From an uncultured Opitutia bacterium (GTDB lineage Bacteria; Verrucomicrobiota; Verrucomicrobiia; Opitutales; Opitutaceae), in the NCBI GenBank assembly GCA_903827245.1, contig CAIKHO010000082.1, positions 1 to 53,236 of the forward strand: a stretch of 53,236 nucleotides of DNA, given 5' to 3'. A program made the position numbers and the translations under genes. Below are positions 1 to 53,236 of the stretch, piece by piece. Positions within the stretch are counted from its first letter, which is position 1; each line of letters starts with the position of its first letter. The notes beneath the pieces are model-generated. The model was not told where the DNA came from. It saw nothing but the letters and a program-made list of their open reading frames with translations, and made no database searches.

Positions 1-2
1 CG

Positions 3-506
3 GGTGGGCTCGCGCTGCCTTCCGGCGTGCATTTCCAGCTGCCGCCCGCCGAGGGGGCGAAGAACACGGTGTTTGCCTCCCTCTGGGACCGCTACCCGAA
101 GGAGGTTTCGCTGCAGGTGTCGGGCCGGGCGAACCACGCCTATCTCCTCATGACAGGCACGACGAACCCGATGCAGACCCAGATGGACAACGCGGAGGTG
201 GTCGTCAGCTATTGGGACGGCACGAGCGACCGCCTGGCGTTGCGCAACCCGACGACCTGGTGGCCGATCGAGTGGGACTACTTCACCGACAACTACGCGT
301 TCCAGGTACCCGGACCGCGGCCGCTGCGGGTGGAACTCGGCACGGGCAAGGTCTACGTGCCCGACGGGAGCACCAAGCCCGCCGGCGGGGCCGCCACCAT
401 CCTCGACCTGCCGCTCGACCCGACCAAGCAGCTCTTCTCCCTGACACTGCGGCCGCTTTCCAACGAAGTGGTGATCGGCCTGATGAGCCTGACCCTCGCA
501 CGGTAG
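3..506 (+). CDS. C-terminal part of a DUF4450-type (glycoside hydrolase-like) protein
   Basis: The reading frame is open from the window edge, so the gene is cut at its 5' end; the GTG at 27 is only an internal codon. About 167 residues are visible. The motif LLMTGTTNPMQ, the segment WWPIEWDYFTD and the ending GGAATILDLPLDP...VVIGLMSLTL resemble, from memory, the C-terminal end of DUF4450 proteins, large secreted proteins of polysaccharide loci. This part looks like a beta-rich accessory domain that would follow the catalytic barrel, so no active site can be judged. Its position directly upstream of rhamnogalacturonan acetylesterases supports a role in pectin-type polysaccharide breakdown. 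The family call is moderately sure; the substrate is inference. Confidence 0.6.
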   Translation, partial: GGLALPSGVHFQLPPAEGAKNTVFASLWDRYPKEVSLQVSGRANHAYLLMTGTTNPMQTQMDNAEVVVSYWDGTSDRLALRNPTTWWPIEWDYFTDNYAFQVPGPRPLRVELGTGKVYVPDGSTKPAGGAATILDLPLDPTKQLFSLTLRPLSNEVVIGLMSLTLAR

Positions 507-540
507 AAGCAGGGGCGCAGCTTGACTGCGCCCTCCGGGG

Positions 541-650
541 GCATGATTTCGCGCAGAGGCGCCGTGACGCAGAGAACAAGCATCGGCCTTCGGGATTCCC
601 TTCTCCTTGGCTCCCGCTCTGCGCCATGGCGCCTCTGCGCGAAACCATGC
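541..650. repeat. Long intergenic hairpin, family A (CGCGCAGAGGCGC)
   Basis: Arms 541-574 and 617-650 are inverted copies of 34 bp with 3 mismatches; the core is TTTCGCGCAGAGGCGCC. The same word recurs at 35895-36031 and, as a half arm, at 31017-31032. It lies in the 269-bp gap before the first acetylesterase. The gap holds no credible gene. Confidence 0.85.
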
Positions 651-775
651 CGGTGTGATCGGACCCCGCACGGAGAGGCAAACCGGCGAATGACCGCACA
701 ACTTTCGCCCCCCCGCATGCGTCGAGCGTGGGTTACCCGTCCGCGGCCCCGATAATTTCGCTCCCTATTAAATCC

Positions 776-2113
776 ATGAATCCTGCATCCCGACTGATTC
801 CCTTCCTCGCCCTGGTGGCGTTTGCCCTTCCGTCCACTTCCCCTGCGGCCGAGACCAGCGTCGCCAAGTTCCAATTCGGCGCCGGCGCGGTGGCGCCGGG
901 CTACACCCAGGTCCTCCCGGACATGGTCTTCAGCAAGGAGCGAGGCTTTGGGTTCGAGGCGGGCGCCACGCTGGCGTCGATCGAGCATCCCGGCAGCGAT
1001 CCGCTCCACGACCACGGCATCACGAGCGACAAGCCGTTTTACTTTTCCGCGCATGTGGCGGAGGAGGGTAACTACCGCGTGACCGTGACCCTCGGCGACA
1101 AGGCGGCCGAGTCCACCACTACGATCAAGGCCGAGCTGCGCCGCCTCATGGTGGAGAAGATCCACACCGAGCCGGGCAAGTTCGCCACGGTGAGCTTCAT
1201 TGTGAACACCCGCACGCCGAAGATCGCGGCGGTGGGCGACATCAAAGCGGGCGTCGTCAACCTCAAGGCCCCGCGCGAGAGCATCCAGGAAGGCTGGGGC
1301 TGGGACGACCTCATCACCCTCGAGTTCAACAACAGCCGTCCCGCGGTCTGCGCGGTCGAGATCACCAAGGTCGACGTGCCGACGGTGTTTGTCATCGGCG
1401 ACTCCACCGTGTGCGACCAGTCGCGCGAGCCTTTCAACAGCTGGGGCCAGATGCTGCCGAATTTCTTCCAGCCCGACATCGCGATTGCCAACCACGGCGA
1501 GTCCGGCGAGACCTACCGCGACTCGATCGGCCGGCGGCGGCTGGACAAGATGCTGAGCGTGATGAAGCCCGGCGACTACATGATCATGCAGTTCGGACAC
1601 AACGACCAGAAGCAGATCGGCAAGGGCAACAGCGGCCCGTTCACAACGTACAAGGACGAGATCAAGGTGCACGTCGACGCGGTCCGGGCCCACGGCGGGA
1701 CGTCGGTGATCGTGTCGCCGATGGAGCGCCGCAATTACAACCCCGACGGTAGCTTCAAGCCGACGCTGTCCGACTACGCCGAGGCCTCGCGCCAGGCGGC
1801 GAAGGAGCTGGGCGTCGCGTTCATCGACCTCAACGCGAAGAGCATCCTCTTCTACCAGGCGCTGGGCCAGGACAAGGCCTACCTCGCCTTCGCCGGCACG
1901 GGCCTGCAGCGCGACGCGACCCACCACGACAACTACGGCAGCTACGAGCTGGCGCAGATCATCGTGCAGGGCATCAAGGACAACAACCTCCCGCTCGCGA
2001 AGCACATCAAGGCCGACTTCAAGGCCTACAATCCATCGAAGCCGGACCCGGTCGACAACTTCGTGATGCCGCCGAGCCCGCAGTTCACAAACCAGCGCCC
2101 GCTCGGGGACTGA
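776..2113 (+). CDS. Rhamnogalacturonan acetylesterase, SGNH/GDSL hydrolase (CE12-like)
   Basis: A 445-residue secreted esterase expected to remove acetyl groups from the rhamnogalacturonan I backbone. I chose the ATG at 776 because it opens a normal signal peptide (MNPASRLIPFLALVAFALPS, cleavage near AAE); the in-frame start at 728 adds an uncharacteristic leader. Residues 26-200 form an N-terminal beta-sandwich-like domain (KFQFGAG...GYTQV). The esterase domain follows: block I FVIGDSTVCDQ with nucleophile Ser210, a glycine block NHGESGET, block III QFGHND with Asn276, and the D-x-x-H pair Asp380/His383 in DATHHDNYG. All catalytic residues are present. It is paralogous to the gene at 3417 and is separated from it by a GH43 gene, so the three look like one catabolic group. 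There is no Shine-Dalgarno before the start. Confidence 0.88.
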   Translation: MNPASRLIPFLALVAFALPSTSPAAETSVAKFQFGAGAVAPGYTQVLPDMVFSKERGFGFEAGATLASIEHPGSDPLHDHGITSDKPFYFSAHVAEEGNYRVTVTLGDKAAESTTTIKAELRRLMVEKIHTEPGKFATVSFIVNTRTPKIAAVGDIKAGVVNLKAPRESIQEGWGWDDLITLEFNNSRPAVCAVEITKVDVPTVFVIGDSTVCDQSREPFNSWGQMLPNFFQPDIAIANHGESGETYRDSIGRRRLDKMLSVMKPGDYMIMQFGHNDQKQIGKGNSGPFTTYKDEIKVHVDAVRAHGGTSVIVSPMERRNYNPDGSFKPTLSDYAEASRQAAKELGVAFIDLNAKSILFYQALGQDKAYLAFAGTGLQRDATHHDNYGSYELAQIIVQGIKDNNLPLAKHIKADFKAYNPSKPDPVDNFVMPPSPQFTNQRPLGD

Positions 2114-2121
2114 GGTTTATT

Positions 2122-2205
2122 TTTTTGCCACCGATTGCACGGATGGGCACAGATGGGGATCTCCCGATCTCTTATTTGTGCCGTCTGTGCCATCAGTGGC
2201 AAAAA
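2122..2205. repeat. Intergenic hairpin, family N (TTTTTGCCAC...GGCACAGAT)
   Basis: Arms 2122-2154 and 2174-2205 are inverted, imperfect copies containing TTTTTGCCAC and GCACxGAT words. A second member lies at 17055-17148. It fills the space between the acetylesterase stop and the GH43 start, ending 13 bp before the GH43 ATG. Elements built of CACAGAT words are, from general knowledge, common between genes in Verrucomicrobiota and Planctomycetota. Confidence 0.8.
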
Positions 2206-2218
2206 CCCCTCCCCAAAA

Positions 2219-3169
2219 ATGTCCCGTTGCCTGACCCTCGTCATCGTAGTCTTCACCGGCTTGGTTTCATTGGCCCGCGCCGACTCCTATCTTTTCACCT
2301 ACTTCACGAAAAACGGCGAGGACGGCCTGCACCTCGCGTGGAGCCGGGACGGCTACAAGTGGGAACCGCTCAACGGCGGCAAGAGCTACCTCGAGCCGAA
2401 GGTCGGCCAGTCGAAGCTCATGCGCGACCCGTGCATCGTGCGCGGGCCCGACGGCATCTTCCGCATGGTTTGGACCTCAGGCTGGAATGAGAACAACATC
2501 GGCTACGCATCTTCGAAGGATCTGGTCCACTGGTCCGAGGAAAAGGAAATCCCTGTCATGGCCCACGAGCCCACCGTGCGTAATTCCTGGGCACCGGAAA
2601 TCCATTACGACCCGAAGAGGGAAGAGTTCATTATCTTCTGGGCCTCGACCATCCCGGGCCGGTTCGCGAGCACGGCCGGCTCCTCGGAGGACGCCTACAA
2701 CCATCGCATTTATTTCACGACGACAAAGGACTTCACGGCCTTCGCGCCGACGAAGCTGTTCTTCGACCCGGGCTTCAGCGTCATCGACGCGACGTTTCTC
2801 CACGCGAACGGGCGCCATTACCTCATCGTGAAGGACGAGACGGTGAACCCGCCGAAGAAGTACCTGCAGATCGCCACGAGCGACGACGTGCAGGGGCCGT
2901 TCTCCGCGCTGTCCGCGCCGTTCACCCCGGAAGGCCTGTGGGTGGAAGGCCCGACCGCGATCAAGATCGGCGACGAATACCTGGTCTACTTCGACGCCTA
3001 CCAGAAGAAACACTACGGCGCCCTGCGCTCCCGCGACCTCAAGACGTGGGAGGACGTGACGGCGAAGATGAGCTTCCCCGACGAAGGCACGCCCGTCCGC
3101 ATGCGTCACGGCACAGTGATCGCCGTGCCGGACGCGATCGTGGCGGAATTACGCAAAGCGACGCCGTGA
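2219..3169 (+). CDS. GH43-type glycosyl hydrolase (arabinosidase/xylosidase-like), secreted
   Basis: A 316-residue, single-domain five-bladed beta-propeller glycosidase with a signal peptide (MSRCLTLVIVVFTGLVSLARA). The ATG at 2219 is chosen over upstream in-frame starts, which only translate the hairpin repeat. Family residues are recognisable: the base Asp70 in LMRDPCIVRG, the WAPEIHYD segment, Asp190 in SVIDATF as the likely pKa modulator, and Glu243 in WVEGPTAI as the likely acid. GH43 enzymes remove arabinose, xylose or galactose side chains; which one cannot be told here. It sits between two rhamnogalacturonan acetylesterases, so side-chain trimming of rhamnogalacturonan I is a reasonable inference. 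No Shine-Dalgarno; the leader is C- and A-rich. Confidence 0.82.
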   Translation: MSRCLTLVIVVFTGLVSLARADSYLFTYFTKNGEDGLHLAWSRDGYKWEPLNGGKSYLEPKVGQSKLMRDPCIVRGPDGIFRMVWTSGWNENNIGYASSKDLVHWSEEKEIPVMAHEPTVRNSWAPEIHYDPKREEFIIFWASTIPGRFASTAGSSEDAYNHRIYFTTTKDFTAFAPTKLFFDPGFSVIDATFLHANGRHYLIVKDETVNPPKKYLQIATSDDVQGPFSALSAPFTPEGLWVEGPTAIKIGDEYLVYFDAYQKKHYGALRSRDLKTWEDVTAKMSFPDEGTPVRMRHGTVIAVPDAIVAELRKATP

Positions 3170-3189
3170 GCTGCGGAAATATCCTTGGT

Positions 3190-3211
3190 GGGGCGGCGAT
3201 CTCCCGGTCGC
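3190..3211. repeat. Dispersed repeat word, family GGCGATCTCCCGGTCGC
   Basis: These 22 bp match, in inverse orientation and with 2 mismatches, the block at 22453-22474. The rest of the 247-bp gap up to the next acetylesterase shows no gene and only short hairpins, for example at 3253-3271. Confidence 0.6.
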
Positions 3212-3416
3212 GTCTCCATCGTCGGCTCTGGTTTGCCGTAGGCTGGCGGGTGGATCCCGCACTTTCGGGATGAACGGGCAACGGGAGCGACCAAAACACG
3301 CCGCGGCGGGTCACCTTGCCCCCGCCGGAGCGTCGTGCTGCATTGCGCCGGCCGGCGGCTCTTTCTGCGTGCAGCCGCCGGCGTTTCCTGCCAAGACTAA
3401 ATCTCCCCTTCACCCC

Positions 3417-4778
3417 ATGCATCTCCTGCTTCGTCCCCTGATCATCGGCTGCCTCGCCGTCCTCGGCCTCATGCCCGCCCGGGCTGCCGATGCCCCGGCT
3501 GCACCCGTGGCTCCTCCCGCACCGTCGTCGTTCAAGTTCGACTTCGGCGGCCAGGCCGCGCCCGGCTACACGGCGGTGAAGCCGACCACGGTTTATTCCA
3601 AGGAGTCGGGCTTTGGCTTTGACCTCGGCACCACGCCGACCGCCGTCGGGCAGGCGGGCGGCGACCCGCTGCGCGATGGTTTTGTGACGAGCGACAAGCC
3701 GTTCTTCTTCTCGGTGAATGTACCCGAGGGCAATTACCGGGTCACCGTGACCCTCGGCGATGCGCAGGCCGACTCGGTCACGACGATCAAGTCCGAGTCG
3801 CGCCGGCTCATGCTGGAGCGTGTGCGCACCCCGGCGGGGAAATTCGAGACGCGCACGTTCATCGCCAATGTCCGCAACGCCAAGGTGCCGCCCCCGCCGC
3901 TGAATGCGCCGGGCAACGACCACGTCGAGCTCAACAACCGCGAGGACGGCCCCAACGGGCTCGTGCTGCACTGGGACGACAAGCTCACGCTCGAGTTCAG
4001 CGACACGCACCCGAGCATCGGCGCAGTCACAATCGACAAGGTTGACGACCTGCCGACGGTGTTTGTGATCGGCGACTCGACCGTGACGGACCAGCCGCGC
4101 GAGCCCACGACGAGCTGGGGCCAGATGCTCCCGCGGTTCTTCAAGCCCCAGGTCGCCGTCGCCAACCACGCCGAGTCCGGCGAGACGATGAAGTCGTTCC
4201 TCACCGAGCTGCGCTTCGACAAGGTGATGAGCCTGATCAAAAAGGGTGACTACCTCATCATGCAGTTCGGCCACAACGACAGCAAAGCGAACTGGCCGCA
4301 GACCTACGTGGAGGCCAACACCACCTACAAGTCCTACCTGAAGACCTTCATCGCCGAGGCCCGTCGCCGCGGCGTCACGCCGATCATCGTGAACCCGATG
4401 CAGCGCCACAATTTCGACGGCGCCAAGGTGCGGAACAGCCACGGCGATTATCCCGAGGCCGTGCGCCAGGTGGCAAAGGAGGAAGGCGTGGCCTTCATCG
4501 ACCTCACCGCCATGAGCATCACGTTCATGGAGGCGCTGGGCCCGGAGAAATCCTTGGTGGCCCAGAGCGGCGGCCGCGACGCCACGCACCACAGCGCCTA
4601 CGGCGCGTACGAGCTGGCGAAGTGCATCGTGCAGGGAATCAAGGACAACAAGCTCGACCTCGCGAAATACATCGTGGACGACTTCGGCACCTTCGACCCG
4701 GCACATCCGGATGATCCGGCCAAGTTTGATGTTCCGGTCAGCCCGGGCCGCGCCACGCAGGCGCCGCGCGGGAATTGA
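3417..4778 (+). CDS. Rhamnogalacturonan acetylesterase, SGNH/GDSL hydrolase (CE12-like), paralogue 2
   Basis: A 453-residue secreted esterase of the same architecture as the gene at 776: signal peptide (MHLLLRPLIIGCLAVLGLMPARA), a Pro/Ala linker, an N-terminal beta domain (FDFGGQAAPGYT...) and an SGNH domain. Visible catalytic residues are Ser221 in FVIGDSTVTDQ, Asn287 in QFGHND, and Asp388/His391 in RDATHHSAYG. The start at 3417 is chosen for the signal peptide; the in-frame ATG at 3270 would add 49 untypical residues. The two paralogues differ mainly in an insertion (about 160-180) and in the tail. Likely role: deacetylation of pectic rhamnogalacturonan. The start has CCCC directly before ATG and no Shine-Dalgarno. 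Confidence 0.88.
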   Translation: MHLLLRPLIIGCLAVLGLMPARAADAPAAPVAPPAPSSFKFDFGGQAAPGYTAVKPTTVYSKESGFGFDLGTTPTAVGQAGGDPLRDGFVTSDKPFFFSVNVPEGNYRVTVTLGDAQADSVTTIKSESRRLMLERVRTPAGKFETRTFIANVRNAKVPPPPLNAPGNDHVELNNREDGPNGLVLHWDDKLTLEFSDTHPSIGAVTIDKVDDLPTVFVIGDSTVTDQPREPTTSWGQMLPRFFKPQVAVANHAESGETMKSFLTELRFDKVMSLIKKGDYLIMQFGHNDSKANWPQTYVEANTTYKSYLKTFIAEARRRGVTPIIVNPMQRHNFDGAKVRNSHGDYPEAVRQVAKEEGVAFIDLTAMSITFMEALGPEKSLVAQSGGRDATHHSAYGAYELAKCIVQGIKDNKLDLAKYIVDDFGTFDPAHPDDPAKFDVPVSPGRATQAPRGN

Positions 4779-4792
4779 GGGCCGCGCGGCGC

Positions 4793-4897
4793 GGGGTAAT
4801 TGGGAGTTGGGAATTTGTAATTGGTAAACTCGATCACGCCCCCGACTCCGACTCCAGATTCCAAATTACCAACTACCAATTCCAAACTCCCATTCCC
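4793..4897. repeat. Intergenic hairpin abutting a start codon
   Basis: Arms of about 34-40 bp (4793-4826 and 4858-4897) are imperfect inverted copies rich in TTGGGAGTT/AATTGGTAA words. The right arm ends two bases before the ATG at 4900, so there is no room for a ribosome binding site apart from the C run inside the arm. Confidence 0.75.
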
Positions 4898-4899
4898 CC

Positions 4900-6639
4900 A
4901 TGCCTACCCCCTCCCTGAAATCCATCTACACCGGCCTCCTGCTCCTCTGCGGGCTGGCCCTGCCCCTGCCGGCGCAACCGGCCCAACCTGCCGTCCAGAC
5001 TGTCGCTCCGCCACCCCCGCCGCCGCCGGCTCCCCCGGTGGTGCTCGACCCGAAGCTGCCGACGATCTTCGTGGCCAGCGACTCCACCGCCGCCCGCGGA
5101 AGCGACACCGGCATCCAGGGCTGGGGCGTGCCCTTCGCGGATTATTTCGACCCGGCAAAGATGAATGTCTTCAACGGCGCCCGCGGCGGCCGCAGCAGCC
5201 GCACCTTCATCACCGACGGCTCGTGGGAGCAGATCATCAGCCGGGTCAAGACGGGCGACTTTGTCCTCATCCAGTTCGGCCACAATGACGGCGGGGCGAT
5301 CAACGACGAGCCGCCACCCCCGCTCCGTGCCCGTGGTTCGCTTCCGGGCATCGGCGAGGAGACGAAGGAAATCGACAACGTCCTGACCAAGAAGCACGAG
5401 GTCGTGCACACCTACGGCTGGTACATGCGGAGCATGGTGGCCGAAGTCCGGGCGAAGGGTGCGACACCGATCCTGCTCACCGTCACCGTCCGCAACAACT
5501 GGAAGGACGGCAAGATCGAGCGCGGGCTTGGCCAGTATGTTCCCTGGACGAAGGAAATCGCGCAGGCCGGCAACGTGGCGTTGGTCGACCTGACCAATAT
5601 CGCCGCCGACGAGTACGAGCGGATCGGCCAGGCCGAGACCGCCAAGCTCTACCAGCCCGACCGCACGCACTCGAACAAGGATGGCGCGGACCTCAACGCC
5701 GCCAAGGTGGTGTCCGGCCTGAAGGCCCTGCGTGGCGTGCAGTTCGCGCAGTATCTCTCGCCCAAGGGCGCGGCCGTGCCCGCCGCGGCGGCCGATCGGG
5801 TCGCCAGCGCCGCGCGTCCCCGCATGCCGCGGCCCGAGCCGGCCGACCCCAAGCTGCCTTCGCTCTTCCTCATCGGCGATTCCACCGTCCGTAATGGCGC
5901 CGGCGACGGCCAGGGCCTCGGCGCCGAGGGCCAGTGGGGCTGGGGCGAGCCGATCGTGGCTTATTTCGATCCCGCCAAGGTCAACGTGGTGAACTGCGCC
6001 GTGGGTGGACTCAGCAGCCGCACCTACCTCACGCAGGGCCACTGGGACCGGGTCATGGGCATGCTCAAGCCGGGCGATGTCGTGCTCATGCAGTTCGGCC
6101 ACAACGACGACTACGCGCTCAACGACGAGCCGCCCGGGCCGCTCCGGGCGCGCGGCACGCTCAAAGGCATCGGCGAGGAGACGAAGGAAATCGACAACGT
6201 CATGACGAAAAAGCACGAGGTCGTGCACACTTACGGCTGGTACCTGCGGAAGTTCATCGCCGACGCCCGCGCGAAGGGCGCCACGCCCATCGTCTGCTCG
6301 CTCATCCCGCGGAAAATCTGGACGGACGACGGGAAAATCAAGCGCGGCAAGGACGACTACGCCGGCTGGGCCGCGCAGGTGGCTGCCGCGGAGCACACGG
6401 GCTTCATCGACCTCAATGAGTCGATCGCCCGCCGCTACGACGAACTCGGCCATGACGCCGTGATGAAACTCTTTCCCCAGGTCACGCCGGACGAGCACAC
6501 CCATCCCAATCGGGCCGGGGCCGAGCTCAATGCGTCGTTCGTCATCGGCGGGCTCAAGGCCCTGCAGGAAGATCCGGTTGCGCCCTATTTTTCCGAAAAA
6601 GCGAAGGGAGTCGCGGTTGTCACCCTCGGCTCGCGCTGA
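4900..6639 (+). CDS. Two-headed GDSL/SGNH acetylesterase (tandem rhamnogalacturonan acetylesterase-like domains)
   Basis: 579 residues: a signal peptide (to about 25), a proline-rich linker (APPPPPPPAPP, about 36-47) and two SGNH domains, about 50-290 and 315-570, joined by an Ala/Pro/Arg linker. Domain 1 has FVASDSTAA (Ser62), ARGGRSSRTF, QFGHNDGG and DRTHSNKDGA. Domain 2 has FLIGDSTVRNG (Ser328), AVGGLSSRTY, QFGHNDDY and DEHTHPNRAGA, where the usual D-x-x-H reads E-H-T-H preceded by Asp. Both halves lack the N-terminal beta domain of the genes at 776 and 3417. Both look active. Family members remove acetyl esters from pectin or xylan. The internal duplication keeps one 76-bp stretch almost identical at the DNA level (see findings). 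The start follows CCCCC directly. Confidence 0.87.
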   Translation: MPTPSLKSIYTGLLLLCGLALPLPAQPAQPAVQTVAPPPPPPPAPPVVLDPKLPTIFVASDSTAARGSDTGIQGWGVPFADYFDPAKMNVFNGARGGRSSRTFITDGSWEQIISRVKTGDFVLIQFGHNDGGAINDEPPPPLRARGSLPGIGEETKEIDNVLTKKHEVVHTYGWYMRSMVAEVRAKGATPILLTVTVRNNWKDGKIERGLGQYVPWTKEIAQAGNVALVDLTNIAADEYERIGQAETAKLYQPDRTHSNKDGADLNAAKVVSGLKALRGVQFAQYLSPKGAAVPAAAADRVASAARPRMPRPEPADPKLPSLFLIGDSTVRNGAGDGQGLGAEGQWGWGEPIVAYFDPAKVNVVNCAVGGLSSRTYLTQGHWDRVMGMLKPGDVVLMQFGHNDDYALNDEPPGPLRARGTLKGIGEETKEIDNVMTKKHEVVHTYGWYLRKFIADARAKGATPIVCSLIPRKIWTDDGKIKRGKDDYAGWAAQVAAAEHTGFIDLNESIARRYDELGHDAVMKLFPQVTPDEHTHPNRAGAELNASFVIGGLKALQEDPVAPYFSEKAKGVAVVTLGSR

Positions 6640-6785
6640 TGGCGGCGGCGGCAAAGTCGTGGAATTTTTTGACCGACTTCCCGGAGAATTCACGCGATGA
6701 CGTAGCTGCCCGGGGACACGAGGCTGGCCTGGCTTAGCCAAGGCCCGGCCCCGTACCCTCGGTAGCTTCCTTCAATCCGGCAGAA

Positions 6786-8519
6786 ATGGACCGCCCCGCC
6801 ATGATTTCCCAACCCACCCGCCGCCTGCGCCAGGCGGTGGCGCTGGCCTTTGTCCTGGCCGGCCCGGTCCTTGCGGCCGCCGACGCGCCTGCCGGGCGCG
6901 TGGTCGACCTTCCGCCGCTGACCGTTTCGGAACCGCTCAACGGCCCACCGTGGCGTTACCTGGAGGCGCCCGGCTTCGAGGTCCTTTCCCGCAGTTCGGA
7001 TGAAGCCACCCAACACCTCGTGCGGGAAATGCACCGTCTCAACGAATATCTCCGCGTGATGCTGCCGGATGAGCTGCAGGCCAGGCCGGCCGTCCCGTCC
7101 ATCGTCGTCATCTACAGCGAGGAAACCAAGCCGGTGGTGTCGCAGGAGGTCGTCGCCGAGCTGCTCGCGGGCCAGGTCGGGAAAAAGCGGAACGCAGAGA
7201 AAAACGTGCGCTACCGCTCGATGCCCAACATGCAGCTCAACGACAAGGATGCCATGGCCTTCTTTTTCATCCTGGAGGAAAAGAATTTCACGAACTCCCG
7301 GCTTGTGCTGACCCCCGATTTTGTCCGCAACGTGATCGAGAAACGGCGGCCGTCCCCGCCGCCCTGGTTCATCGAGGGCATCCTCGGCCTGTACGACACG
7401 GCCGATTTCACGCAGAGCCCGGTCGTCTTCACCGCCCTCCCCTGGCTGACGCCGGCCGAGACGAAGAAGCTGAAGCAGGATGCGGATTACCCGCGCGCGC
7501 TGCTGTCGATGCCGGAGCTTTTCTCCGCCGCTCGGCCGCCGCGGGGGCAGGATCCCGAGCAGTACCGCCAGCTCCGGCGCGCCCAGGCCGTCCTTTTCAT
7601 CCGTTGGGCGCTCGATGGCGACCGCGCCCGGAGCGAGGCCTTGTGGAAGTATGTGGTGCGGGCGAGCGCGGGGCCGGCCGGCGAGGAAGTGTTCCAGGAA
7701 TGCTTCGGCCTCGGTTATGTCGATGTGCAGGAACGGCTGGGCGACTACCTGACCCTCGCCGTGGACCAGCCGATGAAGCTGACGCCTGCGGCGGGGACGC
7801 CCCTGCCGCCGCTGGTGCCGCGCCTGGCGACGGACCTTGAAATTGCCCGGATCAAGGGTGACTGGGAGCGCCTTGAGATCGGCTATGTGGGGACGCGTTA
7901 CCCGCAGCTGACCGAGAAGTACGTCGAGCAGGCCCGCCGGACGCTCCGGCGGGCGTACGACAAGGGCGAGCGCGATCCCCGCCTGCTGGCCGTGCTCGGG
8001 CTGTGCGAATGCGATGCGGGTAACGACGCCCTGGCGCGCCCGTTTCTCGAGGCTGCGGTGCGGGGCGGGGTGCTGCGGCCGCGCGCCGACTACGAACTCG
8101 CCCGCCTGCGCTACGCCGAGGCCCAGACCGCCCCCGCCGCTCCCGGCGGCCGGTTCAGCGGGGCCCAGGCCACTGCGGTGCTCGAGTCCCTCGCGGACGC
8201 CAGCCGCCAGCCGCCCCCGCTCCTCGAGATTTACGCGCTGGCCGGCGAAGTGTGGAGCCGGAGCAACGTGGCCCTCTCCCGGCTGAATCTCTCCGTGCTG
8301 GAGCAAGGGATCGCCTATTTTCCGCGCAATCCCCAGCTGGTCTACCAGGCGGCGTGGCTGAATGCCCGCCAGGGATTCAAGGCCGAGGCCGAGGCGCTCA
8401 TCGAGCGCGGACTGAAGGCCGAACCCGACCCCGCCAGCCAGTCCTACTTCGAACTCCTGCGCTCCGCACTCAATTCCCCGGAGGGAAAACCCTCCTCATT
8501 GCCGGGAGGTGGACCGTGA
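6786..8519 (+). CDS. Secreted protein with TPR-like tail; degenerate peptidase-MA/DUF1570-like N-terminal half (tentative)
   Basis: 577 residues with a signal peptide (VALAFVLAGPVLAAA). An alternative start is the ATG at 6801. Residues about 55-300 read like DUF1570/peptidase MA proteins: FEVLSRSSDEATQHL, then IVVIYSEE, then PPPWFIEGILGLYD, which resembles the WxxEG that follows the zinc motif in that group. The HExxH motif expected just before WFIEG is absent (the segment reads LTPDFVRNVIEKRR), so this would not be a zinc peptidase. Residues about 375-560 look like helical TPR repeats. The stop overlaps the GTG start of the next gene by 4 bp, so the two are translationally coupled and probably act together. 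I do not recognise a precise function; the family link is tentative. Confidence 0.55.
   Translation: MDRPAMISQPTRRLRQAVALAFVLAGPVLAAADAPAGRVVDLPPLTVSEPLNGPPWRYLEAPGFEVLSRSSDEATQHLVREMHRLNEYLRVMLPDELQARPAVPSIVVIYSEETKPVVSQEVVAELLAGQVGKKRNAEKNVRYRSMPNMQLNDKDAMAFFFILEEKNFTNSRLVLTPDFVRNVIEKRRPSPPPWFIEGILGLYDTADFTQSPVVFTALPWLTPAETKKLKQDADYPRALLSMPELFSAARPPRGQDPEQYRQLRRAQAVLFIRWALDGDRARSEALWKYVVRASAGPAGEEVFQECFGLGYVDVQERLGDYLTLAVDQPMKLTPAAGTPLPPLVPRLATDLEIARIKGDWERLEIGYVGTRYPQLTEKYVEQARRTLRRAYDKGERDPRLLAVLGLCECDAGNDALARPFLEAAVRGGVLRPRADYELARLRYAEAQTAPAAPGGRFSGAQATAVLESLADASRQPPPLLEIYALAGEVWSRSNVALSRLNLSVLEQGIAYFPRNPQLVYQAAWLNARQGFKAEAEALIERGLKAEPDPASQSYFELLRSALNSPEGKPSSLPGGGP
8501..8510 (+). promoter_or_regulatory. 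Clear Shine-Dalgarno before a coupled GTG start
   Basis: GGGAGGTGG lies about 5-8 bases before GTG 8516, inside the 3' end of the upstream gene. It decides the start of the S9-like gene and is the only convincing Shine-Dalgarno sequence I found in the window. Confidence 0.75.
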
Positions 8520-10777
8520 ACCGCCGCCTGGCCGCATCGGCGTTGCTGGCCGCGCTCCTGCTCCGGCCGGCACCGGCGCGCGCCGATGCGCCGACTGCGG
8601 GGGAGATCGCCGCGCTGCTCCGGCCCGACCGGATCCTGCAGGTGGCGCTGGCCCCGGACGGGCACCACCTGGCCTACACCGTGCACGACGAGGGAAAGAC
8701 CGTGATCTTCATCATCGACGTGGACGACCCGGCGAAGCGGGCCGTGGTCCCGCTGGCCTATGACGAGGTGATGCGTGACTCGGGGGACCACGAGAAAACC
8801 CCCGCGCATGTGCCCTTTTTCCGCTGGTCCGGATCTGGCCGGCTCGTCTTTTCCGCGGAGCGGCCCGCCCTCGACGTCGTCGATGTCCGGAGAAAAAACG
8901 CGCCTGCCAACACGACCGCGGTCTATGCGGTCGATGCCGACGGCAAGCACGTCCTGATGCTGGCCGATGAAGACACCTTCGCCGTGGAGACGATGCGCGG
9001 CAACGACCCGGTCAGCCTGCCGCGGGAACCTCGCGTGGTCGACCTCGCGGCGGACGACCCGGACAGCGTCCTCGTCGAGGCCGTGCGCCCGGCGCTCCGC
9101 GTCCCGGGCAATCCCAACGCCACGGTGGGACAGCTGGCCACGGGGCTGTTCAAGGTGAATGTCCATACCGGCAAATTCCAGAAACTGTACGAACGCGACG
9201 TCAACGGCTCGGTCCTCTACGACCGGCAGGGCAATGCGCGCATCCTGCTTTCGGCGCCGATCGACCAGAAGGTGCAATCGTTCTTCTACCTGCCCCCGCC
9301 CGCGGGGCAGGCCGACGGCAAGGGGCTGGGCCAGCTGCTGGGCGACGACATCTCCCCGGAGAATTACCTCGGGACGCGCACCTTCCCCGTGGGTTTCGAT
9401 CCTGATCCGAACATTGTCTATGTCGCCTCCAACGCCGGGCGCGACACCTACGGCCTTTATGCGGTCGACCTGCGCGCGCGGCGGCGCACCGGGTTCGCCG
9501 TCGAGGTCCCGGGCTTCGATGTGGCCGGGTTTCAGGCCCCGTTTTCGGACTCGGACCTCGTGTTCGACCGCAGCCGCGGAAAGCTGGTGGGTGTCAGGAT
9601 CAACGGGCTTGAGGCGTCCACGCAATGGCTCGACCCGGACCTCGCGCAAGTGCAGGCGGCGCTCGACGGCAAGCTCTCCGGCCGCAGCGCGCGCATCGTC
9701 GACTGGGACGACGCGCGTGCCCGCTTTCTCGTGCTCACCTCCGGCGGGGCCGACCCCGGGCGTTACTACATCTACCAGCGGGAACAGGATCGGCTCGTGC
9801 AATTCATCCGGTGCGCCCCCTGGATCGACCTGGACAAGGCCAATCCCGGAACCTCGTTCGCCTTCGACACCCCGGAGGGTGTGCACCTCACGGGCTACCT
9901 GACGCTCCCGCGGGCGCCGCTCATCACTCCGCCACCGCTGCTGGTGTACTGCCACGCCGGCCCTTGGCAGCGCGACGACCCGGGATTCAACCGCGACGCG
10001 CAGGTGCTGGCCGGCATGGGCTTTGTCGTGCTGCAGGTGAACTACCGCGGCTCCGCCGGCTTCGGCACGCAGTTTCGCGAGGCCATCCGCCAGGATCTCG
10101 ACCGCATCCCGCTTGCGGACATCCGCGCGGCGATCTCCTGGGCGTCCGCGGGACACAAGATCGACCGGAAGCGGGTCGCGCTGCTGGGCGAGGGCTTCGG
10201 CGGATATCTCGCCCTGCGCGCGCTCCAGCTTTACCCGGATGAATTTCGCTGCGCGGTCACGATCAATGCGCCGACAGACCTGGAGCTGTGGTGCGAGAAG
10301 CCGGAGAGCAAACAGGAGCAGGAGGATGACATGGAGGCCTCCGCCACCTCCATGCGACAGATGCAGCGCTACTTTCGCAGCATGAACTCGCGGGGAGGCG
10401 CCCGGCCTCCAGCCCAGCCGCCCGAGATGGCGGTCGCGCCCGTGAATTTTTCCAGCGAGTTCCGCCGCTGGTACTTTGGCGGGGACAGCGCGCGGCTGGC
10501 GGCCCTTTCGCCGGCCCGTCATCCGGAATTGCTCACCAAGCCCCTGCTCCTGATCCAGGATCCCGAGGACAAGTACGTGTCGGCCGGCCAGGCCTCGGCC
10601 CTGCGCACGGCGATGGCCCGCGCCGGCGCGACGCCGGACTACCTGGAAATCACCAGCGAGTTCGCGCGCGGCCTGCCCGGCGCCCGCACGCGGGTCTTCA
10701 CCGCGATGGAGGACTTCTTCAACCTGAACCTTTACGATTTCAACGTGAAGATCGGCGAGACGAAGGTGCAGAAGTAA
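8516..10777 (+). CDS. S9 (prolyl oligopeptidase)-family protein with lost catalytic Ser and His: predicted pseudo-peptidase
   Basis: 753 residues: signal peptide (1-24), a beta-propeller (about 40-460; SxSG-type words such as FRWSGSGRLVFS) and an alpha/beta-hydrolase domain (about 470-750) with the usual QVNYRGSAGFG motif. The start is the GTG at 8516, which has a good Shine-Dalgarno and overlaps the previous stop (GTGA). The nucleophile elbow, normally G-x-S-x-G-G, reads GEGFGG: Gly560 replaces Ser. The Asp motif is kept (QDPEDKYV, Asp685). The His normally found in a HGF-like motif near the end is missing; the last 50 residues contain no His. The fold is clear, but hydrolysis is unlikely. 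It may bind peptides or act as a partner of the coupled upstream protein. Export to the periplasm is predicted. Confidence 0.82.
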   Translation: MNRRLAASALLAALLLRPAPARADAPTAGEIAALLRPDRILQVALAPDGHHLAYTVHDEGKTVIFIIDVDDPAKRAVVPLAYDEVMRDSGDHEKTPAHVPFFRWSGSGRLVFSAERPALDVVDVRRKNAPANTTAVYAVDADGKHVLMLADEDTFAVETMRGNDPVSLPREPRVVDLAADDPDSVLVEAVRPALRVPGNPNATVGQLATGLFKVNVHTGKFQKLYERDVNGSVLYDRQGNARILLSAPIDQKVQSFFYLPPPAGQADGKGLGQLLGDDISPENYLGTRTFPVGFDPDPNIVYVASNAGRDTYGLYAVDLRARRRTGFAVEVPGFDVAGFQAPFSDSDLVFDRSRGKLVGVRINGLEASTQWLDPDLAQVQAALDGKLSGRSARIVDWDDARARFLVLTSGGADPGRYYIYQREQDRLVQFIRCAPWIDLDKANPGTSFAFDTPEGVHLTGYLTLPRAPLITPPPLLVYCHAGPWQRDDPGFNRDAQVLAGMGFVVLQVNYRGSAGFGTQFREAIRQDLDRIPLADIRAAISWASAGHKIDRKRVALLGEGFGGYLALRALQLYPDEFRCAVTINAPTDLELWCEKPESKQEQEDDMEASATSMRQMQRYFRSMNSRGGARPPAQPPEMAVAPVNFSSEFRRWYFGGDSARLAALSPARHPELLTKPLLLIQDPEDKYVSAGQASALRTAMARAGATPDYLEITSEFARGLPGARTRVFTAMEDFFNLNLYDFNVKIGETKVQK

Positions 10778-10811
10778 GCCGGAAAGTCCGCCAGGTTTCG
10801 CACTTTATGCA

Positions 10812-10877
10812 CAGGTGGCCCCCGACCTCCGGGCGGCTGAGATGCCACTCCGCCGCCCGGAGGTCGGCGGCCACCTG
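10812..10877. repeat. REP-like hairpin between convergent genes (family GGAGGTCGGCGGCCACC)
   Basis: Arms 10812-10837 and 10852-10877 are inverted 26-bp copies with one mismatch around a 14-nt loop. It lies between the stop codons of two convergent genes, where it could end transcripts from both sides, though it has no T tract. Confidence 0.85.
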
Positions 10878-10898
10878 GCGAGACACACTCCCTAAAAC

Positions 10899-12866
10899 CT
10901 AGCGCATCGCCCGCCGGGCCGCTTCCAGTCCGTCCTGCGCCTCGGTCAGGCGGGGATCAAGCCGCAGCGCTTCCTGAAAATGGGACGCCGCCTCCCGTGG
11001 CTGTCCCGCCTGCAGCAACGCGTCGCCGAGGTTCAAGTGCGCGGCTGCATCGTCCGGCTTGAGCCGCAGCACCGCCTCGTCGTGGCGGATGGCCTCTGGC
11101 AGGCGCCCAAGATGGGCCAGTACGAGGCCGAGATTGTAATGGGGCTCGATGTCGTCCGGCTTGAGGCGCAGTGCCTGTTCGAAGTGGGCGACGCTTTCCT
11201 CGATGCGCCCGGTCGAGAGCAGCGCGTTGCCCAGGTTGTTTTCCACCTTGGGCAGATCGGGTTTGAGCCGCACGGCGCGCTCGTAAACGGGAATCGCTTC
11301 CGTCATCCGGTTTTGCAGCACGAACGCGTCGCCGAGATGGGTCAGGCTCTCGACGTCATCCGGCTTGGCCTGCACGAGATCCTGCAGCAGCGGGATGGCT
11401 TCCGCCGGGTGGTGGGTGCGGAGCAGGGCCAGACTGAGATTGTACATCACCTCGGGTTTTTCCGGGTGAAACCGCTGGGCGATCAAAAGGTGTTCGATCG
11501 CCTCGGCACTGCGGCCGGTCTTGACCAGCAGGCCCCCGAGGTTGCCCTGGATCAGCCAGGCGTCGGGATTCCGGGCGAGCGTATGCCGGTAGAGCGTTTC
11601 CTCATCGCGGTACATCCGGCTTTGCCGCCAGGTCAGGACCCCGAGCAGGGCCAGCACGGCGAGACCCAGCCCGCGCGTGGCGGGTTCGCCCAGCCACCGT
11701 TTCAATCCGGCTCCGCCCGCAGCCGCCAGGACGATCACCCCGGCGCACGCCATGTACTGGAGGTGGTCCGCCACGAAGGAGAACACGAACAGGTAGACGT
11801 TCAAAAATCCGAGGATCGGGAGCAGCGTCCCGATGAAGAACAGCGCTGCGGCCAGCGGCCCGCGCGAACGCCGGCGCAGCAGCCAGAGTGCGGCGAGCGC
11901 GGCCAGCACCGCCGCGGGCCAGAGGAACTGCGCGGCGTCGGCCTGGCTGATCGACCAGCGCGGGTAGATGAAGACCAAGTCCGCTGGCCAGACGATTTTC
12001 CCGAGGTAGAACCAAACGGCCCGCCCGGCGATCAGCGTGCGCTCGATGACGTTGAACGCAAAGTCGGAACCCTGTGCCCCAATCACCGTGGATTCGATCC
12101 ACGCGACGAACAGCCCATTGGCCGCGCCGAGGACGAAGAAGGGAAGCAAAGGCGTCCAGTCCCGCCGCCACGACAGGCGGCCGCGCTGCCACCAGAACAC
12201 CACCAGCATTGCGCCGGGCAGGGTGGCCGCCGTCGTCTTGCTCAGCAACGCGAGGACAAACAAGCCGATGGCCGCCGCGTACGATCGCCACCTCCGCTCC
12301 TCGTCGAAGCGGAGATAAACCAGTGCGGCACCCAGAACGAAGAACCCGGAGAGCGTGTTCTTGAGCTCGGTCATCCATGCGACCGATTCGACCATCACCG
12401 GGTGCAGCGCGAAAACGCCGGCCGCGAAAGCTGCGCCCGGAATCCGCAGCCGGCGCAGGATCAGCCACAGCAGGACGGCATTCAGCGCGTGCATGCCGAT
12501 GTTGACCAGGTGATAGCCCGTTGCGGTATCCCCGAACAGCGGGTACTCGAGCCACGTGAATGTGTGCAGCAGCGGATAATACTGCTGCACGGCACCGACC
12601 TCGAACCAGATGCGCGCGAGACCGTGCCACGAGCGCAGCTCGGGGGGCGTGACGTGTGCGTCGTCGTCCCAGACAAACCCCGCGTGCCACGCCGGCTGGT
12701 ACGCGAGGAAGACTGCGGCGACGAGGGCGAACAGAAAATACCATTCCCAGCGGGACAAGGAAGCCGGAGGCAGAACCGTGGCGGGTCGCGGGACAGGGGC
12801 TGCCGGAACGGGCGAGGGCAGACCTCCGGTCGAAGCGGGTCGGGAACGATGATTGCGACGGGCCAT
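10899..12866 (-). CDS. PMT/TMTC-like multi-spanning membrane protein with C-terminal TPR repeats
   Basis: 655 residues. After a Pro-rich cytosolic N-terminus (1-38), about 9-11 membrane helices follow (about 42-430). The first loop contains WDDDAH (66-71), the acidic motif typical of GT-C-fold, PMT-like glycosyltransferases and of TMTC proteins, and a later LNAVLLWLILRRL helix fits too. The C-terminal 220 residues are six or so tetratricopeptide repeats (A-x-x-x-Y/H-N-L-G pattern). Such proteins are found in many environmental bacteria, usually annotated only as TPR proteins; transfer of a sugar from a lipid carrier to proteins is inference. The ATG at 12866 is preferred to the TTG at 12893. 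It is convergent with the S9-like gene. Confidence 0.75.
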   Translation of the reverse strand: MARRNHRSRPASTGGLPSPVPAAPVPRPATVLPPASLSRWEWYFLFALVAAVFLAYQPAWHAGFVWDDDAHVTPPELRSWHGLARIWFEVGAVQQYYPLLHTFTWLEYPLFGDTATGYHLVNIGMHALNAVLLWLILRRLRIPGAAFAAGVFALHPVMVESVAWMTELKNTLSGFFVLGAALVYLRFDEERRWRSYAAAIGLFVLALLSKTTAATLPGAMLVVFWWQRGRLSWRRDWTPLLPFFVLGAANGLFVAWIESTVIGAQGSDFAFNVIERTLIAGRAVWFYLGKIVWPADLVFIYPRWSISQADAAQFLWPAAVLAALAALWLLRRRSRGPLAAALFFIGTLLPILGFLNVYLFVFSFVADHLQYMACAGVIVLAAAGGAGLKRWLGEPATRGLGLAVLALLGVLTWRQSRMYRDEETLYRHTLARNPDAWLIQGNLGGLLVKTGRSAEAIEHLLIAQRFHPEKPEVMYNLSLALLRTHHPAEAIPLLQDLVQAKPDDVESLTHLGDAFVLQNRMTEAIPVYERAVRLKPDLPKVENNLGNALLSTGRIEESVAHFEQALRLKPDDIEPHYNLGLVLAHLGRLPEAIRHDEAVLRLKPDDAAAHLNLGDALLQAGQPREAASHFQEALRLDPRLTEAQDGLEAARRAMR

Positions 12867-13049
12867 GGCGACGGGGTGGGCGGGCGGCGCCAATACGGAC
12901 CCACGGTGCCGGAAGACGTCAATGGCGTAGCTGGGCTGCAGCCGGGCCTCGGCGAGGCCGGATCCAGCTTGGAGGGGAAAGCAGAATCAATGACGGTAAA
13001 ACGTACCTTATCGTAGATTCGGCCGTGGGTTAATTTGCCGATGATTGGA

Positions 13050-13122
13050 TGTAGGAGCGGCTTTACGCCGCGATGCATCGCTCTGCGGGCCCAACCGATC
13101 GCGGCGTAAAGCCGCTCCTACA
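13050..13122. repeat. Perfect 25-bp inverted repeat (TGTAGGAGCGGCTTTACGCC)
   Basis: Arms 13050-13074 and 13098-13122 are exactly complementary over 25 bp around a 23-nt loop. The word GTAGGAGCGGC is typical of REP-like elements in several Gram-negative groups. It lies in the 354-bp gap between two divergent genes (starts 12866 and 13221). Nothing else in that gap can be called a gene. Confidence 0.92.
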
Positions 13123-13220
13123 TTTTCAAACTGATATGCCACCCGGGATTCCGCCACCTTGACCCAACCTCCAGCCGGCGCATCCTGCGAGAAGCTCCCG
13201 AAAGCCCCGGTCGTGACGCC

Positions 13221-14321
13221 ATGCGTGCCATTTTCCTCATAGCCACTCTGGCCGTCACCACCGGTCATGGTGCCGACCCGGCGCCGCCGGCTCCCGCGGG
13301 CCAGCCGACCAAGCATGGCGCGTTTGTCTTCTCACTGCTGCCGAAATCCTTTCAACGAAAGCCCTCGCTCGATTTTCATGTCATCACGGAGATGTCGGTC
13401 GACGGGAAAAAGGTCCCCGCGCCGACGCCAGCGCACCCGGTCTACTATGTCGGCCAGCCGGGCCAGTATGTGCAGCTGGGACGGGAGCACACCGACGGCG
13501 AAGCACCGCCCCCCGTGGCGGAATTGCAGCGGGTGATGGAGCAGGCGCTCGCGGCCAACGGCTACCTCACCGGCTCGCCGCCCGCGAGGCCTCCGGGCCT
13601 CGTCGTGATCTTCAACTACGGCTCCTTCGCGCGGTTCTCGACGGACTTTGAGGACGCCGAGAACGAGGCGGCGGCCGAGCAGTCCTACCAAAACGTCCTG
13701 GTCAACGCCAAGCCGGGCGCCCCGCCGCCGCCGTCGCCCACCGCGCCGTCGGGCGGGAGCAAGGGGCCTGACGAACTGATGCCCTTCGTCATGGCCGACA
13801 TTTCGAAACGGCAGGACGTCGTCGAGCGTGCCATCCTGGTCGGCGGCGCCAAATTCGGGAAGGAACTCAACGACGCGATCACGCAGGAGATCCATTACCA
13901 AGGGGCCGGGGGCGGCAACCTCGGTCCCCCGGAGGACGACCCCGGCAGTCCGTTCAATCGCTTTCGCAACCGCAACGACCAGCTCATGCAGCTGGTGGAG
14001 GACGCCTTCGACAGCTGTTATTTCGTCACGGCCACGGCCTATGACTACGCCGCCATGGCCCAGGGCCGCCGGGTGATCCTCTGGCGGACAAAGATGACCG
14101 TGAATGCCACCGGCATTTCGATGAAGGAGTCGTTGCCTTCCCTGATCTTGACCGCCGGGCCGTACCTTGGCCGTGACATGACCGAAGCCGTGACGGTCAC
14201 CCGGCGGATCTCGCGCGACGGCAAGGTGGAGATCGGCCCGCTGCAGGTCGTGCCGGAAGGCGCGCCGCCGGCCTCCACCGCGAAGCCGGCCGACACGAAG
14301 GCTGGTGCGCCAGGTTCGTAG
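13221..14321 (+). CDS. Secreted protein of unknown function
   Basis: 366 residues with a signal peptide (MRAIFLIATLAVTTGHGA) and a Pro-rich mature N-terminus. Visible landmarks are LDFHVITEMSVDGKKV, a glycine/proline-rich stretch (PGAPPPPSPTAPSGGSKG, about 166-183), YFVTATAYDYAAM and ILWRTKMTVNATG. The last part (WRTKMTVNATG...LTAGPYLGRDM) looks like a beta-rich domain. No catalytic motif or lipobox is seen. I do not recognise the family; it may be a lineage-specific exported protein. It stands alone between hairpin-bearing gaps, so neighbours give no hint. Confidence 0.7.
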   Translation: MRAIFLIATLAVTTGHGADPAPPAPAGQPTKHGAFVFSLLPKSFQRKPSLDFHVITEMSVDGKKVPAPTPAHPVYYVGQPGQYVQLGREHTDGEAPPPVAELQRVMEQALAANGYLTGSPPARPPGLVVIFNYGSFARFSTDFEDAENEAAAEQSYQNVLVNAKPGAPPPPSPTAPSGGSKGPDELMPFVMADISKRQDVVERAILVGGAKFGKELNDAITQEIHYQGAGGGNLGPPEDDPGSPFNRFRNRNDQLMQLVEDAFDSCYFVTATAYDYAAMAQGRRVILWRTKMTVNATGISMKESLPSLILTAGPYLGRDMTEAVTVTRRISRDGKVEIGPLQVVPEGAPPASTAKPADTKAGAPGS

Positions 14322-14369
14322 TCCCGGCTTCAGCCGGTCTCAGATTCCGGTAGTGGGTCCATTTGCCTC

Positions 14370-14433
14370 GTAGGCCGCCTGCTTGCAGGCGTTCTGAGAG
14401 CGCAAGCCGGGCGTCCGTAAGGAACGCCCCTAC
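14370..14433. repeat. REP-like element, family GGGCGTCCGxAAGGxACGCC
   Basis: The right half, 14409-14433, is a small hairpin (GGGCGT...ACGCCC) that matches 19848-19872 in 23 of 25 positions and resembles the arms at 27684-27746. The left half (14370-14394) pairs only partly with it. The 345-bp gap from 14322 to 14666 has no other feature I can support; a small open frame at 14363-14602 looks accidental. Confidence 0.75.
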
Positions 14434-14666
14434 CGGGGACGATACGGGCACTCGCAAAATAAGCGATTGCCCGGCCCTGGGCGGATGGCATGTTGGCCGA
14501 GCCCCCAGGTTTACCCCGGTCGACGTGTTGCGCGCCGCGCCCACTTTCCTCCGTCGGACCTGCGCAAATTCCCAAATCAAATACGCATTCGCCCCCTTTT
14601 AGTTTTGACGGCAAGAGAGGATAATAGCGCTGCGTTTTGCCCCATCCCCAACCCCTGCCTCGCATC

Positions 14667-16370
14667 ATGAAGCGTTACCTCGCCCTCTCGTTCTCGTTCA
14701 TCGCCTGCGTGGCCGCCGTGACGGCCGCCCGGGCCGCGGAACCGGCCCTCGCCACGTCCACCACGCCCTTCCCGGTCGGCATCCATGTGAACGCGTCCCA
14801 GGACGTCGGCGAGATGAAGCCGATCTGGAAGTTCTTTGGTGCCGACGAGCCCAATTACGCCTACATGAAGGACGGCAAGAAACTCCTGGGCGAACTTGGC
14901 CAGTTGCGATCGGACGACATGTTCTTCCGCGCGCACAACATGCTGAACACGGGCGACGGCACGCCGGCCTACAAGTGGGGCAGCACGAATGTCTACACCG
15001 AGGACACCGCGGGGCGGCCCATTTACGACTGGACCATCGTCGACCGCATCGTCGACACCTATCGCGCGCACGGCGTGCGGCCCTACATGGAGATCGGCTT
15101 CATGCCGGAGGCGATGTCGAGCCATCCCGAGCCCTACCACCATGAATGGCGCCCCGGCGGCGGCACCGGCTCGATCAGCTCGGGCTGGGCCTATCCGCCC
15201 AAGGATTACGCCAAATGGGGCGAACTGGCCTACCAGTGGACGAAGCATTGCGTCGAGCGCTACGGCCGGGCCGAGGTCGAGCAATGGTACTGGGAGGTCT
15301 GGAACGAGGCCAACGGCGCCGGCTACTGGCACGGCACCGTCGAGGAATTCTGCAAGCTTCACGACTACGCCGTGGCCGGCGTGCTGCGCGCCCTCCCGAC
15401 CGCGCGGGTCGGTGGGCCCGACGTCGCCGGTGCCGGGGGCAAGTTCATGCAGGATTTCCTCGCCCATGTCGCCCGCGGCAAGAATTACGTGACCGGCGAG
15501 GCCGGCACCAAGACCGATTTCGTCTCCTTCCACGCCAAGGGCTCGCCCGGGTTCGTCGACGGTCATGTGCGCCTCGGCATCGCCAACCAGCTGCGCACCG
15601 CCGACGCCGGCTTCGCGCTCATCGCGGCCGTGCCCGAGCTGAAGGACAAGCCCATCGTCATCGGTGAGTCGGACCCCGACGGTTGCGCCGCCTGCCAGGG
15701 GCCGCAGCTCGGCTATCGCAACACCACGATGTTCTCCAGCTACCAGGCCGCGGTCTTCGCGCGCAAGTACGTGCTGGCCGACCGGCGCGGGGTGAACCTC
15801 GCGGGCGCGCTCACCTGGTCCTTCGAGTTCGAGGACCAGCCCTTCTTCGCCGGGCAGCGGACCATGGCGAACAACGGCATCGACCTGCCCGTGTTCAACG
15901 TCTTCCGCATGTTCAGCAAGATGGGCGGCCGGCGCGTGGCGACCACGAGCACCGGCGAGGTGCCGCTCGACGCCATCATGAAGGACGGCGTCCGCGGCGC
16001 GCCCGATGTCGCGGCGATCTCCAGCCTCGAGCCGCACAAGCTCGCCATCATGGTCTGGCATTACCACGACGATGACGTCCCTGGCCCGGACGCCGCGGTG
16101 GAGCTCGCGCTCGACCACCTGCCCGCGGAGGTCGCCAACGCGCACGTCACCCACTACCGCATCGACGAGACGCACAGCAATTCCTTCACCATCTGGAAGA
16201 AGTTTGGCTCCCCGACCTCGCCCAACGAGGCGCAGTACGCCCAGATGGAAAAGGCCGGCCACCTCGCCCAGCTCGACGATCCCGCCCCGGTGAAGATCGA
16301 GAATGGCGCGGCCACGCTGAAATTCGCCCTCCCGCGCCAGGCGGTTTCGCTGCTCGTGCTGGAGTGGTGA
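14667..16370 (+). CDS. GH39-type glycoside hydrolase (beta-xylosidase-like), secreted
   Basis: 567 residues with a signal peptide (MKRYLALSFSFIACVAAVTA...RA); the ATG at 14667 is chosen for it. The (beta/alpha)8 barrel of clan GH-A is recognisable: Glu214 in WEVWNEANG is the acid/base on strand 4 and Glu334 in IVIGESDPDG is the likely nucleophile on strand 7. A beta-sandwich tail follows (about 430-567). GH39 members cleave beta-xylosides or iduronides; in this context xylan side-chain or xylo-oligosaccharide hydrolysis is likely. The stop codon at 16368-16370 abuts a truncated cytochrome gene on the other strand, so its immediate downstream region was rearranged. No Shine-Dalgarno. Confidence 0.83.
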   Translation: MKRYLALSFSFIACVAAVTAARAAEPALATSTTPFPVGIHVNASQDVGEMKPIWKFFGADEPNYAYMKDGKKLLGELGQLRSDDMFFRAHNMLNTGDGTPAYKWGSTNVYTEDTAGRPIYDWTIVDRIVDTYRAHGVRPYMEIGFMPEAMSSHPEPYHHEWRPGGGTGSISSGWAYPPKDYAKWGELAYQWTKHCVERYGRAEVEQWYWEVWNEANGAGYWHGTVEEFCKLHDYAVAGVLRALPTARVGGPDVAGAGGKFMQDFLAHVARGKNYVTGEAGTKTDFVSFHAKGSPGFVDGHVRLGIANQLRTADAGFALIAAVPELKDKPIVIGESDPDGCAACQGPQLGYRNTTMFSSYQAAVFARKYVLADRRGVNLAGALTWSFEFEDQPFFAGQRTMANNGIDLPVFNVFRMFSKMGGRRVATTSTGEVPLDAIMKDGVRGAPDVAAISSLEPHKLAIMVWHYHDDDVPGPDAAVELALDHLPAEVANAHVTHYRIDETHSNSFTIWKKFGSPTSPNEAQYAQMEKAGHLAQLDDPAPVKIENGAATLKFALPRQAVSLLVLEW

Positions 16371-16779
16371 GGTTGCTCAGCCGCCGGGCGAGCACGATGC
16401 CGGGATCACCGGCATTCTGGCGGGTTTCATAATCGCGGAGTTCCTGGAACCAGGCCACCGCCTGCTGGCGCGCCTTGGCCGGCGGTTGCAGCTTCGCCTT
16501 CGTCGGCGGCATTTCCTCGTTTGCCAGGCGCTCCAGCACGAGGTCCCATCGGCGACCGTCCTTCACCACCGCCGCCATCGACGAATAGGACGTAAGATCG
16601 AGGTCCGCCTCGGTCTTGTCCCGGCCGTGGCAGGTCACGCAGTAGGCCTGCAGGAACGGATGGACCGTGGAGCCAAAACGATTGTCGAGCCGCAGGAGCG
16701 CCACATCCGCCGCCCGCGTGGAACAGGCCAACGCAGCGAGCGCGGACAGGGCGAGGATGAAAGGCGCGGGGGTTCGCAT
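16371..16779 (-). pseudogene. Truncated planctomycete-type cytochrome c (PSCyt1/DUF1592-family) gene remnant
   Basis: The ATG at 16779 begins a normal signal peptide (MRTPAPFILALSALAALACS) followed by a heme-binding Cys47-x-x-Cys50-His51 (YCVTCHGRDKTEADLDL) and the segment EEMPPTKAKLQP. This is the usual N-terminus of large planctomycete/verrucomicrobial proteins that continue with DUF1587/1592/1588/1585 domains. Homology ends at VLARRLSN, where a family member would go on with AEYNxTIRDL; beyond that point the frame only reads the antisense of the GH39 3' end. About 135 of an expected 700 or more residues remain. It is a decayed 5' fragment, probably left by a deletion that joined it tail-to-tail with GH39. 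Confidence 0.75.
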
Positions 16780-16902
16780 CTTCGGCGGGCAACGGGGCAA
16801 ACTGGGGAGACGACTAGGCGGGTGGACAGCCGTCGTCAACAGAGGTCATGCCCGATGCCAGGATATCTGGCCACCGGGGGCGTCATTTCAGGGGCGAAAT
16901 GT

Positions 16903-16946
16903 AGCCGGCCTCGTTGAGGCCGGGCCGGGGTCAACGACCCCGGCCA
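16903..16946. repeat. Two adjacent short hairpins
   Basis: GCCGGCCTCGTTGAGGCCGG and GCCGGGGTCAACGACCCCGGC stand side by side with loops of about 4 bases. They resemble REP halves. They lie in the 446-bp gap between the cytochrome fragment (start 16779) and GH35, which has no gene of its own. Confidence 0.7.
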
Positions 16947-17054
16947 CAGCCCAAGCTCCGTCGATGCAGGAATCCGTGGCGAAAAACCTCCGACCGTATT
17001 CACCCTGAATGCAGGGCAACCCATGGCTTTCTTTGAGCAAATGCCGGGGAAGAT

Positions 17055-17148
17055 GTTTTTGCCACAGATGGCACTGATTTCACAAATGGGCCCGGGCAGT
17101 TCTGACGCCTGAATATTTGTACCGATCCGTGTAATCTGCGGCTGAAAA
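17055..17148. repeat. Intergenic hairpin, family N, second copy
   Basis: Arms 17055-17087 and 17113-17148 are imperfect inverted copies with the words TTTTTGCCACAGATGGCAC and ACAAAT. They match the element at 2122-2205. The element lies about 80 bp upstream of the GH35 start. Confidence 0.8.
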
Positions 17149-17225
17149 TTCGTCCGCCTCGTCTTCTTAAAAGCCGGGTTTGAAAACACGCCTGGGTTCA
17201 TATTCCATGGCTTACCCCAAGCCCC

Positions 17226-19682
17226 ATGTCTGTGTTCTCTTCCATGTCTCGTGTCCGCCCTTGCATCGCGGGGCTCTGTCTACTGCTCGTTCCGGCCATG
17301 TCCGCGATGGAGTTGTCCATTGACGCCAGCGCGCCCACCCCGCCGCCGGTGCCATTGCCTTTCGCCGTCGGTGGCAAGTCGCCTGCGGGCCATGAACTTT
17401 CGGCCAACAGCCGCTATCTCACCCTCGACCGACAGCCTTGGTTTCCGGTGATGGGCGAGATTCATTACTCGCGCTACCCGGCGGCGGAATGGGAGACGGA
17501 AATCCTGAAGATGAAGGCCGGCGGCATCAACGTGGTCTCGACCTACGTCTTCTGGCTCCACCACGAGGAGACCGAGGGGAAGTTCGACTGGTCGGGCCAG
17601 CGCGACCTGCGGCAGTTCGTTTCCCTCTGCGCGAAGCACGGGCTGTACGTCTGGGTGCGGATCGGGCCGTGGGACCACGGCGAGGCGCGCAACGGCGGGT
17701 TTCCCGACTGGGTGGTCAAGCTCGGCCAGACGCGCACCAACGCCCCGGACTACCTCGCGCACGTGAAGACGTTCTACGGCGAGATCGGCCGGCAGCTGAA
17801 GGGCCTCTTCTGGCAGGACGGCGGCCCCATCGCCGGCGTCCAGATCGAGAACGAATACCACCCCGGCAAGGGCGGCATCGAGCATATGCAGACCCTCCTG
17901 CAGCTGGCTCATGAGGCCGGGATTGACGCCCCGTTCTACACGGCGACGGGCTGGGACAACGCGACGATTCCCACCACGGGCTTCCTCCCGGTGTTCGGCG
18001 GGTACACCGAGCAGTTCTGGAGCGCCAGCCTCACGGAGCTCCCGCCCAACCAGAACTTCTTTTTCACCGCCATCCGCGCCGAGGACAATGTGATGGGCGA
18101 CCTCACGCCGAAGAATCCCGGCTACAACGCGAAGTACGACGGCTTCCCCTTCCTCACCGCCGAGATGGGCGGCGGCATGTCCATCGCCTACCACCGCCGA
18201 CCCGTCATGTACGCCGACGACTCCACCGCCGCCGCACTCGTGAAGGTCGGCGCGGGCATCACCGGCCTTGGCTATTACATGTACCACGGCGGCACGAACC
18301 CCGCCGGGCTCACCTCGTTGCAGGAAACCCAGTCCGTCTGGAACGGCTACAACGACATGGAGGCCAAGTCCTACGACTTCCAGGCGCCGCTCCGCGAGTT
18401 CGGCCAGTACAACGGCTCATACCGCACGATGCGCGTGCTCCATCTTTTCCTCCACGACTTCGGCGGGCCGCTCGCGACGATGCCCGCTTATTTCCCGGCC
18501 CAGATGCCGAAGAACCGCGACGACACCACGACCCCGAGGGTCACCGCGCGGACGGACGGACACAGCGGTTTCATTTTCATCAACAACTACCAGCGCCTGC
18601 ACCCGCTCGGTCCCAAGGCGGACTTCCAGGTCGCATTGAAACTCCGGTCCGGCACGCTCCACATGCCCCGCCAGCCAATCGTGATTCCCGCCGGCGCCTA
18701 CACGCACTGGCCGGTAAACTTCGATGTCGGCGGTGTCACGATGCAGTACGCCACCGCGGAGCTGCTTTGCAAAATCGACGATCCGGACACGCTGGTCTTT
18801 TCCGCCTGGACCGGGCTGGCGGCGGAGTTTGCGTTCGCAACCGCCCGGGGCGACACCGTGGCGGCGCCCCATGCCAAAGTCACCCGTGAAGGTGGGATCA
18901 CGTACGTCAGCGGGATCACGCCGGGCACGGACGTGGCGATTGAGGTCAATCATCCAGGTGGAAAGCACACCCGGATCCTCGTGCTGCCGCGCGGCCAGGC
19001 GCTGTCGCTCGCGAAAGAGAATCTCGCCGGCCGCGACCGGCTCGTCGTGTCGCCGGGGGACATTTATTTCGACGGCAACCGGGTCCACGTGTCCTCGCGC
19101 GACACCGCCAGCCTGCAAGTCGGCGTCTTCCCGGCGCTGGCGCAGCCGGGAGGATCTTTCCGTGCGGCGGACCGCGACGGTATTTTCCAGCAATATGTCC
19201 CGGCCCGCAAAATGGCCGTGGCGCCGGTGGCCGTGGAAGCGAAGGCCGAAAAACCCGCTGCACCCTCCGTCCCGGTCCGGATGAACCCCAACCCCAAGCG
19301 TAACGTGGCTCTGGAGCCGGAAGACGCGGACTTCGACCGCGCGGCGGAGTGGAGCCTGCAGGTGCCTCCGGAGGTGCTGGACGGTTCGCGCACCTTCCTG
19401 GAGATTTCCTACGTGGGTGACGCGGCCCGTCTCTATGCTGGCGCGCGCTTCGACAACGACAACTTCTACAAGGGGACGGCGTGGGAGATCGCCCTGTGGC
19501 GTTTCAAGCCGGAGGAGCTGCGCCGCGGCCTCGACCTGAAGATCCTCCCGCTGCGGGCGGACGCACCCATCTACCTCGCCGCCGGCGCGCGACCCGAGTT
19601 CCCGGGCGGCGCGGACGTGATCCGGCTCAACGAGGTGCGGATTGTGCGCGAGTACGAGGCGGTGCTCGATGCGGGGCGGTGA
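17226..19682 (+). CDS. GH35 beta-galactosidase, secreted
   Basis: 818 residues with a signal peptide (to about residue 27; an alternative start is ATG 17244). The GH35 barrel fills about 55-400: YFW-type strand motifs, VSTYVFWLHHEE, GLYVWVRIGPW, the acid/base Glu210 in VQIENEYH, and the likely nucleophile Glu313 in FLTAEMGGG. The C-terminal half is beta-rich, ending in a jelly-roll galactose-binding-like domain (about 690-815). The expected role is removal of terminal beta-galactose from galactan or arabinogalactan side chains of pectin or hemicellulose. It opens a + strand run GH35-GH115-GH51-PcRGLX. CCCC precedes the ATG; no Shine-Dalgarno. Confidence 0.87.
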   Translation: MSVFSSMSRVRPCIAGLCLLLVPAMSAMELSIDASAPTPPPVPLPFAVGGKSPAGHELSANSRYLTLDRQPWFPVMGEIHYSRYPAAEWETEILKMKAGGINVVSTYVFWLHHEETEGKFDWSGQRDLRQFVSLCAKHGLYVWVRIGPWDHGEARNGGFPDWVVKLGQTRTNAPDYLAHVKTFYGEIGRQLKGLFWQDGGPIAGVQIENEYHPGKGGIEHMQTLLQLAHEAGIDAPFYTATGWDNATIPTTGFLPVFGGYTEQFWSASLTELPPNQNFFFTAIRAEDNVMGDLTPKNPGYNAKYDGFPFLTAEMGGGMSIAYHRRPVMYADDSTAAALVKVGAGITGLGYYMYHGGTNPAGLTSLQETQSVWNGYNDMEAKSYDFQAPLREFGQYNGSYRTMRVLHLFLHDFGGPLATMPAYFPAQMPKNRDDTTTPRVTARTDGHSGFIFINNYQRLHPLGPKADFQVALKLRSGTLHMPRQPIVIPAGAYTHWPVNFDVGGVTMQYATAELLCKIDDPDTLVFSAWTGLAAEFAFATARGDTVAAPHAKVTREGGITYVSGITPGTDVAIEVNHPGGKHTRILVLPRGQALSLAKENLAGRDRLVVSPGDIYFDGNRVHVSSRDTASLQVGVFPALAQPGGSFRAADRDGIFQQYVPARKMAVAPVAVEAKAEKPAAPSVPVRMNPNPKRNVALEPEDADFDRAAEWSLQVPPEVLDGSRTFLEISYVGDAARLYAGARFDNDNFYKGTAWEIALWRFKPEELRRGLDLKILPLRADAPIYLAAGARPEFPGGADVIRLNEVRIVREYEAVLDAGR

Positions 19683-19718
19683 GCAAGAATACCATGAATT
19701 ACCCGGCCGCATTCGGCT

Positions 19719-19793
19719 CTTTCTCTTTCCTCTTTATCTTACTCTTTCTCCTGCCGGCAAGACGCTGACGAAAGATAAAGAGGAAAGTGAAAG
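19719..19793. repeat. Pyrimidine/purine hairpin between GH35 and GH115
   Basis: Arms 19719-19740 and 19772-19793 are inverted 22-bp copies with one mismatch (CTTTCCTCTTTATCTT core). One strand is almost all pyrimidine. The right arm ends 8 bases before the ATG at 19801. Confidence 0.88.
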
Positions 19794-19800
19794 ATTTCTG

Positions 19801-22419
19801 ATGGGCACAATCCGTTTTCAGGCATCTCCGGCTGCTCTCCTGCGCCCGGGCGTCCGCAAGGACCGCCCCTACGGCTTGTGGTTGGCCCTGCTGGCCATCA
19901 TCGCAAGCGCAGCGTCCGCTGCCAACGCGGAGCCGGCGTGGATCGGTACCTCGCCGCACGCCGGCGATTTCACCCTCGTGCGCGAGGGCCGCGCCGCGGA
20001 CCTGCTGGTTGCGCCCGATGACTTCAAGGGGGTGTCGATCGCCGCGCGCGATCTCGCCGCCGACATTGCGGAAGTCACGGGCGCGACCGCTGCGGTGCGC
20101 TCATCTGCGGCAGGTTTGTCCGCGCAGGCGGTCATCATCGGCACGCTGGGCAAGAATCCGGCGATCGACGCCTTGGTTGCTGCGGGCAAGCTCGACGTGA
20201 GCGTCCTGCGCGGACAGTGGGAATCCTTTCTTATCGCGACCGTGCCGAATCCCCTGCCGGGCGTCAGCCTTGGTCTCGTGATCGCCGGCAGCGACCGGCG
20301 CGGCACGGCGTATGGCGTCTACGAACTCTCCCAGGCGATCGGCGTGTCGCCGTGGCACTGGTGGACGGATGTCGCGCCGGAGAAGAAGTCCGCGCTGTTC
20401 GTCGGCGCCGGCACGCGCCGTTTCGGGCCGCCGTCGGTGAAATACCGCGGCATTTTCCTGAACGACGAGGACTGGGGCCTCGTGCCATGGGCATCGAAGA
20501 CCTTCGAGCCCGAGGCCGGCAACGTCGGGCCGAAAACCTACGCCAAGCTCTTCGAGCTGATGCTCCGCCTGAAGGCCAACACGGTGTGGCCGGCGATGCA
20601 CCCGGGCACGAAACCATTCAACGATTTCCCGGCGAACAAGCAGGTGGCTGACGACTACGGCATCGTGATGGGCTCGTCCCACGCCGAGCCGATGCTGCGC
20701 AATAACGTCGGCGAATGGACCGCCCCGCCCGAGACCTACAATTACATTACGAACCGCGACGGCGTGTTGAAGTACTGGGAGGACCGCGTCGCGGCCAACG
20801 GCCGTTACGAGAACCTCTATACCCTCGGGATGCGCGGCATCCACGACTCGAACATGCAGGGGCCGAAGACCGACCCGGAGCGCATTCAGACGCTGCAGCG
20901 GATCTTCGCCGACCAGCGCGCGCTGCTGGCGAAGTACGTCCGGCCCGACGTGGAGCAGGTGCCGCAGATGTTCTGCGTCTACAAGGAGGTGCTCGGCCTC
21001 TACCGGCAGGGCCTGAAGGTACCGGATGACGTCACCATCGTCTGGCCCGACGACAACTTCGGCTACATCCGCAACTTCGCGACTGACGAAGAGCGCCGGC
21101 GCGCCGGCGGATTCGGGATCTATTATCATCTCTCGTACCTGGGCGCGCCGTTATCCTACCTCTGGCTCTACACCACGCCGCCCGCGCTGGTGTGGGAGGA
21201 GATGACCAAGGCGTACGACTACGGCGCTCACACGATCTGGATCGCCAATGTCGGCGATCTGAAGCCGTCCGAAATCGGCACGGAGTTTTTTCTGCAGCTG
21301 GCGTGGGACATCAATCGCTGGAACCGCGACAACCTGACGGAGTATCTCACCGGCTGGGCCACACGTGAATTTGGCGCGGAGCACGCCGCGGAGATCGCGG
21401 ATGTCATGCGCGATTACTACCGGCTCAACTATCAGCGCAAACCCGAGCACCTGCAGTGGTGGATGCCCGGCCAGCCGCCCAAGCCGAGCCCGCTGACCGC
21501 CACGGAGACGCGGGAACGGCTGGCGGCTTTTGCTCAATTACGCGCCCAGGCCGACCACCTCATCGACCGGCTGCCCCCGGCCAAGCGCGACGCGTTCTAC
21601 GAGCTGGTCGATTATCCGGTGCGCGGGTCGGCGCTGGCCAACGAGCGCTATTTCAAGGGCGAGCAGTCCGCACTCGTGGCGGCGTCCGATCCGGCGCTGG
21701 CGATCCGGCTGGCAAATGAGGCCCGCGAGGCCGACCGGTTGCTGATGGCGGACGCCGCCTACTACAACGGGCAGCTCGCGGGCGGCAAATGGCGGGGCAT
21801 GGTTTATCTCGAGCCCGCGGACAACCAGTGGCGCAGCATGCGCATTTCGACCTGGGCTCCGCCGCAGTTCACGTCCGCGTCCCAGCCTGCTCCAGCTTCC
21901 CGTGGCGCCATCGCGATCGAGGCGGGGCATTTCTCCCGCACGGTGGCCGCCAAGGGCGCGACTTGGGCCGTGATCCCGGGCCTCGGCCGCACCGGTGACT
22001 CGGTGGCCGTCTTCCCCGTGACCATGGCCAGCGTGGCGCTCGATCGCGTCGCGACCGATTCACCCCGGCTCGATTACCCCGTGAAATTTCCCGCGGCCGG
22101 AGAATTCACGGTCAACGTGAACCTCATTCCCACCCAGCCCATCGTGACGGCGAACGGCCTGCGCTTCGCCGCCGCGCTGGACGACCAGCCCCCGCAACTG
22201 GTGGTCCTGAACGTCAAGGACGGCAGCGCCGACTGGGCCCAGGGCGTCCTGAATTCGACGCGCGTGGTGTCCTTCAAGCTCACGGTCCCTTCCGCTGGGG
22301 TGCACACCCTGCGGATCTACGGCGTGGATCCCGGTGTCGTGCTGGACAAGATCGTCATCGACCTCGGCGGTCTGCAGCCCAGTTACCTCGGGCCGCCCGA
22401 AACGGATGCGGCGCCATGA
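19801..22419 (+). CDS. GH115 alpha-glucuronidase (xylan alpha-1,2-glucuronidase family), secreted
   Basis: 872 residues from ATG 19801. Family signatures are extensive: YRGIFLNDEDWGL, LRLKANTVWPAMHPG, YTLGMRGIHDSNM, FCVYKEVLGLY, VWPDDNFGYIR, GIYYHLSYLGAP and ANVGDLKPSE, then a C-terminal beta-sandwich domain (about 690-870). Members remove 4-O-methyl-glucuronic acid from xylan or arabinogalactan. The start is odd: a dispersed REP-like block (19848-19872) is translated as part of the signal peptide region (residues about 16-24), before the hydrophobic stretch LWLALLAIIASAASA. The TTG at 19876 is an alternative start just after the repeat. The enzyme call is firm; the first 25 residues are uncertain. 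Confidence 0.85.
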   Translation: MGTIRFQASPAALLRPGVRKDRPYGLWLALLAIIASAASAANAEPAWIGTSPHAGDFTLVREGRAADLLVAPDDFKGVSIAARDLAADIAEVTGATAAVRSSAAGLSAQAVIIGTLGKNPAIDALVAAGKLDVSVLRGQWESFLIATVPNPLPGVSLGLVIAGSDRRGTAYGVYELSQAIGVSPWHWWTDVAPEKKSALFVGAGTRRFGPPSVKYRGIFLNDEDWGLVPWASKTFEPEAGNVGPKTYAKLFELMLRLKANTVWPAMHPGTKPFNDFPANKQVADDYGIVMGSSHAEPMLRNNVGEWTAPPETYNYITNRDGVLKYWEDRVAANGRYENLYTLGMRGIHDSNMQGPKTDPERIQTLQRIFADQRALLAKYVRPDVEQVPQMFCVYKEVLGLYRQGLKVPDDVTIVWPDDNFGYIRNFATDEERRRAGGFGIYYHLSYLGAPLSYLWLYTTPPALVWEEMTKAYDYGAHTIWIANVGDLKPSEIGTEFFLQLAWDINRWNRDNLTEYLTGWATREFGAEHAAEIADVMRDYYRLNYQRKPEHLQWWMPGQPPKPSPLTATETRERLAAFAQLRAQADHLIDRLPPAKRDAFYELVDYPVRGSALANERYFKGEQSALVAASDPALAIRLANEAREADRLLMADAAYYNGQLAGGKWRGMVYLEPADNQWRSMRISTWAPPQFTSASQPAPASRGAIAIEAGHFSRTVAAKGATWAVIPGLGRTGDSVAVFPVTMASVALDRVATDSPRLDYPVKFPAAGEFTVNVNLIPTQPIVTANGLRFAAALDDQPPQLVVLNVKDGSADWAQGVLNSTRVVSFKLTVPSAGVHTLRIYGVDPGVVLDKIVIDLGGLQPSYLGPPETDAAP
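19848..19872. repeat. REP-like block inside the 5' end of GH115
   Basis: GGGCGTCCGCAAGGACCGCC and the following five bases match 14409-14433 at 23 of 25 positions, and the same word forms the arms of 27684-27746. Here it lies within an open reading frame. Confidence 0.8.
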
Positions 22420-22426
22420 GCTGGCC

Positions 22427-22474
22427 GGCGACCTCGGGTCGCGGGTCGGACAGCGACCGGGAGGTCGCCGCTCC
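22427..22474. repeat. Hairpin, family GGCGACCTCCCGGTCGC
   Basis: GGCGACCTC (22427-22435) pairs with GAGGTCGCC (22461-22469), and 22453-22474 is the inverse of 3190-3211 with 2 mismatches. It starts 7 bp after the GH115 stop and may end that transcript. Confidence 0.65.
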
Positions 22475-22580
22475 AACTTGGAGCGGCAGTGCTCACTGTG
22501 CCTTTGGCAAGGATGCTGCCCGCCTCCGCTCCTTTTCTCCATTCGCTTCGTTACCTTCTGTTCAGCCTGATTGAGGCCAA

Positions 22581-22692
22581 GTCCGATCCACCGAATATTT
22601 ACAGGAGGCAAACCGAGAGGAATCCGAGGCCGGGTTTTAAACCCTCTTCCGCCCCCCGGATCGCCTCCTGTAAAAATTCCGAAAGGATGGAC
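22581..22692. repeat. Intergenic hairpin, family D (GATCGCCTCCTGTAAAA)
   Basis: Arms 22581-22615 and 22658-22692 are imperfect 35-bp inverted copies with TTTACAGGAGGC as core. Related elements lie at 24800-24873, 29276-29348, 37070-37145 and 48695-48770. The 367-bp gap from 22420 to 22786 holds only this and the previous hairpin. Confidence 0.85.
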
Positions 22693-22786
22693 CGGGCATC
22701 CCCATCTTCCTGTCTCGCCGTCGAGACCTCTGTATCCTTGCTGAGACTTGGGATTCCCTCTGAAATCACCTCACCCCTTCGAAGTC

Positions 22787-24778
22787 ATGCCCCTCCCAAA
22801 ATTGCCCGGCCTCGCCGGAATGCTCGCGTGTTCGCTCGCGGTCCATGCGTTGGCGGCCGATGCCATCACGCGCATCACGATTGACGCCGCCACCCCCGGT
22901 CATGCCGTCAGCCCGCTGCTGCACGGAATTTTCTTCGAAGACATCAACTACGGCGCCGATGGCGGCCTCTACGCCGAGCTGGTGCAGAACCGCTCCTTTG
23001 AGCACGACGAGCATATGTTCTCCTGGTCGACCGTCAGCCGCGGCGGTGCCCACGGCATCGTCACGATGGAGTCGGCGGACCCGCTCAACGCGAAGAACAC
23101 GCATTACGCCCGGCTCGTGGTCAGCGCGCCGGGCAGGGGCTTCGGCGTGGCCAACGAGGGTTTCGGTGGCATCGCGCTGAAGCAGGCGGAGAACTACCTC
23201 TTCAGCGTCCGCGCCCGCGGGACCGCGCCGCTGCATGTGGTGCTTGAGGACGAGACGGGCCGGCCGCTCGGCGACGCCAGTTTTCCCGCGCCCGGTCCGC
23301 AGTGGCGCGAGCTCGACGCCACGATCCGCAGCGCGGCCGCCGCCCCCCACGCCCGCTTGGTTGTGCTCGCGACCGCCCCCGGCAGCTCCGACCTGGATGT
23401 TGTCTCGCTCTTCCCTGAGCATACCTGGAAGAACCGCCGCAACGGCCTGCGCGCCGACCTCGTGCAGATGCTCGCGGACATGCACCCGGCCTTCATGCGG
23501 TTTCCCGGCGGCTGCATTGTCGAGGGCAAGGACCTGACCAACCGTTACCAGTGGAAGGACACCATCGGCGACATCGCCGCGCGCCCGCAGAACTGGAACC
23601 GCTGGCAGGATGCCGTCCGCAGCACCGCGCCGGAGTACTATCAGACCTACGGCCTCGGCTTCCTGGAATTTTTCCAGCTCTGCGAGGACATCGGCGCCGA
23701 GCCGCTGCCGATCCTCAACTGTGGCATGGCCTGCCAGTTCCAGAGCAAGCAGCTCGTGCCCCTCGCGGACATCGACCCGTTCGTGCAGGACGCGCTTGAT
23801 CTCATCGAGTTCGCCAACGGATCCGTGACGAGCGAGTGGGGCGCCAAGCGCGCCGCCCTTGGCCACCCTGAGCCGTTCAACCTGAAGATGGTCGGCGTCG
23901 GCAACGAGCAGTGGGGCGAGGAGTATTTCGAGCGGTACCCGATCTTCTACAAGGCGATCAAGGCGAAGTACCCCGACATCAAGATCGTCACCGGTGCGGG
24001 CCCGGGCGTCGACGCCGGCGACCTCGCCCGCTACAAGCTCGCCTGGGACAAGTTCAAGAGCGGCACGCCCGCCGATATCGTGGACGAGCATTTCTACCGC
24101 TCACCCCAGTGGTTCCTCGACAACGTGAACCGTTACGACACCCAGGACCGCAACGGCCCGAAGATTTTCGCCGGCGAGTTCGCCGCGCACGACGGCGTGG
24201 CCAAACGCAACAACCTGCGCGCGGCTATTGCCGAGGCCGCCATCATGACCGGCTTCGTGCGCAACAGCGATGTCGTCACCATGACCTCCTACGCGCCGCT
24301 TTTCGCCAAGGCCGGCGCCTGGCAGTGGAATCCCGACCTGATCTGGTTCGATAACACCCGTGTCTACGGCTCGCCCTCCTACTACGTGCAGCAGCTCTTC
24401 AGCCTCAACCGGCCCGACGTCGTGCTGCCGGTGAAGCTCGATCCCGTCGCCGTTTCCGCCGATCCGGCGCAGAGGTCCGCGCCGGCACTGTACGTTGTCG
24501 CCGGCCTCGACCAGAAGACCGGCGAGACGATCCTCGACGTCGTGAACCCATCCGACCACGAGGTTGCGGCCGAAATCGCCCAGCAGGGCGCAGCCCGGGC
24601 CGCGGCGTCAGTCCGCCTCACCGTGCTGACGTCGACGAGTGCAAACGACGAGAACACCTTTGAGGCTCCGACAAAGGTCGCTCCACGTGAGGAAACCCTG
24701 AAAATCTCCGGCGCGATCTTCCCCCACAGCTTCCCGGCCAACTCGCTGACGATCCTTCGCATCAAGTCCGGCAACTAA
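22787..24778 (+). CDS. GH51 alpha-L-arabinofuranosidase, secreted
   Basis: 663 residues with a signal peptide (to about residue 24); the ATG at 22787 is preferred to in-frame 22748. Motifs of GH51 are strong: LLHGIFFEDINYGADGG near the N-terminus, FPGGCIVEGKDL, the acid/base Glu374 in VGNEQWGEEY, IVDEHFYR, and the nucleophile Glu464 in FAGEFAAH. The carbohydrate-binding-like segment (about 90-200) between the first strand and the barrel and the C-terminal beta-sandwich (from about 560) are normal for the long GH51 type. It releases arabinofuranose from arabinan, arabinoxylan or arabinogalactan and so complements the GH115 and GH43 neighbours. No Shine-Dalgarno. Confidence 0.9.
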   Translation: MPLPKLPGLAGMLACSLAVHALAADAITRITIDAATPGHAVSPLLHGIFFEDINYGADGGLYAELVQNRSFEHDEHMFSWSTVSRGGAHGIVTMESADPLNAKNTHYARLVVSAPGRGFGVANEGFGGIALKQAENYLFSVRARGTAPLHVVLEDETGRPLGDASFPAPGPQWRELDATIRSAAAAPHARLVVLATAPGSSDLDVVSLFPEHTWKNRRNGLRADLVQMLADMHPAFMRFPGGCIVEGKDLTNRYQWKDTIGDIAARPQNWNRWQDAVRSTAPEYYQTYGLGFLEFFQLCEDIGAEPLPILNCGMACQFQSKQLVPLADIDPFVQDALDLIEFANGSVTSEWGAKRAALGHPEPFNLKMVGVGNEQWGEEYFERYPIFYKAIKAKYPDIKIVTGAGPGVDAGDLARYKLAWDKFKSGTPADIVDEHFYRSPQWFLDNVNRYDTQDRNGPKIFAGEFAAHDGVAKRNNLRAAIAEAAIMTGFVRNSDVVTMTSYAPLFAKAGAWQWNPDLIWFDNTRVYGSPSYYVQQLFSLNRPDVVLPVKLDPVAVSADPAQRSAPALYVVAGLDQKTGETILDVVNPSDHEVAAEIAQQGAARAAASVRLTVLTSTSANDENTFEAPTKVAPREETLKISGAIFPHSFPANSLTILRIKSGN

Positions 24779-24799
24779 ACGTATTCATTGTTTTGCCCT

Positions 24800-24873
24800 C
24801 GGCTTTAACTCGGATCGCCTCCTGTAAAATTTTCGATCCCCGATCCGTTGCACAGGAGACAAGCCAAGGTCGA
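24800..24873. repeat. Intergenic hairpin, family D, second copy
   Basis: CTCGGATCGCCTCCTGTAAA (left part, 24800-24830) faces GTTGCACAGGAGACAAGCC (24848-24873). The arms pair imperfectly but the words match the other family D members. It fills most of the 152-bp gap before the next gene. Confidence 0.8.
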
Positions 24874-24930
24874 CCCAAGTTGTAACGTAAAGCTTTCAGC
24901 CCCGGATCATACGGGCTTCACCTTCATCTC

Positions 24931-27669
24931 ATGACTACCCTTCCGCTCTCCCGTCGCGATTTCATGAAAAACTCCGCCGTGGCCGCCGCGGCCATACAGC
25001 TTCCGGCGGTGCTCGCTGCCGCGACTGCATCCGCTGCGTCAACCTCGTCCACTGCGGACGCAGGGAACGCGGTCGACCTGCACTGGCTCGAGGGCGGCAC
25101 GCCCGCCGTGTTGCCGGGCACGACGTGGGGCATGCCGTGGCCGCGCGGGCGTCTCCCGAAAGACTCCGCCTTTGCCGTCCGCACCGCGGCGGGCGAACCG
25201 GTCCCGGCGCAAAGCTGGCCGCTCGCTACCTGGCCGGATGGTTCCCTCAAGTGGAGCGGGCACGCCCTCGCCGCCGCCACCGGTGGGGCCGAGCGCCTGC
25301 AGATCGCTCCCGGCACCCCTTCGGCTCCGGCGAAAGCGGTGACCGTGGCCGAGGCTCCCGGGACCTTCACCATCGACACGGGTGTCATCACCTGCCGCAT
25401 CGCGCGGAGCGGCCCGGCGATCATCGAGTCCATCATCCGCGACGGCCAAGAAATCGCGCGCGAAGGCCGCCTGGTCTGCCTGCGGCAGGACCGCACGGAC
25501 TTCGCCGCGCAGGGCATCCTGAGGCAGGAGACGTTCACGGGGGCGATTACGACCGCGGTGGTCGAGCAGTCCGGCCCGGTGCGCGCAGTCATCCGGCTCG
25601 AAGGCAAGCACGGGGGCCCCGGCGGCCGGGCGTGGCTGCCGTTCACTGTGCGGCTTTATTTCCACGCGGGCGGCGACGCGGTGCGCGTGGCGCACACGTT
25701 CATCTTCGACGGCGAGCAGTCGCAGGATTTCATCCAGGGCATTGGCGTGCGCTTCGCCGTGCCGCTGCGTGATGAACTCCACAATCGCCACGTGCGCTTC
25801 ATGGGCGAGGGGAGCGGCGTCTGGGGCGAGTCGGTTCACAATCTCCCCGGCTGGGCCGGTCGGTTCGGCTTTGCCTACGCGGATCTGTTTCCGGCCCAGC
25901 TGGACGGGCAACCGGTCATGCCGCTCGCGCAGTTCGACGCGAACAGCCGTGCACAGTTCGAGACCGTGGCGGTTTGGAATGACTTCACGCTCTTCCAGTC
26001 CTCGGCCGACCATTTCGACGTCCGCAAGCGCACCAAGGCCAACAGCAGCTGGGTCAAGTCCGGCCACGGCCGACGTTCCTCGGGCCTTGTTTATGTCGGT
26101 GGCGTCTCGGGCGGCCTCGCCCTCGGGCGGAGGCATTTCTGGGAAATGCACCCGACGCAGATCGACGTGACCGATGCGGCCAGCGACGTCGCCGGCCTCA
26201 CGCTCTGGCTCTGGTCGCCCGATGCGCCGCCGATGGACCTCCGTCATTACAGTGATCACGCGCAAGGGCTCGAGATCAACTACGAGGACTGGGAGGAAGG
26301 CCACAGCACGCCGCTCGGTGTGAGCCGCACCAATGAGCTCGTGCTCTGGGCCCTGCCCGCCACGCCGCCGCGCGCCCGCCTGGTGGAACTGGCCGCGGCC
26401 ATGCGCAATCCACCGCAGATCGTCTGTCCGCCCGCGCATTACCATGGGGCCGGCGTCTTCGGACGCTGGAGCCTGCCGAACCGCTCGACCCCGGACCGGG
26501 CGCGGCTCGAGGACGAACTCCTCCGCGTGGTCGCCTTCTACCAGAAGGAGGTCGAGCAGCAGCAGTGGTACGGCTTCTGGCATTATGGCGACATCATGCA
26601 CACCTACGACGCGCACCGGCACACCTGGCGCTACGACGTCGGCGGCTACGCGTGGGCCAACTCGGAAATGGTCCCGGACATGTGGCTCTGGTACAGCTTC
26701 CTGCGCAGCGGCCGGGCGGACATTTTTCGGATGGCCGAGGCGATGACGCGGCACACGAGCGAGGTGGACATGTACAAGCTCGGGCCGTTCGCACCGCTCG
26801 GGTCGCGGCACAACGTCAATCACTGGGGCTGCGGCGCCAAGGAGGCGCGCATCAGCATGGCCGGGCTCAAGCGCTTCTATTATTACCTCACCGCCGACGA
26901 ACGCGTGGGCGACCTCATGCGGATGACGGTCAATGCGGACTTCAAGACCGTGGAGATCGATCCCCTGCGCAAGCTGGGCCTGCCGCCGAATCCGTATCCC
27001 ACGCACGCGCGCAGCGGTCCGGACTGGTTCGCCTTCGCCAGCAACTGGATGACGGAGTGGGAGCGCACGGGCGACACAAAGTGGCGCGACAAGATTATCG
27101 CCGGCATGGACAGCCTCGCTGCGATGCCCAACGGCATGCTGTCCGGGCCGAACTTCGCCTACGACCCGGCGAGCGGAAAGCTTTTCGACATCCACGACAT
27201 CGAGAAGGCGAACTGGCTCATGATGGGTGTCTTTGGCGGGTCGGAGACGGCGTTCGAGTTGCAGCAGCTCATCGATCATCCCGCGTGGGATCGCGCGTGG
27301 CTCCAGTGCTGCGAGCTGTGGAACGACACGGAGGAGGCGCGCGAGAAGGTGACCGGGCGGAAGTTCGCCACGGGCATTTATCCCGTCTGGTACTCGCGGT
27401 TCACCGCCTACGCGGCCTTCCGCCGCGGCGACGCCGCGCTCGCCGCCCGGGCGTGGAAGGAATTCCTCCACGGCATCAACCGGATCGACATCCGCCGCAT
27501 GCCGATCGCGCCGCAGCGCGTCGAGGGCCCGGCCGTGCTCAATCCCATCGACGAGCTGCCCTGGCTTGAGACCAACCACGCCTCGCAGTGGTCGCTCAAC
27601 CTGATCGAGAACCTGGAGCTGATCGGCGATCACCTGCCGGAACTGGACGGACCATGGCTCGAAACATGA
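24931..27669 (+). CDS. Tat-exported PcRGLX/YetA-like protein (exo-rhamnogalacturonan lyase family, PL26-like)
   Basis: 912 residues. The N-terminus has a twin-arginine signal (SRRDFMK, residues 7-13, then AVAAAAIQLPAVLAAATASA), so the protein is exported folded. The mature start, LHWLEGGTPAVLPGTTWGMPWPRG, followed by SWPLATWPDGSLKWSGHA, is the signature of the PcRGLX/YetA family, whose characterised member is an exo-acting rhamnogalacturonan lyase. A beta-rich domain (about 45-330), an (alpha/alpha)-type helical domain (about 430-800, with WHYGDIMHTYD and GGYAWANSE) and a small C-terminal part follow. The length fits the family. With the acetylesterases upstream it gives the set a backbone-cleaving activity for rhamnogalacturonan I. 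The enzyme type is inferred from family likeness only. Confidence 0.78.
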   Translation: MTTLPLSRRDFMKNSAVAAAAIQLPAVLAAATASAASTSSTADAGNAVDLHWLEGGTPAVLPGTTWGMPWPRGRLPKDSAFAVRTAAGEPVPAQSWPLATWPDGSLKWSGHALAAATGGAERLQIAPGTPSAPAKAVTVAEAPGTFTIDTGVITCRIARSGPAIIESIIRDGQEIAREGRLVCLRQDRTDFAAQGILRQETFTGAITTAVVEQSGPVRAVIRLEGKHGGPGGRAWLPFTVRLYFHAGGDAVRVAHTFIFDGEQSQDFIQGIGVRFAVPLRDELHNRHVRFMGEGSGVWGESVHNLPGWAGRFGFAYADLFPAQLDGQPVMPLAQFDANSRAQFETVAVWNDFTLFQSSADHFDVRKRTKANSSWVKSGHGRRSSGLVYVGGVSGGLALGRRHFWEMHPTQIDVTDAASDVAGLTLWLWSPDAPPMDLRHYSDHAQGLEINYEDWEEGHSTPLGVSRTNELVLWALPATPPRARLVELAAAMRNPPQIVCPPAHYHGAGVFGRWSLPNRSTPDRARLEDELLRVVAFYQKEVEQQQWYGFWHYGDIMHTYDAHRHTWRYDVGGYAWANSEMVPDMWLWYSFLRSGRADIFRMAEAMTRHTSEVDMYKLGPFAPLGSRHNVNHWGCGAKEARISMAGLKRFYYYLTADERVGDLMRMTVNADFKTVEIDPLRKLGLPPNPYPTHARSGPDWFAFASNWMTEWERTGDTKWRDKIIAGMDSLAAMPNGMLSGPNFAYDPASGKLFDIHDIEKANWLMMGVFGGSETAFELQQLIDHPAWDRAWLQCCELWNDTEEAREKVTGRKFATGIYPVWYSRFTAYAAFRRGDAALAARAWKEFLHGINRIDIRRMPIAPQRVEGPAVLNPIDELPWLETNHASQWSLNLIENLELIGDHLPELDGPWLET

Positions 27670-27683
27670 GCCGGCTCAATGTG

Positions 27684-27746
27684 GGGGCGTCCCTTGCGGA
27701 CGCCCTGGTTTTCGGTGCCGAAGCGGGCGTCCGCAAGGGACGCCTC
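27684..27746. repeat. REP-like hairpin, family GGGCGTCCGCAAGGGACGCC
   Basis: Arms 27684-27705 and 27725-27746 are inverted 22-bp copies with one mismatch around a 19-nt loop. The element sits between the lyase-like gene and the cytochrome gene and ends 14 bp before the predicted TTG start. Confidence 0.92.
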
Positions 27747-27760
27747 TATGCGATGAAAGC

Positions 27761-28549
27761 TTGAAACGTTTCGGAAAGCTTCTGTTGGGCTGCGTCTTCG
27801 CGCTGTTGGGCACGGCCATGGTTTTTGCCGCCGCGCCCGGTGCAGGCCCGGCCAATCCGTGGTTTCATCCGCCGGATCCGTCGTATTTCGAGCAGGGCCG
27901 GTATGTCTATGAGCGAAACTGCCTCATCTGTCATGGGGCATACGGCCGGGGCGATGGCGAGCTCGTGCAGAACTGGCCGATCCATCCGCGAAACTTCACC
28001 AAAGCCGTGTTCAAGTACCGTTCGACGCCCTATGGCAAGCTGCCGATCAACGCGGACCTCGAGCGTACCATCCGTCACGGAGTATCAGGCACGCCCATGC
28101 CGGTCTTCAGCCAGCTGCGGGATCAGGACGTCCGGGCTGTCATTGAGTACATCAAGACCTTGGCTCCCGAGTGGAAGAATCCCGACAACTACTCGGCGCC
28201 GATCGATTTGCCCGCGCCGCCGGCGTGGTTCAACGATCCGGCCGTCCGCGCGGAACACATTCTTGAAGGACGGACGCAATTCTTCACGACCTGCATTCCC
28301 TGCCATGGCGAGAAGGCTGACGGCAACGGCATTGCCGCCCCTGGGCTGGTCGACAGCTCCGGCCAGCCGATTCATCCCGCCGATTTGCGTCAGCCGCTGC
28401 GCTCAGGTGCGACACTGCAGGACGCCTGGCGCACCATCGCCGTCGGCATCAACGGCACCCCGATGGTGGGGTTCGACGGCGCGCTGCCGCCCGCCCGCAT
28501 CTGGGATCTGGTCGCCTACGTCGAAAGCATAAAGGTTGCGGCTCCTTGA
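27761..28549 (+). CDS. Secreted diheme cytochrome c
   Basis: 262 residues with a signal peptide (MKRFGKLLLGCVFALLGTAM...A). The only usable start in this frame is the TTG at 27761; nearby ATGs are out of frame. Two cytochrome c domains are visible: Cys54-x-x-Cys57-His58 (CLICHGAYGRGDG) with likely axial Met113 (GTPMPVF), and Cys178-x-x-Cys181-His182 (CIPCHGEKADGNG) with likely axial Met235 (GTPMVGF). The arrangement suggests a periplasmic electron carrier or the cytochrome subunit of an exported oxidoreductase. No dehydrogenase partner is adjacent, so its redox partner is unknown. The function call (class I diheme c) is firm; the pathway is not. Confidence 0.85.
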   Translation: MKRFGKLLLGCVFALLGTAMVFAAAPGAGPANPWFHPPDPSYFEQGRYVYERNCLICHGAYGRGDGELVQNWPIHPRNFTKAVFKYRSTPYGKLPINADLERTIRHGVSGTPMPVFSQLRDQDVRAVIEYIKTLAPEWKNPDNYSAPIDLPAPPAWFNDPAVRAEHILEGRTQFFTTCIPCHGEKADGNGIAAPGLVDSSGQPIHPADLRQPLRSGATLQDAWRTIAVGINGTPMVGFDGALPPARIWDLVAYVESIKVAAP

Positions 28550-28626
28550 AGCGGCGCCTCGATCCAACTGCGAGGATCGTCCGTCCGAGCGTCAGGGATT
28601 GTGCCCCGGCCTTGAAATTTTCGAAT

Positions 28627-28705
28627 GACCGCCGAACCGCGAAGTAAAAGAGAGACGCGGCATTTCCATCCTTCGCACTTTCCTGCTTCCGCGTTTCCGC
28701 GATCA
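28627..28705. repeat. Intergenic element, family B (CCGCGTTTCCGCGATC)
   Basis: The right part, 28686-28705, carries CTTCCGCGTTTCCGCGATCA; the left part pairs only loosely. The same word is at 33661-33676, 33975-33990 and, diverged, 40787-40882. It lies in the gap between two convergent genes. Confidence 0.7.
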
Positions 28706-28725
28706 ACGCTGTCGCGGATGTGAAG

Positions 28726-29172
28726 TCATTCCTTCGGCGTGAGCGCGGTGTAGAACTGGATCACGTAGTAGGTGGCCGGGGTTTTCCCGATGTTGCGCAT
28801 GTTCTCGTTTTCGTTCGCCGCGTAGAAGATCATCGAGCCGGCGGGGGCGACCTGGATCCTGCCGTCGATGTTTATCTCAAGCGTGCCTTCCTTGATGATG
28901 ACGAGTTCCTCCTGCGGATGGCGGTGCAGGGGGCCCGTGTTCTCGCCGGGATTAAGCGTGGAGATGTGACAATGGAACTTGTCCAGCGTGGGCGTCGGGG
29001 CCTCGAAGACCGCGCAGCGCTGGCCGGTTTTCGTGGGCGTGAAAACGAGCTTCTGCCAGTCGATGACCTGCGAAAGCATCTTGGCGGGCGGAGTGGCGGC
29101 GGTACCGGGAGTTTGGGCGGGGAGCATGGAGGCAAGGACAACAAACGCAGCGAGGCAGGCGAGTGATTTCAT
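28726..29172 (-). CDS. Secreted small cupin-domain protein
   Basis: 148 residues with a signal peptide (MKSLACLAAFVVLASMLPAQ). A single cupin barrel fills about 40-145. Cupin motif 1 is clear (PLHRHPQEELVIIKEG: His83, His85, Glu89). Motif 2 keeps PAGS but has no His at the usual fourth metal position. Such small exported cupins are often of unknown function; sugar or small-molecule binding is a guess. It is transcribed toward the cytochrome gene (convergent). CCCC directly precedes the ATG. Confidence 0.83.
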   Translation of the reverse strand: MKSLACLAAFVVLASMLPAQTPGTAATPPAKMLSQVIDWQKLVFTPTKTGQRCAVFEAPTPTLDKFHCHISTLNPGENTGPLHRHPQEELVIIKEGTLEINIDGRIQVAPAGSMIFYAANENENMRNIGKTPATYYVIQFYTALTPKE

Positions 29173-29275
29173 GGGGTGGGGGAAATGAGGACAGCGGCGT
29201 CAGGCTGGCAGCGAAGGCGGTCCAAGTCCCTCAAAAAAAATGGCTCACGCAGGTCATCATAAATTTCATCCTTGG

Positions 29276-29348
29276 ATCGATCTCGGTCTGCGTCCTGTGC
29301 AACGGATCGGAGGTTTTACATGAGGCGATCCGAGTGAAACCGAGACGG
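29276..29348. repeat. Intergenic hairpin, family D, third copy
   Basis: The element runs from GATCTCGGTCTGCGTCCTGT through CAACGGATCGGAGG to GAGGCGATCCGAGTGAAACC. Its two halves are imperfect inverted copies. The 377-bp gap from 29173 to 29549 holds no other feature I can support. Confidence 0.8.
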
Positions 29349-29549
29349 AAGGCCCAGCCTTCTTACGTCGCGGCGGCGGGATTTCGGATGGATCCGGGCG
29401 GTGGGGCAACACCCCATGGTGCGGGCGGGCCGGACGGATTAGGATGCGGCAGTGAAAAACAGCGGATTCTTTTTCGAAGAAGGAGTCAGACAGCACCGGC
29501 GGCGGACGGTGCGTCGGCTGAAGCCAATCGCACGACGAAAGAAACCCCC

Positions 29550-29705
29550 ATGCTAGGAACCATTTTGCTGGTGCTGCTCATCTTGTTCGTGCTCGGCGCG
29601 CTGCCCACTTGGCCGCACAGCCGGAGCTGGGGCTACGGCCCGAGCGGTGGCTTGGGCCTCTGTCTGGTCATTCTGGTCGTCCTGATGGTGACCCAGCGAA
29701 TTTGA
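29550..29705 (+). CDS. DUF3309-family small membrane protein
   Basis: 51 residues. The sequence MLGTILLVLLILFVLGALPT then WPHSRSWGYGPSGGLG and a second hydrophobic stretch (LCLVILVVLMV) is the DUF3309 family pattern: two short membrane segments joined by a conserved Trp/Tyr/Gly loop. Function is unknown; members often occur in stress-associated small-gene neighbourhoods. CCCCC directly precedes the ATG. It is followed 104 bp later by another tiny membrane protein. Confidence 0.85.
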   Translation: MLGTILLVLLILFVLGALPTWPHSRSWGYGPSGGLGLCLVILVVLMVTQRI

Positions 29706-29809
29706 ACCGAACCGCGCCTCCGCGCGCCGGTCCATGCCGGGCAAACTCCAGATTATCTTTCGGCGTTTTTTCCCTTGGACACCGAAAAAGTCCTCAACCC
29801 AACCCCGTC

Positions 29810-29962
29810 ATGGCACATCTCATTCTTGCAATCTTCCTGATCGTTTTCGGCCTGAATATCCTCGTCGGGCTCACGATTCCCACGTGGATCCTGGGCGCGC
29901 TCGCCTTGGCCGCGGGCATCCTCCTCGTCACGGAGCGTTTCGGTTTCGGCCGGACCAAGTGA
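29810..29962 (+). CDS. Tiny membrane protein (50 aa)
   Basis: The frame MAHLILAIFLIVFGLNILVG continues with LTIPTWILGALALAAGILLV and ends TERFGFGRTK. It has two hydrophobic segments and a basic C-terminus, resembling small bacterial membrane proteins found next to DUF3309 genes. Codon use matches the genome, and the ATG follows AACCCCGTC. No function can be given. Confidence 0.7.
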   Translation: MAHLILAIFLIVFGLNILVGLTIPTWILGALALAAGILLVTERFGFGRTK

Positions 29963-30024
29963 GCCGAGTCGCTGGTTATCGAAAATTACCCGGAGTATAG
30001 CTGGCAATGACGTGAAGTAGTGCC

Positions 30025-30072
30025 GTGCTTTAGCCCGCACTCCCGAGTGCCGGCAGACGCGGGCTGAAGCGC
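30025..30072. repeat. REP-like hairpin (GCTTTAGCCCGC/GCGGGCTGAAGC)
   Basis: Arms 30025-30038 and 30059-30072 pair over 14 bp if G-T pairs are allowed. It lies in the 257-bp gap upstream of the YebC-family gene. Confidence 0.7.
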
Positions 30073-30219
30073 TGCGCGCCCCGGCATTCGTCACCTCTTC
30101 AGGCAATTTTCAGTAATTCGCGCCACTCGCCCCCCCGTCCTTGCCCCTCGGCCCCGGCGACCGCCGGGGCCGTCTTCGGCATTGCCCGCGCCGCGGGCGG
30201 CGGCACACTGGGCCGTCTT

Positions 30220-30951
30220 ATGGGACGTCAATGGCTCCACGCCAAACGCGCGATCGTCAACCTGAAGAAGGGCCAGACGGTCGGCAAAATCGTCAAGGAA
30301 ATCACCGTCGCCGCCAAACTCGGCGGGGGCGACCCGGCCGGCAACGCCCGGCTCTTCGCCGTGCTGGAAAAGGCCCGCAAGGCGAGCGTGACGCGCGACG
30401 CCATCGAGCGCGCCATCGCCAAGGGCGCCGGCACCGGCGGGGACAAGGCCGCGCTCGAGCACGTGGTCTTCGAGGGCTACGCGCCCCACAAGGTGCCCGT
30501 GATCGTCGAGGTGTACACCGACAATCACCAGCGCACCGCGCCCGAGATGCGCGTGCTCTTCAAGAAGGGCCATCTCGGCGGCGCCGGCAGCAACAAATTC
30601 CTCTTCGAGCACGTCGGCCTCGTCGAGGCGCACCACCCGGACGCCACCGCGGACCTGGAGGCGACGGCCATCGAGGCGGGTGCGAACGACTTCGAGGCGC
30701 TCACGCACCTGCAGAATGACGACATCCCCGAGGGCCACGCCGGCGCGCGTTTCGTCACCGAGCGCACCGCCGTGCACGCCGTCTCGACCTGGCTCAAGCA
30801 GCACGGCTGGTCCGTGGTCACGAGCGAGCTCGGCTACATCGCGAAAACCTTCCCCGAGCTGGATGACACGGCGCGCGCCGAGGTCGGCGAGTTTCTCCAG
30901 GCGCTCGAGGACCACGACGATGTCCAGCGCGTCTGGGCCGCGGTAAAGTGA
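30220..30951 (+). CDS. YebC/PmpR (TACO1)-family protein
   Basis: 243 residues, the normal length. The start MGRQWLHAKRAIVNLKKGQT corresponds to the usual GHSKWxxIKHRK start of the family. EITVAAKLGGGDPAGNARL, then KGAGTGGDKAALEHVVFEGYAP, and ELGYIAKTFPELD near the end are classic segments. The family acts as DNA-binding regulators or as translation factors that help ribosomes through proline-rich or difficult sequences; which applies here is unknown. In many bacteria it lies beside ruvC; here it does not. The ATG has no Shine-Dalgarno. Confidence 0.9.
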   Translation: MGRQWLHAKRAIVNLKKGQTVGKIVKEITVAAKLGGGDPAGNARLFAVLEKARKASVTRDAIERAIAKGAGTGGDKAALEHVVFEGYAPHKVPVIVEVYTDNHQRTAPEMRVLFKKGHLGGAGSNKFLFEHVGLVEAHHPDATADLEATAIEAGANDFEALTHLQNDDIPEGHAGARFVTERTAVHAVSTWLKQHGWSVVTSELGYIAKTFPELDDTARAEVGEFLQALEDHDDVQRVWAAVK

Positions 30952-30967
30952 GTCGTCGGTGCTCGTC

Positions 30968-31032
30968 GTAGGGGCGTCGCTTGACGACGCCCGGTCCGGA
31001 GGGCGCACGCAAGGTGCGCCTCTGCGCGAAAT
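30968..31032. repeat. REP-like tandem hairpins after the YebC-family gene
   Basis: A first hairpin, GGGCGTCGCTTGACGACGCCC, spans 30972-30992, and a second, GCGCAC...GTGCGC, spans 31002-31020. They are followed by a half arm of family A (CCTCTGCGCGAAA). Mixing of two families in one element suggests insertion or recombination between repeats. Confidence 0.8.
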
Positions 31033-31125
31033 CATTCCGTTGCCGGCTGCATTGATTCAAGTCCGGCATCAATGATGCCTAAAAGAGTATTTCCGCGATC
31101 AGCCCGCTCGCGATAAGCTGGATGA

Positions 31126-31986
31126 ATGAAAAACGGCGATTCCTTCACCAGCCGCCCCCGCGTGTCCGCCATAGCCTTGGCGACGGCGGATTCCTCGACC
31201 ACCCCCGCCCTCGACCGGACGCAGGCCGCCTCGGCGGCGCAGTTTGACCGCCAGAGCGACCGCTACGGCAAGTCCCACATCCTGGCGGACACGCAGGATG
31301 TCGCGGCCGCGTTGCAGGGCGTCCCGGTTCCGCCGGGCGGGACCGCACTCGACGTCGCCACGGGCGGAGGTCACACGGCACTGTGCCTCGCCCGGCTTGG
31401 CTGGCGGGTGACGGCCGGCGACATCGCTCCGCGCATGCTGGAAAACGCCCGCCGGCTGGTGGAGGAGGCGGGCCGGTCGCTGGAAACAAAACTATTTCCC
31501 GCCGAGACCATGCCATTCGGCGACGGGTCGTTCGACCTCGTGGCTGCGCGCGTGGCCCCGCATCATTTCAGCTCGCCGGAGAAATTTGTCGGCGAGGTCG
31601 CGAGGGTGCTCAAGCCCGGCGGACGTTTCCTGCTGATCGACGGCAGCGTGCCCGACGACGATCCCGCCACCGAGGCGTGGCTGCACGAGGTTGAGAAGTG
31701 GCGCGACCCGAGTCACGGGCGTTTCCTCTCCCGCGCTGCTTGGGAAACGCTCGTTCGGGCCCGCGGCCTAGGGGTCGAGCGGTCGGAATTGAATCCACTG
31801 AAACAGCCCGACCTCCAGTGGTATTTCGAGACCGCGGACACCCCACCTGAAAATCGCAAGAAAGTCCTCGCGGCGGTGCGCACGGTGCCGCCGAGGGTTC
31901 GTGCCGCCCTGAAACTGGGCGAGGAGGACGGCCGCATCGTCTGGTGGTGGCCGCGGCTGACGCTGCTCGCTCGCAGGAGCGCGTGA
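31126..31986 (+). CDS. Class I SAM-dependent methyltransferase (UbiE/MenG-like)
   Basis: 286 residues. The Rossmann motif I is LDVATGGGHTALCLA (about 74-88), motif II is VTAGDIAPRML, and the post-I region AETMPFGDGSFDLVAARVAPHHF is typical of methyltransferase type 11 proteins. The first 40 residues look disordered, so the true start may lie later, although no better start stands out. The substrate cannot be inferred; neighbours are unrelated. No Shine-Dalgarno. Confidence 0.83.
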   Translation: MKNGDSFTSRPRVSAIALATADSSTTPALDRTQAASAAQFDRQSDRYGKSHILADTQDVAAALQGVPVPPGGTALDVATGGGHTALCLARLGWRVTAGDIAPRMLENARRLVEEAGRSLETKLFPAETMPFGDGSFDLVAARVAPHHFSSPEKFVGEVARVLKPGGRFLLIDGSVPDDDPATEAWLHEVEKWRDPSHGRFLSRAAWETLVRARGLGVERSELNPLKQPDLQWYFETADTPPENRKKVLAAVRTVPPRVRAALKLGEEDGRIVWWWPRLTLLARRSA

Positions 31987-32007
31987 GGTTGGGGGTCGAA
32001 AAGCCTG

Positions 32008-32122
32008 AATCGAGAGACCAGGGTCAAGAGTCGGGAGGATCAAGGCCGACAAACGATCGGATGGATCGCTGGCTGAAGGACTTTCCTGCTCTTGACTCTG
32101 GACTCCCGTCTCTCGACTCGAT
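32008..32122. repeat. Intergenic hairpin between convergent genes
   Basis: Arms 32008-32032 and 32088-32122 share CGAGAGAC and TCAAGAGTC words in inverse order and form an imperfect long hairpin. The stop of the next - strand gene is directly adjacent (32128), so the element could end both transcripts. Confidence 0.7.
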
Positions 32123-32127
32123 CCACC

Positions 32128-33585
32128 TCAATTCGCCGCCGGCATCAGCGCGAACTCGTGCGGCCTGGGCGTGGCGACGCGGCGGGCCTGCTCGACCAGA
32201 CGGGTCGACTCGGCGACCGACTCGGCCTCGTGAATCTTGATGGTGCCGTAGCGTTCGACTTCCCGGAGCGTGCTGGCGGCGGGCGGGTTGATCTTGAAAC
32301 GCTCCAAGCGCCTTTCCAGATACGGCTTCATTTGCTCGAGCGTGATGGGGTGCGCGAGATCGGGGGCGGACTGGTGTTCGACGTGCGCCAGGCTGCGCAG
32401 CATGGTGGAGACGAGCTTGGTGCGCTGATTCATCAGGTGCAGGACCTCGATCGCCTGCTGGTACTCCGGGGTCTTGGTCTCCTCCGCGAGGTTCACGCCG
32501 CTGGCGAGCTCGTCGGCGGTGTAGGTCTTGATCTCCACGCCGTCGATGCTGAGCACATAGCGGCCGGGCTTGAGCTTCGCGATCTGCAGTACCTCCTGGT
32601 TCAGCTGTGCATTCACCGGCACCCAGTCGAGCGCCGGGAGACAATCGGGGTCGATGGGAAATGGCAGGGCCCGCTCCGACCAGGTGAACGCGAGACCGGG
32701 ACCCTGGGCCCGCACGTTGCTGGCGGTGCTGCGGACGGCGGACACCACCTTGGCGGTGCCGGCGTCGATCGACAGGCGGGCCACGTCGGCGGACGCCCCT
32801 TGCGCCTGCAGGAAAAGGTAGGCGAGCGCGAGATGGCCGGCCGGGCCGGGATGAATGCGGTCGGGCCCGACCATGGTGAACTTCGGGTCCTTGGCCTGCC
32901 GCGCCTGTGTGAAGCGGTTCATCGGCCCGTAGAAATCGATCACGGCGCAACCGGTCTCGGCGCCGAGCTTTTGCACGAAGGCCGCGCATTCGCCGAGCGC
33001 GTCGTTCACGCCCGTCTGCTTCGGCGCCGCCATCTCGGCGGTCTGGTCGAAGATCGACGGCGTGATGAGGATCACGCGCACCCCGGCCTTCTGCAGCGCG
33101 GCGACCAGGTCGCGCTGGTTCTGCTGGTAGCTGGCGAGCGCAGCCCGGCGCTTTTCCAGGACCTCGGGCGTGGCGGGGACATCCTTGTAGAGATCCCGCT
33201 CGACGTCATTCATGCCGAACATGATCGAGGCCACGGTGGGCTGCTTGGAAAGGATATCCCAATTGAGCCGCTGCAGGCCGCCGGCGGCCCGGTCGCCCGA
33301 GATGCCGCAGTTGAAGACATCGATCGCGGCGCCGGGCAGGCGGGTGAGATAATAGAGCTCGATCCACTCATGGTACGTGCCGCTGTGCGTGATGCTGTCA
33401 CCGATGACGCACCAGCGGTCCTTGTTGCGAAACCCGACGGAGGGTATCGCGGCCGGCGCTGCCGGGGCGGCAGCCGCAGCGGGACCGGCGGAGGGGACGG
33501 GCGCATCGGCCGCGAAAGCGGCGGGGAGCGCCAGGCGGCCTGGCAGGACGAGGCTGAGGAAGACGACGAATGTGCGGAATTTCAT
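32128..33585 (-). CDS. Secreted SGNH/GDSL-family hydrolase with helical C-terminal extension
   Basis: 485 residues from ATG 33585, chosen for its signal peptide (MKFRTFVVFLSLVLPGRLALPAAFA); the open frame further upstream only reads repeats. An Ala/Pro linker (33-47) precedes the SGNH domain: Ser64 in CVIGDSITHSG, the block II CGISGDRA, Asn126 in MFGMNDVE, and Asp242/His245 in PDRIHPGPAGH. The catalytic set is complete. A C-terminal region of about 220 residues (FTWSERALPFP..., then a helical stretch to the end) is as seen in GDSL proteins of Verrucomicrobiota and Planctomycetota. It is less like the acetylesterases at 776-6639 and may act on another ester. CCCC directly precedes the ATG. Confidence 0.83.
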   Translation of the reverse strand: MKFRTFVVFLSLVLPGRLALPAAFAADAPVPSAGPAAAAAPAAPAAIPSVGFRNKDRWCVIGDSITHSGTYHEWIELYYLTRLPGAAIDVFNCGISGDRAAGGLQRLNWDILSKQPTVASIMFGMNDVERDLYKDVPATPEVLEKRRAALASYQQNQRDLVAALQKAGVRVILITPSIFDQTAEMAAPKQTGVNDALGECAAFVQKLGAETGCAVIDFYGPMNRFTQARQAKDPKFTMVGPDRIHPGPAGHLALAYLFLQAQGASADVARLSIDAGTAKVVSAVRSTASNVRAQGPGLAFTWSERALPFPIDPDCLPALDWVPVNAQLNQEVLQIAKLKPGRYVLSIDGVEIKTYTADELASGVNLAEETKTPEYQQAIEVLHLMNQRTKLVSTMLRSLAHVEHQSAPDLAHPITLEQMKPYLERRLERFKINPPAASTLREVERYGTIKIHEAESVAESTRLVEQARRVATPRPHEFALMPAAN

Positions 33586-33660
33586 GGGGTAAAAGATGCG
33601 CGCCGGAGAACCCGGTTGGCTGAAGGCTGACGGATCGGTGCCCGTCCGCCAATCCTCTTT

Positions 33661-33990
33661 GATCGCGGAAACGCGGAAGCGCGAAATCCCGAGTGAAATT
33701 CCTGCCGCGGCTGCTTTTGATGATGGAACGCATTGGCCCAACGCATTGCCCGCCCCGAGCCGGAGCCCATGCAGTAACGGATGAATTCGCCTATGAATCA
33801 CGCGAAACTGAACGCCCCTACGTTCAACTGTATGATCGCGGCTTAGCCTACCGAAGGGGTGTGGCTCCGTTGACGAGCAAGTGGGGCGGAGCGTTTCAGC
33901 GCGTTGAGCCAACGCGCTCCACCCACGGCAAATGTAAAAGGAGGCACGGCTGGATTTCCGGTCTTTCCGCCCCACCGCGTTTCCGCGATC
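33661..33990. repeat. Pair of family B arms enclosing another hairpin
   Basis: GATCGCGGAAACGCGG at 33661-33676 and its exact complement CCGCGTTTCCGCGATC at 33975-33990 flank 330 bp. Inside lies a GTGGGGCGGAGCG...AACGCGCTCCACCC hairpin (33881-33926). The 419-bp gap from 33586 to 34004 has no gene of its own. Confidence 0.75.
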
Positions 33991-34004
33991 AGCCTCCTCC
34001 CGGA

Positions 34005-35771
34005 TCAGAGCTTGTCGCTGTCAATGCGCGCGTCGCGGTGGGCATCGGGCAGACCGGCGCCGGCGCGCAGGTCGAAGCCCTCGACGCCTTTCAGTACGAA
34101 GGTGGGCGTGCCGGCCGCGTGCTGGAATTTCACGTGGTCGAAATCGGCGCCGGCGACGTCGTTGAGAATGACCGTCGGGCGCAGGTCGCCCTTCGCGTAG
34201 CGCAACTCGACGTGGTCCAGGGCGAGACCCTTCACGTGCTGCGCAAAAAGGCCGTAGGAGGGGATGGTGCCGAAGCGGGAGGGCTCGGGATATTCCTCTG
34301 CAAAGTCGGGGATCTCGCGCGCGGCCTGCTCGGCCGTGCCGCCGCCCTCGAATTCAATGAGGATGTGGCTCAGTGCGACATCCTCAATGGCATGGCCGGC
34401 CAGGCCGACGATGAGCACGCCGCTCTGGCTGGAGACGTTGTGCGCGATCACATTGTCGATCTTGATGCGGCGGGCCGCGCCGACGGTGATTGGGTCGGGG
34501 CCGCGGAGGCGGGCGCCGAGGCGGATGAAGATCGGCGCGTTTACGATGTCGCGCATGGTGAGGTTGGACACGGTGACGTCCTCGAGCAGGCCGCCGTCCA
34601 CTTCCTCAAGGGCGAGGCCGCGGCAGTACTCGAACACGCAGTTCGAGATGGTGAGGTTGTGGAAGCCGCCGTTGCCCTCGGTGCCGCACTTGATGCGGCC
34701 GGTGGGGCCGCCGGGCCGGCCGCTGCGTTTCCGGGTGCCGTCGAGCAGCGTGCCCTCGTCGAAGCCGCTGACCTGGCAGTTGGTGATGGTGACATTCTCG
34801 GTGGGACGGTTGTAGCCGAGGCCGAAGCTGCTCTTCGGGCAGATGCCGTCGTCGTTGGGGGAATTGACGGTGCAGTTGGCGACGCGGACGTTCTGGCAGC
34901 AGTCGAAGTCGATGCCGTCGCGGTTGGTGTCGATCTTGAGGTTGTCGCAGGTCCAGTTGTCGACCGCGGTGGCGAGGATGGCGAAATGGCCGCCGTGGAA
35001 GATGGTGAAGTCACGGAAGATGACATTGCGGCAGTTTTTCAACGCGATGGACTTGTTGCCGACGCCAGCCGGCAGGGAATCGCGCGCGTTGGGGTAGCCG
35101 AAGGGAGTGGCCGGGCTGACCGCCCCGCCGGTGCCACCGGCCCCGGGGGCCCGGGCGGCGACATTGACAGGCGGCGTCACGACCGGGCGCGGCTCGCCCG
35201 GCAGCGGATCCTTGCGGCCGCCTCCGCGGCTCAGGCCCCGACCGAAGATCCGGCCCGGTCCGAGGATGGAGATGTTCTCGAGGTTTTCGCCCCAGATCAG
35301 GCTGTTGTGCCAGTGGGTATGGCCGAAGTCCTGGTACTTGTCCCATTGGTTTGGCTCGGGCTCGTCGTAGCCACCTGGTGTGCCCTCGGGCGGTGCGTCG
35401 GCGGCGAGCAGCGTGGCGCCCTGCTCGAGATAGAGGCTGATGTTGCTCTTAAGGTGGATCGAGTAGCTGGCGTACGTGCCGGCGGGAAAATAAACTGTGC
35501 CGCCGCCTGCGGCGGCCGCGGCGTCGATGGCCTTGTTGATCGCGGCGGTGTCGAGCGTCGTGCCGTCGCCGGCGGCGCCGAAGGTGCGGACGTTGAAATT
35601 GCTCCTACTCATGTGGCTGGTGTAGGCGATGTAGGTCACATCATCCTGATCCTTGGTCGTTATCGGGTTGGCCAAGGGCTGTGCCGAAGCCGATGCGGCG
35701 ATCAGGGGAAGACCAGCGCATGTGGCGATGGCCAGGAGATGACGGAAGCGGGGAAGCAGAAGTGAAGACAT
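34005..35771 (-). CDS. GH28-type polygalacturonase-like protein (right-handed beta-helix), secreted
   Basis: 588 residues from ATG 35771 (signal peptide ...LLAIATCAGLPLIAASASAQ). The mature start NVRTFGAAGDGTTLDTAAI and GGGTVYFPAGTYASYSIHL are the entry to the pectin-lyase-fold helix. Around residues 282-365 lie TNRDGIDFD, the NSPNDDGICPKSS motif with paired Asp, and GRIKCGTEGNGGF, which correspond to GH28 motifs (N-x-D, DD, RIK). The GHG motif is not evident, so the call to the GH28 type is likely but the exact activity (polygalacturonase, rhamnogalacturonan hydrolase or xylogalacturonan hydrolase) is open. It would supply hydrolytic cleavage of pectin backbones next to the SGNH esterase downstream on the same strand. 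Confidence 0.78.
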   Translation of the reverse strand: MSSLLLPRFRHLLAIATCAGLPLIAASASAQPLANPITTKDQDDVTYIAYTSHMSRSNFNVRTFGAAGDGTTLDTAAINKAIDAAAAAGGGTVYFPAGTYASYSIHLKSNISLYLEQGATLLAADAPPEGTPGGYDEPEPNQWDKYQDFGHTHWHNSLIWGENLENISILGPGRIFGRGLSRGGGRKDPLPGEPRPVVTPPVNVAARAPGAGGTGGAVSPATPFGYPNARDSLPAGVGNKSIALKNCRNVIFRDFTIFHGGHFAILATAVDNWTCDNLKIDTNRDGIDFDCCQNVRVANCTVNSPNDDGICPKSSFGLGYNRPTENVTITNCQVSGFDEGTLLDGTRKRSGRPGGPTGRIKCGTEGNGGFHNLTISNCVFEYCRGLALEEVDGGLLEDVTVSNLTMRDIVNAPIFIRLGARLRGPDPITVGAARRIKIDNVIAHNVSSQSGVLIVGLAGHAIEDVALSHILIEFEGGGTAEQAAREIPDFAEEYPEPSRFGTIPSYGLFAQHVKGLALDHVELRYAKGDLRPTVILNDVAGADFDHVKFQHAAGTPTFVLKGVEGFDLRAGAGLPDAHRDARIDSDKL

Positions 35772-35894
35772 GGAACGCGGGGTTGGGCCCGAGGGGCGGG
35801 AGGGATTTCTATTGGGAGTAAACGGATGGACCGTCAAATGGTTACCCCGATGGATCTTCGCCTCGTTGCCGGATAGGTCACCTCTTAAGAGGAG

Positions 35895-36031
35895 TTTCGC
35901 GCAGAGGCGCAGGGACGCTGAGATCGAAACCGAAGCGCAGATGCCCGGAAGACCGGAAAACCTGAAGGCCTGATTTCCGACCATCGGGGCCTTCTCGATC
36001 CTTCACTGCGTCCCTGCGCCTCCGCGCGAAA
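35895..36031. repeat. Large nested hairpin, family A outside, family C inside
   Basis: Outer arms 35895-35935 and 35991-36031 are imperfect 41-bp inverted copies of the TTTCGCGCAGAGGCGC type. Inside, CCCGGAAGACCGGAAAA pairs with TTTCCGACCATCGGG (about 35943-35985), a word of family C. It lies in the 325-bp gap between divergent genes (starts 35771 and 36097). Confidence 0.82.
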
Positions 36032-36096
36032 TTATCAGCGCTCCCGCAGTCTCGCGCCTTGCGCCGTAGCGGGCCGGCCATTCTGCTTTGAACTGC

Positions 36097-36981
36097 ATGG
36101 CTCCCACGCTCCTCGTCCTCGCCGCCGGCATGGGTTCGCGCTATGGCGGACTGAAGCAGATCGACCCGGTTGGCCCGTCGGGCGAGACAGTGCTGGACTA
36201 CGCGGTGTACGACGCGTTGCGCGCCGGTTTCGGCCGCGTGGCGTTTGTGATCCGGCGCGAGTTCGAGGCCATGTTTCGCGAGAAGATCGGCGCCCGCTAT
36301 GCCGGGCGGGTCGAAGTCGACTACGTCTTCCAGTCGCTCGAAGCCCTGCCGGCCGGCTCCACCCCGCCGCCCGGCCGCGAGAAACCATGGGGCACGGGCC
36401 ATGCCGTCTGGTGTGCGCGCGAGGTGGTACGGGCGCCGTTCGCCGTCATCAACGCCGACGATTTCTACGGGGCGGACGCGTTCCAGCGGCTCGCCGGATT
36501 CCTGCGCGAAACCCCGCCGCCCGGTGCCGGCGCACAGTTTTGCATGGCCGGTTTCCGTCTCGCGCAGACGCTTTCCGAGCACGGCGCCGTGGCGCGGGGC
36601 GTGTGCACGGCCGGGGCGGACGGCTGGCTGCAGTCGATCGTCGAGCAAACCGGCATCCTGCCGGCGGAGGTCGGCCCGGGGAAAAAATATTCCGGCGACG
36701 AGACCGTCTCGATGAACTGCTGGGGCTTCACGCCCGCACTTTTCGCCGGGCTCGACGCGCAGTTCCGCGAATTTCTCGCGGCACGGGGCGGTGACGTGAA
36801 GGCGGAGTTCTATCTGCCGGCGGCTGTGTCCGCGATGATCGTGCGCGGCGAGGCGGCGGTCAGGGTCCTTCCGGTGAACAGCACATGGTTCGGTGTGACG
36901 TACCGCGAGGACAAGCCCCGCGTGCAGGCGGCGCTGGCCGCGCTGGTGCAGGCGGGGGTTTATCCCGGGAAGCTTTTCTGA
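36097..36981 (+). CDS. NTP-transferase-fold protein (sugar-phosphate nucleotidyltransferase-like)
   Basis: 294 residues from ATG 36097 (a TTG at 36088 is an alternative). The nucleotide-binding motif LAAGMGSRYGGLKQ (8-21) and the metal-binding Asp pair in INADDFYG (121-122) are clear, with WGTGHAVW (98-105) as the product/uridine loop. The middle part (FYLPAAVSAMI) resembles proteins annotated only as NTP transferases in Verrucomicrobiota and Bacteroidota. It likely activates a sugar phosphate to NDP-sugar. The following PIG-L deacetylase suggests a shared path in amino-sugar or glycan synthesis, but a hairpin gap of 325 bp separates them. Confidence 0.78.
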   Translation: MAPTLLVLAAGMGSRYGGLKQIDPVGPSGETVLDYAVYDALRAGFGRVAFVIRREFEAMFREKIGARYAGRVEVDYVFQSLEALPAGSTPPPGREKPWGTGHAVWCAREVVRAPFAVINADDFYGADAFQRLAGFLRETPPPGAGAQFCMAGFRLAQTLSEHGAVARGVCTAGADGWLQSIVEQTGILPAEVGPGKKYSGDETVSMNCWGFTPALFAGLDAQFREFLAARGGDVKAEFYLPAAVSAMIVRGEAAVRVLPVNSTWFGVTYREDKPRVQAALAALVQAGVYPGKLF

Positions 36982-36987
36982 AGCAGA

Positions 36988-37290
36988 GTTTGGCCACGAA
37001 AAGGCACAAAATTCCCGGCGGTTGGAAATACCCCTCCGGCACAAAGGCAATTCCAGCGTTCAGTCGCTCGGATCGGCCCCGGTTCGCCTCCTGTGAGAAT
37101 GGTTCGGATCGGAGGATTTTACGGGAGCCGATCCGAGGGAAACCGAGGATGGGCGGATCGGTGATCCCGCTCCTGAAACAATTTTTTAAAACCTCCGCAA
37201 TCTATCTGAGACTGATTCCATCCCGCCACGGGTAAAACCGCGTTTCGCGGCCGAAGCATGGGAATTTTTTGTGCCTTTTTGCGACCAAAC
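36988..37290. repeat. Inverted pair enclosing a family D hairpin
   Basis: The outer arms are 36988-37016 (GTTTGGCCACGAAAAGGCAC and onward) and 37260-37290 (its inverse, with AAAAAGGCACAAAAAATTCCC on the other strand). They enclose the family D element at 37070-37145. The whole 325-bp gap before the PIG-L gene is thus repeat structure. Confidence 0.8.
37070..37145. repeat. Intergenic hairpin, family D, fourth copy
   Basis: CGGATCGGCCCCGGTTCGCC (start of 37070-37095) faces ACGGGAGCCGATCCGAGGG (37121-37145). It keeps the CTCCTGT and GATCCGAGG words of the family. Confidence 0.82.
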
Positions 37291-37306
37291 CGGATTGAAT
37301 GCCCCG

Positions 37307-38158
37307 ATGAAGTTCTCCCGCCCCGCCTCTGATGTTTTTGCGCCCGACGGCACCCCGCCCGGCCTCGCGCTGGCGCGCACCACGCACCTCTGCGTCGGGG
37401 CGCACCAGGATGACATCGAGATCATGGCGCAGGCGGGCATTGCGGAGTGCTTCGGGAAAGCCGACAGGTTTTTCACCGGCGTGGTCGTGACCGACGGGGC
37501 CGGCTCGCCGCGGACGGGACGCTACGCGGCCATGAGCGACGGGGAGATGCAGGCGGTGCGCCGCGAGGAGCAGCGCCAGGCCGCCGCGCTGGGAAAATAC
37601 AACCTGCAGCTCCAGCTCGCGCATCCCAGCTCCGAGGTGAAGACGCCCGGGTCTCCGGGCGTGCAGGCCGATCTCGCGGCGATTTTCGGCGGTTGCCGGC
37701 CGGGGGTCGTTTACCTGCACAATCCCGCCGACAAGCACGATACCCATGTGGCCCTGGTCCTGCGCTGCTTGGCGGCCCTGCGTGCGCTGCCGCGGGAGCG
37801 GCGCCCCGCGAGCGTGCTGGGCTGCGAGGTCTGGCGCGACCTCGACTGGCTGGTCGATGCCGACAAGGTCGCGCTCGATGCCGGGCAGAATCCCGGCCTG
37901 GCCGCGGCCCTCCTGAAGGTCTTCGACTCCCAGATCAGCGGTGGTAAACGCTACGACCTCGCCGCGCTCGGCCGCCGTGCGGCCCACGCCACGTTTCACG
38001 CGTCGCACGCTACGGACCGCCTTACGGCCGTGACGTGGGCGATCGACCTCACTCCGCTCGTGGTGGACGAAACCCTGTCCGTGCGCGACTTCACCCTGGC
38101 CCATATCGCCCGCCTGCAGGCCGACGTGGCCGCACGCCTCGCCCGACTCGGCGCCTGA
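37307..38158 (+). CDS. PIG-L family deacetylase (zinc N-acetylglucosaminyl deacetylase fold)
   Basis: 283 residues from ATG 37307; an in-frame GTG at 37271 would begin inside the repeat arm. The zinc motif GAHQDDIEIM (His33, Asp35, Asp36) and the second motif HNPADKHDTH (His144, His147) match the LmbE/PIG-L family, which removes acetyl groups from GlcNAc in small molecules, glycolipids or cell-wall precursors. There is no signal peptide, so it acts in the cytoplasm. The upstream neighbour is a nucleotidyltransferase-like gene. The exact substrate is not visible. Just after the stop lies a 43-bp palindrome. Confidence 0.85.
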   Translation: MKFSRPASDVFAPDGTPPGLALARTTHLCVGAHQDDIEIMAQAGIAECFGKADRFFTGVVVTDGAGSPRTGRYAAMSDGEMQAVRREEQRQAAALGKYNLQLQLAHPSSEVKTPGSPGVQADLAAIFGGCRPGVVYLHNPADKHDTHVALVLRCLAALRALPRERRPASVLGCEVWRDLDWLVDADKVALDAGQNPGLAAALLKVFDSQISGGKRYDLAALGRRAAHATFHASHATDRLTAVTWAIDLTPLVVDETLSVRDFTLAHIARLQADVAARLARLGA

Positions 38159-38199
38159 GACAGCTGATTGCTCCCTGCGCCCCTGTGCTCAACGCCCAA

Positions 38200-38242
38200 G
38201 CCCAACCGTAGTGTCAACTATTAGTTGACACTACGGTTGGGC
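38200..38242. repeat. Perfect 43-bp palindrome
   Basis: Two 21-bp arms meet at a single central T (38221); the right half reads TAGTTGACACTACGGTTGGG plus C. There is no loop to speak of and no T tract, so it is not a standard terminator. It lies 42 bp after the PIG-L stop and 142 bp before the next start. Confidence 0.95.
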
Positions 38243-38383
38243 GGTTGCGGTACGGGCGGGAGGAGTTTGGGTTGGGACGCTGTGCGGGATGGGGCTGGCC
38301 AAGCTTGGTGGAGCGGCAATGGATCCTGTGGCCATAGAAACGTTGCCTCGACGCGGCGGTGGGGTAGCCTGCGTGCTCGTGCC

Positions 38384-39718
38384 ATGCTAAGTGTCTCCGT
38401 CGAACTCCTGATCCTGGCCCTTCTGGTGCTGGCGAACGGCCTGCTCGCCATGGCGGAGACGGCGATCGTGTCCGCGCGCAAGGCCCGGCTCCGCGAGCTC
38501 GCGGCTGCCGGCGATGTCGGCGCCGCCCAGGCCCTGGCGCTGGCGGACCAGCCGGCACGGTTCCTCGCGCTGGTGGAGTTCTGGCTCACCCTGAGCAGCA
38601 TGATCGCGGGCGTTCTCGCCGGGGCCGGCCTCGCGTCGCAATTTTCCGAATGGCTGGGACAATTTCCGGTGCTGGCGCCCCACGCGGGCTGGATGGCGGT
38701 CGTGGCCGTCACGCTTGGCCTGACCTTCTTCATGCTGCTCTTCGGCGAGCTCGTGCCGAAGCGCATCGGCCTGGCGCACCCGGAGAAGACCGCCGCGCTG
38801 CTGGCCGGGACGATGCGCGGCCTGGCGTGGCTGGCGGCGCCCCTGCTGCGGGGATTCGAGCTTGGCACCGAGGCACTCGTGAAACTGATCCGCCTCCGCA
38901 CGCGCCCGGTGGCGGAGAGCGTGGGGGAGGATGAGGTGCGCGCACTGATCGAGCAGGGCCTGCATGCGGGCGTGTTCCAGCGCGCCGAGCAGCAGATGGT
39001 CGAGGGTGTGCTTGCGCTGGACCAGCTGGCGGTGACGGCGCTGATGACGCCCCGGCCCAAGATCGTGTTCCTGAACCTCGACGACTCCGACGAGGTCAAC
39101 TGGCGCAAGATTGTCACGAGCGGCCACTCCTATTTCCCGGTCTACCAGTCGAACCGCGACCAGGTGGTCGGCATGGTCGCGGTGAAGGCGCTCTGGGCGC
39201 ACTCGGCCATCGGGCTGCCGACCACACTGAAGAACCTGCTGGTGCCGCCGCTGGTGGTCCCGGAGAAGTTCAACGCGATCCAGCTCCTCGAGCAGTTCAA
39301 GAAATCCGCCAAGCACATCGCGGTCGTGACCGACGAGTTCGGCGCGGTGCAGGGGCTGGTGACGCTGATCGACGTGATGGAGGCGATCGTCGGCGACCTG
39401 CCCGAGCCGGGACAGCGCAACCAGCCCGAGGCCAAGCGCCGCGACGACGGCTCGTGGCTGATCGACGCGACGCTATCGACCAGCGATTTGAAGTCGCTCC
39501 TCGGCCTCAGCGCGGACCTCCCGCACGAGGACGAGGCGGACTTCCAGACGCTCGGCGGCTACGTGGTGACGCAATTCGGCCGCATCCCGATGGCGGGCGA
39601 CCACTTCGACTGGGCGGGATGGCGCTTTGAGGTGATCGACATGGACCGCCGCCGGGTGGACAAGGTGCTGGTGTCGAAGACGCCGCCTCCGGCCGCCGCC
39701 GAGAAGGCCGCGTCCTGA
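38384..39718 (+). CDS. CNNM/CorC-type membrane protein (DUF21-CBS-CorC_HlyC)
   Basis: 444 residues from ATG 38384 (the frame is open upstream but only reads repeat). Domains in order: DUF21 membrane domain (about 1-185) with NGLLAMAETAIVSARKARL and FWLTLSSMIAGVLAG helices; two CBS domains (about 200-335, MTPRPKIVFL... and VTDEFGAVQGLVTLIDVMEAI); and a CorC_HlyC domain (about 345-430, DFQTLGGYVVTQFGRIP). The family is linked to magnesium/cobalt efflux and ion homeostasis; older annotations call it hemolysin. The length and order are normal. It is monocistronic as far as can be seen. Confidence 0.9.
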   Translation: MLSVSVELLILALLVLANGLLAMAETAIVSARKARLRELAAAGDVGAAQALALADQPARFLALVEFWLTLSSMIAGVLAGAGLASQFSEWLGQFPVLAPHAGWMAVVAVTLGLTFFMLLFGELVPKRIGLAHPEKTAALLAGTMRGLAWLAAPLLRGFELGTEALVKLIRLRTRPVAESVGEDEVRALIEQGLHAGVFQRAEQQMVEGVLALDQLAVTALMTPRPKIVFLNLDDSDEVNWRKIVTSGHSYFPVYQSNRDQVVGMVAVKALWAHSAIGLPTTLKNLLVPPLVVPEKFNAIQLLEQFKKSAKHIAVVTDEFGAVQGLVTLIDVMEAIVGDLPEPGQRNQPEAKRRDDGSWLIDATLSTSDLKSLLGLSADLPHEDEADFQTLGGYVVTQFGRIPMAGDHFDWAGWRFEVIDMDRRRVDKVLVSKTPPPAAAEKAAS

Positions 39719-39827
39719 TGGAGGATGGGGCTGCCGCCGCCGGGGCGGCTGGCCGGTCCGATTCTTGCGAACAAAATGTGGGCAAAAACCCTTTGCCAAT
39801 CCACGCGCCGGCGCTGACGTTGCAGGC

Positions 39828-40780
39828 ATGTCCCAGGACCCGTCATGCAAGACCCCTTCACCGGCCAGCCGACCCGACTTGGCGGACAGCGCCTCCCGGG
39901 TGCAGCCGAGCGAGACGCTCTTCAAGACGATCACGAGCGACGACTGGCGGCGCTCGCTCGCCTTGGCGCGGCAGCAGCCGAATGCGGTCTCCGCGCAGAT
40001 TCGGACCGTGATCTCGTCCTCCTCGCCGGGGACGAAGTAAGCCTGCTGGAGTCCGCGGGCGGCCCGTGGCCGGCGCTGGGCGACGCGATCCGCGCCCTGC
40101 GGTCCTGCCTTCCGCTGCGGCTGCTGGACGACTTCGGGTTCCCGGCCGCGGCGGAGAATTCGCTGGAGGAGGCGAACCCGCGCCTGCGGCGCATCGGCGG
40201 CGGGGTGGAGGCCTGGGCCTTCGAGTCGCCGGAGGACGGGTCCATCTACAAGTTTTACCTCCCGCGCGAGGGCAAGCGCATCGGCAGCGCGTTCGGTTTC
40301 CGGCGGGGCGACGAGACGCAGCTGCTGGCCGAGGCCGAGCTGGGGGATTATCGGGCGCTGCTGGAAAAACTGCTGCTCATCCATGCCCTTGGCGGCATGG
40401 CCACGGAAGTGGTGGCAGTGACGCCCGAGGGCATCCTTGTGGCGAAGCAGGTGCCCGGTGAACCGCTGCCGCAGGGCGACGACATGTCGCGCTTGCTGCC
40501 GGCGGGCCTGATCGAGATTCCCTCGCGCTTCCTCCGGGCCAATCGCGACCACCCGCGGCTTTTTTTCCTGGGGCGGGGCAGGGAAGCGCAGCCCTTCTTG
40601 GTGGCCGACCTGCATGCCCGCAACTTCGTGCGCGGGATCGACGGTGGCTTGCACGTGATCGACCTGGTGGCGGCGCCCTGGCCGCCGGAGAACGAGGGGG
40701 AAAGGGCGGACTGGATTGCGCGGAAACGCCTCGATCCCCACGCCCCGGCGTTGCCCGGAGCGCGGGACGACGAACTGTAA
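39828..40780 (+). pseudogene. Kinase-like conserved protein interrupted by an apparent frameshift
   Basis: The ATG at 39828 starts a frame (MSQDPSCKTPSPASRPDL..., TLFKTITSDDWRRSLALARQQP) that ends at 40040. From about 40010 the coding signal continues in another frame (LLAGDEVSLLESAGGPWPAL...) to 40780. Third-codon G+C counted by hand is about 91% in the first frame and only about 60% in the overlapping part of the second, which points to one gene of about 316 residues with a shift between 39990 and 40040. The C-terminal half contains ADLHARNFVRG and LHVIDLVAAP, reminiscent of the H-x-x-N...D motifs of kinase folds. I cannot tell whether the break is real or a sequencing error; an intact 311-residue frame beginning at 39845 is the alternative reading. 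Confidence 0.55.
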
Positions 40781-40786
40781 CGGAAG

Positions 40787-40882
40787 GAAATCGCGGAAAC
40801 GCGGAGGGGCGGAAGCATGGAATTTCCGGAGCCCGAGGCGAGGCGTCCCGGTATTTCCGCTTTTTCGCGCTTCGGCGATCTC
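40787..40882. repeat. Intergenic hairpin, family B, diverged copy
   Basis: GAAATCGCGGAAACGCGGAG opens the left arm (40787-40831); the right arm (40850-40882) is its imperfect inverse (TTTCCGCTTTTTCGCGCTTC). It is followed at once by the terminator of the - strand peroxiredoxin gene. Confidence 0.75.
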
Positions 40883-40889
40883 TCCGGGG

Positions 40890-40924
40890 AAATAAAAACG
40901 CCGCCCGGGGCCGGGCGGCGTTCA
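40890..40924 (-). terminator. Rho-independent terminator of the peroxiredoxin gene
   Basis: On the - strand, a 12-bp GC stem AACGCCGCCCGG/CCGGGCGGCGTT (sharing central Gs and Cs, loop about 2-4 nt) is followed by TTTTATTTCC. It lies about 30 bp after the stop at 40954. It is the only textbook intrinsic terminator I see in the window. Confidence 0.85.
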
Positions 40925-40953
40925 AGAAAGAATGCGGGATGATCCCGCGGGGC

Positions 40954-41469
40954 TCAGCTCTTTTGCTCGGCGAGGACCTTGAGGATCTCCTCGGCCTGCG
41001 TCTTGGTGGTGCCCTTGTAATCCGTGTAGATGATCTTGCCGTCCTTGATCAGGTAGGCGGAGCGGTGAGCCACCACGGCGGCCGGCACGCCGAAGGCATT
41101 GATCACGGTCTTGTCGGTGTCGGCGATAAGCGTGAAGGGCAGGTGGTATTTGTCCTTGAACGCCTTTTGCGCCTCGATGCCGTCGACGCTGACGCCGATG
41201 ACGGCCATGCCTTTCTTGGTCAGCTCCTCATACGAGTCGCGGAGGGAGCAGCCCTGCGCGGTGCAACCCGGAGTGTCGGCCTTCGGGTAGAAATAAACCA
41301 GTGTGTAGGGTTGTTTCTTGTAGACGTCGGCGAGGCTGAGCTTGGCGCCGGTTTCGGTGACGCCCGTGACCTCGGGGGCCTTGTCGCCGACCTTGATGGG
41401 ATCGGCCTTGGCGAAGGAGAACAACATGGCGAAGAGGGCGCTGAGGGTGAGGAGGGGGCGGGATTTCAT
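40954..41469 (-). CDS. Exported Bcp/PrxQ-type peroxiredoxin
   Basis: 171 residues from ATG 41469, with a signal peptide (MKSRPLLTLSALFAMLFSFAKA); the frame upstream of this start has no leader-like features. The active site TPGCTAQGCSLRD has the peroxidatic Cys69 and a resolving Cys74 five residues on, as in atypical 2-Cys PrxQ/Bcp enzymes. YFYPKADTPGC and FTLIADTDKTV are family segments. It would reduce peroxides in the periplasm; most Bcp proteins are cytoplasmic, so the signal peptide is worth noting. A strong intrinsic terminator follows. Confidence 0.87.
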   Translation of the reverse strand: MKSRPLLTLSALFAMLFSFAKADPIKVGDKAPEVTGVTETGAKLSLADVYKKQPYTLVYFYPKADTPGCTAQGCSLRDSYEELTKKGMAVIGVSVDGIEAQKAFKDKYHLPFTLIADTDKTVINAFGVPAAVVAHRSAYLIKDGKIIYTDYKGTTKTQAEEILKVLAEQKS

Positions 41470-41823
41470 GGCCGCCCAACGTGGAGTTTCATCGCTCGTG
41501 GCGCAAGTCCTCGATGCAAAATTTGCCATGAAATGCCTTTCCGGGCGGCGGCCGGCGGCGCGTTGGACCGGGCGGACTTTGCGCCCGACAACCCCTCTGG
41601 ATTTTCCCGGAACCTGCGGAAGGCGGCGCACTCTAAGAGTGCCACCTTGGTCACCGCCGAATCCCCGAATTTAAGCCTTTGCGCCATTGCCCGGATGGGT
41701 GATTTTCATGCCGCGGACGGCTCCCACACCCTTCCGTCCGGCCGGACGGGATAACGATTATAATGGCCGGCCGATTGTGCCTGCTTGCGCTCTGTCCGGG
41801 TTTCCTCCAACCAGCTTCTAACC
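41470..41823. other. Divergent intergenic region (354 bp)
   Basis: It separates the peroxiredoxin gene (-) from the giant repeat protein (+). It holds a 15-bp palindrome, GCACTCTAAGAGTGC (41628-41642), a possible operator or a chance hairpin, and a perfect TATAAT at 41759-41764, 60 bp before the giant gene, without a convincing -35. I see no gene here. Confidence 0.4.
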
Positions 41824-44800
41824 ATGTCAATTGTTTCGCTTCTTAGTTCGGTCCTGCGGCGGCCCGCTTTTGCCCGTTTGGCCCTTCTCGGCATGGCGCC
41901 CCTGGCGCTGGTGGCTCAAAGCAACACCCCTTCCTCGGCCGACGGGTTTGACCCGAACGTCAACGGCATCGTGTATGCGCTGGCGATCCAGACCGATGGT
42001 AAGATCTTGGTGGGCGGGAATTTCACGTCGCTTCAGCCCAACGGCGCGGGCACGCCCGTCACCCGCAACAACCTGGCCCGCGTCAATCCCGACGGCACCC
42101 TCGATTCCACCTTCAATCCAAACGTCAACAGCCAGGTCAACGCGGTGGCGGTGCAGGCGGACGGCAAGATCGTGATCGGCGGCGTGTTCACCTCGGTCGG
42201 CGGGGCGTCGCGCAACGGCCTGGCCCGGCTTAATGCCGATGGCTCGCTCGACAGCTCGATCAATCTCACCTTCGCCAACTCCGGCTCCCCTTCTTCCCCG
42301 GTGGTCAATGCGCTGGCGATCCAGTCCGATGGCAAGATTCTGGTCGGCGGTGCGTTCACGGCGGTGATTCCCGCCGGCTCGGCCACCGCGACCCTGCGCA
42401 ATCGCGCGGCCCGGTTCAATGCGGACGGCTCGCTCGACACCACCTTCGACCCGAATGCCAACAGCACCGTCTTCGCACTGAGCGTGCAGTATGACGGCCG
42501 GATTCTCATCGGCGGCGCGTTCACCACGCTGCAGCCCAAAGGCGCGTCCGTGGCGACGGCCCGCAATCACATTGCCCGGTTCAATGCGGATGGCTCGCTC
42601 GACACCACCTTCGACCCGAACGCCAATGCGACCGTCAGCGTGATCACGACGCAGCCGGATGGCTCGATTTTGCTCGGCGGCTTTTTCACCGGGTTCGCGC
42701 CCAATGGCGCGGTTTCCGCGATCACGCGCAACCGGGCCGCCCGCCTGAACATCGACGGCACGGTGGACACCAGTTTCGACGCAAATTTGGGCTCCAACGT
42801 CACTGCGATCGCCGTCCAGGACGACGGCGGGATCCTCCTCGGCGGTGTGTTCGTCACCGTCGGTGGCAACAGCCTCAGCTACTGTGTCCGGGTCGGCTCG
42901 TCCGGATTGCTGGACCAGTTCTTTGACGCCGGCGCCAACCAGGTGGTCAACGCGTTTGCCGTACAAGCCGATGGCCGGATCATCATCGGCGGCAATTTCT
43001 CCCAAGTGAAGCCCCTGAAGTCGTCGGCGGCCATCCGCAACCATCTCGCGCGGTTGAACAGTGATGGCACCCCGGATGTCAGCTTCGACCCCAGCACGGC
43101 CGGCCGCGTGAGCGCGATGGCCAGCCAGCCCGACGGCAGGATCGTGTTCGGCGGTTCCTTTTCCAGCGTCGCCGGCGTGGCGCGCAACGGCATCGCCCGC
43201 AGCAACGCTGACGGCTCCCTCGACGGCACCTTCGATCCCAACGTCAACGGCATCGTCAGCGCGATTGCGATCCAGTCCGACGGCAAGATCGTCATCGGCG
43301 GCCAGTTCACGAGCGTGGGCGGCGTGACGCGCAATAACGTTGCCCGGCTCAACGCCGACGGCAGTCTCGACCAGGTCTTTGATCCCAATGCCAACGACGT
43401 GGTCACGGCCATTGCGATCCAGTCCGATGGCAAGGTCATCATCGGCGGCAACTTCGCGGGCCTGCAGCCCAACGGCTCCACCACGGTCTACGCCACCAGC
43501 ACCCTGGCGCGCCTTAACACCGACGGCACGCTCGACACCACCTTCGCCGTGTTCTTCAACGGCAATGTCCTCGGATTGAAGATCCTCTCCGACGGTCGCA
43601 TCCTCGTAGCCGGTAACTTCATCGCGCTGAGGGTCGGCGGGGGCGGTTATTCCACCACCCAGAGTTACATCGTGCGACTCAGCACCACCGGCCTGGCCGA
43701 CACCACGTTCAGCCCCGGGCCCAACAACCGGATCGAGTCGTTCGTGGTCCAGGCCGACGGCAAAATCGTGGTGGGCGGCATCTTCACGACGTTCCAGCCG
43801 AACGGCGCGGCCACGGCCAACGCTATTACACGCAACCACATCGCCCGCTTGAACGCGGACGGCACGGTTGATCCGACCTACGATCCGAGCGCCAACAACG
43901 AGGTCCGCGACCTCGCCCTGCAGGCGGACGGCAAGGTCTTGATCGGCGGCATTTTCTCCGCCCTGCAGCCGAATGGCTCCACCACCGCGATCAATCGCAG
44001 CTACCTCGCGCGGGTGAATACCGACGGCACCATCGACACCGCGTTCGACGCCCTGCCGGGTGCGGCGGTCAACGCCATGCTGGTGCAGGCGGACGGCCGC
44101 GTCCTCCTCGGCGGCGCCTTCACCTCGCTGGTGTCGCTCAGCACATCGGTCGTCAACCCGCGCAACCACTTGGCCCGGGTCAACACCGACGGCACGCTTG
44201 ATGCCACATTCGATCCGTCCATCAGCAGCAATCTATCGGGCACCGTGGTCAAGGCCCTGGCCGTCCAGACTGATGGCAAGATTCTGCTGGGCGGAAGTTT
44301 TGCCAACTTGGGCGGCGCCTCGAGCGGCAACTTCGTCCGTTTCAACTCCGACGGGTCGCTGGACACCTCCTTTGCCCCGGCCGTGGACGGCCCGGTCACC
44401 GCGATCGGGGTTCAGACCAACAAGGGCGCCATCGTCACGCAGGGCAACACCTTCGCCTGGCTCAACAGCAACGGGCTCCCGCGCACGGCCTTCATTCCCA
44501 GCTCCAATGCCCAGCTGGTCGGCCAGGTCTCGGCTGTCGCGACGCAGGCCGACGGCAGCGTTTTGCTCGGCGGTTCCTTCACGAACCTGTCGGGTGCGAC
44601 CAGCAGCAACCTGGTCCGCTTCAAGCCGGATGGAACTCTCGACACCGGCTTCAACCCGTCGCCCAGCGGCCGGGTGAATGCCATCGTCGTGCAGGCGGAC
44701 GGCAAGATTGTCGTCGGCGGTTCCTTCGCCGCCGTGGGTACCACCGTGCGCAACAACATTGTCCGGCTGAACTCCGATGGCACGATCGACACGACCTACG

Positions 44801-47733
44801 ACCCGAATACCAACGACGTCGTGAACGCGCTCGTGCTGCGGCCCGACGGCCGGATCCTGGTGGCGGGCGGATTCACCTCCTTCGACCCCAACGGGTCGGC
44901 CACGGTGATCGCGCGCTCCCGGCTGGCCCTGCTGAACACGGACGGCACCGTCGACGGCAATTTTTATCCCGCGACCAATGACGTGGTCCTCGCCCTGGCG
45001 GTGCAGGCCGACGGCAAGATCCTGATCGGCGGCTCGTTCACCGCGGTCCAGTCGAACACCACGATCATCTCGTCCGCCGCTGTGACGCGCAATCGCGTCG
45101 CCCGGCTGAACTCCGACGGCACGCTCGACACCGGCTTCGACCCGAATGCCAACAGCGTTGTGGCCACCATTGTGGTGCAGCCCGACGGCAACATCCTGCT
45201 CGGCGGCTTCTTTACCACCATCGGTGGCTGGACCCGCGAATTTATTGCCCGCGTTCTGCCCAACGGGGGCAACGACCCCGCCTTTAATCCGGGCGCCAAC
45301 GGCCAGGTCACCCGTATCGTCCTTCAGCCCAACAACCAGATTCTCGTCGGTGGCTCCTTTTCCAATGTGGCCGGCACGACGCGCAACAATCTGGCGCGGC
45401 TCAACAGCAACGGCCTGATCGACGCCACCTTCGATCCCAACGTGAACAGTGAGGTCGACGCCGTGGTCCTGCTCCCGGATGGGGGCATTCTCATCGGCGG
45501 TATTTTCAGCGGCTTGCAGCCCTACGGCGTGATCCTGGCCGGCGGCACCTTCAGCCACGCCAGCGGCTCCGCGATCAGCAACCTCGTGCTCTTCAATGAG
45601 GACGGCAACGCCAACGCCGCCTTCCAGCCCAATCCCAACGGCCCGGTCAATGCGATCGTCGTGCAGCCGGACGGACGCCTGCTTATCGGCGGTGCGTTCA
45701 CCAGCATCGCGGGAACCGCCCGCAACCGCCTCGCGCGTTTCAACGCCGACGGGTCGCTCGATACCGCCTTCAATCCCAACGTCAGCGACCAGGTCAACGC
45801 CCTGACCTTGCAGAGCGACGGCCGGATCCTGGTCGGCGGTGCGTTCACGAGCATCGGCGGCACCGCCCGCAACCGCCTGGCGCGGCTGAATACCGATGGT
45901 TCGGTCGACGGCTCCTTCAATCCCAATGCCAGCGATGTCGTCACCGCCTTGCTTGTCCAGGCCGACGGCAGCGTGGTGGTCGGTGGCGCGTTCACGAGCA
46001 TCGGTGGCACGGTGCGCAATCGCGTCGCCCGCCTTACCTCCGGTGGCAGTGTAGACGGCTCCTTCAATCCCAACGCCAATGGCGCGGTCAATGCCCTCGC
46101 CTTGCAGGCGGATGGCCGGATCGTGATCGGTGGCGCCTTTACCAATGTGGCCGGTGCCGCCCGCAACCGCCTGGCGCGCGTCAATGCGGACGGTTCGCTC
46201 GACGCCAGCTTCGATCCGTCGGCGGACGACGTGGTGTACGCGCTGACCCTCCAGTCCGATGGCAAGCCGGTGGTCGGCGGCGCCTTCGCCCGGGTTGGCG
46301 GCCTGGCCCGCTACCGTTTCAGCCGTCTTTCCGCCACGGGGGCGTCCACGCAGTCCGTGACCCTCGGCAGCGACCAGACGACGCTGACCTGGACGCGCGG
46401 CGGCAACGGTCCCGAACTCACCTGGGTGACGTTTGAGCTGTCGACCGACCTCCAGACCTGGACCGCTCTCGGCCAGGCCGGTCGGGTCGGAACCACGGCC
46501 AACTGGCAGCTGGCCGGTGCGGCCCTGCCGACGAACGCGACATTCTTCGTGCGCGCCCGGGGTTCACTCCCGGCCTCGCAATACAGTTCGGCCGGCTTGG
46601 TCGAGTCGGTGCGGAAATTTTTCCCGCGGCCGCTCTTCTCCAATGCCACGGCCAGCGGCAGCACGGGCTCGTCGTTCTTCTATGCGGTCACCGCCGGCAA
46701 TTCGCCCGGAAGTTTCAGCGCCACGGGGCTTCCGGCGGGGCTGAGCATCAATGCGCTCACAGGTATCATCTCTGGCACACCGACCCAGACCGGCACGTTC
46801 AATGTCGCGCTGAGCGCCACCAATGGCGCCGGCACGAGTGCCGGCACGCTCACGCTCGTCATCGGCGCATCCTCGGGGAGCTCCGGCGGCACGGTCCCCC
46901 ACATGGTCAATGTTTCCATCCGTGCCAGCGTGACGAGCGGCCATCCGATCTTCCTTGGGTTTGTCATCTCCGGCACCGAGTCGAAGACCGTGCTGCTGCG
47001 GGGCGTGGGCCCGACCTTGAGCGCCTATGGGGTCACGGGTCCGCTGCCCGTTCCGCGCCTGCTGCTCTTCAACGCCAGCGGCACCTTGCTGCTGGAGAAT
47101 GATGGCTGGGCCAGCAACAGCGGTCTGTCGGCGGCGTTCACGAGTGTCGGCGCGTTTCCGTTTGCCGCGGGCAGCGCCGATACCGCTGCGATCGCGACCC
47201 TCCCGCCCGGCGCCTACACGATGCAGGTGGTGGACGGCAGCGGGGCCGGTGGCATCGCCTTGGCCGAGGTCTACGATGCGAACACCAGCCAGTCCGCCAC
47301 GGCGTCCCGGTTCGGCAACATGTCCGCCCGCGGTCCTTCCTCCGGCAGCGCCAATCCCCTCATCGCCGGCTTCGTGGTCGCCGGGAACACCTCCAAGCGC
47401 CTGCTGGTGCGCGGGGTGGGACCTGGTCTCGCCGCCTACGGCGTCACGGATGCCTTGAGCGACTCGGTCGTCGGGGTTTACGACAACCAGGGAAACTTGA
47501 TTGCCAAGAACGACGACTGGGGCACGCCCATCACCATCGTGGCGAGCCAGACAGCGGCCAGCCCCGCGACGATCGCGGCGGTGGCGCTCACCGCCGGTGC
47601 GTTTGCCCTCACCACCGGGGGTCTGGACTCTTCCGTGATCGTTACGCTCCCGCCCGGCCTCTACACGGTGCAAGTGAACGGGGTCAACGGCGCCACGGGT
47701 TCCGCCCTCGCCGAGCTCTACGAGCTGCCTTGA
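41824..47733 (+). CDS. Giant secreted delta-60 repeat protein with Ig-like and paired tail domains
   Basis: 1,969 residues from ATG 41824 (a TTG at 41785 is the upstream option); signal peptide to about residue 30. About 28 delta-60 repeats fill residues 35-1505, each following the plan ...FDPNxNxxVxAxxxQxDGKIxxGGxFTSxxGxxRNxxARLNxDGSLD; these predict beta-propeller-like sheets. Repeat 16 lacks the GG core and repeat 23 (45430-45602) looks like two units fused with loss of the middle. Then come a fibronectin-like segment (about 1515-1595), a putative-Ig (He_PIG) domain (about 1600-1685: SATGLPAGLSINALTGIISG) and two copies of a 125-residue tail domain (about 1693-1820 and 1829-1969: LLRGVGPTLSAYGV and LVRGVGPGLAAYGV). 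No LPXTG or PEP motif ends it. It is probably a surface or extracellular protein of unknown role. Confidence 0.88.
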   Translation: MSIVSLLSSVLRRPAFARLALLGMAPLALVAQSNTPSSADGFDPNVNGIVYALAIQTDGKILVGGNFTSLQPNGAGTPVTRNNLARVNPDGTLDSTFNPNVNSQVNAVAVQADGKIVIGGVFTSVGGASRNGLARLNADGSLDSSINLTFANSGSPSSPVVNALAIQSDGKILVGGAFTAVIPAGSATATLRNRAARFNADGSLDTTFDPNANSTVFALSVQYDGRILIGGAFTTLQPKGASVATARNHIARFNADGSLDTTFDPNANATVSVITTQPDGSILLGGFFTGFAPNGAVSAITRNRAARLNIDGTVDTSFDANLGSNVTAIAVQDDGGILLGGVFVTVGGNSLSYCVRVGSSGLLDQFFDAGANQVVNAFAVQADGRIIIGGNFSQVKPLKSSAAIRNHLARLNSDGTPDVSFDPSTAGRVSAMASQPDGRIVFGGSFSSVAGVARNGIARSNADGSLDGTFDPNVNGIVSAIAIQSDGKIVIGGQFTSVGGVTRNNVARLNADGSLDQVFDPNANDVVTAIAIQSDGKVIIGGNFAGLQPNGSTTVYATSTLARLNTDGTLDTTFAVFFNGNVLGLKILSDGRILVAGNFIALRVGGGGYSTTQSYIVRLSTTGLADTTFSPGPNNRIESFVVQADGKIVVGGIFTTFQPNGAATANAITRNHIARLNADGTVDPTYDPSANNEVRDLALQADGKVLIGGIFSALQPNGSTTAINRSYLARVNTDGTIDTAFDALPGAAVNAMLVQADGRVLLGGAFTSLVSLSTSVVNPRNHLARVNTDGTLDATFDPSISSNLSGTVVKALAVQTDGKILLGGSFANLGGASSGNFVRFNSDGSLDTSFAPAVDGPVTAIGVQTNKGAIVTQGNTFAWLNSNGLPRTAFIPSSNAQLVGQVSAVATQADGSVLLGGSFTNLSGATSSNLVRFKPDGTLDTGFNPSPSGRVNAIVVQADGKIVVGGSFAAVGTTVRNNIVRLNSDGTIDTTYDPNTNDVVNALVLRPDGRILVAGGFTSFDPNGSATVIARSRLALLNTDGTVDGNFYPATNDVVLALAVQADGKILIGGSFTAVQSNTTIISSAAVTRNRVARLNSDGTLDTGFDPNANSVVATIVVQPDGNILLGGFFTTIGGWTREFIARVLPNGGNDPAFNPGANGQVTRIVLQPNNQILVGGSFSNVAGTTRNNLARLNSNGLIDATFDPNVNSEVDAVVLLPDGGILIGGIFSGLQPYGVILAGGTFSHASGSAISNLVLFNEDGNANAAFQPNPNGPVNAIVVQPDGRLLIGGAFTSIAGTARNRLARFNADGSLDTAFNPNVSDQVNALTLQSDGRILVGGAFTSIGGTARNRLARLNTDGSVDGSFNPNASDVVTALLVQADGSVVVGGAFTSIGGTVRNRVARLTSGGSVDGSFNPNANGAVNALALQADGRIVIGGAFTNVAGAARNRLARVNADGSLDASFDPSADDVVYALTLQSDGKPVVGGAFARVGGLARYRFSRLSATGASTQSVTLGSDQTTLTWTRGGNGPELTWVTFELSTDLQTWTALGQAGRVGTTANWQLAGAALPTNATFFVRARGSLPASQYSSAGLVESVRKFFPRPLFSNATASGSTGSSFFYAVTAGNSPGSFSATGLPAGLSINALTGIISGTPTQTGTFNVALSATNGAGTSAGTLTLVIGASSGSSGGTVPHMVNVSIRASVTSGHPIFLGFVISGTESKTVLLRGVGPTLSAYGVTGPLPVPRLLLFNASGTLLLENDGWASNSGLSAAFTSVGAFPFAAGSADTAAIATLPPGAYTMQVVDGSGAGGIALAEVYDANTSQSATASRFGNMSARGPSSGSANPLIAGFVVAGNTSKRLLVRGVGPGLAAYGVTDALSDSVVGVYDNQGNLIAKNDDWGTPITIVASQTAASPATIAAVALTAGAFALTTGGLDSSVIVTLPPGLYTVQVNGVNGATGSALAELYELP

Positions 47734-47740
47734 GCGGCCG

Positions 47741-47819
47741 AAGGCCGGAAGTCCAGAGGACCGGAAAGCCAGAAGATCGGAATCCACCGCCCTCTCGCCT
47801 TTCTGGCCTTCCGGCTTTC
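47741..47819. repeat. Intergenic hairpin, family C (GCCGGAAGxCCAGA)
   Basis: Arms about 47741-47762 (AGGCCGGAAGTCCAGAGG) and 47797-47819 (TTTCTGGCCTTCCGGCTTTC) are imperfect inverted copies. Relatives lie at 50448-50529, inside 35943-35985, and at about 48801-48829 as a half copy. It occupies the gap between the giant gene and the SDR gene. Confidence 0.8.
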
Positions 47820-47833
47820 TCACCGTATCCCCC

Positions 47834-48688
47834 ATGCCTTCGCTTGCGGATCAGGTTGTCATCATCACCGGGGCTTCGTCCGGCCTCGGCGAGGCCACGG
47901 CGCGCCGGTTGGTCCGCGGTGGGGCGCGGTTGGTTATTTCCGCCCGCCGGGCCGGGCGGCTGGAGGCCTTGGCCCGTGAACTCGATCCGTCGGGCGCACG
48001 CGTGCTGGCAGTCGCGGGTGACGTGACCCTTGAAACCGACCGGCTCAGGCTGGTTGCGGCGGCGCGGGAAAAATTCGGACGCATCGATGCGCTGGTGAAC
48101 AACGCCGGCTACGGCACGCGCGGCCCGGTGGAGCGGGTGCCGGTCGAGCTCATCCGCCGGAATTTCGAGACCAACCTGTTTTCCCTCATCGCGCTCACCC
48201 AGCTCGTCATCCCGGTCATGCGGGAACAGCCGCCCGGCCCGGCCCGGGGCCGCATCGTCAACATCGGCTCGGTGGCCGGTCGCATCGCGCGCCCGTTGTC
48301 CTCGGTCTACGACTCCACCAAGCACGCCCTCGAGGCCATCACCGACGGGCTGCGGGGCGAGTTGAAGGTCTTCGGCCTCGATGTGGTGCTGATCCGGCCG
48401 GGGTTCATCCGCACCGAATTCATCGCGGCGGCCGACCAGGCCTCGGCCGCAACGATGGAAAACGCCGGGCCGTACGCCCCCTATTTCGAGGGTTACCAGC
48501 GCGGCCACGAACGCCTGCGGCTGGTCGCGGGCACGGGCGACGACATCGCGCGGCTCGTGGAACGGGCGCTCACGGCCGCGCACCCTCGTTCACATTACTC
48601 GGCCCCTGCCCATGCAAAGCTATTCCTCCTGCTCAAGTGGCTGCTGCCTGCTCGCGCCGTGGATTATTTCGTGCGACTGAAGAAATAA
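47834..48688 (+). CDS. Short-chain dehydrogenase/reductase (classical SDR)
   Basis: 284 residues. The cofactor motif TGASSGLG (12-19), NNAG (89-92), Ser146 and the catalytic YDSTK (Tyr159, Lys163) are all present, and the C-terminus continues with a substrate lid and a hydrophobic segment (LFLLLKWLLPARAVDYFV), which suggests membrane association as in SDRs acting on lipids or ketones. Arg at the end of beta2 (SARRAGR) suggests NADP(H). The substrate is unknown. CCCCC precedes the ATG directly. It converges with uvrC. Confidence 0.87.
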   Translation: MPSLADQVVIITGASSGLGEATARRLVRGGARLVISARRAGRLEALARELDPSGARVLAVAGDVTLETDRLRLVAAAREKFGRIDALVNNAGYGTRGPVERVPVELIRRNFETNLFSLIALTQLVIPVMREQPPGPARGRIVNIGSVAGRIARPLSSVYDSTKHALEAITDGLRGELKVFGLDVVLIRPGFIRTEFIAAADQASAATMENAGPYAPYFEGYQRGHERLRLVAGTGDDIARLVERALTAAHPRSHYSAPAHAKLFLLLKWLLPARAVDYFVRLKK

Positions 48689-48694
48689 ACCGGC

Positions 48695-48770
48695 ACTCGG
48701 ATCGGCCTCGGCCTTCCTCCTGTGCAACGGATCGGAAGCTTCACCGGAGGCAACCCGAGGGAAAACCGAG
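48695..48770. repeat. Intergenic hairpin, family D, fifth copy
   Basis: The left side (ACTCGGATCGGCCTCGGCC...) with CTCCTGTGCAACGGATCGG faces CCGGAGGCAACCCGAGGG and AAAACCGAG. It lies just after the SDR stop, in the gap between convergent genes. Confidence 0.8.
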
Positions 48771-48833
48771 GGTGGAAAATTGGAGGGCTGGATGGGCCGA
48801 ATTTCTGGCTTTCTGATCTTCCGGACCTCGTGC

Positions 48834-48936
48834 CCGGTAGGGCCACTCCGTTCCGCGCCGGGCCCCAGGAAATTCCCGGCGGCGAGCGGCCTGTCCGCCG
48901 CAGGCTCGGCGAAAGTGGAAGTCGCCGCCCTACCGG
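48834..48936. repeat. Inverted pair reaching into the uvrC stop
   Basis: CCGGTAGGGC (48834-48843) and GCCCTACCGG (48927-48936) flank about 83 bp that contain further GGCGGCGA/GTCGCCGCC words. The right arm overlaps the last two codons and stop of uvrC (48930-48932). Confidence 0.7.
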
Positions 48937-50402
48937 CTCTGTAAAAACGCGTGCAGTTCCGCGGCGAGCTTCGGGCCGAAGCCGGGGACCTCCGCGATGA
49001 CCTCGATGCCGGCGGTGCGCAGTTGCTCGATGCTGGAGAAATGAGCCAGCAGCGCGGCGCGGCGCACCGCCCCGAGGCCCGGCAGGTCGTCGAGCACGCT
49101 CTCGCGGATTTTTTTCGAGCGCAGGTCGGCGTTGTACGTGTTGGCGAAACGGTGTGCCTCGTCGCGCAGGCGCTGCAGGAGCTGCAGCCCGGGATGGTCG
49201 AGCGGCAGTCGCAAAGGAACGCGCTCGTCCGGAAAGATGATCGTCTCATGCTTCTTCGCCAGGCCGATGATCGCGGGCGGCATGCACTCGAGGCCGACAA
49301 AGGCCTTCAGCGCCGCTCCCACCTGGCCGCGGCCGCCGTCGATCACCACCAGGTCGGGGAACGGCTTGCGCTCCTCCGCCAGCCGGCGGTAGCGGCGACC
49401 GACGACTTCCTCCATGGCGCGGAAATCATCGTTGCCGATGAAGCTCTTGATCTGGAAGCGGCGGTAATGGTCCTTGTCCGGCCGCCCGTCCGCAAAGTGC
49501 ACCATCGACGCGACGACAAACGTCCCCGAGATGTGCGAGATGTCGAAGCACTCCATGGTGCTCGGCGGCCCGGCTAGGCCGAGCGCCTGCTGCAGGGCGC
49601 GGAGCGCCTCGTCGTTCCCGGCCGGCCGCGTGGGATCGGTGCGTTCGAACCGGCGGGTCTTCGCGAGCGTTTCCTCCAGGGCAAACACGACATCGCGCAG
49701 CTCCGCCGCCTTTTCAAAGGCCTGCTTCGCCGCCGCGGCCGTCATCTCGGCGCGCAGCGTCTCCAGCCACTCGCGGGACTTGCCTTCGAGGAACGCGCAG
49801 GCCTCGTCCACCCGGCGGCGGTAGTCCTCCGTGCTGACGGCTTCGGGGAAACTGTAGAGCTCCCGCCGCACGTCGTCGTAGAGCTGCCACGTGCCGTCGG
49901 GCAGTTTCCGCGGCGTGGTGTCGTTGAGCAGGATGCCGAACTGCCGCCGCATCTGGGCGAGTGTCTTGCGCAGGAGCCCGCTGTGCGCGAACGGCCCGAA
50001 GTAGCGCGAGCGGTCGTCCTTCTTCACCCGCGTCAGCCGGAAGCGCGGCATCTCCTCGGCCGGGTCCACCCGCACGAGCAGGAAGCGCTTGTCATCCGTG
50101 AAGTCCGTGTTGTACCGCGGTCGCCACTGCTTGATCAGCTTGCCCTCGAGCAGGAGGGCCTCGGGCTCGGACTTCACCTCGATCGTGTCGAAGCTGGCGA
50201 TCATCTCGATCAGCGCGCGGATTTTCGGCTGCTGCCGGGTGGTGAAAGCCCGTGAGGGCTGGAAATACGAGGAGACGCGCCGTTTCAGGCTCTTGGCCTT
50301 CCCCACGTAGATGATGCGTCCGAGCCGGTCCTTCATGAGATAGACCCCCGGACGGTCAGGCAGGCGCCGGACCTGTTCCTTGAGGGTGGAGGGGTTGCTC
50401 AT
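48930..50402 (-). CDS. uvrC: Excinuclease ABC subunit C (UvrC), short form without the cysteine cluster
   Basis: 490 residues from ATG 50402; usual length is about 600. It makes both incisions in nucleotide excision repair together with UvrA and UvrB. Visible parts: GIY-YIG nuclease (about 19-100; GVY...IYVGKAKSLKRRV), the UVR helical pair (about 213-245), the RNase H-like nuclease with Asp287 (MECFDISH), Asp355 (VVIDGGRGQ) and His417 (DEAHRFA), and helix-hairpin-helix repeats (437-490). The Cys-rich motif that holds the Fe-S cluster in typical UvrC, expected near residues 160-190, is replaced by a Cys-free stretch. Both nuclease centres are intact, so the protein is probably functional. It diverges from the cinA-family gene. 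Confidence 0.92.
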   Translation of the reverse strand: MSNPSTLKEQVRRLPDRPGVYLMKDRLGRIIYVGKAKSLKRRVSSYFQPSRAFTTRQQPKIRALIEMIASFDTIEVKSEPEALLLEGKLIKQWRPRYNTDFTDDKRFLLVRVDPAEEMPRFRLTRVKKDDRSRYFGPFAHSGLLRKTLAQMRRQFGILLNDTTPRKLPDGTWQLYDDVRRELYSFPEAVSTEDYRRRVDEACAFLEGKSREWLETLRAEMTAAAAKQAFEKAAELRDVVFALEETLAKTRRFERTDPTRPAGNDEALRALQQALGLAGPPSTMECFDISHISGTFVVASMVHFADGRPDKDHYRRFQIKSFIGNDDFRAMEEVVGRRYRRLAEERKPFPDLVVIDGGRGQVGAALKAFVGLECMPPAIIGLAKKHETIIFPDERVPLRLPLDHPGLQLLQRLRDEAHRFANTYNADLRSKKIRESVLDDLPGLGAVRRAALLAHFSSIEQLRTAGIEVIAEVPGFGPKLAAELHAFLQSR

Positions 50403-50447
50403 GGCTCGGACGGTAGATAAACGCCCCGCCTGAAAAGTCCGCAAGGG

Positions 50448-50529
50448 CAGAAGGCAAGAGGATCGGAAGTCCGGAAAGCCGGAGGTCGGTGCCTCTGATC
50501 CTCGGGGTTTCCGGCCCTCGGGCCTTCTG
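50448..50529. repeat. Intergenic hairpin, family C, second copy
   Basis: Arms about 50448-50483 (CAGAAGGCAAGAGGATCGGA...) and 50492-50529 (TTTCCGGCCCTCGGGCCTTC...) form an imperfect 36-bp hairpin in the 198-bp gap between the divergent uvrC and cinA-family genes. Confidence 0.82.
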
Positions 50530-50600
50530 GTCTTCGTTTTCGCATATTCCTGCGCCGGCTGGCATTTTGGCGGAATTACCCTATTTTCCGGGCTGCCAGT

Positions 50601-51929
50601 ATGGTCTCCTCCTCCAGCTCCCGGCCCGTCTCCCGCCCCGTCCGCTATGAATTACTGACCTTGGGCGACGAATTGCTGCTGGGCCTGACGGCCAATGGCC
50701 ATCTCACCTTCATCGGCGCGCAACTCGGCCGCCGGGGCGTCATGCTCCAGCGCAATGTGACCATCACCGACGAAGCTGACGCCATCGAGCGGCAGTTCCG
50801 GGAGAGCTGGGCCGCGGCGGATGTCATCATCACCACCGGCGGACTCGGCCCGACCTGCGATGACCGCACGCGCGAGGTGCTGGCCACGGTGCTCGGGCAG
50901 AAGCTCGTGTTCGATCCGGCCACGGAGAAGGCCATTGTCGAGCGCTTCGTGCAGTTCGGCCGCACACCCACCGCCAACAACCTCAAGCAGGCCTACCGCT
51001 TCGAGCGCGGCGAGGTGATTCCGAACGCCAACGGCACCGCGCCTGGCCTCTGGGTCGAGCAGGGCGGCAAGGTGCTCTGCATGCTGCCCGGGCCACCCAA
51101 TGAATTGCAGCCCATGTTCACCGAGCAGGTCATTCCGCGGCTCGCGGCCCGCGGCCTCCTCCTCGAGCGCGAGGCCTATGTGCAGATCCGCAGCGCCGGG
51201 GTGGGCGAGTCGCTGCTCGAGACCAAGCTCCAGCCCATTTTCGACCGCCATGGCGACGCCCTCAGCATCGCCTTCTGCGCGCACCAGGGGCAGGTGGACT
51301 GCCGCCTGAGTTCCCCCAGCGGGAAGCTTTCCCACGCCGAGATCGAGTCCGTCGCGGCCGAGTGCGCGCGGCTGCTCGGCGAGGACTTCCTCTGTTACGG
51401 GCACGACTCGATGGCGAAGGTCTGTGCCGACCTTCTCCGCGCCCAGGAGAAGAAGCTGGCGGTCGCCGAGACCGCGACCGGCGGTCTGCTGGCGAATGCA
51501 TTCACCGCGGTGGGCGGGGCGTGCAAGTTTTTCGCGGGCGGGGTGGTCTGCTGCTCCAACGACGCCAAGATGCAGCTTCTCGATGTGCCCGAGTGCCTGC
51601 TGTTGCAGCACGGCGCCGTCAGCGCCGAAGGTGCGGTGGCGATGGCGACGGGCGCCGCGGAGACGCTGGGGGCGGATTATGCGCTGGCCGTGACCGGCTT
51701 TGCCGGGGCGGGCGCTGCGGAGGGTGCAGGGGGCAATCCGGTCGGCACCATGTACATCGCGCTGCATGCGCCGCACGGCGTGTGGTCAAAGAAGCTCAGC
51801 TACCCCGGTCCACGCGGCACCGTGAAGCTGCGTGCCGTGAACGCCGCGCTGGACTGGCTCCGCCGTGAACTCTACCGCGCCCAGACCGGCCAAGCGCTCC
51901 CGGAACGTCGCTCGGGAGTGATGCAGTAG
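50601..51929 (+). CDS. cinA: CinA-family protein (MoCF domain plus NMN deamidase-like domain)
   Basis: 442 residues, the normal two-domain length. The N-terminal molybdopterin-binding-like domain (about 14-180) has LTLGDELLLGLTANGH, DVIITTGGLGPTCDD and MLPGPPNELQPM. The C-terminal CinA/PncC domain (about 265-425) has AVAETATGGLLANAFT, FFAGGVVCCSNDAK and AVTGFAGAG. The conserved E-S-x-T-G-G motif reads ETATGG, with Thr291 in place of Ser, a change that could affect deamidase activity. Family members hydrolyse ADP-ribose and/or nicotinamide mononucleotide in NAD recycling. It is named here for its family; activity is not shown by the sequence alone. Confidence 0.87.
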   Translation: MVSSSSSRPVSRPVRYELLTLGDELLLGLTANGHLTFIGAQLGRRGVMLQRNVTITDEADAIERQFRESWAAADVIITTGGLGPTCDDRTREVLATVLGQKLVFDPATEKAIVERFVQFGRTPTANNLKQAYRFERGEVIPNANGTAPGLWVEQGGKVLCMLPGPPNELQPMFTEQVIPRLAARGLLLEREAYVQIRSAGVGESLLETKLQPIFDRHGDALSIAFCAHQGQVDCRLSSPSGKLSHAEIESVAAECARLLGEDFLCYGHDSMAKVCADLLRAQEKKLAVAETATGGLLANAFTAVGGACKFFAGGVVCCSNDAKMQLLDVPECLLLQHGAVSAEGAVAMATGAAETLGADYALAVTGFAGAGAAEGAGGNPVGTMYIALHAPHGVWSKKLSYPGPRGTVKLRAVNAALDWLRRELYRAQTGQALPERRSGVMQ

Positions 51930-51980
51930 CTGCCGTGTAGCGGCGAATGGCGGGTGAAGGTGGCTCCGCCGCTGCGGTGG

Positions 51981-52048
51981 AAGCTCCAAGCTTTAAACGG
52001 CCGGCAGGGCTTCTCGAAAATTAGGTCGTTGAAGTTTCCCTGGAGCTT
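51981..52048. repeat. Weak intergenic hairpin between convergent genes
   Basis: AAGCTCCAAGCTTTAAACGG (51981-52000) faces 52027-52048 (TTTCCCTGGAGCTT core), an imperfect match. It lies between the stops of the cinA-family gene and purC. Confidence 0.55.
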
Positions 52049-52073
52049 GGAGGATGGAATTTGGTGCTTTGCC

Positions 52074-52988
52074 TCACCCGCCCAGCAGATTCCTCAGCGC
52101 CGCCAGATACTTCTCCTGCGTGCGCGCAATCACCTCTGCCGGGATCCTCGGCGCGGGGGGCTGTTGGTTCCACTTCAGCGCGAGAAGGTGATCGCGGACG
52201 AATTGCTTGTCGTAGCTCGGGGGCGACTGGTTGGGCGCGTACTGGTCCGCGGGCCAGTAACGCGAAGAATCGGGTGTCAGCACCTCGTCGATGAGGAACA
52301 ACGTGCCGGCGGCGTCCGTGCCGAACTCGAATTTCGTGTCGGCCAGGATCATGCCGGCCTGCTTGGCGCGGTCGTGGCCAAGCCGGTAGAGCGCGAGGCT
52401 GGTGGCCTTGACCTTTTCGTAGAGCGCGGCCCCGACGGCGGCGGCACCCTGGGCATCGTTGATCGGCGCGTCGTGCTCGCCCTTCGGGGCCTTGGTGGTG
52501 GGGGTGAAGATCGGTTCGGGCAGGCGGTCGGCCTGGCGCAGGCCGGCCGGGAGCCTGATCCCGCAGACCTCGCCCGTTTTCTGATACGAATTCCAACCGC
52601 TGCCGACCAGGTAGCCGCGCACGACGCACTCGATGGTGAGGGGCTTGAGTTTTTTCACGATCATGCTGCGGAGCTGGAGGTCGCGGTCCTTGATGCCCCG
52701 GCGCGCGAATTCGCCGGCTTGGTCGGGCAGGAGGTGGCCGGGGATGAGACCCGCGGTCTGCGTGAACCACCAGTTGCTCATTTGGGTGAGGATGGCGCCC
52801 TTGCCGGGGATGCCGTCGGGCAGGATGACATCGAAGGCGGAGAGCCGGTCGGTGGCGGTGAGCAGGAGGGCGTCGCCCAGGTCGAAGATCTCGCGGACCT
52901 TCCCCGACGCGATGCGCGGGAACGGCAGGCCGTCGATGGACGTCACGGCGGACTTGGGCAGAGCAGCGGCGATTTCGGCGTAAGTCAT
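52074..52988 (-). CDS. purC: Phosphoribosylaminoimidazole-succinocarboxamide synthase (SAICAR synthetase)
   Basis: 304 residues. It joins aspartate to CAIR in purine synthesis using ATP. Signatures are plain: GKVREIFDLGDALLLTATDRLSAFD near the N-terminus, IVKKLKPLTIECVVRGYLVGSGW, PIFTPTTKAPKGEHD and the C-terminal YWPADQYAPNQSPPSYDKQFVRDHL. The roughly 300-residue length matches the longer PurC type of eukaryotes and many bacteria rather than the 240-residue type. No other purine genes are nearby. CCCC directly precedes the ATG. Confidence 0.95.
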   Translation of the reverse strand: MTYAEIAAALPKSAVTSIDGLPFPRIASGKVREIFDLGDALLLTATDRLSAFDVILPDGIPGKGAILTQMSNWWFTQTAGLIPGHLLPDQAGEFARRGIKDRDLQLRSMIVKKLKPLTIECVVRGYLVGSGWNSYQKTGEVCGIRLPAGLRQADRLPEPIFTPTTKAPKGEHDAPINDAQGAAAVGAALYEKVKATSLALYRLGHDRAKQAGMILADTKFEFGTDAAGTLFLIDEVLTPDSSRYWPADQYAPNQSPPSYDKQFVRDHLLALKWNQQPPAPRIPAEVIARTQEKYLAALRNLLGG

Positions 52989-53114
52989 GGGGAGAGGGAG
53001 AGTGAAAGTGGTAGTGAGAGTGAAAGGAAATATGAAAATGAATGACCGCCGGCCCGTGTTGCATCATCCGGGCGCCCTCACTTTCGACCCCATGTTCACT
53101 CTTATTTTCACCTT
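52989..53114. repeat. Purine-rich repeat words between purC and tRNA-Glu
   Basis: AGTGAAAGTGGTAGTGAGAG and nearby GTGAAAGG words on the left face TTCACTCTTATTTTCACCTT (about 53095-53114) on the right. Pairing is loose, so I call only a repeat region. Confidence 0.4.
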
Positions 53115-53157
53115 GCCCGGGCCCCGGTGCGCCCTACCGTGCCGAGTTCCGCGGTTA

Positions 53158-53234
53158 GTCCCCATCGTCTAGCCCGGTCAGGACGCCTCCCTTTCACGGA
53201 GAGAACCGGGGTTCGAATCCCCGTGGGGACGCCA
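53158..53234 (+). tRNA. tRNA-Glu (anticodon UUC)
   Basis: The acceptor arm GTCCCCA/TGGGGAC, the T arm CGGGG-TTCGAAT-CCCCG and the anticodon loop CTTTCAC give tRNA-Glu(UUC), very like the E. coli form. CCA is encoded (53232-53234). Position 27:43 in the anticodon stem appears as a C-A mismatch; the other four pairs are normal. The 3' end lies two bases from the window edge. Confidence 0.95.
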
Positions 53235-53236
53235 GC

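Follow-up and report, generated by a model that had tools for sequence, protein, structure and literature searches.

Ser-less S9-fold proteins of the Opitutaceae and their pairing with putative degenerate zinc peptidases

RESULTS

Two adjoining genes in a pectin-degradation cluster

The window analyzed in this study is a stretch of 53,236 nucleotides from an uncultured Opitutia bacterium of the family Opitutaceae. It contains a pair of adjoining genes, here named P2 and P1, within a pectin-degradation cluster, and the neighboring genes encode GDSL esterases, GH43, GH39, GH35 and GH115 proteins, an arabinofuranosidase and a PcRGLX-type rhamnogalacturonan lyase. The features of the pair are as follows:

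6786..8519, + strand: gene P2, 577 amino acids; N-terminal degenerate DUF1570/peptidase-MA-like (gluzincin) domain (origin inferred) and C-terminal TPR repeats; export inferred
6903..6926, + strand: TonB-box-like motif VDLPPLTV, P2 residues 40 to 47, past the signal peptide (motif and matrix comparison)
7314..7328, + strand: place of HExxH in P2, now P177-D178-F179-V180-R181, both zinc His lost (alignment; helix 177 to 185 in the model)
7374..7376, + strand: Glu197 in WFIEG, place of the third zinc ligand; retained in the window's P2 and in 17/45 paired P2 proteins
8516..8519, + strand: GTGA overlap of P2 stop and P1 start (sequence)
8516..10777, + strand: gene P1, S9-fold protein of 753 amino acids with beta-propeller and alpha/beta-hydrolase domain; catalytic Ser and His lost; export inferred
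10187..10204, + strand: nucleophile elbow GEGFGG of P1, with Gly560 where an S9 enzyme has its catalytic Ser (alignment, model and sequence)
10217..10219, + strand: Arg568 of P1, near-invariant among Ser-less proteins, in 0/11 Ser-bearing relatives
10568..10570, + strand: Asp685 of P1, catalytic Asp column; retained in the window's P1, in only 5/45 paired proteins
10661..10663, + strand: Phe716 of P1, catalytic His column (alignment)
10730..10774, + strand: C-terminal tail of P1, LYDFNVKIGETKVQK, of a kind common to most Ser-less relatives and found in no Ser-bearing one; low model confidence at its end

The start of P1 was taken as the GTG at 8516, with the stop at 10777. According to the open-reading-frame listing, a longer frame from 8252 is also possible; 8516 was preferred because it has GGGAGG six bases upstream and a 4-base overlap with the stop of the preceding gene. 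Export of P1 is inferred from a signal-peptide-like N terminus, without a predictor run. Direct reading of positions 10187 to 10204, GGCGAGGGCTTCGGCGGA, yields GEGFGG, residues 558 to 563 of P1.

The original prediction for this locus had claimed that Gly560 replaces the nucleophile Ser in this motif, that the C-terminal 50 residues contain no His and that the frame of 753 codons is intact with normal codon use. All three claims held: the Gly is placed by sequence, Pfam alignment and AlphaFold2 model alike (see below), the last His of P1 is residue 669, and GC by codon position (0.71/0.46/0.87) is similar to that of neighboring genes. A fourth claim, that the Asp motif remains, held only in part. 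Asp685 is present in the window's P1, but this is not a feature of the family, because only 5 of the 45 partner-linked proteins carry Asp in this column.

P1 adopts an S9 fold with a Gly at the nucleophile's place

Pfam Peptidase_S9 (PF00326) matched P1 with 86.2 bits (cut-off, 22.6), and the alignment runs through the elbow. An AlphaFold2 model built with 28 sequences (pLDDT 85.8, pTM 0.85) shows the usual nucleophile elbow, with a strand at 549 to 558, Gly559 and a helix at 560 to 571 (numbering without the first Met). In a Foldseek search with this model, the best 50 rows were all S9-type enzymes, led by 8wt1 (8.5e-30). Similarly, VIA-align gave Z 32.2 (rmsd 4.8, 519 residues aligned) against acylaminoacyl peptidase and Z 32.0 (rmsd 3.9, 573 residues aligned) against the S9 carboxypeptidase 8wt1, at an identity of 17 to 18% to both. 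The Pfam match, the modeled elbow and the S9 matches of both structure searches therefore put Gly560 at the nucleophile's place, so that the structure prediction and S9 alignment proposed as a check in the original prediction upheld it: the fold is that of S9 proteins, with the elbow in register. Measured against S9 enzymes, P1 has the propeller, the alpha/beta-hydrolase fold and the Asp, and it lacks the Ser in GxSxGG and the His.

The catalytic Ser was lost early and is missing across a whole clade

When 200 genomes of this family were searched with P1, 173 gave matches, among them Ser-bearing S9 proteins. From the stronger matches, 60 regions were picked (thus not at random), and the 73 S9 frames found in them were aligned, leaving out L054_5915 and L108_9998. 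The resulting tree of 70 tips is also without L054_6395 and L007. It places 59/70 tips in one clade with a support of 0.955, and the Ser is missing from all 59. Two Ser-less proteins lie outside this clade, namely, L088_4737, which adjoins a Ser-bearing paralogue, and L106. The basal Ser-less members L069, L074, L079 and L080 retain the His, and L069 and L080 also have Asp at the triad position. This suggests that Ser was lost first and the rest later.

A merged count, which leaves out frames below 500 amino acids and near-identical copies, comprises 86 S9 proteins, 45 in loci with P2 and 41 others. The second S9 piece of L054 is not counted; its copy L115_5525 reads GQGFGG. Gly occupies the Ser position in all 43 P2-linked proteins that can be read there (2/45 cannot), and His is absent from the catalytic His column in all 45, L067 and L070 having a His one position beyond it. 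In the 41 proteins without a linked P2, the Ser position is G in 24, S in 11, D in 2 and N, K, W or A in one each, and 28 of the 59 Ser-less tips sit in loci without P2. The orthologue comparison that had been proposed along with the prediction thus showed conservation of the Ser loss throughout the clade, and loss of Ser in P1 is an old, clade-wide state. Since relatives share the change, Gly560 is not a chance occurrence, and an assembly or sequencing error as its source is ruled out.

P1 and P2 are under purifying selection, and P1 has gained conserved features

For three species of the window's genus, NG86 dN/dS was 0.27 to 0.39 for P1 and 0.26 to 0.44 for P2 (dS 0.84 to 0.96), showing purifying selection on both genes. 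Ser-less proteins were compared with a set of 11 Ser-bearing proteins, none of which has been assayed and which includes the distant L007 and L108_9998. Arg568, eight residues past Gly560, is present in 42/43 paired proteins and 90% of 30 other Ser-less proteins. Asp529 was found in 35/43 paired proteins and is rare in Ser-bearing proteins, which mostly have Gly there; Cys579 was found in 29/43. At the C terminus, most Ser-less proteins carry a tail of the kind LYDFxVxxGxxK that is absent from Ser-bearing ones and is missing in a few paired members, e.g., L100, L154 and L053_4459. The tail may bind the partner, an inference with which the low confidence of residues 743 to 752 in the monomer model would fit.

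A true nucleophile Ser elsewhere in the hydrolase domain would have refuted the original prediction; it was looked for among the 43 paired proteins and not found. No substitute Ser, His or Cys in this domain reaches 70% conservation in them except Ser665 (32/43), which also occurs in 8/11 Ser-bearing S9 proteins. Another nucleophile was therefore rejected: none of the Ser, Cys or His residues peculiar to this clade is conserved to 70%. Together, purifying selection, the new Arg568 and the new C-terminal tail argue for a maintained noncatalytic role. The view of P1 as a maintained pseudo-enzyme rather than a decaying gene, which the original prediction had put forward, is supported by these data along with the invariant Gly and the 59-tip clade.

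The partner P2 appears related to zinc peptidases and lacks the HExxH zinc site

Pfam gave weak TPR matches for the window's P2. No direct match to DUF1570 or Peptidase_MA_2 was found for this protein, nor were these among the 21 families found in 59 relatives. A P2 profile, however, finds L232 (120 bits) and L231 (80 bits), two proteins that match DUF1570 above and Peptidase_MA_2 below the cut-off. Both have an intact zinc motif, HEYVH followed by WLNEG in L232 and HEGTH followed by WLEEG in L231. When the window's P2 is aligned to them, Pro177, Asp178 and Arg181 replace His, Glu and His, and Glu197 is kept. HExxH was found in 0/45 paired P2 proteins; none has both His, and one has the second. 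Among 68 unpaired P2 proteins, three have HExxH, namely L231, L232 and L192_5038, the first two having been put deliberately into this count and into the P2 tree as intact relatives.

The AlphaFold2 model of P2 (pLDDT 88.0, pTM 0.87) consists mainly of helices with few short strands, and helices at 177 to 185 and 193 to 203 lie where the HExxH and Glu helices would be expected. Searches for solved relatives, by sequence as well as by fold with Foldseek and VIA-align, returned mostly TPR proteins. The sole zinc peptidase in the best 50 Foldseek rows was the insect aminopeptidase 4wz9 (probability 0.84), and none was among the best 50 rows of VIA-align. A peptidase origin of P2 consequently rests on sequence and not on fold: descent from a DUF1570/peptidase-MA-like zinc peptidase, with subsequent loss of the zinc site, is inferred through L232 and L231. 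P1 had been predicted to be coupled to an unusual partner, which held and was even understated, since P2 itself appears to be a dead peptidase.

P1 and P2 form a recurrent pair

In total, 31 P1-P2 pairs were listed from 25 genomes and 12 genera of one family, the Opitutaceae, not counting L054, whose S9 gene is split. Both genes are long open frames in 30/31 pairs, the exception being L093, in which neither frame covers the query fully. In 26/60 regions, a P2 relative and a Ser-less S9 gene are neighbors. P2 precedes P1 in two regions of the window's genus and follows it in all others, and the pair is repeated as a unit in some loci (two units in L052, L053 and L089; three in L068).

Scanning a collection of 84,980 species by pattern with the P2 alignment revealed 71 loci, in records titled Opitutaceae, Opitutae, Opitutia, Opitutus, Lacunisphaera and other Verrucomicrobia. 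An S9 frame lies beside P2 in 29 of these loci, two of them weak partial matches (L158 and L167). No S9 frame was seen in the stretch examined of the other 42; 33 of these had room upstream for one, and in the remaining 9 less than 2,300 bases upstream were examined, a length in which an S9 gene could go unnoticed. One type of gene upstream of P2, by its sequence apparently a Gfo/Idh-type oxidoreductase, recurs in 18/42. With 42/71 P2 loci and 28/59 Ser-less tips unpaired, neither protein always needs the other. No third gene accompanies the pairs throughout, and even the largest of the other neighbor clusters reach at most 8/60 regions.

When 387 genomes of the phylum were searched for P2, matches above 100 bits came only from the window's family and from one genome (G531) of another family of the order. 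This search scored only a few candidates per genome, and 20 regions were then chosen from its matches. In 223 genomes of the order, matches at 1e-20 occurred in 12, i.e., 11 of the window's family and G531. For P1, matches above 170 bits were seen in no other family than that of the window.

For the P2 tree, removal of near-identical copies reduced 133 sequences to 114, of which 113 were used. All 45 linked P2 proteins fall into one clade of 47 (support 0.879) that is nested among unlinked ones; deep support values of this tree are in part very low. Distance matrices of P1 and P2 for the 31 pairs correlated with r = 0.836, the largest value of 999 permutations being 0.237. The true assignment of paralogues within genomes ranked 1/96, by a small margin (0.836 versus 0.835). 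Co-inheritance alone would also give correlated trees. Loss of Ser in P1 and of HExxH in P2 in every readable paired member, and the parallel trees, are shown by these data. P1 and P2 appear to have been joined once, which the trees make likely. It is also likely, by inference, that the active sites of both were lost before this, because unlinked members of both families already lack them.

P2 proteins carry a TonB-box-like motif behind the signal peptide

Between signal peptide and domain, P2 proteins have a motif of the kind [VI]xLPP[FML]xV, whose loose form fits 105 of 109 distinct proteins. Of the four that do not fit, one is the intact L192_5038 and three are frames that are truncated or run on. 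The motif is absent from the three intact HExxH proteins inspected. Most receptors examined in the same genomes have an hxLxxFxV(T/S)-like stretch before the plug. For comparison, 145 Plug matches in three genomes led to 30 loci, of which 29 were used and 23 gave a motif. P2 N termini scored a median of 11.4 bits on the matrix of these 23 receptors, with 94/104 above the 95th percentile of shuffles, and the motif of the window's P2 scored 14.2 bits. P1/S9 N termini were at control level, 5/73 exceeding the 95th percentile of other P2 pieces. Motif-like expressions had served to select the receptor motifs as well as the P2 segments, which biases the comparison toward a positive result.

A strict form of the motif, outside which the VDLPPLTV of the window falls, was met by 102 of 3,257 open frames, comprising 95 P2 frames and 7 others. 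Five of the latter (L090, L099, L135, L146 and L169) are alike and receptor-type, some of them being second copies of one locus; the other two are L112 and a match inside an S9 frame, L068_3203. Plug domains were present in both non-P2 matches that were scanned, L090 and L112.

TonB-dependent transducers have the order signal peptide, STN, TonB box, plug and barrel. P2 resembles them in having the same kind of motif at the same place, and an STN domain precedes the motif in two unpaired P2 relatives, L192_8601 and L188_4544, one match having 28.6 bits (cut-off, 28.4) and the other 26.2 bits (below cut-off). In contrast to these transducers, no plug or beta-barrel was found by Pfam in the window's P2 or its scanned relatives. 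The window's genome has 8 TonB_C and 13 Plug matches. A TonB link of P2 is thus possible, resting on motif similarity without binding data.

DISCUSSION

Pseudo-enzymes as such are well known. Human DPP10 reads GKGYGG, with Gly651 at the place of the Ser (PMC4350108), and DPP10 and DPP6, both animal S9B pseudo-peptidases, share with P1 the S9 fold and the replacement of the catalytic Ser, in DPP10 likewise by Gly. DPP10 still has the His as well as the Asp, and it is a type II membrane protein with a role in modulating Kv4 channels. P1, for its part, is bacterial, has a signal-peptide-like start that looks cleavable (no predictor was run) and has a second dead peptidase as partner; having lost the His too, it does not meet the DPP6/DPP10-type definition of a replaced Ser in an otherwise intact triad. 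Bacterial pseudoproteases with noncatalytic roles, as proposed for P1 and P2, include MamO of magnetotactic bacteria, which activates an active protease and binds metal (PMC4794232), and CspC of Clostridioides difficile, which acts in signal detection (PMC6636752). Both belong to peptidase families other than those of P1 and P2, and, in contrast to the pair described here, the abstracts of these two papers mention no dead metallopeptidase partner. P2 appears related to DUF1570/Peptidase_MA_2 proteins with TPR repeats, as the intact L232 and L231 align over the same domains, and differs from them in the loss of HExxH in all paired members and in the TonB-box-like motif. The open-licence literature searched yielded no description of a pseudo-enzyme family among bacterial S9 proteins, nor of a pair like this one. 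To our knowledge, the pseudo-peptidases that can be named act singly or beside an active enzyme, as DPP10 and MamO do. In the present pair, two unrelated dead peptidases are joined, one serine and one, as inferred, zinc.

We propose that P1 and P2 together make up an exported, noncatalytic two-protein module for binding a ligand or another protein, perhaps in contact with TonB, a reading to which we assign a probability of about 0.6. Its parts are not equally firm. A noncatalytic role of both proteins is very likely, though inferred from sequence alone and without an assay. We lean toward a direct complex of P1 and P2, by inference only, as none has been modeled or measured. In the proposed mechanism, P1 and P2 would associate with one another, either in the periplasm or at the outer membrane, and there the propeller-gated S9 cavity of P1 and the TPR superhelix of P2 would offer binding surfaces for a peptide or protein ligand. 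P2 would serve as scaffold and perhaps as the link to TonB, its N-terminal TonB-box-like stretch tethering the module to TonB or to a partner recognizing the same motif. The module would then act as an adaptor, scaffold or sensor, comparable to MamO, CspC or DPP10, and not as a protease. Its ligand need not be pectin, because no neighbor cluster is common to the pairs elsewhere.

A bolder reading is conceivable and is put forward as one joint claim. P2 would be a soluble, barrel-less periplasmic client of TonB: a dead, TPR-bearing zinc peptidase onto which a receptor's signal peptide, (STN) and TonB box were placed. It would have recruited the dead serine peptidase as its cognate partner. The sites would have been lost first, and the proteins would then have joined into a TonB-coupled binding machine that, for example, pulls or remodels a bound peptide or gates receptors.

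Several other explanations compete with the two-protein module. P1 might still be catalytically active, through different residues or by a different reaction, with Arg568, Asp529, Thr463 or the partly conserved Cys579 as examples. In favor of this, Arg568 lies close to the elbow and hardly varies, Asp529 (35/43 paired) is rare in Ser-bearing proteins, and Cys579 is found in 29/43. However, no Ser, Cys or His reaches 70% among the 43 other than Ser665, which Ser-bearing relatives have as well, and the alignment is gapped where the paired proteins L154, L162_4319 and L163 should have their Asp and His segments, so that we consider continued catalysis very unlikely. Decay of the gene pair toward loss can all but be excluded. 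Individual copies would fit it, since the S9 copy of L054 is split by one TAA stop, the frames of L093 are incomplete and the hydrolase domain is eroded in three copies. It is largely refuted by dN/dS values of 0.26 to 0.44 for both genes in three species, by long open frames in all listed pairs but L093 across 12 genera, and by the gain of conserved residues.

Harder to dismiss is the possibility that P1 and P2 belong to one operon and one pathway without touching, each being a lone binding protein. Unpaired members exist in both families, and P2 comes before P1 in the window's genus but after it in the other pair-bearing genera. Against this stand the single clade of linked P2 proteins, the repetition of the pair as a unit and the correlated distances, which leave the no-contact explanation possible. 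Finally, the N-terminal motif of P2 could be a lineage-wide export or anchoring signal unrelated to TonB, given that there are no binding data and only a short motif is similar. The evidence tilts slightly against this view: only 7 of 102 strict matches lie outside P2, five of these are receptor-type, L090 and L112, which were scanned, have a Plug domain, and the N termini of P1 do not exceed control level (5/73).

For annotation, P1 carries a warning, as it scores far above the Pfam cut-off for S9 and yet does not belong in a count of peptidases. Should the TonB motif prove genuine, the module would represent a route for soluble proteins into the TonB energy system. Across 12 genera of the Opitutaceae, a dead serine peptidase and an apparently dead zinc peptidase have been kept as a pair, with new conserved residues where the chemistry was, and this pair offers a testable bacterial system for noncatalytic roles of protease folds.

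Genomic surroundings of the pair

The adjoining genes for the degenerate peptidase-MA-like TPR protein (P2) and the S9-fold protein lie inside a cluster of genes for degrading pectin and hemicellulose (window 728-27669), which includes:
three GDSL-type esterase genes, one of them two-domain
glycoside hydrolase genes GH43, GH39, GH35 and GH115
an alpha-L-arabinofuranosidase gene
a PcRGLX-type rhamnogalacturonan lyase gene

Convergent with the pair is a gene (window 10899-12893, minus strand) in which TPR repeats are fused to a PMT_2-type glycosyltransferase membrane domain. In a frame of 1969 amino acids elsewhere (window 41824-47733), DUF5122 beta-propeller stretches occur 21 times, alongside a putative Ig domain.

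Inactivation of S9 proteins outside the main clade, and paired copies that look more eroded

In the related locus L088 (4737-9054, minus strand), alignment and tree place two tandem S9 genes outside the main Ser-less clade. In the alignment, one product has the nucleophile elbow GSSYGG and retains His, and the other reads GGGFGG and lacks His; alignment and tree together indicate that the latter represents a separate loss event adjoining a Ser-bearing paralogue. The S9 protein of L106 (5109-7145, minus strand), with the elbow GYGALGG and neither Ser nor His in the alignment, is on the same grounds a further independent inactivation. In the paired S9 copies of L154, L162 and L163 the hydrolase domain looks more eroded, the Asp segment and the His segment both being gapped, and P2 is retained there.

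P2 relatives without the S9 partner

At 18 loci, including L110, L111, L113 and L114, unpaired P2 is preceded by the same conserved gene, which we take, by the look of its sequence, to be a Gfo/Idh-type oxidoreductase. L192 encodes a metallopeptidase-like protein with HExxH intact (5038-7170, plus strand) and, nearby, a degenerate P2 relative bearing an STN domain (8601-10898, plus strand); these intact and dead neighbours resemble the intact and dead S9 tandem.
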